Below are positions 1 to 38,050 of a stretch of 38,050 nt of DNA, piece by piece (position 1 is the first letter of the stretch; each line of letters begins with the position of its first letter). The stretch covers positions 1 to 38,050 of the forward strand of contig LBRM01000012.1 of assembly GCA_000991415.1 (NCBI GenBank), written 5' to 3'. Below the pieces are notes generated by a model. That model was not told where the DNA came from, did no database searches, and saw nothing but the letters and a program-made list of their open reading frames with translations. Both the position numbers and the translations under genes were made by a program. Source of the stretch: Candidatus Nomurabacteria bacterium GW2011_GWA1_36_15 (GTDB lineage: Bacteria > Patescibacteriota > Minisyncoccia > Phycocordibacterales > UBA9973).

Positions 1-1779
1 TTTGTCATAGCAACTGCCATCGAGAAGAGTGCCACATCGTCCACCGGTATCAATGCCTGTCTCGGTACCATTCTGAATTCCGTCGTAACAAGTACCGACG
101 CCACTATCGCTACCATCAACACAGCCATTTGTTATAAAACTATAAACCTTTGGGTATATGCAAAATGATGCCGATGAGACAGGATTTGTTTTGAAACTCA
201 AAATAGATCCGTAAAATGTTTCACCTGAGTTAGTTGTGGCCACGGCTCTGAACTGGTATTTTGTGACTGGAGTCAATCCCGTCAAATCAAAATTAATATT
301 TCCGAAAAGACTTTTAGAAGTACCAATGTTATGGATATTTTGACCGGCATTTTTCCACTTCCACACTGAAGATACCTCTTCGCTTAGTATTTCTTTATAT
401 TGGAAATAAGTTGTGACTGTTTCAATAGAACTGTAGGAACCGTTTAATCTGGCAGAATCCGATCTTATGCCCGTTGCATAATTGGTCCTTACTATAGTTT
501 TAGGAATAGGACTTGTCGTAAAACTTAAAGTAGTTCCATAAATTGTTTTTCTCTCTGCACCCGAACTGGTTGTGGCTACAGCTCTAAACTGGTATTTTGT
601 GACCGGAGCTAACCCTGTCAGAGTGAAATTAATATTTCCGGAAACATTAGCTTCGTAAATGCCATTCGGGTTTCTTTGTTTGTTGTGTACTTCTATACTA
701 GACTCCAGTTTTTCCCAAGCTAAAGGCGCCTCTCCGCTTGCGGTAGCCTTTTTATATTCAAAATAAGTGGTGACGTTTTCAATAGAATTATAGGACCCAT
801 TTAATTTAGCGGAATCTGAACCTACTGACGTTGCTCCGCTGGTTCTTATAGTAGTTTTATAAGAACTAGTACGAAAATCCATAACTATATTACTTCCGCC
901 ATAGGCTATATTTTCCTTATTTGAAATTATGGCGCAATAATAATATTTTGTATCCGGAGTTAGATTAGTTATATTTTGAGAAAAAGGTTTTGAGCTTACA
1001 TTTTTACCTAATGCGGGTATATACTCAATTCTTGTTGTACCTATGTCGCTTAATTTTATATCTTTAGTTGAAACCATATTTGTGCCATAAATATCATTAC
1101 AATAAATCGGCGAGATATCTTTTTTTGAATATCTAAAATAGGCAGTCATTGGAAGTGTTGGATTTGCCATTAAATCTCCTCCCGCACCAAGCAATTTGGC
1201 TGTAGTATAGGTAATATCCTCTGCCTCGAGAGTAGTAACATACAGATTAGAATAAGTATTAGTGCCGTTTGGAATAGTGCTAAGATCAACGCTGACTGTC
1301 ACAGATTTAGCATTGCTTGCGCCGGGCCTAGAACAGGTGATTCCGTAGGTTTTTTCTGAGGTTAAATTACCAGTTGAATCAATTCCAGAGATTGGCTTAG
1401 ATCCTGACCAATCATCGGTTGCAAAACAAGAAGTTGCATTAGTTGATGACCAGATTATGGCACTAGCAGTGTTGTATGGAATTGGGTTTGGATTGGCAGA
1501 GATAGTAATGACTGGCGCTTCTGGAGAATCGCAATATGATCCAATACTAGTGGTTCCTCCACAAGCATCATAAGAAGGATATTGAGTTTCTGAACCAAAA
1601 GAACATCCACCTCCATCATCAAAAGCGGAACCACAATAATTATATCCATAACAACTACAATCACCCGCAAAAACATTATTTGTAGACAATATTCCAATTC
1701 CAACTATAAAAACTAATATTGTTAAAATTGTTAGTATATATTTTCTTATTTTCTTATTTTTTAATGTATTTTTTTGCAT
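1..1779 (-). CDS. Secreted surface protein with Ig-like and tandem fibronectin type III-like modules (partial, runs off window start)
   Basis: Read by eye: reverse strand from ATG at 1779, MQKNTLKNKKIRKYILTILTILVFIVGIGILSTNNVFA signal peptide, then open to position 1. Two repeats of ...SAKLNGSYNSIENVTTYFEYK...TGLAPVTKYQFRAVATT. Absent from ORF track because it has no stop in the window. Confidence 0.85.
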   Translation of the reverse strand, partial: MQKNTLKNKKIRKYILTILTILVFIVGIGILSTNNVFAGDCSCYGYNYCGSAFDDGGGCSFGSETQYPSYDACGGTTSIGSYCDSPEAPVITISANPNPIPYNTASAIIWSSTNATSCFATDDWSGSKPISGIDSTGNLTSEKTYGITCSRPGASNAKSVTVSVDLSTIPNGTNTYSNLYVTTLEAEDITYTTAKLLGAGGDLMANPTLPMTAYFRYSKKDISPIYCNDIYGTNMVSTKDIKLSDIGTTRIEYIPALGKNVSSKPFSQNITNLTPDTKYYYCAIISNKENIAYGGSNIVMDFRTSSYKTTIRTSGATSVGSDSAKLNGSYNSIENVTTYFEYKKATASGEAPLAWEKLESSIEVHNKQRNPNGIYEANVSGNINFTLTGLAPVTKYQFRAVATTSSGAERKTIYGTTLSFTTSPIPKTIVRTNYATGIRSDSARLNGSYSSIETVTTYFQYKEILSEEVSSVWKWKNAGQNIHNIGTSKSLFGNINFDLTGLTPVTKYQFRAVATTNSGETFYGSILSFKTNPVSSASFCIYPKVYSFITNGCVDGSDSGVGTCYDGIQNGTETGIDTGGRCGTLLDGSCYDK

Positions 1780-1786
1780 TTCATTT

Positions 1787-4738
1787 TTAATAAACTCCGA
1801 TTATGGATTCAAATGGTCCATTCATTACATAGCCTCCTTTTAGATTCGTTATTGATTGTGCTTTACTCCACTCTGTTGTTTGTGAAGTTTTACCAAGTGA
1901 CATCGGGTTACCATGCATAGGCAGAAGGTCTCCTATTTCAAGCTCACATTGATATGAAACTTTATTTATATTACTCCAATCAAATTCTTTATCTCCATTT
2001 GTTGCGCAAAGATGATTCCCATATTCGTTATTGCTATTTAATTGGAATATAAAGTAACTTAAGAAACCAGGACCTATAGAACCATCGAGATATTCAGGAC
2101 CATTTTGACCGATGAAAATACCAGGGGGATTATCTGTGAAATCAGATTTCATTTTATTTACATTCGAACCCATCATATTCAAAGGATCCGGCAAGTTCTC
2201 ATCTAACCCGAAGTTGTTATAATCATAGAGAATTGGAAATGGATAAGTCATTCTCTTGGTGTTATGAATTCGCTCAGCAAGTGGCTGTTTTCTTAATTCC
2301 AGATCTTTTTCACAACCGTAAGGTCCTTTTAAGAGATTTTTGTATATATAATCCTTTTTATCAGTAATCTGTTTTAATAAGTTGTCAGCTTTAGCGATAT
2401 CATTTCCATTAACCATACTAGAAGATAGTCTGCCAAATGCGTTTATTTGATCTTTTAATTTATTTTCATATTCTTCTATTAATTCTTCCTCTGTTTTTTC
2501 AGAGTTAGGTATGAATTGACCATATGTATCTTTATATTCTTCATTTAATGCATCAACCTCATCTTTTATATCTCCTAGCAGATTTACGGTAGTTTTTAAT
2601 AAAGATATTTTTTCTTCGTTGTTCTTTGCCATTTGATTATATCCTGTTATTTGATAGTAACTTGTAGTTGCTTCTCTGGTTACATCCGGCAGAAACTTCG
2701 GATTAAATACTTTGTGAATAAGATAAATATATCTATCTAATATGGTATTTAAAACATGAACAGACGCATATTTGCTTTCTATATTAGCTGCTTGTTTGTT
2801 CGTTCCAGACCCTTCTCCTGGTGGATTTTCAGGATTGATAGCTATGCCTGTTAAAGCTCCAAGTTGAGAGGCATAATAGAGTCTAGCTTTATAAAAACCA
2901 TCATCATCACCACCGAAAAGACTAATAATCCAACCGACCACAAGTCCTATAGCTGCACCAATTATCGTGCCAACAACAGGGGCGACTGACCCAAGCGATG
3001 CGCCGAATGCAGTAGTAGAAGCAGTAATTGATAAACCAACTGCTGTGCCAGCTAATGTGGAGAGTCCTTTAACAGAGCCAACAATTTCGTTTTCATCTCT
3101 ATCGGCAAGACTTGCTGGTGATTCAGGGACAATTACATCCGCTACTGCTGCTAAAGTTCTTCTAGAATCTTCTTCAAAACCTGGATGCGGTCCCGGGATA
3201 CAATAATCTAGCTGATAAATAACTGGTATAAGTCCATCAGCGTTGGATATTTTTTTAACAGGGTCATAATCGAGTTTGTAATCTTGGCCATCGGTCGTAG
3301 ACATTAATTTTTCATTTTGTAATTTAAGTTTGTCAGCATATGTCCTCTGTTCATCTATCAAAGCTTGGGTAAGGTCCGTGCGGATATTGAAATTCGGATT
3401 GGCGGCAAGCCAAGAACTTGAAAGTTGAGACGGCATAAAATCTTTTTCCGTTTGGGTTCTGAATGTGTTATTCATTCTACTTGAATCATAAACCAAAGAC
3501 CCGTCAGCTCCCTCGTTCCCAAGATTAGCAAAACCTTTTTCCATTATATTGGAAGAGAATTGACTCAAGAGAGCATCTAAAATAGCAGCTACTGCATCAT
3601 TTAAGTCTTCAACGTTTAGGTAAGCATTATTTTGATAACCCATTACATTTGTAGCTGCTTCTGATACTAATTTTCCAGGGGTAACATATTCCCAATTTCC
3701 TCCTGCTACTTTACATGGATCTTCCCTTTGTGCCGTTGCATCTTCTCTTCTTTGTTGTTGGGTTATACCAGTATCACTACCAGAAGAATCAACACAACGC
3801 ATATCACCCAAAAAACCATCTGCTTGAGACAAAGCTTCATGCACTTGTTCAGCAGTTGATTGACTTGTTCCCGCCAGTCTTCTTTGTATTTCATTATCAG
3901 CCATTAATTTAAAACCGAGAGGATTGTTAGCTGGCACTTGAGTCATAGCTGTCCAAGCATTCCATCCACCTTGGCTGAAGTCTTGTTGAAAAGTTTCAGC
4001 AGTAAATTCTGGATTAGTATTTTGAATAAGTTCATTCAAGGAATATCGCGCATTGTCTTGGAATTTATTATTGAAAGCCAGGGCCGTATTTTGCATCCAA
4101 GCCCTACCGAATGGAAATAATTCCGGATTATTTATTTCCAAACCGAATTGCAGTATTTCGTTCTTGGCTATGTCGTTAAAAAACTTCCCCGGATCTTGAA
4201 TAAAAGCAGGATTGCCGTCAAAACCGCTGTTAATCCAAGCAACCGTGCTGACTGTTAATTTTTGTAAAAGCATTTTAATAATCAATCGTCCGATGCTTTG
4301 GATGCAAGTAGAATTTGCGTTAAGAGATTCAGTACTCTGTTTTATTGCTTCTGATTGTTTTTTTAATGCATCAAGTTTTTTATTTGCTTCTGTATCAAAA
4401 ACATTAATATTATCAAATTGACTTGCTGCTGAACTGGCTACACTCTCTAATGAACTTGCTGCTGAACTGGCTGTGTCGTCTAAGTCACTCATATCTAATA
4501 GTGGACCTTCATCACTACTAAACAAACTTTCTATTCCACTAAATAAACTTTTTATTCCACTATTTATCACTTCTTTACATTGCGGCAAACTAGCAATAGC
4601 TGGAGCTAGTCCGCTGGTGTATCCTGATATGCCTATCTGAGCTTCTGCTTTTTTAGGTATAAAACTCAAAGGCATTAATATTGTGCTGACAATTAATATG
4701 AATGAAATTATTGAATTATAAAAATATTTTTTCTGCAT
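1787..4738 (-). CDS. Large secreted hypothetical protein with a Gly/Ala-rich hydrophobic (glycine-zipper-like) segment
   Basis: 983 aa ORF; signal peptide MQKKYFYNSIISFILIVSTILMPLSFIPKKAEA; hydrophobic stretch VGLSITASTTAFGASLGSVAPVVGTIIGAAIGLVVGWIISLF. Confidence 0.8.
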   Translation of the reverse strand: MQKKYFYNSIISFILIVSTILMPLSFIPKKAEAQIGISGYTSGLAPAIASLPQCKEVINSGIKSLFSGIESLFSSDEGPLLDMSDLDDTASSAASSLESVASSAASQFDNINVFDTEANKKLDALKKQSEAIKQSTESLNANSTCIQSIGRLIIKMLLQKLTVSTVAWINSGFDGNPAFIQDPGKFFNDIAKNEILQFGLEINNPELFPFGRAWMQNTALAFNNKFQDNARYSLNELIQNTNPEFTAETFQQDFSQGGWNAWTAMTQVPANNPLGFKLMADNEIQRRLAGTSQSTAEQVHEALSQADGFLGDMRCVDSSGSDTGITQQQRREDATAQREDPCKVAGGNWEYVTPGKLVSEAATNVMGYQNNAYLNVEDLNDAVAAILDALLSQFSSNIMEKGFANLGNEGADGSLVYDSSRMNNTFRTQTEKDFMPSQLSSSWLAANPNFNIRTDLTQALIDEQRTYADKLKLQNEKLMSTTDGQDYKLDYDPVKKISNADGLIPVIYQLDYCIPGPHPGFEEDSRRTLAAVADVIVPESPASLADRDENEIVGSVKGLSTLAGTAVGLSITASTTAFGASLGSVAPVVGTIIGAAIGLVVGWIISLFGGDDDGFYKARLYYASQLGALTGIAINPENPPGEGSGTNKQAANIESKYASVHVLNTILDRYIYLIHKVFNPKFLPDVTREATTSYYQITGYNQMAKNNEEKISLLKTTVNLLGDIKDEVDALNEEYKDTYGQFIPNSEKTEEELIEEYENKLKDQINAFGRLSSSMVNGNDIAKADNLLKQITDKKDYIYKNLLKGPYGCEKDLELRKQPLAERIHNTKRMTYPFPILYDYNNFGLDENLPDPLNMMGSNVNKMKSDFTDNPPGIFIGQNGPEYLDGSIGPGFLSYFIFQLNSNNEYGNHLCATNGDKEFDWSNINKVSYQCELEIGDLLPMHGNPMSLGKTSQTTEWSKAQSITNLKGGYVMNGPFESIIGVY

Positions 4739-4789
4739 TTTGACTTTACAAACTTTATAACTTTATGAACTTTCTACTGTTGTATTGTA

Positions 4790-5734
4790 TCATTGTTTTA
4801 ACAAAGCTGTCTCTAAATTTGCCACTGCTTTAACCAAATCGTCGCTATATTTTTGATATTGAGAAAGCCCCGAGAGTCCAACAATAGGGTCGTCTATAAT
4901 TTTTCCCATACTAGATACGCTTATACCGGTATTATTGGAAGTATTGGCTATTTGTAAATGATATTGCACAAAACTTGAAGGAACGCTCATTTCCATTATT
5001 TTTTTGGCAAAATCCTGATAGGCATTAGCTATGGTTGATAATTTACTGTCTTGGTCAATATTGCCAGCTGTTCCATTTGCCGAATTTGAAGCGAGTTCCT
5101 TGCTGATTATATCCAGTTCATCTCCCAACCCGACCGATTGGTAACTTTTGAATAAATTTTGCATATCTTGGTAATATTTCTGTTTGGTGGCAAAGTTATC
5201 AAGAGCGCTTGTCTTTATATCTGTCTCTTTATAATAGTCAATCAAGGCTGGGTTCACTATTTTTTGTCCTAAGGCGTTGGAGAAGCTGTTGATAGTGTTA
5301 TTGTCCACTTGACCGGAAGATTTCATGGCGGAATAACTGCTGAAAAATTCTCTGGCGAATTTTTCGGTTTCTGTCAGTTTTGTTTCGTTTATACTCTGCT
5401 CTATTTTTAATTCTTTCTTCTTATTTTCTATGTAAGTGGCATCAGGCATATCATTAAAAGTTATTTTTTTGTTTTTATCAGTACCCCACAGAGCTTCTTC
5501 CCAATCGGCTATACCATCACCATCAGAATCATTTTGGATTAAACTTATGATAGTTTGATTTTCTATTTTAAGAGCGGAGTTTTCTTCTTTATCTCCCGTA
5601 ATGAAATTTTCTCCCGAGGATGACATAAAAAAAATCACGAAAATAACTACTGCTAAAACAATAACGGCACTCAATATTAGTATAAATTTTTTACTTGGTA
5701 AGTATTTTAAATATTTTTCTTTATTAAAATTCAT
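4790..5734 (-). CDS. Membrane-anchored hypothetical protein with a Ca-binding (thrombospondin type 3/dockerin-like) motif
   Basis: 314 aa; N-terminal TM helix; DSDGDGIADWEE motif. Confidence 0.75.
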   Translation of the reverse strand: MNFNKEKYLKYLPSKKFILILSAVIVLAVVIFVIFFMSSSGENFITGDKEENSALKIENQTIISLIQNDSDGDGIADWEEALWGTDKNKKITFNDMPDATYIENKKKELKIEQSINETKLTETEKFAREFFSSYSAMKSSGQVDNNTINSFSNALGQKIVNPALIDYYKETDIKTSALDNFATKQKYYQDMQNLFKSYQSVGLGDELDIISKELASNSANGTAGNIDQDSKLSTIANAYQDFAKKIMEMSVPSSFVQYHLQIANTSNNTGISVSSMGKIIDDPIVGLSGLSQYQKYSDDLVKAVANLETALLKQ

Positions 5735-5794
5735 TATTCTTTTTATATTCGTATTTACTTTATGAACTTTATAACTTTTTACTTTATGATTTGT

Positions 5795-6259
5795 TTACCT
5801 TCTTGATGTTCCAAAAAGATTTATCGTATCTAAACTGACGGTTGTGGTAATTGGAGGATCTGACGGAAGAGTGCAAGTTATCATTGTTTGCCCGCTATAT
5901 CTACCCAATATCAATTGTCTAATCGCTGGGGTGGTTCTGGTTCTTGGTGTTATGTAAGATGGTATGAAATAACTAGTCGGAGTGCCTGGAGGTGAACCGA
6001 TAGGAACGATAGAGATTGAAGTACCAAACAAGGGACAAATATAGCCGGCTGCTTCCATTTCTGCTATTTCTAAAGCTGGCATACTTATTATTCTTCCACC
6101 AAAAACTCCTCCAAAAAATGAATACGCAAAAACTATTCTAGCACCAACAAATACCAGAAAAATAATTAGCAAAATGAAAATAATGCTTTTTCTTGTCCCG
6201 TTAGAAATATTCTTATTTCTATTTATTATTTTATCCATACCACAATAGCCCATTAGCAT
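5795..6259 (-). CDS. Hypothetical membrane/exported protein (start may be internal Met at about 6238)
   Basis: 154 aa, one TM segment IIFILLIIFLVFVGARIVFAYSFF. Confidence 0.6.
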   Translation of the reverse strand: MLMGYCGMDKIINRNKNISNGTRKSIIFILLIIFLVFVGARIVFAYSFFGGVFGGRIISMPALEIAEMEAAGYICPLFGTSISIVPIGSPPGTPTSYFIPSYITPRTRTTPAIRQLILGRYSGQTMITCTLPSDPPITTTVSLDTINLFGTSRR

Positions 6260-6285
6260 AATTTCTAATGGGATTCACCTTTATA

Positions 6286-7056
6286 TTATAGCATCTTGGC
6301 AAGATCAATCCAATCTTTTAGTGTTAATTCCTCTGCTCTTTTATTCCCAAGTATGTCAAGGCCCGTCTTTGACATGCTTGATTTGAGGTTTGATGACAAT
6401 TTTTTTCTTTTGTGAGCAAAACCAGCACGGATTATTTCCCAAAATTTCTCTTCGTCTATATTATTTTCAATAAATATCTTTCTGGAGATGTTTTTTATGG
6501 CAATTACAGTTGAATCTACTTTTGGAGAAGGATAAAAATTTCCTCGGCTGACCTTGAATAAAATTTTAGGTTCGCCATAAGCTTTCACAGAAATAGAAAG
6601 CAGACTTTCCTTTCCATCTCGCGCCATTATTCTTTCCGCGACTTCTTTTTGGATCATTAAGGTCATGGATTTAGGTTTGTCCTTTTCGGAAAGAAATTTT
6701 TTTAATATAGCGCCAGTAATGTTATAAGGGATATTGGCAATTATTTTATAATTTCCAAAAAATTCGCAGTCCATTTTTTGGATATCAAATTTTAAAATAT
6801 CATCTTTTATTAAAATTAATTTTTTTTCTTCAATTTCCTTAGAAAATTTATTTTGCAAAAAATAAAAAAGTTCCCGGTCTTTTTCTACAGCAATCACATG
6901 ATTTGATTTTTCCAAAAGTTTTTCTGTTAGTATTCCCTTCCCTGGCCCAATTTCTAAAATAATATCGTCCTTAGAAACTTCTCCAGCCCCTACTATTCTA
7001 TTTAATACTGAAATAGATTTTAAAAAATTTTGTCCCAGGGATTTTTTTGGTTTCAT
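6286..7056 (-). CDS. rsmA: 16S rRNA (adenine(1518)-N(6)/adenine(1519)-N(6))-dimethyltransferase
   Basis: KKSLGQNFL, ILEIGPGKGILTEKLL, NIPYNITGAIL motifs. Confidence 0.95.
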   Translation of the reverse strand: MKPKKSLGQNFLKSISVLNRIVGAGEVSKDDIILEIGPGKGILTEKLLEKSNHVIAVEKDRELFYFLQNKFSKEIEEKKLILIKDDILKFDIQKMDCEFFGNYKIIANIPYNITGAILKKFLSEKDKPKSMTLMIQKEVAERIMARDGKESLLSISVKAYGEPKILFKVSRGNFYPSPKVDSTVIAIKNISRKIFIENNIDEEKFWEIIRAGFAHKRKKLSSNLKSSMSKTGLDILGNKRAEELTLKDWIDLAKML

Positions 7057-7091
7057 ATTTTAAAGGAGTGAAACGACTATTAAAATTTGAA

Positions 7092-7146
7092 CTCTGTTAA
7101 ATAATTTTTGCAAAGCAAAAATTGTCCGAAGGACATTTAACAGGGT
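7092..7146. repeat. Dispersed inverted repeat, family B copy 1
   Basis: CTCTGTTAAAT...ATTTAACAGGGT with internal TTTTTGCAAAGCAAAAA and GTCCGAAGGAC. Confidence 0.8.
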
Positions 7147-7183
7147 AAAGAAATTTATATTCATTTTATTCATTAAATTTCAT

Positions 7184-9313
7184 TTATATATAAATTGTTT
7201 TTATTTTATTATTTTCTCCCCGCCCGAACGACTGTCCAGTCGGGCAGGCTTCTTTTTCTAAAATATCACTCGGGATGTCCGAGATAAATTCGGATGGAGC
7301 ATTTATCTGACGCGAGCCAAAAATGGTGCGAAAATTCGCAAATGATAAAAACAATTTTTCTTTAGCGCGAGTAAGAGCAACATAAAAAAGTCTGCGTTCC
7401 TCTTCTCTGTCTTCGGCATTTTTTATTTCCTCATTTTTTTGGTGTGGAAAGAGCCCATCTTCTAGCCCGGTAATAAAGACGTGTCTGAACTCAAGCCCTT
7501 TTGAAGCATGAGCAGTCATTAATTTTATCCCGTTAGAGGTAGAGGGTCGCTGCGAGCCCTCGCGACCTCTAACGGGATTAGCTGTATTTATCATCAGACT
7601 ATCTTGGTCAGAAGCCAAAGATGCATCCTCCAAAAGTTTTTCTATCCCCTCTCCGTTTTTCAAATTATCATATTTTAGCGCAAGTGTTGCCAGTTCTTTT
7701 ATATTTTCTAATCTCTCCACCTCTTCTTCGGTTCCGGAAGAAAGTTCCATCTCAATTCCGGATTTTTTTACTGTGAATTTTACAATTTCAGACGCTTTTT
7801 CGTTTTTGATTTTATTTTTTATCTCTTCTAGTATTTTGTAAAAATTATCGATTTTGATTTTTGTTTTCGTTGGTAAATTTTCTGTGTCTTTTGCAAAAAT
7901 TTTAGCCAGCGTAGCCTTTCCTATTCCTCTTGCAGGAAAATTTATTGTTCTTTTTATATCAGAGAGACTTTCCGGATTAAGGGCTGCTCGAAGATAGGCA
8001 AGAGTGTCTTTAATTTCTTTTCTTTCAAAAAATTTAACTCCCAAAACTTGATATGGAATATTGTATCGAAGCATCGCTTCTTCCAACGCGCGCGATTGAA
8101 AATTTGCACGATACAAAATTGCAACCTCGGACAACAGTGGGGGTGCTACTTCTGCGGGGTCGCTGTCTCCGCGTGCTCGCGGAGCGCTGCCTCTCGGCCC
8201 GTCGGCCTGCGAGACACCCCGCAAAAGTACACCCTCACTGTTGTCCAGTATCTCTAAAATTTTTGTTGCTACGAAATTTGCTTCGTCGCTCTCGTCCAGC
8301 GCTTCATAAAAACCGATTTTTTCGCCGATTTTATTTTTGGTAAATAGATTTTTATCCGGTCTATATTTATTTTTCTTTATTATTTCATTTGCCGCCTCCA
8401 GTATGTTTTTAGTGGAGCGGTAATTTTCTTCCAGCAAAATTATTTTTACATCTTTGCCATAATCTTTTTCAAAACTTAAAATATTTTTTAAATTTGCCCC
8501 GCGCCAAGAATAAATATTTTGATCAGCGTCTCCAACCACGCAAATGTTTTTATTATTTTCCGAAAGCAAGCGGGACATTAGATATTGCACTTCATTGGTG
8601 TCCTGATATTCATCAACATGGATATAATCCCATTTTTTTTGGTAAATTTTTCTAATTTGCTCGTTTTCTTTTAATAGTTTAGTCGCCTTTAAAAGCAAGT
8701 CATCAAAATCCAAAGAATTTTCTTTTGCCTTTTTCCTTTCATATAAATTCCAAACTTGGGCTACTATTTTGCTTAGATAATCGCTTGCCCTTTCTTTGTA
8801 ATCTACCAGGTGTGTGAATTTTCCTTTTTCCCGACTAATTATGTTGCCTATTTTTTTGGGATCATATTGTTTTGGGTCTAACCCCATTTCTTTTGTTGCT
8901 TCTTTTATCAATGCCGTAGAATCTGATTCATCTAGAATAGTAAAATGTCTAGTTAGCCCTAAAATTTTTGCGTTTTCTTTTATGATATAAACCCCCAAAG
9001 AATGGAAAGTACTAACAAAAGGCATTTTTTCACTATCAAGATCGAACCTTGACAGTGATTTCTCGAGAACATTTTGCCCTTCGCTATTTAGTAAATGGTA
9101 GACCCTTTCCTTCATTTCTTTAGCTGCTTTGTTGGTAAAGGTAACAGCCAAGATTTTCTCTGGCGCTACCCCATTTTTTATTAGATTTAGTATCCTATGT
9201 GTTATGGTTTTAGTTTTTCCGGCACCTGCTCCAGCCACGATTAAAAGTGGTCCCTCCATATGGGTCGCTGCTTCTTTTTGTTTGCTATTGAGACCTGACA
9301 GATGATCTACCAC
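7184..9313 (-). CDS. UvrD/PcrA/Rep-family ATP-dependent DNA helicase (with in-frame palindromic insertions)
   Basis: AGAGAGKTKTITHRI, VTFTNKAAKEM, VDEYQDTN, VVGDADQNIYSWRGA, LMTAHASKGLEF, VALTRAKEKLFLS motifs. Confidence 0.95.
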   Translation of the reverse strand: MVDHLSGLNSKQKEAATHMEGPLLIVAGAGAGKTKTITHRILNLIKNGVAPEKILAVTFTNKAAKEMKERVYHLLNSEGQNVLEKSLSRFDLDSEKMPFVSTFHSLGVYIIKENAKILGLTRHFTILDESDSTALIKEATKEMGLDPKQYDPKKIGNIISREKGKFTHLVDYKERASDYLSKIVAQVWNLYERKKAKENSLDFDDLLLKATKLLKENEQIRKIYQKKWDYIHVDEYQDTNEVQYLMSRLLSENNKNICVVGDADQNIYSWRGANLKNILSFEKDYGKDVKIILLEENYRSTKNILEAANEIIKKNKYRPDKNLFTKNKIGEKIGFYEALDESDEANFVATKILEILDNSEGVLLRGVSQADGPRGSAPRARGDSDPAEVAPPLLSEVAILYRANFQSRALEEAMLRYNIPYQVLGVKFFERKEIKDTLAYLRAALNPESLSDIKRTINFPARGIGKATLAKIFAKDTENLPTKTKIKIDNFYKILEEIKNKIKNEKASEIVKFTVKKSGIEMELSSGTEEEVERLENIKELATLALKYDNLKNGEGIEKLLEDASLASDQDSLMINTANPVRGREGSQRPSTSNGIKLMTAHASKGLEFRHVFITGLEDGLFPHQKNEEIKNAEDREEERRLFYVALTRAKEKLFLSFANFRTIFGSRQINAPSEFISDIPSDILEKEACPTGQSFGRGENNKIKTIYI
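7527..7578. repeat. In-frame quasi-palindrome in the UvrD-like helicase gene (copy near motif LMTAHASKG)
   Basis: ATCCCGTTAGAGGT...ACCTCTAACGGGAT, 14-bp perfect arms, inner AGGG...CCCT. Confidence 0.9.
8129..8246. repeat. In-frame GC-rich quasi-palindrome in the UvrD-like helicase gene
   Basis: Arms GGACAACAGTGGGGGTGCTACTTCTGCGGGGT / ACCCCGCAAAAGTACACCCTCACTGTTGTCC (few mismatches; ACACCCC spelled on + strand) enclosing CTCCGCG-TGCT-CGCGGAG and GGCC-CGTC-GGCC hairpins. Confidence 0.9.
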
Positions 9314-9334
9314 TCATTAAATATAACACAAAAC

Positions 9335-9661
9335 TCAGTTTGTTTGTTCCAGTACTTCAGCTGATTCTTTTCTAAAATTTTCCGATTCCTCGACTACAAT
9401 TTGCAGGAAATTAGGAACTTTTTCAAAGAAAAAGTCTAGTAAGATATCAGCGTCCACATGGTTGTCCATCATTTTTTCGTATTCTGCTAAATCCTTTTCG
9501 TTTAGCGCTGGCAAAGATTTTATGAGGACAGATTGAAATATAATATTGCCGATGCGAGTAATAGCCTCTTCTCGTTTTTCTTCCGGAAGTTTTTCTATCT
9601 CAAACAATTCGATAATATTTTTACGGATCTCGTTTTTATTTGTTTGCTTGTTTGTGTTCAT
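9335..9661 (-). CDS. Small conserved-looking hypothetical protein (possibly DUF5663-like)
   Basis: 108 aa, LPEEKREEAITRIGNIIFQ...; family assignment from memory only. Confidence 0.55.
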   Translation of the reverse strand: MNTNKQTNKNEIRKNIIELFEIEKLPEEKREEAITRIGNIIFQSVLIKSLPALNEKDLAEYEKMMDNHVDADILLDFFFEKVPNFLQIVVEESENFRKESAEVLEQTN

Positions 9662-9687
9662 AATTTTTTTTAGTTAGTTAATAATAA

Positions 9688-11007
9688 TTATAGCTTAACT
9701 TTTTCTATATAGGTAATTCCATTTGTATCTACTGTTGCTTTCAGTAATATTCCTTTAGATGCTTCTATTTGTAAAACATGTGTCATATATTCAATATTAG
9801 TTTCGGGAGATTGGAATATCGTAGTACTTCTTGGATGAATGTCTGTAATTTTTTCAAGCGCTTGGATATAAGAAATAACAGGTTTGTATGTTTGATTTAC
9901 GGTGTCTAGGTGTTGTTTTATTGTTTCCTCAGCAGTTAATTGTATGTGTTTAAATACTTCTGGATTTTCAGGCGAAATACTTTCTATGTTATTTTGATAG
10001 ACTTCATTTACTTTTCTTAACACTTCTTCTGAAAGATGATATGGATTATTTATAGATTCTTGAGATATAATATTTTCTTCCCCTTCTGGTTTTGAAGTGT
10101 CTTCATATTCAGTTCTGGTTTCGTTTTCTGGGGTGTCCTCGTATTCACTTATTATTTGTTTGTTAATATTCGGTTCTACGGGAGAATTAATATCTTCTTT
10201 TATTTCAGGAACATTATCTATCTCATTTGATTTTGTGTAACTGCTTTCATATTTATCTACTTTTTCTTCAAATTTGTCTCCTTCATGGTGGGTCTCAAGT
10301 ATTTCTCCTCCAACGGTTTTTTCTTCAACCAAAATATGTCCGTCTTCTATTTTAATTTCGTAAGCTATCTTGTCTGCTTCCGCCACTCTTACTTCATTTC
10401 CAGTGTTGTCGGCATAACCTTCCTTAATAGCTATAATATGAGCTTCTCGCCCAGCAAATTCATGCAAAACTTTTGTATCACTTGGATCTCCCTTAAATCC
10501 TAATTCTTTTGCCAGTTCCTGATTATTTTCAATTTGTCTAATAAAAGCGTGTTCCACTCCTTCTCCTTTGTGAACAGTTGCGTCTTTTAATTTTATTTCT
10601 TCTTCTATTTTTGCTTTCAGCTCTTCTAAATGTTTTTGTTCTTGCTGTTGCTTGAGTTTTACTTGTCTTTCCATTTCCTCTTTTAGTTTTGTTTCTTTTT
10701 GCTGTTTTTCAAATTCAATATCTTGTTTTCCTTTAGTCTCAATTTCAGCATTATGATGATATACCGCCATGGTGCCGAGTCCTGCAGCAATGATAGCAGC
10801 CCCTCCTATAGTGCTCTTTAGGAGTTTTAGGTTTTTTACTTTTGTCTTACTTTCCTCCGTGTTTTCATTTTCAAGTTTCTTTATTTTGTTATCAAAAACT
10901 CCATTAAGGATTCTTCTAAATGCATATCCTCCAACTCCAATGAGTGGTACGGCTAATCCTCCAGACAACAAAGCGGAAAATCCTATTCCTGCCCACAGAT
11001 GCCACAT
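9688..11007 (-). CDS. Hypothetical membrane protein, coiled-coil/charged; possibly the 3' part of a gene split by a frameshift
   Basis: 439 aa ORF beginning directly with a hydrophobic segment; overlaps the upstream ORF by 92 nt in another frame. Confidence 0.65.
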   Translation of the reverse strand: MWHLWAGIGFSALLSGGLAVPLIGVGGYAFRRILNGVFDNKIKKLENENTEESKTKVKNLKLLKSTIGGAAIIAAGLGTMAVYHHNAEIETKGKQDIEFEKQQKETKLKEEMERQVKLKQQQEQKHLEELKAKIEEEIKLKDATVHKGEGVEHAFIRQIENNQELAKELGFKGDPSDTKVLHEFAGREAHIIAIKEGYADNTGNEVRVAEADKIAYEIKIEDGHILVEEKTVGGEILETHHEGDKFEEKVDKYESSYTKSNEIDNVPEIKEDINSPVEPNINKQIISEYEDTPENETRTEYEDTSKPEGEENIISQESINNPYHLSEEVLRKVNEVYQNNIESISPENPEVFKHIQLTAEETIKQHLDTVNQTYKPVISYIQALEKITDIHPRSTTIFQSPETNIEYMTHVLQIEASKGILLKATVDTNGITYIEKVKL

Positions 11008-11917
11008 TGCTCAAATTTATTTCTTTTTTTAACCAGTTTTTCTTTTCATCTGGATTTTTTTCTTTTTTGGGTAGAAACTTGTTTATTAAATTTGAGGTAA
11101 CGGCCATGTTTAAGCCAGCTGCTGTCAACCCTCTACCGCCCATTTTGAGAGCGGTTATTGCAAAATTAGAAGTATTTATACCAAGGATAGCCCCGAGACC
11201 GATAGTCACTCCCGATAAAAGCAAAGCCTTTCCGGCAGCCTTTCCGGCGGTTTTTTTATCTACCTCTTTCCACCATTCTCCTGTTTTTGTTAAAGCACGT
11301 TTTAGTCGTCCGGAAGATTCTATGGTCTTATCATTGGAATCTTCTTTTGCTTTCAAGAACATCTCGGTTGCAATTGCTTGTTTTTGTTCCGGCGTAAATT
11401 CTATGTTTTCTACCTTTTCCTGTTCTTCAACAGTTTTATTTATTTCTTCTATTGTTTTTTGGACATCGAACTTTCTTTCTAGCCCTTCTTTCTCTTCGTT
11501 CTCAATACCTGCCAGGGTCGCTTTTGTTTTTTTTCTTGTTGTTTTAATTTCTTCTTTTTGTTCAAGTTCCGGTATATCATCCTCTCCGTAGACTTTATAT
11601 ATTTTTTTATCAGATTTTTCGTTTTCCTCATTTTCCTCTTTTTCATTAGTTAACGCTAAAATCTCGGAGTAATTTCCGTTGTTATAATCCTTAAGCAATT
11701 TAGTGACTAATTCTTCTTGTTTTTTTGCCTCTCCACTCTCGTTTTTATCAGCTCTTAACTTATCGCGCTTTTCCATTTCAGCTTCAAGAATGATTCCTGC
11801 TCCAACTCGGTCTTTATTCGGTTCTTCTGTCTTGAGATTATTCTGGTATGGAACAGGAAATCCTTCAGTTAAGGGTTTCTTACCCGAGTTTAAATTATTT
11901 CCTTGTTCTATGGCCAT
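10916..11917 (-). CDS. Hypothetical membrane protein; possibly the 5' part of a gene split by a frameshift
   Basis: 333 aa; charged N-terminus then Gly-rich hydrophobic segment; C-terminal tail RNRIFRFVVWRISRTTHWSWRICI looks out of frame. Confidence 0.65.
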   Translation of the reverse strand: MAIEQGNNLNSGKKPLTEGFPVPYQNNLKTEEPNKDRVGAGIILEAEMEKRDKLRADKNESGEAKKQEELVTKLLKDYNNGNYSEILALTNEKEENEENEKSDKKIYKVYGEDDIPELEQKEEIKTTRKKTKATLAGIENEEKEGLERKFDVQKTIEEINKTVEEQEKVENIEFTPEQKQAIATEMFLKAKEDSNDKTIESSGRLKRALTKTGEWWKEVDKKTAGKAAGKALLLSGVTIGLGAILGINTSNFAITALKMGGRGLTAAGLNMAVTSNLINKFLPKKEKNPDEKKNWLKKEINLSNVASVGRNRIFRFVVWRISRTTHWSWRICI

Positions 11918-11999
11918 AATATCTTCATTATAAAACCTCGGGCTTCTAATTCCTAATTTTTAAGAAAGTATAAAAGACTCAGATATTACAACCCATTAA

Positions 12000-12230
12000 G
12001 AAAACCTATCGATTTAGTTTTCCACAGTTGAGTTGACTTAGACACTAGATTGGGCTACCCTATTGGAAGTGGTTAGAAAGGAAGTATGAATCCATTGGTT
12101 GAACGCTAGAAATGACAGTAACCATCACGAGAACCTTATCCGCCGATTGGCGGTGCAGCACAATTCAGGTCGTCCTGTAGTTCTACCCTTATTTGCTAAT
12201 CTTTAATTGGGGTTGGAAAGGAAATCTTGT
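12000..12230. ncRNA. Unassigned candidate structured RNA or leader in a long intergenic region
   Basis: About 370 nt non-coding gap between divergent genes, less AT-rich than neighbouring spacers, with hairpins CCGCC-GATT-GGCGG (12140-12153) and CAGG-TCGT-CCTG (12166-12177). Confidence 0.3.
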
Positions 12231-12295
12231 GATAATTAATTTGTTTTATAAAATCTCAATTTAAAATATTCAGCTCTATTCTGGTCTTTTCCCTG

Positions 12296-13318
12296 TTGCT
12301 TGGGACGCTTTTTGTGCCTCTTAAGATGGAGGCGGGTTTTTTCTCCTCAATTTTGGGCAACGAAGCCTCTGCAGATGTGATGGATTCTTTAAGTTCTGTT
12401 CGGGTTGCAGAAAATTCCCAAACGCTGACCCTTCTTGAAGCTGATATCTCTTCTATTCCAACTTTACAAGATAAAAAAGATGGAATTGAAAATAGTGTTG
12501 ACGTTAATATAGTATCCGAAAATGCTCTCTTCCCTACAACTAGTCACATAAGTATCCCAGGTGAAACTGAAATTGGAGACCCCTATTCTGGTCAGATAAG
12601 CGTTTATGTGGTAAGAAAAGGTGATTCCATCTCACAAATAGCTGATATGTTTGGTGTCTCTGTGGACACCATTTTATCTGTGAATGAGATGAAAAAGGGC
12701 GATAAATTAAAAGAGGATGACGTATTGCTGATCTTACCTTTTTCCGGTATAGAACATATTGTCGCCAAGGGTCAAACGCTTCAAGGCATAGCTAATCTGT
12801 ATAAAGTTGAAATGGATGAAATACTTCTTGCAAATGATATTGATACAGATACCAAGCTTATTATTGGTGAAAAATTGATGATTCCGGGCGCTGACATGCT
12901 AGGTGAAACAAAACCAAAAACTGGAAGTAACATAACAAAAGGAGGTAGTTCATATTCTTCAATGCCAAACATTGTTGGTTATTTTAAAAACCCAGTTCCA
13001 AATGGTAAAAAGTCTAGAGGAGTAACTTCCAAACACAGGGGGGTTGATATTGCAGCCCCGACTGGAACACCTATCTATGCTTCTGCTTCTGGAAGAGTTT
13101 TGACTGCAAGAATGGGCTGGAATGGTGCTTATGGCAATATGATAATTTTGCAACATCCAAATGGTACTAGAACTTTATATGCGCATATGTCCAGACTTGG
13201 CGTTAATACGGGCGCGCAGGTTTCTCAAGGAGAAGTTATCGGTTATGTCGGCTCTACTGGCCGCTCAACCGGACCGCATCTACACTTTGAAGTCTTAGGA
13301 GCAAAAAATCCTTTCTAG
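12296..13318 (+). CDS. LysM-domain M23-family metallopeptidase
   Basis: Two LysM segments (YVVRKGDSISQIADMFGVSVDTIL; HIVAKGQTLQGIANLYKVEMDEIL) and M23 motifs (HRGVDIAAPTGTPI, GNMIILQH, HLHFEVLG). True start likely upstream; see finding. Confidence 0.9.
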   Translation: MLGTLFVPLKMEAGFFSSILGNEASADVMDSLSSVRVAENSQTLTLLEADISSIPTLQDKKDGIENSVDVNIVSENALFPTTSHISIPGETEIGDPYSGQISVYVVRKGDSISQIADMFGVSVDTILSVNEMKKGDKLKEDDVLLILPFSGIEHIVAKGQTLQGIANLYKVEMDEILLANDIDTDTKLIIGEKLMIPGADMLGETKPKTGSNITKGGSSYSSMPNIVGYFKNPVPNGKKSRGVTSKHRGVDIAAPTGTPIYASASGRVLTARMGWNGAYGNMIILQHPNGTRTLYAHMSRLGVNTGAQVSQGEVIGYVGSTGRSTGPHLHFEVLGAKNPF

Positions 13319-13341
13319 CTAATTTCAAAATTCTTCGAAGA

Positions 13342-14091
13342 TTATTCAAACAAAAGCAGAGAAACCATAGCTAAAATTCCAACTATAACTGCTGCTAGTT
13401 GCAACGCGGAATATTTTAGTTCTTTTGTTTTTTGGAGTTCAGGAATTAAATCAGCTACCGCAATGTAAATAAAACCGCCGGCTGCTATCGGCAAAATCCA
13501 TAAAGTGAAAGTTTCCGCAATCTTGCCAAAAATTAAAGCGATAGAAACTCCGATAATAGCGGTAAGAGCTGAAATAAAGTTTAACCATAAGGCCTTTTTC
13601 TTGTTATAGCCAGAATGAATAAGTACTGCGAAATCACCGATTTCTTGCGGGATTTCATGCAGAACTACTGCCAGGGTTGTTGCAATTCCGATTGGAACAC
13701 TTATTAAAAAACTTACCCCAATAATTATTCCATCTATCAAATTATGAAAACTGTCGGTAAAAAGCAGTAATTTTCCCACTGGATATATATGTTTTTTTTC
13801 TGTGTCGTCTTCATGATGATGCCAATGAAGAAATTTTTCTATTATAAAGAATACAAGAATACCGGACACTATTAAAAGACTTACCATGGTAGAATCGGGA
13901 GAATTTCTAAAAGCTTCAGGTATTAAATGGATGAATGCATCGCCCAAAAGCGCACCGACAGCCAGACTTATAAATAGGCCGATGTATTTTTTTACGATTT
14001 CCTCCTTTAAAGAAAGGGAAAATATTCCAATTACAGAAACAAGACTCACTATAATAACGCTCATAAATGCATATATATATATTGTTACCAT
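13342..14091 (-). CDS. ZIP-family divalent metal transporter
   Basis: DAFIHLIPEAF, DSFHNLIDGIIIG, VLHEIPQEIGDFAVLIHSG motifs. Confidence 0.9.
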   Translation of the reverse strand: MVTIYIYAFMSVIIVSLVSVIGIFSLSLKEEIVKKYIGLFISLAVGALLGDAFIHLIPEAFRNSPDSTMVSLLIVSGILVFFIIEKFLHWHHHEDDTEKKHIYPVGKLLLFTDSFHNLIDGIIIGVSFLISVPIGIATTLAVVLHEIPQEIGDFAVLIHSGYNKKKALWLNFISALTAIIGVSIALIFGKIAETFTLWILPIAAGGFIYIAVADLIPELQKTKELKYSALQLAAVIVGILAMVSLLLFE

Positions 14092-14092
14092 G

Positions 14093-14163
14093 TGCGGGAT
14101 GGGAGAATCGAACTCCCAACCTCAGTTTGGAAAACTGACGTTTTACCATTAAACTAATCCCGC
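14093..14163 (-). tRNA. tRNA-Gly (anticodon TCC)
   Basis: Cloverleaf by eye: GCGGGAT acceptor, loop TTTCCAA, GGTTCGATTC-type T arm (GGGAGTTCGATTCTCCC). Confidence 0.93.
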
Positions 14164-14209
14164 TTTCGCTAAAGCTTCGGCGAGCAGGCCCGCATAAACT
14201 TCAACTTGG

Positions 14210-14280
14210 TCGGGCTGCTGGGAATCGAACCCAGTCTAAACGCTCCCAAAGCGCTTGTACTACCGGTATACTACAGCCCG
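14210..14280 (-). tRNA. tRNA-Pro (anticodon TGG)
   Basis: Cloverleaf by eye: CGGGCTG/CAGCCCG acceptor, anticodon loop TTTGGGA, T arm CTGGGTTCGATTCCCAG. Confidence 0.93.
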
Positions 14281-14310
14281 TTAACTTATTAAATTATAAT
14301 ATATCTATAC

Positions 14311-14373
14311 CGACTAAAGTCTAAACGCTCTCACCATTAGGCGCTTGTCTATACCGGTATACTACAGCCCGTT
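14311..14373 (-). pseudogene. Degenerate/chimeric partial copy of tRNA-Pro
   Basis: Shares TACCGGTATACTACAGCCCGTT and AGTCTAAACGCT with the adjacent tRNA-Pro but has a different middle and no T arm. Confidence 0.7.
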
Positions 14374-14376
14374 TCT

Positions 14377-14456
14377 AAAAACCGGAACATAAAAGTTTTC
14401 GCCTGCGGGCACTGGCTTCGTTTTGTCCGCCAGAAAATTTTTATGTTCCGGTTTTT
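14377..14456. repeat. Quasi-palindromic element with 24-nt arms (one mismatch) around a GC-richer core
   Basis: Left AAAAACCGGAACATAAAAGTTTTC; right GAAAATTTTTATGTTCCGGTTTTT; core has GCGGGCA...TGTCCGC hairpin. Confidence 0.9.
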
Positions 14457-14463
14457 AACTATA

Positions 14464-14892
14464 TCATAAAATAATATCGCTTACTACTTTTACCTTTGCT
14501 TTTTTCTCTTTTTGACATAGATAAACAACAAGCAGATCAACTTGCCATTCTTTTCCTTCATCTATATTTTTACTTAAAAAGTAGGTCTGAATTGTCCTTG
14601 ATAATCTTTTCAGTTTCCATGGGTGCATATTATCTTCCGGTCTATGTTCGTATCTTTCATCCGAATCAGCATAAGATTTGGGTATAAAGGTATTTAAGGT
14701 TTCACGGGAAACACTTTTTACCTCAATAAAATATAGCTTGTTCCCTTTTTCAGCCACAATGTCTATTTCACCCCATTTTTTAGTATAGTTACGGTCTATT
14801 ATGGAAAAACCGTGTTTCACAAGAAACTTTACAGCTATGTTTTCACCGATTTCTCCTATTTTTTGTGTTTCCGAAGTAAAAACTTTTGGCAT
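14464..14892 (-). CDS. UPF0102/YraN-family endonuclease-like protein
   Basis: GEIGENIAVKFLVKHGFSIIDRNYTKKWGEIDIVAEKGNKLYFIEVKS. Confidence 0.88.
   Translation of the reverse strand: MPKVFTSETQKIGEIGENIAVKFLVKHGFSIIDRNYTKKWGEIDIVAEKGNKLYFIEVKSVSRETLNTFIPKSYADSDERYEHRPEDNMHPWKLKRLSRTIQTYFLSKNIDEGKEWQVDLLVVYLCQKEKKAKVKVVSDIIL
14698..14713. promoter_or_regulatory. Weaker parS-like site (14/16)
   Basis: GGTTTCACGGGAAACA compared with TGTTTCACGTGAAACA; lies inside the YraN-like CDS. Confidence 0.35.
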
Positions 14893-14977
14893 AATAAGTA
14901 GTGAAAAGTTTATAAAGTTCTTAAGGTTATCAAGTTTTTTTAGGTTTTAATTCACTTTCTACTTTATGGACTATTCA

Positions 14978-14993
14978 TGTTTCACGTGAAACC
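14978..14993. promoter_or_regulatory. parS-like ParB-binding site
   Basis: TGTTTCACGTGAAACC, 15/16 to the canonical bacterial parS TGTTTCACGTGAAACA; intergenic. Confidence 0.75.
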
Positions 14994-15108
14994 TTTTACT
15001 TAATTTTGTGTCTTTTATTAAAATATCCTTATTCTACAATATATTTTTCATATAATGATCATAAAAGACAATACCTTTATATGTCCTTTATGAACATTAC
15101 CAACACAG

Positions 15109-15117
15109 TTATCCACA
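15109..15117 (+). promoter_or_regulatory. DnaA-box consensus
   Basis: TTATCCACA exact match in AT-rich intergenic DNA. Confidence 0.5.
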
Positions 15118-15191
15118 GTTTTTCATAAAATCGTTATAAATAAAGAGATAATTAAAAATAAATAAAGGACAGATTTTTAAAATATTTTTTG

Positions 15192-15262
15192 TGCGGCTAG
15201 GGAGAATCGAACTCCCGTCTCATCCTTGGCAAGGACGTGTTCTACCACTAAACCATAACCGC
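15192..15262 (-). tRNA. tRNA-Gly (anticodon GCC)
   Basis: GCGGTTA/TAGCCGC acceptor, anticodon loop TTGCCAA, T arm GGGAGTTCGATTCTCCC. Confidence 0.93.
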
Positions 15263-15460
15263 AATTTATCTTTTGATCTATGAATGTCTTTTTTAATGGT
15301 TTTACTACGTGAAAAGACCACTAAATATAACCACAGTATAAAGTATATTTTATTATAGTATTTTAATTAAACTAATGCAATTCTTAATTTAAGCTTTATT
15401 TTTAGGGCTATTTGTTAATTCGCAAAAGAAGGTGTAAAATATAAATATTATAAATAAAAA

Positions 15461-15532
15461 GCACCCGTAGTGAAATGGATATCACGCGACGCTTCGGACG
15501 TCGTATTGTGGGTTCGAATCCTGCCGGGTGCG
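15461..15532 (+). tRNA. tRNA-Arg (anticodon TCG)
   Basis: GCACCCG/CGGGTGC acceptor, CGACG-CTTCGGA-CGTCG anticodon arm, GGGTTCGAATCCTG T arm. Confidence 0.93.
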
Positions 15533-15539
15533 CAAAAAA

Positions 15540-17108
15540 ATGGATACTTCAAAAAAAATAATATTAAAAATTCCGAAAGAAGTCTCACATATAATAAATA
15601 CACTTGAGAACAAGGGTTTTAAAGCGTATTTAGTTGGTGGCTGTGTTCGAGATCTTTTAATGGACAGGGAACCGAAAGATTGGGATATAACAACTGGTGC
15701 TAAGCCGGACCAGATTATTGAACTTTTTAAGAAAACAGTGTATGAGAATGTATTTGGAACAGTAGCTGTTATAAATGAAGATGTTTCTTGTGAAACGTTG
15801 CGTCAAATAGAAGTTACCCCATATAGAATTGAAGCAAAATATAGCGATTTTAGGCATCCGGATAAAGTAAAATTTAGCGATAATTTGGAAGATGATCTAA
15901 AAAGACGTGACTTTACAATAAATGCTATGGCTTGTAGAAATGGACAGGTAACTGATATATTTGGTGGTTTAAAGGACATAAAAGACAAGATATTGAAGGC
16001 AGTAGGGGATCCCGATGACCGTTTTAAAGAAGATTCACTTAGAATGCTTCGGGCGGTACGTATCGCTTTACAACTTGGTTTTTCTGTGTCTTATGAAAGC
16101 AGTGAAAGTATTTTGAGAAATTCAAATTTAATAAAAAAAATATCATCTGAAAGAATTCGTGATGAGCTTTCAAAAATAATTATGTCACCGAATCCATCTA
16201 TTGGGATGGTGATGCTTCAGAAGTTTGGTTTGTTGAAAAATATAATTCCAGAATTAGAAGAAGGGATCGGGTGTGAGCAGGCAGGTGAGCATATTTATGA
16301 TGTTTGGGAGCATTTGCTTCATGCCTTGCAGCATTCGGCGGAGAAAAATTGGTCTTTGGAAGTGAGACTAGCTGCACTTTTTCATGATATTGGGAAACCA
16401 AAAACCAGAAGGTTAGCTTCACCTGATACTTTTGCTCAGGTCCTCGGGTCGCCTGTACGGGATTCTAAAAATGAACAGGCTCAACCAGACCATTCGCAAA
16501 AGCATACAGGTTCAGCTAAAAAAAGATTTACTTTTTATGGCCATGAAGTGATTAGCGCGCGAATGGCGAAAAAAATAATGGAACGATTAAAATTTTCCAG
16601 AAAAGAAATTGATTTAGTGGAAAAATTAGTTCGCAATCATATGTTTTTCTCTGATACTGAATTGATTACTCTTTCTGCGGTGCGGAGAATTGTCACAAAA
16701 GTCGGGGTAGAAAATATTTGGTTGTTAATGAATGTTCGTGAATGCGATAGGGTAGGAATGAAGAAAAAAGAAACACCATATCGCTTGCGAAAATATTTTG
16801 CCATGATAGAGGAAGCACTACATAGTCCAATTTCCGTTGGCCAGCTTAAAATTGACGGAGAATTTATGATAAAAAAACTTAATATAAAACCGGGACCTCG
16901 CATGGGATGGATTTTGCATGCTCTTTTGGAAGAGGTTTTAGATGATCCGACTAAAAATGAAGAAAAACATCTTTCAGAACTAGTTAGATCACTAAATCTT
17001 TTGCCGGATGGGGCGTTGAAAGTGTTGGGAGATAGGGGGAAAGAAAAAAAAGAAGAATTAGAGGAACAAGAGATAGAAAAACTTCATTTGAAACATGGAG
17101 TGAGGTAG
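15540..17108 (+). CDS. CCA tRNA nucleotidyltransferase / poly(A) polymerase family with HD domain
   Basis: GFKAYLVGGCVRDLLMDREPKDWDITTGA, RRDFTINAMA, LRMLRAVRIA, LFHDIGKPKTR, FYGHEVISARMA. ATG at 15540 preferred over the GTG at 15528 that overlaps tRNA-Arg. Confidence 0.93.
   Translation: MDTSKKIILKIPKEVSHIINTLENKGFKAYLVGGCVRDLLMDREPKDWDITTGAKPDQIIELFKKTVYENVFGTVAVINEDVSCETLRQIEVTPYRIEAKYSDFRHPDKVKFSDNLEDDLKRRDFTINAMACRNGQVTDIFGGLKDIKDKILKAVGDPDDRFKEDSLRMLRAVRIALQLGFSVSYESSESILRNSNLIKKISSERIRDELSKIIMSPNPSIGMVMLQKFGLLKNIIPELEEGIGCEQAGEHIYDVWEHLLHALQHSAEKNWSLEVRLAALFHDIGKPKTRRLASPDTFAQVLGSPVRDSKNEQAQPDHSQKHTGSAKKRFTFYGHEVISARMAKKIMERLKFSRKEIDLVEKLVRNHMFFSDTELITLSAVRRIVTKVGVENIWLLMNVRECDRVGMKKKETPYRLRKYFAMIEEALHSPISVGQLKIDGEFMIKKLNIKPGPRMGWILHALLEEVLDDPTKNEEKHLSELVRSLNLLPDGALKVLGDRGKEKKEELEEQEIEKLHLKHGVR
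16413..16519. repeat. In-frame quasi-palindromic insertion in the CCA enzyme gene
   Basis: Arms TTAGCTTCACCTGATACTTTTGCTCAGGTC and GACCATTCGCAAAAGCATACAGGTTCAGCTAA are imperfectly complementary; inner GCCTGT...ACAGGC hairpin. Confidence 0.75.
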
Positions 17109-17201
17109 AAATATAAAATTCAAAAGATTTCTGAGCCTTCGCCCTCGGAGACAAGAGGACAGGGGACCCACGACTCTTTAAATCTTTTGAATTTTATATT
17201 T
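17109..17201. repeat. Quasi-palindromic element, shared-core family A, copy 1
   Basis: 22-bp perfect arms AAATATAAAATTCAAAAGATTT/AAATCTTTTGAATTTTATATTT around CTGAGCCTTCGCCCTCGGAGACAAGAGGACAGGGGACCCACGACTCTTT. Confidence 0.93.
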
Positions 17202-17208
17202 TTATGAT

Positions 17209-17481
17209 TTACTCCCCAGTTTCACTGATCGAAAAATCTTCAAATTCGTGTCTAGCCCCACACCATTTTACAGAAAAATTTTCTACTGGAGAAAAAAGAG
17301 GAAAAAGAAAACGACCATGTTGTAATTTTTTTATAAAAAAAAGAAGATTTTTATCTTCTCCTTCCGCGATAACTTTTATGCTGCCATCATTCTTGAAAAA
17401 AGTGACACCTTTCAATTCCAGTCGGATTGCGTGACGGCGAATCCACAATAGATAATCATAACTTAAATTTTTTCCCCACAT
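17209..17481 (-). CDS. Acylphosphatase-like protein with apparently degenerate active site
   Basis: 90 aa; ...LLWIRRHAIRLELKGVTFFKNDGSIKVIAEGEDKNLLFFIKKLQHG...VENFSVKW...FEDFSI aligns by eye to the acylphosphatase fold. Confidence 0.7.
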   Translation of the reverse strand: MWGKNLSYDYLLWIRRHAIRLELKGVTFFKNDGSIKVIAEGEDKNLLFFIKKLQHGRFLFPLFSPVENFSVKWCGARHEFEDFSISETGE

Positions 17482-17592
17482 TACACTCTCTATACATTTG
17501 AGTATCCCAGTACTAAAATTTTAGTAACAGACATCACTCCAAATATAAAAAAGCTCTCTCAAAAATGGTTTGGTAAAAACATTAAACTAGAG

Positions 17593-18363
17593 TTAGTAAA
17601 TCTCTAGCCAAATAGGGCAATGGTCGGAACCGTAATAATCCGAAAACATTCCGGTTTTCTTTATTTTTGGCATAATTTCAGAACTGACAAAAAAATAATC
17701 AAGTCGCCAGCCGACATTTCGATCTCTAGCTCTTGTTTTTTGGTCCCAATAAGTATAGGCGCCAATTTTATTCGGATAAAATTTCCTGAAGATATCTACA
17801 AAATTATTTTTAATTACTTTACTGACCCAAGCGCGTTCAATAGGCAAAAATCCGGTGTTTTCTTCATTGGCTTTCGGGTTTGCCAGGTCAATGGCTTCAT
17901 GAGCAGTGTTTACATCTCCGCAAAAGATGATATGTTCGCCTTTCTTTCGAAGTTTTAAAATAAATTTTAAAAAAGCGTCATAAAATTCTAATTTATATTT
18001 CAAACGATGAGGGCCTTGTCCGCCGTTTGGGAAATAAACGGTTATGATAGTGAAATTTTTCAATTTTACGCCTACTAGTCTGCCCTCGTCATCGAATTTC
18101 TTAATACCCATTCCATAAAAAATTTCTTCCGGTTTTTCTTTAGAGTAAATTGCCACTCCGCTATATCCTTTTTTTAATTTAGAATGAGAAAAATAGGAAA
18201 AGTATCCGGAAATATTGCGTGTTTCTTCCGTGAGTTGTTCGGGATGCGCTTTTGTTTCCTGTAAACATAAAATATCAGGTTTTCCTTTCTGAAATAGAGG
18301 TATAAAAAAACCTTGTTTTACCGTTGCTCTCAGTCCATTTGTATTCCATGAAACGATTTTCAT
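17593..18363 (-). CDS. xth: Exodeoxyribonuclease III
   Basis: MKIVSWNTNGLRATVKQGF, LCLQETKAHPEQL, FCGDVNTAHEAIDLANPKANEENTGFLPIER, RLDYFFVS, YGSDHCPIWLEI. Confidence 0.95.
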   Translation of the reverse strand: MKIVSWNTNGLRATVKQGFFIPLFQKGKPDILCLQETKAHPEQLTEETRNISGYFSYFSHSKLKKGYSGVAIYSKEKPEEIFYGMGIKKFDDEGRLVGVKLKNFTIITVYFPNGGQGPHRLKYKLEFYDAFLKFILKLRKKGEHIIFCGDVNTAHEAIDLANPKANEENTGFLPIERAWVSKVIKNNFVDIFRKFYPNKIGAYTYWDQKTRARDRNVGWRLDYFFVSSEIMPKIKKTGMFSDYYGSDHCPIWLEIY

Positions 18364-18364
18364 A

Positions 18365-19282
18365 TTATTTTCTGCTGTGAAACTTTTTATGCACTTCTTG
18401 TAATTGTTTGTCAGTTATGTGGGTATAAATTTGAGTGGTAGAGATATTGGAATGTCCAAGCATCATTTGAACGCTTCTAATATCTGCGCCATTCTGTAAT
18501 AAATCAGTGGCGAAGGAGTGGCGAATAATATGGGGTGTTACTTTTTTAGAAATACCCGCTTTGATTGCATAGTATTTCACAATTCTTTCTATGGAACGCG
18601 GAGTTAGTCTTGAGAAATTTTTTTTATTGACAGTGGAAATTTGTATAAACATAGCTTCTTCCATATCCTTTCTTTTAGCTAAATATTCCTTGATTGCTTT
18701 TCGGGCAGTTTCCGATAAAAATACTACTCGCACCTTTTCTCCTTTCCCTCTGATGGAAAACTCACCTTTTGACAAATTCAGATCCCTATCTAGAGAAGTG
18801 AGTTCTGATACACGAAGTCCAGTAGAAAAAAATAATTCAAGGATAGCTTTATCTCGGAGGTTTTTTAGATCGGATCCGTTCGGCCCGGCAAGGAGTCTGT
18901 TTAGTTCTTCTACCGTAATTAAATCTAAACTTCTCTCTTTTATTTTTGCCAGTTCTATGCGATCGGGAGAAAGAGTTTGAATTTCGTTTTTCATTAGGTA
19001 TTTCAGAAATACACGAAGAGCGATCAAATAATAATTTTGAGTATTTTTTTTCATTGATGTTTCTACTTGTCCTTTTATTTTTATTCCAGATTGTCTGTTC
19101 AAAAAAAGTCTGAATTCTCTCACATTTTCATCCGTAATATCTCTCGGTTTTATTATTTTTCCGAATTTAAAAAAACGAGTTAAATATCTGTCATAATTTT
19201 CAACAGTCTTTAAGCTCGAACCCTTTTCTATTTCTAAATATTCTAAAAATTGCCTCTTTAATTTATCTATCTCAGATATCAT
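18365..19282 (-). CDS. Tyrosine recombinase, XerC/XerD-like
   Basis: STGLRVSELTSLDRDL, TPHIIRHSFATDLLQNGADIRSVQMMLGHSNISTTQIYTHI catalytic motifs. Confidence 0.93.
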   Translation of the reverse strand: MISEIDKLKRQFLEYLEIEKGSSLKTVENYDRYLTRFFKFGKIIKPRDITDENVREFRLFLNRQSGIKIKGQVETSMKKNTQNYYLIALRVFLKYLMKNEIQTLSPDRIELAKIKERSLDLITVEELNRLLAGPNGSDLKNLRDKAILELFFSTGLRVSELTSLDRDLNLSKGEFSIRGKGEKVRVVFLSETARKAIKEYLAKRKDMEEAMFIQISTVNKKNFSRLTPRSIERIVKYYAIKAGISKKVTPHIIRHSFATDLLQNGADIRSVQMMLGHSNISTTQIYTHITDKQLQEVHKKFHSRK

Positions 19283-19360
19283 ATCTTTATGATAGCATAA
19301 AATATTGTGCGACGTTGTTTTTGTCTTGCAAATTAGATGACTTTATGTTAAGATAAAATT

Positions 19361-19624
19361 ATGTTAAATACAAAGAAAAAGCAACGGATTATAAAGAAAA
19401 ATCAAATTCATGAGAAAGATACAGGTTCTTCTGAGGTACAAGTGGCTGTTTTATCTACCCAAATAGAGGAATTGGCAAAACATTTGAAGAAACATAAAAA
19501 AGATAATAATTCTCGCCGGGGACTTATTAAAATGGTAGCAGACAGACGCACCCATTTGAAATACTTGGAACGCAAAGACAAGACTCGTTACAACGCTTTG
19601 ATGAAGAAGATGAATCTTGTATAA
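19361..19624 (+). CDS. rpsO: 30S ribosomal protein S15
   Basis: DTGSSEVQVAVLSTQIEELAKHLKKHKKDNNSRRGLIKMVADRRTHLKYL. Confidence 0.96.
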   Translation: MLNTKKKQRIIKKNQIHEKDTGSSEVQVAVLSTQIEELAKHLKKHKKDNNSRRGLIKMVADRRTHLKYLERKDKTRYNALMKKMNLV

Positions 19625-19715
19625 AAAAACAGCATAAGTAATTTCTGAGCCTTCGCCCTCGGAGTCATAAGGACAGGGAACCCACGACTCTTAAAATTAC
19701 TTAATGCTGTTTTTT
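19624..19715. repeat. Quasi-palindromic element, shared-core family A, copy 2
   Basis: Arms AAAAAACAGCATAAGTAATTT/AAATTACTTAATGCTGTTTTTT (one indel) around CTGAGCCTTCGCCCTCGGAGTCATAAGGACAGGGAACCCACGACTCTTA. Confidence 0.93.
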
Positions 19716-19733
19716 ATGTTATAATATAAACAT

Positions 19734-20246
19734 ATGACTGTTATAAAACATAAAGAACAGAGGGTTGGAGTTTTTATTGACACTCAAAATCTATATCATT
19801 CAGCCCGCAATTTATATAATGCCAGGGTTAATTTTGGCGCAGTTTTAAAAGAAGCAGTAGCAGGCAGAAAACTTGTTCGGGCGGTAGCTTATGTTATTGC
19901 CACAGAAGCTGGAGAGGAGAAGAATTTTTTTGAAGCACTTACCAAGCTTGGCATTGAAACTAAAACTAAAGATTTGCAAGTTTTTCACACTGGCACTAAA
20001 AAGGGAGATTGGGATGTGGGTCTGACTGTTGATGTGATGAGAATGGCTAATCGTCTTGATGCTGTTATCATAGTTTCTGGAGACGGTGATTTTGTTCCGT
20101 TGGTTGAATATATGAAGAATCATACCGGTACTCAGGTAGAAATTGCTTCTTTTGGTAAGTCCACCTCTTCGAAACTTCGTGAGGCTTGTGATGATTTTAT
20201 TGACCTTTCTTTAAATCCAAAAAAATATTTAATAGGGATAAAATAA
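19734..20246 (+). CDS. NYN-domain (LabA/DUF88-like) protein
   Basis: VGVFIDTQNLYHSARNLY, DVGLTVDVMRMANRLDAVIIVSGDGDFVPLVEYMKNH. Confidence 0.9.
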   Translation: MTVIKHKEQRVGVFIDTQNLYHSARNLYNARVNFGAVLKEAVAGRKLVRAVAYVIATEAGEEKNFFEALTKLGIETKTKDLQVFHTGTKKGDWDVGLTVDVMRMANRLDAVIIVSGDGDFVPLVEYMKNHTGTQVEIASFGKSTSSKLREACDDFIDLSLNPKKYLIGIK

Positions 20247-20264
20247 AATTTTATTAGTTAATCG

Positions 20265-20333
20265 GTTCGCGTTCGGACAAAAAGTAATGTTCTACTAGAG
20301 ATCGAGGAACAATACTGTAGTCTGAACACGAAC
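20265..20333 (+). promoter_or_regulatory. Long imperfect hairpin upstream of pnp (proximal part of pnp leader)
   Basis: GTTCGCGTTCGGAC pairs with GTCTGAACACGAAC; inner GTAATGTTC pairs with GAACAATAC (one mismatch). Confidence 0.6.
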
Positions 20334-20339
20334 TAAAGT

Positions 20340-20454
20340 AAATTTACAAAATATAAACTTTCTTCCGGTACGGATTTTTTGAAGCTTAAAAAATCCTGAA
20401 ATGCTCGGCTCGACAGCCTCGCAACCCCTTCAGAAAGTTATATTTTGTAAATTT
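20340..20454. repeat. Quasi-palindromic element abutting the pnp start
   Basis: Arms AAATTTACAAAATATAAACTTTCT/AGAAAGTTATATTTTGTAAATTT (one indel); core has GGATTTTTT-GAAGCTT-AAAAAATCC and GGCT-CGAC-AGCC hairpins. Confidence 0.9.
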
Positions 20455-20466
20455 ATAAAATATAAT

Positions 20467-22593
20467 ATGAAAAAGAAAGAATATAGTGTAGAAATTGGTG
20501 GTAAAATGCTAACTGCTATTTTCTCGGACTTAACAGAACAGGCACATGGATCAGTCATTTTAAAATATGGCGAAACAATTGTGCTGGCCACTGCTTGCAT
20601 GTCTAAAGATAGGCAAGAGGGTTTAGGGTTTTTTAATTTGACAGTAGATTATTTGGAGAGATTTTATGCTACTGGAAAAATTTTGGGATCTCGGTTTATG
20701 CACCGAGAAGGCAAACCGTCAGAAGATGCCATACTTGCTAGCCGAGTGATTGACAGGACCCTCCGTCCACTTTTTGATCAGTCAATCCGCCACGCAGTGC
20801 AAGTGATTACTACTGTTATATCTCTTGATGAAAACGACCCTACTGTTTTGGCGATCAATGCTGCTTCACTTGCTCTGGCTGTGTCCGATATTCCTTGGGC
20901 AGGACCAATTGGTGCAGTACGTATTGGGAAATACAATAATGACGATTTGATGATAAATCCTTCGCAGGCACTGCGTTTAGATAATACCCAATATAAATTT
21001 GACCTAACTATTTGCGGGAAGGATGGCTACATAAATATGATTGAAGCATCAGCTCACCAAATAAAAGAAGAAGAACTAGAGGAAGCATTTAAAAAAGCGA
21101 GTGAAGAAATAACTAAATTAGAAAATTTTCAGAAAAAGATAGTAACCGAAATAGGCGTTCCTAAAAAAGTAATAGAAAAAGAAAAAGTATCAGAAGAATC
21201 AGTAAAATTATTTAATAAAGAAATTTTACCCAAGATGGAGGATGCTATTTTCACTGGATCTGGAAAAAAGAGGATAGATGATTTACATAGTGCTTGGAAC
21301 AAAATGGCGGCAGAAAAATACCCGGAGAGAGATGATTTTGTGATGGAAGACAATCTTTTTGACAGCACAGAAAACAGTATTTTGCACGAAAAAGCTATAA
21401 ATAATAATCAACGCGCTGATGGTAGAGCCATGGATGAACTTCGCGATCTTTATGTCCAGGCTGGAGGAATATCTTCGATTTTGCATGGCAGTGGAATTTT
21501 TTATCGTGGAGGAACACATGTGCTTTCTGTTCTTACTCTGGCTGGTCCCGAAGAAAAACTGCTGATTGATGGTATGGAGTCGAAAGAAGAAAAAAGATTT
21601 ATGCACCATTATAATTTTCCGCCTTACTCAAGCGGGGAAGTCGGCCGTATAGGCACCACCAATCGCAGGGAAATCGGTCACGGCGCTCTGGCTGAAAAAG
21701 CACTGGCTATGGTATTACCAACGGTGTCAGAGTTTCCTTACACCATGCGTTTAGTATCTGAATCGATGGCATCAAATGGTTCCACTTCCCAAGCCTCAAT
21801 CTGTGCTTCCACCCTTGCTTTGATGGATGGAGGAGTTCCAATTAAAGCGCCGGTAGCCGGTGTGGCTATGGGATTGATGATGGGGAAAATATCCGCCAGA
21901 AGCGGACAAGAATATAAAATCTTAACTGATATCCAAGGGCCGGAAGATCATCATGGCGATATGGATTTTAAAGTAGCTGGCACTAGGGAAGGTATAACGG
22001 CTATCCAATTAGATGTAAAAGTAGAAGGGATACCGATAAAAATATTGGGTGAAGCTATGAAACAGTCCAAAAAAGCGCGAATAGCAATCCTGGATAAAAT
22101 TGAAAAAGAAATTCCAAAACCAAGAACTGAAATTTCCCCGAACGCGCCGAAGATTTTAATTATAAAAATTAAACCGGACCAAATTGGTATGGTTATCGGT
22201 GGCGGGGGAAAGACTATTAAAGAAATAAAAGAAAAATCAGGGGCAGAAATAACTATTGAAGATGATGGAACAGTATATTTGACAGGCAAAGGTGACAGTG
22301 CCGAGTTAGCCAAGAAGGTAATAGAGGAAATGACCCACGAATTTAAAGTTGGAGAAGTATTGAAAGGGGAAGTAGTCAGAATTGCGGATTTTGGAGCTTT
22401 TGTCAGATTGAATCACTTTACTGACGGTATGGTGCACATTTCTGAGATGGTCCCATTTCGCGTGGAACGAGTTAGCGATATAATAAAGGATGGAATGATT
22501 GTGCCGGTGAAAATTATAAAAGTGGACCGGGAACAAGGGAAAATTAGTTTATCTATCAAAGAAGCCGACCCTGGTTTTTTTAGGAAACCTTAA
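20467..22593 (+). CDS. pnp: Polyribonucleotide nucleotidyltransferase
   Basis: Tandem RNase PH domains, KH (IGMVIGGGGKTIKEIKEKSGAEITIEDDG), S1 (GEVLKGEVVRIADFGAFVRL). ATG at 20467 preferred; upstream 22 codons of the track ORF fall in the palindromic element. Confidence 0.96.
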   Translation: MKKKEYSVEIGGKMLTAIFSDLTEQAHGSVILKYGETIVLATACMSKDRQEGLGFFNLTVDYLERFYATGKILGSRFMHREGKPSEDAILASRVIDRTLRPLFDQSIRHAVQVITTVISLDENDPTVLAINAASLALAVSDIPWAGPIGAVRIGKYNNDDLMINPSQALRLDNTQYKFDLTICGKDGYINMIEASAHQIKEEELEEAFKKASEEITKLENFQKKIVTEIGVPKKVIEKEKVSEESVKLFNKEILPKMEDAIFTGSGKKRIDDLHSAWNKMAAEKYPERDDFVMEDNLFDSTENSILHEKAINNNQRADGRAMDELRDLYVQAGGISSILHGSGIFYRGGTHVLSVLTLAGPEEKLLIDGMESKEEKRFMHHYNFPPYSSGEVGRIGTTNRREIGHGALAEKALAMVLPTVSEFPYTMRLVSESMASNGSTSQASICASTLALMDGGVPIKAPVAGVAMGLMMGKISARSGQEYKILTDIQGPEDHHGDMDFKVAGTREGITAIQLDVKVEGIPIKILGEAMKQSKKARIAILDKIEKEIPKPRTEISPNAPKILIIKIKPDQIGMVIGGGGKTIKEIKEKSGAEITIEDDGTVYLTGKGDSAELAKKVIEEMTHEFKVGEVLKGEVVRIADFGAFVRLNHFTDGMVHISEMVPFRVERVSDIIKDGMIVPVKIIKVDREQGKISLSIKEADPGFFRKP

Positions 22594-22595
22594 AA

Positions 22596-23447
22596 ATGGA
22601 AAACGAAAATAAATTAAAAAACAGAAATGTAGAAACTTATACCGACGACATGGTAAAGGCTATTGAAAATGATAAAGGGGGACTAATAAAAAAAATAATT
22701 CACGAAGAAGAAGAACATGAAGCCGAGAAGATAAATTTATCTCCCAGGTCAAGGAAGAATAGATTATTTATGTTTATCAGTATTGTATTTATATTTTTAG
22801 CTTTGGCTATTCTGGTTTTTTTAGCTTTTTTTGACGAAAATAGTAATATCGTTCAAGTTGCGCCGCAATTTACCCCAATTGTTTTTACCGACCAGAGCAA
22901 TATTCAAGCGATTGATGGATTCACCAAAGAAAAAATAGCGGAGACTGTTCTAGACCAAGTTAACAATACTAAAGTAAAAGTTGGAGAAATGGAAGGAATA
23001 TATTTAACAGAGAATAAAAAGGCTGTAGGATTTAAAAGATTTGTTACACTTATCAAAGGCAATTTTGTTTTAGATCAAATTGATTTTGTTAGTGATAATT
23101 TTTTGTTCGGGGCGGTAAATAACGAAGTGAAGGATCTTTTTATACTACTGAAGGTGCGTTCTTTTACAAATGTATTTTTAGCTATGCATAATTGGGAAGA
23201 TAAAATGTTGTACGACTTGTATGGATTTTTTGGAATAGATATTTCTCCCGAGACAAATTATTTGTTTACTAAAAATTGGCAGGACGGCATTGTTGAAAAC
23301 AAAAATGCAAGAATTCTCGAGAATAAAGACGGGAAGATTGTTTTGATGTATGTGTTTATTAATGATTCATCTATTGTTATCACCAATTCTGAAACGGCAG
23401 TTCGAGAAGTAATCCTTCGCCTTGCTTTTGGCCAGATAAAGAAATAG
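22596..23447 (+). CDS. Hypothetical single-pass membrane protein
   Basis: 283 aa, TM segment LFMFISIVFIFLALAILVFLAFF; 2 nt after pnp stop. Confidence 0.75.
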   Translation: MENENKLKNRNVETYTDDMVKAIENDKGGLIKKIIHEEEEHEAEKINLSPRSRKNRLFMFISIVFIFLALAILVFLAFFDENSNIVQVAPQFTPIVFTDQSNIQAIDGFTKEKIAETVLDQVNNTKVKVGEMEGIYLTENKKAVGFKRFVTLIKGNFVLDQIDFVSDNFLFGAVNNEVKDLFILLKVRSFTNVFLAMHNWEDKMLYDLYGFFGIDISPETNYLFTKNWQDGIVENKNARILENKDGKIVLMYVFINDSSIVITNSETAVREVILRLAFGQIKK

Positions 23448-23505
23448 ATGGTATTGTCTATTGTAAGATATTTGCTATAAGAATTAAAAGTGTTATTATT
23501 CAGGA

Positions 23506-23862
23506 ATGTTAGACAAGAAAAAAATTAAAGAAAAATTGGAAAGAGAAAGGGATATGCTGCTCGACCAGATTCATGATATCGGGAAATTAAATCCGGAAAC
23601 CAATGAATGGGAAGCGATTCCTGAGGAGCTAAATTCTAGAGAATCAGATCAAAATGATATGGCGGATAGGTTTGAAGATTTTGAAGCCAGAAGCATTATG
23701 ATAAAAACCTTGGAATCAAGACTAAATAATATTTTAAGCGCAATCAAAGGATTGAACAGAGAATCTTTCGGTAGGTGCGAGATATGTAAAAAGGACATAG
23801 AAATGGACCGCATGGAGGTCAATCCTGCGGCTCGAACGTGCAAGAAGCATTTGAATAATTAG
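23506..23862 (+). CDS. DksA/TraR-type C4 zinc-finger-like protein
   Basis: FGRCEICKKDIEMDRMEVNPAARTCKKH. Confidence 0.85.
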   Translation: MLDKKKIKEKLERERDMLLDQIHDIGKLNPETNEWEAIPEELNSRESDQNDMADRFEDFEARSIMIKTLESRLNNILSAIKGLNRESFGRCEICKKDIEMDRMEVNPAARTCKKHLNN

Positions 23863-23874
23863 AAAAAATAATAT

Positions 23875-23970
23875 AAATTGTGAAAATTTAAAAAATTTCT
23901 GAGCCTTCGCCCTCGGAGTCAAGAGGACAGGGAACCCACGACTCTTAAAATTTTTTAATTTTCACAATTT
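23875..23970. repeat. Quasi-palindromic element, shared-core family A, copy 3
   Basis: Arms AAATTGTGAAAATTTAAAAAATTT/AAATTTTTTAATTTTCACAATTT (one indel) around CTGAGCCTTCGCCCTCGGAGTCAAGAGGACAGGGAACCCACGACTCTTA. Confidence 0.93.
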
Positions 23971-23979
23971 AATCAAATC

Positions 23980-25461
23980 ATGGCTTTTGCAAGAGTTTAT
24001 TCGGCACAAGTAAACCTCCTTTCTGGACAAATCGTAACGATTGAGGTTGATTTGTCGAAGGGTTTACATACTTTTAATGTAGTAGGCCTTCCAGACAATG
24101 CTGTAAATGAATCAAAAGATAGAGTAAGTTCTGCTATAAAAAATTCTGGTTTCAAATCTCCTAAAGCCAAAAACCAAAAGATTATTGTTTCTCTTTCGCC
24201 GGCCGATCTGAAAAAAGAAGGACCATTTTTTGACCTAGCCATTGCTCTTGCCTATATGCTAGCATCTGATGATTTGAAGTTTGATTCAGAAAAAAGAATT
24301 TTTTTGGGAGAACTTGGACTGGATGGAACTCTGAGACGTATTAGAGGAGCATTGCCATTAGTTATGGAAGCTAAACGGGCGGGATATGAGGAAATTTATT
24401 TGCCGAAAGAAAATGCCATTGAAGCGGCCTTAGTTGAAGGGATAAAAATTTTTGGCGCGAACAGTTTAAAAGAAGTGGTAGAACACATTAATGAAACAAA
24501 AGAAAAGAAAGAGAATAAAAAAATTCCAATCCAGCCAAAAACAGAAATAAGTTATAAAAAAGAGAGAAAAAATTCGGACTTCTCTGATATTAGAGGGCAA
24601 GAAGGCGCAAAAAGAGGGCTTGAGATAGCGGCTGCCGGTGGACATAATATTGCTATGTATGGCCCGCCTGGTACCGGAAAAACAATGCTGGCGCGAGCTT
24701 TTTCTGGATTGTTACCAGACTTAGGACTGGAAGAAGTTTTAGAAATTACTGGTATCCATTCTGTGGCAGGAGTATCGCGGGGAGAATTAATTTCTGCTCC
24801 TCCATTTCGTGCTCCTCATCACACTTCCTCTTATGTATCAATTATCGGAGGAGGAACTTTTCCAAAACCTGGAGAGATAACTTTGGCCCATAAGGGTGTA
24901 TTGTTTCTTGACGAATTTCCAGAATTTGAGAAACGAGTAATAGAATCTTTGCGACAACCACTGGAAGACAATGTGGTTTCCATTTCTCGAGCCAAAGGTT
25001 CAGCAATTTTTCCTTCTAATTTTATTTTGGTGGCGGCTATGAATCCTTGTCCGTGTGGGAACGCTGGTTCAAAACAAAAAGCTTGTATTTGCAGACCTTC
25101 TGATTTAGATAGGTATAAAAGAAAATTGTCGGGACCGATAATAGACCGCATTGATCTTTGGGTTTCTGTGGGGAATGTTGATTATAAAAAATTGGGCGGA
25201 GAGGGAAGCGGAGAAAAAAGTGAAAGAATAAAAGATAGAGTGATAAATGCACGCGAAGTTCAGAAAAAAAGATTTGAAAAATTTAAGAGAAACATAACAA
25301 CTAACGGTGAAATGAACGTGAAAGATTTGTCTCTCTCTGCCCGAGCTTATCACCGAGTAATCAAAATCGCTCGTACCATAGCTGACTTGGAAAATTCCGA
25401 AGAAATTAATTCAAACCATATTCTGGAAGCGATACAATATAGACCGAAAGTGAATACATAA
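23980..25461 (+). CDS. comM: YifB/ComM family Mg chelatase-like AAA ATPase
   Basis: VNLLSGQIVTIEVDLSKGLHTFNVVGLPD, GPPGTGKTMLARAFSGLLP, FRAPHHTSSYVSIIGGG, AAMNPCPCG. Confidence 0.95.
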   Translation: MAFARVYSAQVNLLSGQIVTIEVDLSKGLHTFNVVGLPDNAVNESKDRVSSAIKNSGFKSPKAKNQKIIVSLSPADLKKEGPFFDLAIALAYMLASDDLKFDSEKRIFLGELGLDGTLRRIRGALPLVMEAKRAGYEEIYLPKENAIEAALVEGIKIFGANSLKEVVEHINETKEKKENKKIPIQPKTEISYKKERKNSDFSDIRGQEGAKRGLEIAAAGGHNIAMYGPPGTGKTMLARAFSGLLPDLGLEEVLEITGIHSVAGVSRGELISAPPFRAPHHTSSYVSIIGGGTFPKPGEITLAHKGVLFLDEFPEFEKRVIESLRQPLEDNVVSISRAKGSAIFPSNFILVAAMNPCPCGNAGSKQKACICRPSDLDRYKRKLSGPIIDRIDLWVSVGNVDYKKLGGEGSGEKSERIKDRVINAREVQKKRFEKFKRNITTNGEMNVKDLSLSARAYHRVIKIARTIADLENSEEINSNHILEAIQYRPKVNT

Positions 25462-25465
25462 AAAA

Positions 25466-25493
25466 CAAAAACCCGCCAGCTGACGGGTTTTTG
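25466..25493. terminator. Bidirectional intrinsic terminator between comM and HU gene
   Basis: CAAAAACCCGCCAGCTGACGGGTTTTTG. Confidence 0.85.
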
Positions 25494-25520
25494 TAACCAA
25501 TTCTTTTCGCGCGAAAGGAA

Positions 25521-25793
25521 TTATGCAACTGCGTCCTTTAAGGCTTTTGCAGCTCTGAATTTTGGAACTTTCTTAGCAGCCACCTTGACTTGTTCTCCAG
25601 TTTTTGGATTGCGAGCCATTCTTGCTGCTCGTCCTTTTACTGAAAAGATTCCGAAGCCGGCAATTGACACTTCGCCACCTTTCTTCATAGTGCTGACGAT
25701 AGCATCAAACAAACCATCAACAATTTCCTCAGCTTGTACTTTTGTACCACCAAGTTTACCGTGTACCCACTCAGCTAATGCTTGTTTATTCAT
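25521..25793 (-). CDS. HU-family DNA-binding protein
   Basis: MNKQALAEWVHGKLGGTK...VSIAGFGIFSVKGRAARMARNPKTGEQVKVAAKKVPKFRAAKALKDAVA; internal Met preferred over 25829. Confidence 0.95.
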   Translation of the reverse strand: MNKQALAEWVHGKLGGTKVQAEEIVDGLFDAIVSTMKKGGEVSIAGFGIFSVKGRAARMARNPKTGEQVKVAAKKVPKFRAAKALKDAVA

Positions 25794-25923
25794 ATTTATA
25801 AAAAGTAATTTTTGTAATATTTCGACCATTTGCTTATAAAATTGACACCCCTATATTATATAGTAATAGTTTTTTTAGGCAAGTCCCATATAGTTAATTA
25901 TAAAAAATAACAAAAGTCAAAAT

Positions 25924-27453
25924 TTATCTCGCATATTCAATAATTCTGGTCTCTCTAATGATGGTAACTTTGATTTCGCCAGGATATTTTAGTTCTTGTT
26001 CTATTTTTACAGCAATATCGTGGGCCATAATTTTTGATTCAGCGTCTGAAACTTTTTCCGGGGTGACGAATATGCGGATTTCACGGCCCGCTTGCAAAGC
26101 ATATGATTTTTCAACTCCAGGGAATGCGTTTACCAAGGCCTCAAGTTCTTGCAATCTTTTCAGATAATTTTCCACTGAATCACGGCGTGCTCCAGGTCGG
26201 CCGCCGGATATGGCATCAGCCGTTTGAACGATTACCGCCTCCACTGTTTCATATGGATAATCTTCATGGTGGCTTTTCATAGCTGTAATAATACGTTCAT
26301 CTGCTCCGAATTTTTGCAAAATTCGCATACCTATTTCAATATGGGTACCTTGTACTTCATGATCAAGCGCTTTACCGATGTCATGTACTAAAGCGCCCGC
26401 TTTAGCTATAGCCACATCTGCGCCCAATTCTTCGGCAATCATCCCGGCGATATGAGCCATTTCAATGGAATGCTGGAGCACATTTTGTCCATAACTTGTA
26501 CGAAAATATAATCGTCCGATGATAGCTACGATGCGTGGATCAAAATTGAATATTCCACATTCATATACCGCTTGCTCACCTTTTTCTTTGATAATTTTAT
26601 TTATTTCTTCTTTAGCTTTTTCTACTAATTCCTCAATCTTGGCCGGCTGGATACGTCCATCTAAAATCAGATTTTCAAGCGCCAGACGGGCGATCTGTCT
26701 TCTAATTGGATCGAATGAAGAAATGATTATTGAACCAGGAGTATCATCTACAATAAGCTCAACCCCGGAAACTCGTTCAAAGGCCCTTATATTTCGGCCT
26801 TCTTTCCCAATAACCTTGCCTTTTATTTCGTTGTTCGGGATATTTACAATGGTAGTCATTAGTTCGGAGGCAGTACTTGAGGCAAGACGCTGAATAGAAG
26901 TAGCTAAAATATCTTTTGCCCTTTTATCCAATTTTTCTTCGTTGCTATTTTCAAGTTTTTGAATTCTGATTAAAATATCTTCCTCATATTTCTTTTCGAT
27001 GTCTCTCATTAATTCTTCCTTTGCTTCTCCCTCGGTTAATTTTGATACTCTTTCAAGTTCGATCCTTTTTTCTGTTTCTATACTCGTCACTTTTTCTTGA
27101 ATCTTTTTTATTTCTTCTATTTTGAGTTTAATATTTTCAGTTTCTTTGTCTATCTCAACTTGTCGAGCGTCTAAAAACTCGTCTTTTTTTATAAGTCTTT
27201 TTTCTGTTTCTTTAAGTTCCTGTTCTTGTTTTTTCTCTTCCTCTTTTAACTCTGCGAGCTTTTTTTCTGCTTTATCTTTGGCTTCATCTATAATTTTTTG
27301 TGCCTCCTCTTTAGCCCCGACCAGTATTTGTTTTATATCTATCTCTATAGATTTTATTTTTCCCAGCGCGACAAGCACTCGCAAATAATATCCGATTCCC
27401 GCACCCAAAAACAGGATCCCGACCCCGATTAGAATTATCATTAATGAGCTCAT
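25924..27453 (-). CDS. rny: Ribonuclease Y
   Basis: N-terminal TM, coiled coil, KH (GKVIGKEGRNIRAFERVSGVELIVDDTPGSIIISSFDPIRR), HD (LVHDIGKALDHE). Confidence 0.95.
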   Translation of the reverse strand: MSSLMIILIGVGILFLGAGIGYYLRVLVALGKIKSIEIDIKQILVGAKEEAQKIIDEAKDKAEKKLAELKEEEKKQEQELKETEKRLIKKDEFLDARQVEIDKETENIKLKIEEIKKIQEKVTSIETEKRIELERVSKLTEGEAKEELMRDIEKKYEEDILIRIQKLENSNEEKLDKRAKDILATSIQRLASSTASELMTTIVNIPNNEIKGKVIGKEGRNIRAFERVSGVELIVDDTPGSIIISSFDPIRRQIARLALENLILDGRIQPAKIEELVEKAKEEINKIIKEKGEQAVYECGIFNFDPRIVAIIGRLYFRTSYGQNVLQHSIEMAHIAGMIAEELGADVAIAKAGALVHDIGKALDHEVQGTHIEIGMRILQKFGADERIITAMKSHHEDYPYETVEAVIVQTADAISGGRPGARRDSVENYLKRLQELEALVNAFPGVEKSYALQAGREIRIFVTPEKVSDAESKIMAHDIAVKIEQELKYPGEIKVTIIRETRIIEYAR

Positions 27454-27671
27454 AAGCCTTATGTTGGCTTATAAAAACAGGCCGCTATATTTGTAGTTTT
27501 GTTTCTGTGCAAAAGATATGAAAATTTTTCTTTAACGACAACATATATGGAATATTCCTATAAACCAATCGAAAATAAATTTGTAAAATCCAACACTTAC
27601 AATATAACAAATTACATACATTTTGTCTATATGCTATATTTCTGTAAACTATATCGGCAGATTTTTAGAAA

Positions 27672-28286
27672 TTAAGCTTTTGCAGTAGGTGCTTTTGATT
27701 TAGTTACTATTTCGTCCACAATTCCGTATTTTTTAGCCTCCTCAGCATCCATAAAGAAATCTCTTTCAACATCTTTTTCTATTTGGATTAAGAGCTTACC
27801 CGTATTTTTAGCTAAAATTTTATTTAAACTGTCTCTTGTTTTCAGAATATGTTTTGCCGTTATAGCAATATCTGTCGCCTGACCTTCAACTCCACCCAGA
27901 GGCTGATGAATCATAACTTCTGCGTTAGGTAAGATAAAACGTTTGCCTTTTTTACCGGCAGAGAGAATAAGGGCTCCGCCTGAAGCAGCCAGTCCGACAC
28001 AAAAAGTGGAAACATCTGGGCGCACATGGCTCATGGTATCTACTATGGCCATGGTGGAAGTGACAGATCCACCGGGTGAATTTATATATAAATAAATGTC
28101 CTTTTTTGCGTCTTCGGATTCAAGAAAAAGAAGTTGGGCGATAATAATATTTGCCGTGTGGTCATCAATTGGCCCGCCTAAAAATATAATGCGTTCCCGC
28201 AGAAGTCTGGAATATATATCATAAGCCCTTTCCCCAAACTGTGATTTTTCTATAACGGTGGGTATTAACATGTCTTTATAATACAC
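27672..28286 (-). CDS. clpP: ATP-dependent Clp protease proteolytic subunit
   Basis: [53 protein letters not shown]; track N-terminus [30 protein letters not shown]. Confidence 0.96.
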
Positions 28287-28347
28287 CTAATTTCTAGCTT
28301 TTTCAAGTTGAATTGAGTCCATTTTTTATAACTACTACCATAAAATT

Positions 28348-29415
28348 CTATTTTTGATTCTCCAAAAATTGGAAGACTTTTTCGTTAGTGAGAACATTCT
28401 CAACGTGGAATTTAGCGCGCTCCGGGTCAGCATCTTTATAGTGTTCCAATATTTTTGCTATTTCGAGAGCCACTTGTTCCGGATCTGCAACAATTTTTTC
28501 AAGTTCAGCGATTTTATTTAAAATAAGAGCAAATTTCGCTTTTTTTTCAGCGTCAACTCTGAATTCTTTTCTTAAATCTTCTACGGTTTTGTTCAAATGT
28601 TTCAAATAATCTCCAAATTTTAACCCCATTTGACTGATGTCAGATTCCATTCGATATAAAATTTTATCTAATTCTACTCCAATTAAAATTTCCGGGATAT
28701 CAACTTTCAAATCATCGATTATTTTTTCAATTATTTTTAATCTTGTTTTTTCTTTGGCTTGATTTTCTTTTTCCAATTTTATATTTTCTTTCAATTTTTC
28801 TTTGAAGTCTTTTATATCCTTAAAAGGGCCGAGTGCTTGCACGAAAGTATCATTAAATTCAGGCAGTTCTTCCGTCAACGTGGCGGGTTGACTGTCTTTC
28901 TCAGTTAGTTCTACGCCTTCTTTAATATGTATTTTAGGAGCACGGGATTTCCTAATATCCATAATTGTATCTTCAACTTCTTTTTCCGTTACATTTACAT
29001 TTTTTTCTTCATCTTTCATTTCAGAGAGCACTTTCTTGGCGATTTGCTTGTAGTCAGGAATTTGCATCTCTGGCATGATAGCGGTTTTGATTTTAAATCC
29101 CAGAGGATTCTTGCGGGCTAGTTTTGTAATAGAAATTTGAGGATGACCAATGGCATCGATTTTTTCTTTTTCTAGTATTTTGGGATAATACTCACTGAGC
29201 GCCATCTCTGCCATTTCTCCAAGGATTTGTGCCTCCGGAATATTTGAAAGCAGAACGTTTTCTGGCACTTTTCCTTTTCTAAAACCAGGCAGTTCTAATT
29301 TTTCACCGATTTTCTTTAGTGCCTTACTAAAATATGCTTCAAAGGCATCAATTTCTACTTCTCCTTCAATTTCCAATTCGCTTTTCGGCAGTTTTTTTAT
29401 GTTTATCTTAAGCAT
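28348..29415 (-). CDS. tig: Trigger factor, apparently lacking the FKBP-type PPIase domain
   Basis: LELPGFRKGKVPENVLL signature; ELPEFNDTFVQALGPFKDIKDFKEKLKENI C-terminal domain start; only a short linker between. Confidence 0.88.
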   Translation of the reverse strand: MLKINIKKLPKSELEIEGEVEIDAFEAYFSKALKKIGEKLELPGFRKGKVPENVLLSNIPEAQILGEMAEMALSEYYPKILEKEKIDAIGHPQISITKLARKNPLGFKIKTAIMPEMQIPDYKQIAKKVLSEMKDEEKNVNVTEKEVEDTIMDIRKSRAPKIHIKEGVELTEKDSQPATLTEELPEFNDTFVQALGPFKDIKDFKEKLKENIKLEKENQAKEKTRLKIIEKIIDDLKVDIPEILIGVELDKILYRMESDISQMGLKFGDYLKHLNKTVEDLRKEFRVDAEKKAKFALILNKIAELEKIVADPEQVALEIAKILEHYKDADPERAKFHVENVLTNEKVFQFLENQK

Positions 29416-29453
29416 ACGATTATATTATATTTATCAGTGTTTTTTGTCAAAAA

Positions 29454-29492
29454 AATAAAAATCCAGTTTTATAACTGGATTTTTATTTTTGG
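29454..29492. terminator. Bidirectional intrinsic terminator
   Basis: AAAAATCCAGTTTTATAACTGGATTTTTA. Confidence 0.8.
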
Positions 29493-29498
29493 AATTTT

Positions 29499-29753
29499 TT
29501 ATTGTACACTCTCTATGGCGCTGGCGCCAAGATCTATATCTGCTCCGTTGATGTCATTGTCCAATACATCTAATTCTTCCGCATCAGCGTCTGTCGGTGC
29601 GGCGGTTTCCGTTTGAGCATTTTTTTCTTCCAATGCCTTTTGTACTTTAGACTGCCAAATATATATTCCACCGACTATCAGAATGATGATAATGATTATT
29701 GACCCTATAAGCGCTCCGTTTGATTTTTTTTCTGGTTCCATATTATTCTCCAT
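29499..29753 (-). CDS. Small hypothetical single-pass membrane protein
   Basis: 84 aa; TM GALIGSIIIIIILIVGGIYIW; acidic C-terminus. Confidence 0.65.
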   Translation of the reverse strand: MENNMEPEKKSNGALIGSIIIIIILIVGGIYIWQSKVQKALEEKNAQTETAAPTDADAEELDVLDNDINGADIDLGASAIESVQ

Positions 29754-29781
29754 ATTTTTATTGTTATTATCTAATAATCAA

Positions 29782-30576
29782 TTAATTAGTTGTTTCGTTT
29801 TCTGTTTCATTTGTCTCCGTGGTTTCAGATTTCATCGCTTCTCTTTTAGCTTTTACAGCATCCCTTAATGATTTGATTGCATCTTTGAGCGCATTACGAG
29901 CATCCTTAATGAGCACTTGTGTCTCGTCTCTCAATGTTTTTAATTTTGTTTTATTTTCCGCTGAGATTTCGTTCGTGGATACCGCGAGCAATGCATTTAT
30001 TTCTATAATTTTTGCTTTGGCTGCATCTAACTTTGTTTCCGCTTCCGCTGTCAGACTTTCTGCCTCTATGGTGTCTACCCCTTTCGCTTCAAGTTTGATT
30101 ATCTGAGCACTAACTTTCTCTTTCAATAAATTAAGCCTTGCTATCACATTATCAAACACCCTCAATGCATTTTCTCGTCCAATTATTCTATTTTCTTTTA
30201 TTTGAGCTTTAACTTTGTCTTTTTCTTCCTTTATGCTTTCTCTTAAGTTCTGCATCTTTTGTTTTAGTTCTTCTCTTTTTATCTCTATCTCGGTTTTAAT
30301 CTCTTCACGTTTTAATTTTATTTCTTCTCTCTTTTTTTCTATTTCTTCTTTAACTTCTTCTCTTTTAGCCCCCAGTGCCTCTCGAGCTGCTTCTCTCTTG
30401 GCTTTTAACTCTTTCATTTTTGATTCAAACTCCGCTCGGCGAATTTTTATTTGTTCAGATACCGAAGAACCACTGCCAGAATTTGAGGTGGAACCTGTTT
30501 CTTCCGCTTTTGCTGAGTTGATGTCCACTATAGTTAGCATCATCAAAACTAAAAATAAACTTAAATATTTTTTCAT
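29782..30576 (-). CDS. Secreted coiled-coil hypothetical protein
   Basis: 264 aa; signal peptide MKKYLSLFLVLMMLTIVDINSAKA; strong Lys/Glu heptad-like region. Confidence 0.75.
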   Translation of the reverse strand: MKKYLSLFLVLMMLTIVDINSAKAEETGSTSNSGSGSSVSEQIKIRRAEFESKMKELKAKREAAREALGAKREEVKEEIEKKREEIKLKREEIKTEIEIKREELKQKMQNLRESIKEEKDKVKAQIKENRIIGRENALRVFDNVIARLNLLKEKVSAQIIKLEAKGVDTIEAESLTAEAETKLDAAKAKIIEINALLAVSTNEISAENKTKLKTLRDETQVLIKDARNALKDAIKSLRDAVKAKREAMKSETTETNETENETTN

Positions 30577-30615
30577 ATTTCTTTATATTAAATTAATAAT
30601 CAGACCCTAGTTAGA

Positions 30616-32628
30616 TTATAGCATAAAAGCCACTAACAATAACGCAACAATATTTAGAATTTTTATCATTGGGTTAATGGCAGGACCGGCTGTATCTTTG
30701 TATGGATCACCGACAGTATCACCAGTGATAGCTGCTTTGTGAGCATCACTTCCCTTACCCCCCAAATTTCCTTCCTCAATATATTTTTTTGCATTATCCC
30801 AAGCGCCTCCGCCAGAGGTCATAGATATTGCCACGAAAAGTCCAGTGACAATAGAACCGACCAGAAGTCCACCCAAGGCAACCGGTCCAAGCAATAAACC
30901 AACCAATATTGGCGCAATTACTGGAATAAGAGCTGGTAAAATCATTTGTTTAATAGCGCTGGCCGTGACAAGATCTACACATTTTCCGTATTCTGGTTTT
31001 GCTATACCTTCCATTATTCCTTTTATTTCTCTAAATTGTCGGCGTACTTCTTCCACGACTTTTCCTGCCGTTTTGCCTACCGCTTCCATGCATAGAGCAC
31101 CAAAATAATAAGGCAAAAGTCCACCCAGGAAAAGTCCGGCTATAAGTTTTGGATCTTCAATAGTGAAATTTAAATTTATTCCGGCATTTGAAAATTCTTG
31201 AGTGTAAGAAGCAAACAAAACTAAAGCAGCAAGACCAGCCGAACCGATAGCATAACCTTTGGTGACAGCTTTGGTTGTATTACCTACTGAATCAAGAGCA
31301 TCTGTAACGACACGCACTTCTTTGTCCATTCCTGACATTTCGGCTATTCCTCCGGCGTTGTCAGTTATTGGTCCATAAGAATCAATTGCCACGATAATAC
31401 CTGCCATGGAAAGCATACTCATAACAGCGATAGCTATACCATAAAGTCCAGCGAAATTATATGAAAGTAAAATTCCAGCCACAATAACAATAAGAGGCCA
31501 GGCAGTCGATTTCATTGAAATAGCTAACCCTTGAATAATATTTGTACCATGACCTGAAAGGGAAGCCTCGGCAATTGATTTAACCGGGGAGTATTTTGAA
31601 GAAGTAAAATATTCGGTGATTACTACAAGCAAAGCGGTTATAACAAGCCCCACAAGAGAAGCGAAGAAAAGATTTAGAATGCTGTAAACTCCATTTTCTC
31701 CCATAAGTATTTTTGTAATCGGATAAAAAAGAATGGCTGAAATAATTCCTGTGGCTATCAATCCTTTATAAAGGGCGTTCATAATTTTTGGAGACCCGCC
31801 TGCCTGGGCAGGTTTTCCCAAGCGTACAAAAAAAGTTCCTGCGATTGAAGCGAGAGCTGCAACACCACCCAAGGCAAGAGGATAAATTAGAGCATTTGGC
31901 AATCCGGGAAAAATAAAAGAACCCAAAAGCATTACGGCTATAGAAGTAACAGCGTAAGTTTCAAAAAGGTCAGCGGCCATTCCGGCGCAATCCCCGATAT
32001 TATCCCCGACATTATCGGCGATGACGGCTGGATTCCTCGGGTCGTCCTCAGGAATACCAGCTTCTAATTTTCCGACTAAGTCAGCTCCAACATCAGCAGC
32101 TTTGGTAAAGATACCTCCGCCTAAGCGGGCGAATATTGATATTAGAGATCCTCCAAAACCAAAACCAACCAGAGCTTTTACATCATTAGTTATTACAAAG
32201 AAAAGAGCTACTCCTAAAAGGGCAAGTCCGATAACCAGAAGCCCTGTGACTGTTCCACCTTTAAAAGCGATAGACAACGCTTCTTTCAAGCCGCTCTTGG
32301 CGGCTTCGGCTGTGCGTATGTTTGCCCGAACAGAAACATTCATCCCGATATAACCAGCTAGAGAAGAAAGTATTGCTCCGAAAATAAAACCAATGGCTAA
32401 AGTAAATCCTAATCCAACCCAGAGAATAAGGAAAAGCACGATTGCAATAATACCGATTGTTTTATATTGCCTATTTAAATATGCTTTTGCTCCTTCAGCT
32501 ATGGCGGCTGCGATAGATTTCATTTTTTCAGTGCCTTCACTCTTTTTTGATATTATTTTGGCAAGCGACAAGCCATAAACTATTGTTACAATGGAACTGA
32601 TAATTGCAAACAATAAAAACTGATTCAT
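30616..32628 (-). CDS. hppA: Membrane-bound (ion-pumping) inorganic pyrophosphatase
   Basis: [38 protein letters not shown]-type motif, [38 protein letters not shown]. Confidence 0.96.
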
Positions 32629-32666
32629 AAATAATTTTCTTGAGCGAAAGCGATTAGAAAATTTTT

Positions 32667-32728
32667 ACCCTGTTAAATGAAATATTTTATATTTCAAATT
32701 TTGCTTTGCAAAATTTATTTAACAGGGT
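32667..32728. repeat. Dispersed inverted repeat, family B copy 2
   Basis: ACCCTGTTAAAT...ATTTAACAGGGT with internal TTTGCTTTGCAAA; outer gagcgaaagcga/tcgctacactc. Confidence 0.85.
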
Positions 32729-32774
32729 TTTTAAAATATACTCGCTACACTCATTATTTTAATAAATAATAATT

Positions 32775-33956
32775 TTATTCTTCTTCTTTTACTTCCACTT
32801 TTTCTCCGTCAGTAGAAGTTATTTCTTTAGTATTACCCTTAATATCTATTCTCCAACCAGTAAGTTTAGCAGCCAGACGCACGTTTTGTCCACCTTTACC
32901 GATAGCCAGAGAAAGCTGGTCGTTGGCGACCTCTATTGTAGCCTTATGTTCTTTTTCGTCCATTTCTATTGAAATAATTTTCGCTGGGGAAAGGGAATTT
33001 GAAACAAACTGTTTTGGATCTTCTGACCAAGGAATTATATCAATCTTTTCACCTAAAAGCTCCTGAGTAATAGTATTTACTCGAGTGCCTTTTTGTCCAA
33101 CACATGAACCGACTGGATCAATATGTTCATCATTTGAATGCACTGCTATTTTAGAACGAGCACCTGCTTCTCGGGCAATAGATTTTATTTCTACGGTTCC
33201 GTTTTCTACTTCTGGTGCTTCAATAGCAAAAAGTTTTTCTATAAATTTGGGATGGGTACGAGAAAGACGGAGGTTTATACCTCTTTGAGTATCTTCCACT
33301 GAATATAAATAAGCTCGCACCCGTTGTCCTCTTTGAAAAAATTCTCCCGGAATCTGTTCTTCAGCAGGCAATATTCCAGTAGCGCGATTGAAATCAACAT
33401 AAACATTTCCCCTTTCTATTTTCTGCACTATGCCTACCACTATCTCTTTTTCTTTTGTTTCATACTCATTTATTATAGAAGTTCGTTCAGCTTCACGAAT
33501 TCTTTGAATGATAACTTGTTTGGCTGTTTGAGCTGCGATGCGTCCGTAGTCTTCTTTTGACTCAAGTGGAAAAATAACTTCGTCATTTAACTCTACGTCC
33601 TTTTTTATTTTTTTTGCATCTTCTAGCATTATGTGATGTTCTCCATTAAAACGTACTCGTTCATCACTGTCATCTTTTACAGAATACTCTTCTTCTTTTC
33701 CTGCTTGCGCAGGCAGGTCATTTCCTTCCTCTATCTTTGCAATAGAATCATCAACCACTATTTTAATTTGAAAGAAGTCTGTTTTGCCAGTTTCCAAATC
33801 AAACTTAGCGCGAATAATTTGTCCCTTTTTGCCATAATCTTTTTTATAAGCGGCAGCCATAGCTTGTTCTATGGCGTCCAGTATTTTTTCTTTTGGGATT
33901 TTTTTCTCTTCTTCCAGTTGTTCCAATGCCGATTTGAATGTTTTTATGTCTAACAT
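32775..33956 (-). CDS. nusA: Transcription termination/antitermination protein NusA
   Basis: S1 segment then KH domains: PVGSCVGQKGTRVNTITQELLGEKIDIIPWSEDP, LAIGKGGQNVRLAAKLTGWRIDI. Confidence 0.95.
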   Translation of the reverse strand: MLDIKTFKSALEQLEEEKKIPKEKILDAIEQAMAAAYKKDYGKKGQIIRAKFDLETGKTDFFQIKIVVDDSIAKIEEGNDLPAQAGKEEEYSVKDDSDERVRFNGEHHIMLEDAKKIKKDVELNDEVIFPLESKEDYGRIAAQTAKQVIIQRIREAERTSIINEYETKEKEIVVGIVQKIERGNVYVDFNRATGILPAEEQIPGEFFQRGQRVRAYLYSVEDTQRGINLRLSRTHPKFIEKLFAIEAPEVENGTVEIKSIAREAGARSKIAVHSNDEHIDPVGSCVGQKGTRVNTITQELLGEKIDIIPWSEDPKQFVSNSLSPAKIISIEMDEKEHKATIEVANDQLSLAIGKGGQNVRLAAKLTGWRIDIKGNTKEITSTDGEKVEVKEEE

Positions 33957-33994
33957 GACTATTTAAAATGAACAGAGCGATTATTTAAATTGTC

Positions 33995-34056
33995 ACCCTG
34001 TTAAATAAAATCCTTCGGATTTTAGCTTTTGTTTATAAAAAGCTATTTAACAGGGT
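33995..34056. repeat. Dispersed inverted repeat, family B copy 3
   Basis: ACCCTGTTAAAT...ATTTAACAGGGT with internal AAATCCTTCGGATTT; outer gaacagagcga/tcacttcgttc. Confidence 0.85.
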
Positions 34057-34095
34057 TAATAAAATTATATTCACTTCGTTCATTAATTTTTAATT

Positions 34096-34120
34096 AAAAA
34101 GCCCTGTTGCGACAGGACTT
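34096..34120 (-). terminator. Intrinsic terminator downstream of the lipoprotein gene
   Basis: Reverse strand CCTGTCGCAACAGG followed by GCTTTTT. Confidence 0.7.
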
Positions 34121-34179
34121 ATACGATATATAGAATAGCACAAGATGTATTTGAATGCAACTCCTTATAAAATTAAATA

Positions 34180-34206
34180 GGGTCTTAAAATATTATTTTA
34201 AGACCC
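34180..34206. terminator. Perfect 13-bp-arm hairpin, terminator-like
   Basis: GGGTCTTAAAATATTATTTTAAGACCC. Confidence 0.55.
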
Positions 34207-34230
34207 CCGATATTGAAACCAGAAAAAGAA

Positions 34231-35154
34231 CTAAAAAGAACGAATTACTAATACACTACTAGTATATTCCTTAAAGGAGTTACAAATTAATCCGTTGCTT
34301 TCCGGTTTAAGATTAAATATAACTGTCAAAGCAAACCTTTTATCCCATGAAGTTTCCTCATAAGACCAATAAAAACTTCCTTCTAATCCCAGTTCAATTT
34401 TTTTAGAATACATTAGAAGAAGTTCATTAATAGAAGGCAATCTTCCTCCTTTTTCAGATGCATTTTTTTTTGCATCTTCCCAATTTTTTAAATCAGGCAA
34501 CTCTTCAAAGACCAACCCATGCTGACCAGAAGAATCAATTGAGAAAATGATTCCATTCTTATAATAACTCCCGATTGATATTGGGGTTACCGTTGCCGTA
34601 ACCTCTTCCGTGACGGTTTTTCCGTCAATTCCAGTACAGATTATTCCATAAGTGGTGGTAGTGGTTGGAATAACCTTAACACTACCGAACCCAAGATTAT
34701 TGGTATTGAAATTTACTCCTTTTGTTTTTATAACGTTTTTTGTATCCCAAGTTAAAGTAACTTGGGTTCCCAAAACTACAAGAGAAGGTGTAACTTCAAA
34801 TTTTTCAATCTTTGGTACTGGCGCAACATCAATAGTGACTACAACAGAATCAATCGCTCTGCCTCCTGGACCTGTTAAGGTAATTATAAAAGTTTTTATG
34901 GCAGTGATATTCCTTATTGTCTCAGTACCAGATAAACTTTTGTCGCCAGACCAATCACCACTGGCAACACAAGTTGTTGCATAAAAGGATGACCAATCCA
35001 AGGTTGTAGTTCCGTTGTATGGAACAAACATGACACTAGCGTGAATTTTAACCTCTGGAAGGTTGGCTATTGGATCCGTAGGCGATTCACATCCTAATCC
35101 TATTAATCCTAATAACAGGATTAATGATACGAAAAAATTTTTCAATTTTTTCAT
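34231..35154 (-). CDS. Lipoprotein with Ig-like domains and a C-terminal DUF1566-like domain
   Basis: Lipobox LIGLGCES; W-S-x3-A-T-x-C...DWSGDKSLSG Ig-like module; DLKNWEDAKKNASEKGGRLPSINELLLMY...FYWSYEE. Confidence 0.8.
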   Translation of the reverse strand: MKKLKNFFVSLILLLGLIGLGCESPTDPIANLPEVKIHASVMFVPYNGTTTLDWSSFYATTCVASGDWSGDKSLSGTETIRNITAIKTFIITLTGPGGRAIDSVVVTIDVAPVPKIEKFEVTPSLVVLGTQVTLTWDTKNVIKTKGVNFNTNNLGFGSVKVIPTTTTTYGIICTGIDGKTVTEEVTATVTPISIGSYYKNGIIFSIDSSGQHGLVFEELPDLKNWEDAKKNASEKGGRLPSINELLLMYSKKIELGLEGSFYWSYEETSWDKRFALTVIFNLKPESNGLICNSFKEYTSSVLVIRSF

Positions 35155-35359
35155 TTATTCCTCCTATTTAATTTACGATGAATTATTTACCTAAAATATA
35201 CCATATTTGAGCTATTTATCAATTGTCAAGGAGAGAAAAGCTCTAAAAAATGTAATATTTTCATAAGTTATTAACAGTTTTATGCACCTTTATTTTTTTA
35301 TTAGGTATAATAAATGAATTATTAATATTTGAGGTAAAAGAATCTGAAAATAAAATATT

Positions 35360-38050
35360 ATGTATAAAAGAATATTTCTCTTTGTGTCGGTATTATCAAT
35401 AATCGGATGGTTATTCATCCCCAGTCTCTCATATACAGCAGGCATTGCCTCTTTTAGTGTTTCGCCGACATCATTATTAGAAATAGTGCCTGAATCAAAC
35501 GGGCTTTTTACTTTGACTGGCGCTGGATTTATTTCAAACTTAGAATCTATTGATCTGACATATAATACATCTTCGTCATCAGGAACGATTGCCTTTCGCC
35601 AAACACCTAGCGGAAGTAATTATTCAAGTATTTCATTAACTAAAACCTCTCCAACAGCGTATTTGTTCGTCGGGCAAGGCGGACTTAACTATGGCATTGT
35701 TTATACAATTAGTATCAATGGGAAAATATATAATGCAAACGATGTGTTGGTTGGCAATTCTTCACAAAGCGTTACATTTTCTTTTAAATATCCCTTCACT
35801 ATTTCTACAGACAAGAGTTCATTGATTCTTAATGCGAATTCAAGCGGGTATGTAGATGTCACGGTTACTCGTGCTAATAGTTTTGTCCCCGCATTAACCA
35901 TAGATGATATTACGGTGGTGGGCATAACAGTTTCAAATCCCTCAAATCTTACTTATTCCAAAAGTCTCACATCTTCATCTGGTCTTGTTCAGAGTTTTAG
36001 AGTAACGTTTTCAACAGGGAAAAATACAGGTGCCCAGAATTACGATGCTGAAATACAAGCATCAAAACTCAATTCGACGAGGGGAAGAGATGTTTTTATT
36101 ACAGTAAATAAAGGTTCTGGACCTGTTGTTACTTTGAGCCTTAATCCAAACTCTGGAGTAGTGAATGTAGGAGGAGAAACTTCTACTGCCATTGTAGCTC
36201 CATCAGGTTCATATTTAGCAAATTTTCTAGGTGAATATGGATGTGTTAGATATGGTGGACAAGGTACTGCTTCTCAAGGTTTAGGTTGTATGGCGTATTT
36301 TGATAATCCTTCTTCAGCTTCTATAAGTCCTTCAGGAGGCAATTTCACAATCAGTAAAGGAAGTGGAACATATCCCACATATGTTTTAATTAAAGCAAAT
36401 AATAATGGTGCAACTTCAGGCATATACACATTTCAAATACCATATGTAATAGGTACTTGGAGTACAGGATCAGCTCCATATATTGTAGGAAGTGGAACAG
36501 CTTCTTTTGCATTAACTGTTAATAATACTTTGACAATAAATCCTTCTTCTCTTAGCCGTACGCTGGTTAATTTTTCCCCTTGGCAACCATTTCCTTATGC
36601 TATTCAAGCGGATGTTTTATATGACGAAGTAAGCATAGTAAATAAATTAGATATATCAAATGTTAGCGCTAAACTTACTACAGGAGTAATTTCTTCTCCA
36701 GTTTCACTAGCTATAAATAAAGGTGGAACACAAAATGATAACAGTGGTCCAAGTCGTTTGTATATAGGTGGTTTTGTTGATTCTTTCAAGTCCAATATGA
36801 ATTCTACGCAGGCTACTGGAACATTATCTATAAACTATTACAAAGGATTATCAGTCACTGCTCCGATAACTATAAATTGCCCTAGCTGTACTCCTTCTGT
36901 GGATTTAACTGCTAATGGTTTAGACAATGTCTCAATTCCTTTTGGTAGTTCTCCTTTGTTAAAGTGGTCTTCAACTTATGTAGGTTCTTGTTCGGCTTCA
37001 TGGACAAATAGCACGGCAACTAACAATAGTGTCGGTGTTGCTCCAGCCATACCACCAGTTGGAACTCATACTTTTCGAATAGAATGCACAAACAGTATGG
37101 GAGCTAAAGTATATGATACTGTGACAGTTACAGTAACTCCACCACCTATAATGTCCGGCACTCTCACTCCCGCCTCAACTTCTTGTGTTATTGATTCTGA
37201 TAAAAGTAGTTGCACCATAAATTTTTCTTGGAACACCACAAATCCTATAGGCACTTCTGCTGTTACTAGCCCTACTAATAACAATGGATTTCCTAAAGGA
37301 AATACTACTGTAGCAACTGGAAATTCAGGCACCAATGTTCCTTTTACTGTTCCATACAATACTAGAACATTTTATCTTTATAATAATAGTGATTCTCTTG
37401 TTCCTACTTCTGAGTCTCCAAATGGTTCTGGTGTTCCTGTTACTTCAGACTGCGATACAAAAACAGATAAATGGGATGGTATTAAATGCGCACCAATTGT
37501 CAACGGTGGCTGGAGTGCTTGGAGTGCTTGTAATGTGACAGCTTGTGGAAGTAAAGGAACACAAACTCGTACTTGTACTGAACCAGCTCCGGCAAATGGA
37601 GGAAAGGATTGTAGTTCACTTGATGGTGGTAATTCTTCACAACTTTGTAGTACACCAGCATGTCCTAATATGTCCGGCACTCTCACTCCGACTGCCACTT
37701 CTTGTCTTATTGCTACCGGGGAAAGTAGTTGTAGTGTAAATTCTTCTTGGAGCATAACCAATCCCGAAGGAAATCAAACTAACATCACAGCCAGTGGAAT
37801 GTCGGATATAAATTTGATTGGAAAATCAGGCACCCAATCTTTAACCGTTCCATATTCTGGCAGAACATTTTATCTTTACAATAACAATAAATCACTTGTT
37901 CCTACTTCTGAATCTCCAAAGGGTTCTGGCGTTATGGTCAAGGCCAATTGTGATTTAGATGTTGATAGCTGGAATGGTCAAAAATGTATATCAGGGAAAA
38001 GTGGTCCAATGTCCGGCACTCTCACTCCCACTGCCGCCACTTGTGTCATT
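35360..38050 (+). CDS. Large secreted surface protein with Ig-like, thrombospondin type 1-like and tandem MSGTLTP modules (partial, runs off window end)
   Basis: Read by eye from ATG at 35360: MYKRIFLFVSVLSIIGWLFIPSLSYTAG...; open to 38050. Absent from ORF track because it has no stop in the window. Confidence 0.85.
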   Translation, partial: MYKRIFLFVSVLSIIGWLFIPSLSYTAGIASFSVSPTSLLEIVPESNGLFTLTGAGFISNLESIDLTYNTSSSSGTIAFRQTPSGSNYSSISLTKTSPTAYLFVGQGGLNYGIVYTISINGKIYNANDVLVGNSSQSVTFSFKYPFTISTDKSSLILNANSSGYVDVTVTRANSFVPALTIDDITVVGITVSNPSNLTYSKSLTSSSGLVQSFRVTFSTGKNTGAQNYDAEIQASKLNSTRGRDVFITVNKGSGPVVTLSLNPNSGVVNVGGETSTAIVAPSGSYLANFLGEYGCVRYGGQGTASQGLGCMAYFDNPSSASISPSGGNFTISKGSGTYPTYVLIKANNNGATSGIYTFQIPYVIGTWSTGSAPYIVGSGTASFALTVNNTLTINPSSLSRTLVNFSPWQPFPYAIQADVLYDEVSIVNKLDISNVSAKLTTGVISSPVSLAINKGGTQNDNSGPSRLYIGGFVDSFKSNMNSTQATGTLSINYYKGLSVTAPITINCPSCTPSVDLTANGLDNVSIPFGSSPLLKWSSTYVGSCSASWTNSTATNNSVGVAPAIPPVGTHTFRIECTNSMGAKVYDTVTVTVTPPPIMSGTLTPASTSCVIDSDKSSCTINFSWNTTNPIGTSAVTSPTNNNGFPKGNTTVATGNSGTNVPFTVPYNTRTFYLYNNSDSLVPTSESPNGSGVPVTSDCDTKTDKWDGIKCAPIVNGGWSAWSACNVTACGSKGTQTRTCTEPAPANGGKDCSSLDGGNSSQLCSTPACPNMSGTLTPTATSCLIATGESSCSVNSSWSITNPEGNQTNITASGMSDINLIGKSGTQSLTVPYSGRTFYLYNNNKSLVPTSESPKGSGVMVKANCDLDVDSWNGQKCISGKSGPMSGTLTPTAATCVI

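Follow-up and report, generated by a model that had tools for sequence, protein, structure and literature searches.

The 118-bp GC-rich palindrome at positions 8129–8246 of the window, which lies in frame in a helicase gene, consists of a shared inner core and locus-specific arms, and only its inner part is a common element (hereafter named E1). This copy is probably a non-autonomous dispersed repeat resembling the Rickettsia palindromic elements (RPEs), carried as a disordered loop tolerated by the protein, with arms kept matched by template switching and a core spread by a trans-acting factor. The window is the whole stretch of DNA analysed (38,050 nucleotides), which is contig 12 of the source genome (22 contigs, 617,508 bases). 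The source genome was inspected in stretches around the matches, and the genomes compared were mostly metagenome assemblies.

The palindrome in the helicase gene

The ORF at 7184–9313 (minus strand) matched the UvrD/PcrA helicases (curated family match), and the nearest named relatives of its product belong to Candidatus Nomurabacteria. The first-pass annotation had described a GC-rich palindrome inserted in frame in this gene, and this was confirmed by the pairing of its arms, by the open frame and by base composition. The 17-nt arms at 8129–8145 and 8230–8246 are 94% complementary, 8147–8160 pairs with 8216–8229 at 93%, the frame is read without stops across the insert (NSEGVLLRGVSQADGPRGSAPRARGDSDPAEVAPPLLSEVAILYR), and the GC content is 0.67 within 8129–8246 versus 0.36 elsewhere in the gene. 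The folding z-score of the palindrome was −9.3 as DNA (plus strand) and −10.4 as RNA (minus strand), and none of 200 shuffled sequences folded as stably. E1 is oriented here in the same direction as the helicase gene. The features of the gene and of its palindromes are:

7184–9313, minus strand: host gene, PcrA/UvrD-type helicase of 709 amino acids, with the insert at about residues 360–395, predicted to be disordered
8129–8246, minus strand: entire palindrome, made up of the E1 core and its locus-specific arms and lying in frame within the helicase gene
8149–8229, minus strand: E1 element as modelled, 81 positions (covariance-model E 3.6e-26)
8156–8220, minus strand: conserved three-way-junction core of E1
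8189–8215, minus strand: hairpin 1, interrupted by a GCA/GA internal loop and capped by a GACG tetraloop; covariation
8162–8187, minus strand: hairpin 2, with a perfect stem (8167–8184) and an AGCA tetraloop; covariation
8230–8246, minus strand: arm on the 5' side of the core (gene sense), coding for about D-N-S-E-G, locus-specific
8129–8145, minus strand: arm on the 3' side of the core (gene sense), coding for about P-P-L-L-S, reverse complement of the 5' arm, locus-specific
7527–7578, minus strand: second, smaller in-frame palindrome of the helicase gene, with 14-nt arms and a 24-nt loop (..NPVRGREGSQRPSTSNG..)

Two perfect internal hairpins had been noted before; hairpin 2 is indeed perfect, whereas hairpin 1 contains an internal loop. 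The insertion site had been taken for a short linker of PcrA proteins, and the comparison with PcrA 1pjr, the best solved relative, bears this out: the alignment runs to residue 360 of the query (348 of the chain) and restarts at residue 396 (353 of the chain), leaving 35 residues where 1pjr has four, that is, about 31 extra residues. In the AlphaFold model, which is moderate overall (mean pLDDT 68), residues 360–391 form a coil (pLDDT below 50) that connects a helix to a strand. Comparison of the helicase with relatives of the same genus revealed empty sites at the position of the insert. No direct repeat (target-site duplication) adjoins the ends of this copy, the one copy that was inspected individually for it.

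At the site of the smaller palindrome (7527–7578) extra residues were also present in some relatives. A sub-threshold Rfam match at 7335–7432 of the window (minus strand; n00280, 43.4 bits against a cut-off of 65.2) involves a Clostridioides sRNA model located inside a helicase gene, and probably merely reflects helicase homology. The UvrD gene of another genome of the same genus (L062 1501–3777, G095:C14) was seen by eye to carry an apparent intein at the GDYDQ motif, starting with CLIENTKIKM and ending with THNC.

Two further palindromes of the window were included in the feature list:

16414–16512, plus strand: imperfect palindrome of the E3 family, inserted in frame in the gene for CCA tRNA nucleotidyltransferase
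20339–20455, minus strand: intergenic palindrome; the arms are AT-rich and the inner part (20359–20436) is weakly related to E1 (E 0.08)

E1 occupies the site of the E3 palindrome in other genomes. The architecture of the helicase palindrome had also been ascribed to the intergenic elements of the window; the covariance model found one weak relative among them, the segment at 20359–20436 just listed, and a shared architecture is thereby weakly suggested. Other intergenic palindromes were observed. The cores of those at 17109–17201 and 23874–23971 are about 49 bp long and nearly identical (CTGAGCCTTCGCCCTCGGAG[A/T]CAAGAGGACAGGG[G/A]ACCCACGACTCTT), and their AT-rich arms of 22–25 bp differ entirely, a pattern of common core and locus-specific arms lying between genes. 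Those at 7090–7150 and 33995–34056 are two-hairpin palindromes that share the outer arm CTGTTAAAT...ATTTAACAG around unrelated interiors, and the one at 14376–14457, with 25-nt arms, separates a tRNA cluster from a convergent gene and is possibly a bidirectional terminator. Elsewhere in the source genome, palindromes of other families apparently lie in frame in three genes (L299, L300 and L301, at G000 C4:4784–4829, C2:32594–32611 and C15:22073–22091); one of these is in Fmt, at the site that E1 occupies in other genomes, and the others are in PheT- and ScpB-like ORFs (by eye).

Copies, host genes and reading phase of E1

A search of the core against the source genome, as had been proposed, returned a second copy, in frame in the tRNA-guanine transglycosylase gene (tgt). 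Within the taxonomic family 77 of 148 genomes gave a match at E ≤0.1, and the strong matches came from the same genus, whose genomes often held several copies. Profile refinement yielded about 115 distinct copies, nearly all of them in one Ca. Nomurabacteria genus, a count in which intergenic and diverged copies are probably under-represented because the search was based on similarity to a coding copy. Copies are present in the named assemblies Ca. Nomurabacteria Ike-150m-34 and SJ72. The copy in tgt, the size of the family, the empty sites of same-genus relatives and a strong structural covariation all uphold the likeness to RPEs that the first-pass annotation had drawn. Structural relatives of E1 were found in 28 of the 289 genomes sampled across the class (genus members included), partly between genes, and E1 is therefore one branch of a wider group. 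No published description of E1 in Patescibacteria was found in the literature searched, which included few subscription papers. Two of the structural relatives (L263 and L264, at G000 C9:4637–4714 and 2545–2622) are inverted with respect to each other about 2 kb apart and have long matched arms; one is intergenic and the other lies at the start of a surface-protein ORF. These were considered as the ends of an autonomous transposon and rejected, since the intervening ORFs look like surface or envelope genes and no transposase was seen among them by eye.

After the weakest matches and the copies with a spurious-looking ORF had been dropped, 111 copies were classified, coding status being judged by open frames with homologous flanks: 102 were coding, at about 18 gene sites, many of them in unrelated housekeeping genes, and 9 lay outside coding frames. 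The hosts named by curated families (on representatives) were TsaD, peptide deformylase (Def), RecG, UvrB, Fmt, DNA polymerase I, an RluA-type pseudouridine synthase, CCA nucleotidyltransferase (whose gene in the source genome carries the insert of another family instead of E1), the helicase and Tgt. The Ile-, Leu- and Val-tRNA synthetases, MnmA, RsmA and a surface-like protein were named from the protein text by eye. The excess of coding copies was examined as a sign of gene targeting, with about 18 coding sites against about nine intergenic copies, and this was set aside because the coding share is no higher than that of the window (84%).

Both orientations of E1 relative to the host gene occur, and a single phase per strand was used in 101 of the 102 coding copies: 53 are read in one frame with the gene and 48 in one frame against it, and one copy, in the RluA-type gene, is read in another. 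Stops alone fail to explain this, since the almost unused reverse frame is free of stops in 95% of the copies. Chance is also unlikely (on the order of 1e-6), because the phase is common to all but one of the sites, the number of which (about 18) was counted by hand. We infer that the frames in use are tolerated since they result in small polar residues; the phase may be set by a phase-specific insertion mechanism.

Conserved core, matched arms and turnover

Alignment of 56 copies gave a three-way junction formed by a closing stem, hairpin 1 and hairpin 2, in which 98.4% of the 1288 cells are paired and 12 of the 23 pairs covary. Double changes in the core numbered 151, versus 8–16 when the partners were slid, and RNAalifold independently recovered nearly the same fold. 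Identity inside the core is higher at unpaired (97%) than at paired positions (87%), an indication that something recognises the loops. The stem of hairpin 2 had 84 cells with changes on both sides and none scored with a one-sided change, which suggests that the two sides are altered in a single step.

The flanks on the two sides of the core are for the most part reverse complements of each other, yet their sequence is specific to the locus: median arm pairing spans 25 bp within a copy versus 6 bp between copies. Arms of one and the same copy paired better than arms exchanged between orthologues at every one of the eight host loci, with a small margin for tsaD and recG. In coding copies both arms code. 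The 71 orthologous pairs contained 194 compensated double changes, where 67 double changes of any kind are expected if the arms are independent; these figures are indicative, since the pairs are non-independent and the positions were chosen as alignable.

The loops that host E1 are also subject to replacement. In related genomes the UvrD loop holds E1 in either orientation, palindromes of other families, tandem pairs or nothing. One TsaD loop held an insert in all 30 genomes inspected, of at least five kinds, and its occupants required at least 16 changes of type or orientation on the TsaD tree, compared with a minimum of 5 and with 18.5 for shuffled labels. L229 and L241, which are supported sisters, carry the core in opposite orientations. 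When the segment was inverted in place, the peptide of the other orientation was obtained in 57 of 105 coding copies, 46 of these being free of stops across the segment; the expected peptide was not obtained in the remaining 48, partly because the ends of the arms are uncertain. No insertion was caught between the near-identical genomes compared.

Several other explanations were weighed against this evidence. An assembly error, or a variable protein sequence with a chance palindrome, might be suspected in a fragmented genome of 22 contigs, where palindromes can misassemble, and in a loop that is variable; the recurrence of E1 in dozens of genomes and many genes, its in-frame flanks and its covariation make this extremely improbable. 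Strong covariation and conserved loops are typical of functional RNA, and E1 could be a structured element of the mRNA that selection for RNA folding maintains, such as a regulatory or processing structure. Against this, E1 lies in both orientations relative to the gene, no Rfam family matches the element, and the mismatches of the arms show no G-U excess in the mRNA sense (71 G-T versus 101 A-C). The G-T excess follows instead the element's own strand (123 G-T versus 60 A-C), whichever the direction of the gene, so that an mRNA element is improbable. This excess is suggestive of single-stranded DNA, in copies that share ancestry, and is compatible with a RAYT/REPIN- or IS200-type system in which Y1 transposases move the core and read its hairpins as single-stranded DNA, as may happen with the hairpins of REP/REPIN elements. 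Y1 matches exceeded the cut-off in 54 of the 80 genomes of the genus, and five were found in the source genome. The copies show no association with Y1 genes, however: some copy-rich genomes lack a Y1 match (G114 with 7 copies, G115 and G141 with 5 each, G108 with 4) and the Y1-rich genomes G092 (13 Y1) and G109 (14) have no copy, and we regard this system as slightly less probable still than the mRNA element. REPs lie outside genes and measure 20–40 bp (PMC3733652). Neither a transposase nor any other mobility factor could be linked to the E1 copies.

The arms might instead be host palindromes, E1 having been inserted at the tips of existing hairpins (terminators or older palindromes). Intergenic copies do lie in long AT-rich or terminator-like hairpins, simple core-less palindromes occupy the same TsaD loop in other genomes, and at an empty UvrD site a short GACA...TGTC pair flanks the linker. 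None of the empty UvrD sites examined held a long pre-existing palindrome, however, and both arms change together after insertion at orthologous sites; we thus hold it unlikely that the arms as a whole were inherited in this way, about as unlikely as an mRNA element. Somewhat better placed, although doubtful, is the proposal that a factor recognises the folded single-stranded core and places it at hairpin tips or copies the flank inversely. If this were true, the same protein loops would be reloaded repeatedly, by a movement that leaves inverted locus-specific arms and not direct target duplications.

Comparison with known systems and implications

Returning to the reading of E1 as an RPE-like repeat, which we consider probable, RPEs are elements of 105–146 bp with terminal inverted repeats that occur in intergenic regions and, in frame, within conserved Rickettsia genes, and their mobility is unknown (PMC2229807); nearly half of the 44 RPEs of R. 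conorii are in ORFs (PMC10969869). E1 is likewise a short dispersed palindrome with a long hairpin. Like the elements of Rickettsia and Wolbachia, which are short (about 100–150 bp) palindromic repeats of several families (PMC2229807, PMC10969869), it occurs in frame in unrelated conserved genes as well as between genes and appears to be tolerated by the host protein. It differs from them in belonging to another phylum, in its three-way-junction core with conserved loops, in its locus-specific arms, and in its apparent in-place flips and frequent replacement at one loop. By these descriptions E1 appears to work like an RPE, a likeness of kind that need not be one of descent.

The Correia/NEMIS and ERIC MITEs are also short non-autonomous palindromic repeats, some of them fused in frame (PMC2229807), but the terminal inverted repeats of these bacterial MITEs are fixed and accompanied by target duplications, whereas E1 has outer arms specific to each locus and no terminal inverted repeats common to all its copies. 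The coding palindromes of Nematomorpha mitochondria, for which template switching has been proposed, resemble E1 in that both arms code and stay matched while their sequence changes (PMC6649704). The arms of E1 likewise change in concert at orthologous sites, in pairs that are non-independent; unlike E1, the Nematomorpha palindromes lack a shared mobile core, carry conserved residues in the coding sequence of their arms and form no dispersed family. Template switching between inverted repeats homogenises arms and inverts the spacer, also in coding DNA (PMC8604942), and maintains hairpins by multi-base compensatory change (PMC8794818).

In the mechanism that we propose, E1 would be translated into a disordered loop and tolerated by the host protein, as the open frames and the predicted disorder suggest. 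Short-range template switching at replication would keep the arms matched and would also invert the core in place, which would account for the matched arms, the missing intermediates and the flips. Template switching fails to explain the conserved loops and the spread to many genes, and for this reason a putative trans-acting factor that reads the conserved loops and spreads the core is included.

Selfish palindromes in essential genes are best known from Rickettsia and Wolbachia. E1 would extend an RPE-like way of life to a distant lineage of ultra-small bacteria, in which many species have been sequenced, several families of elements occur and turnover can be seen. For annotation and structural work on Patescibacteria, this means that loops of the E1 type are not conserved features of the proteins. 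The Nomurabacteria family opens the question of how palindromes stay perfect, are swapped and are flipped in coding DNA, and also lets the tolerance of essential proteins to extra loops be gauged.
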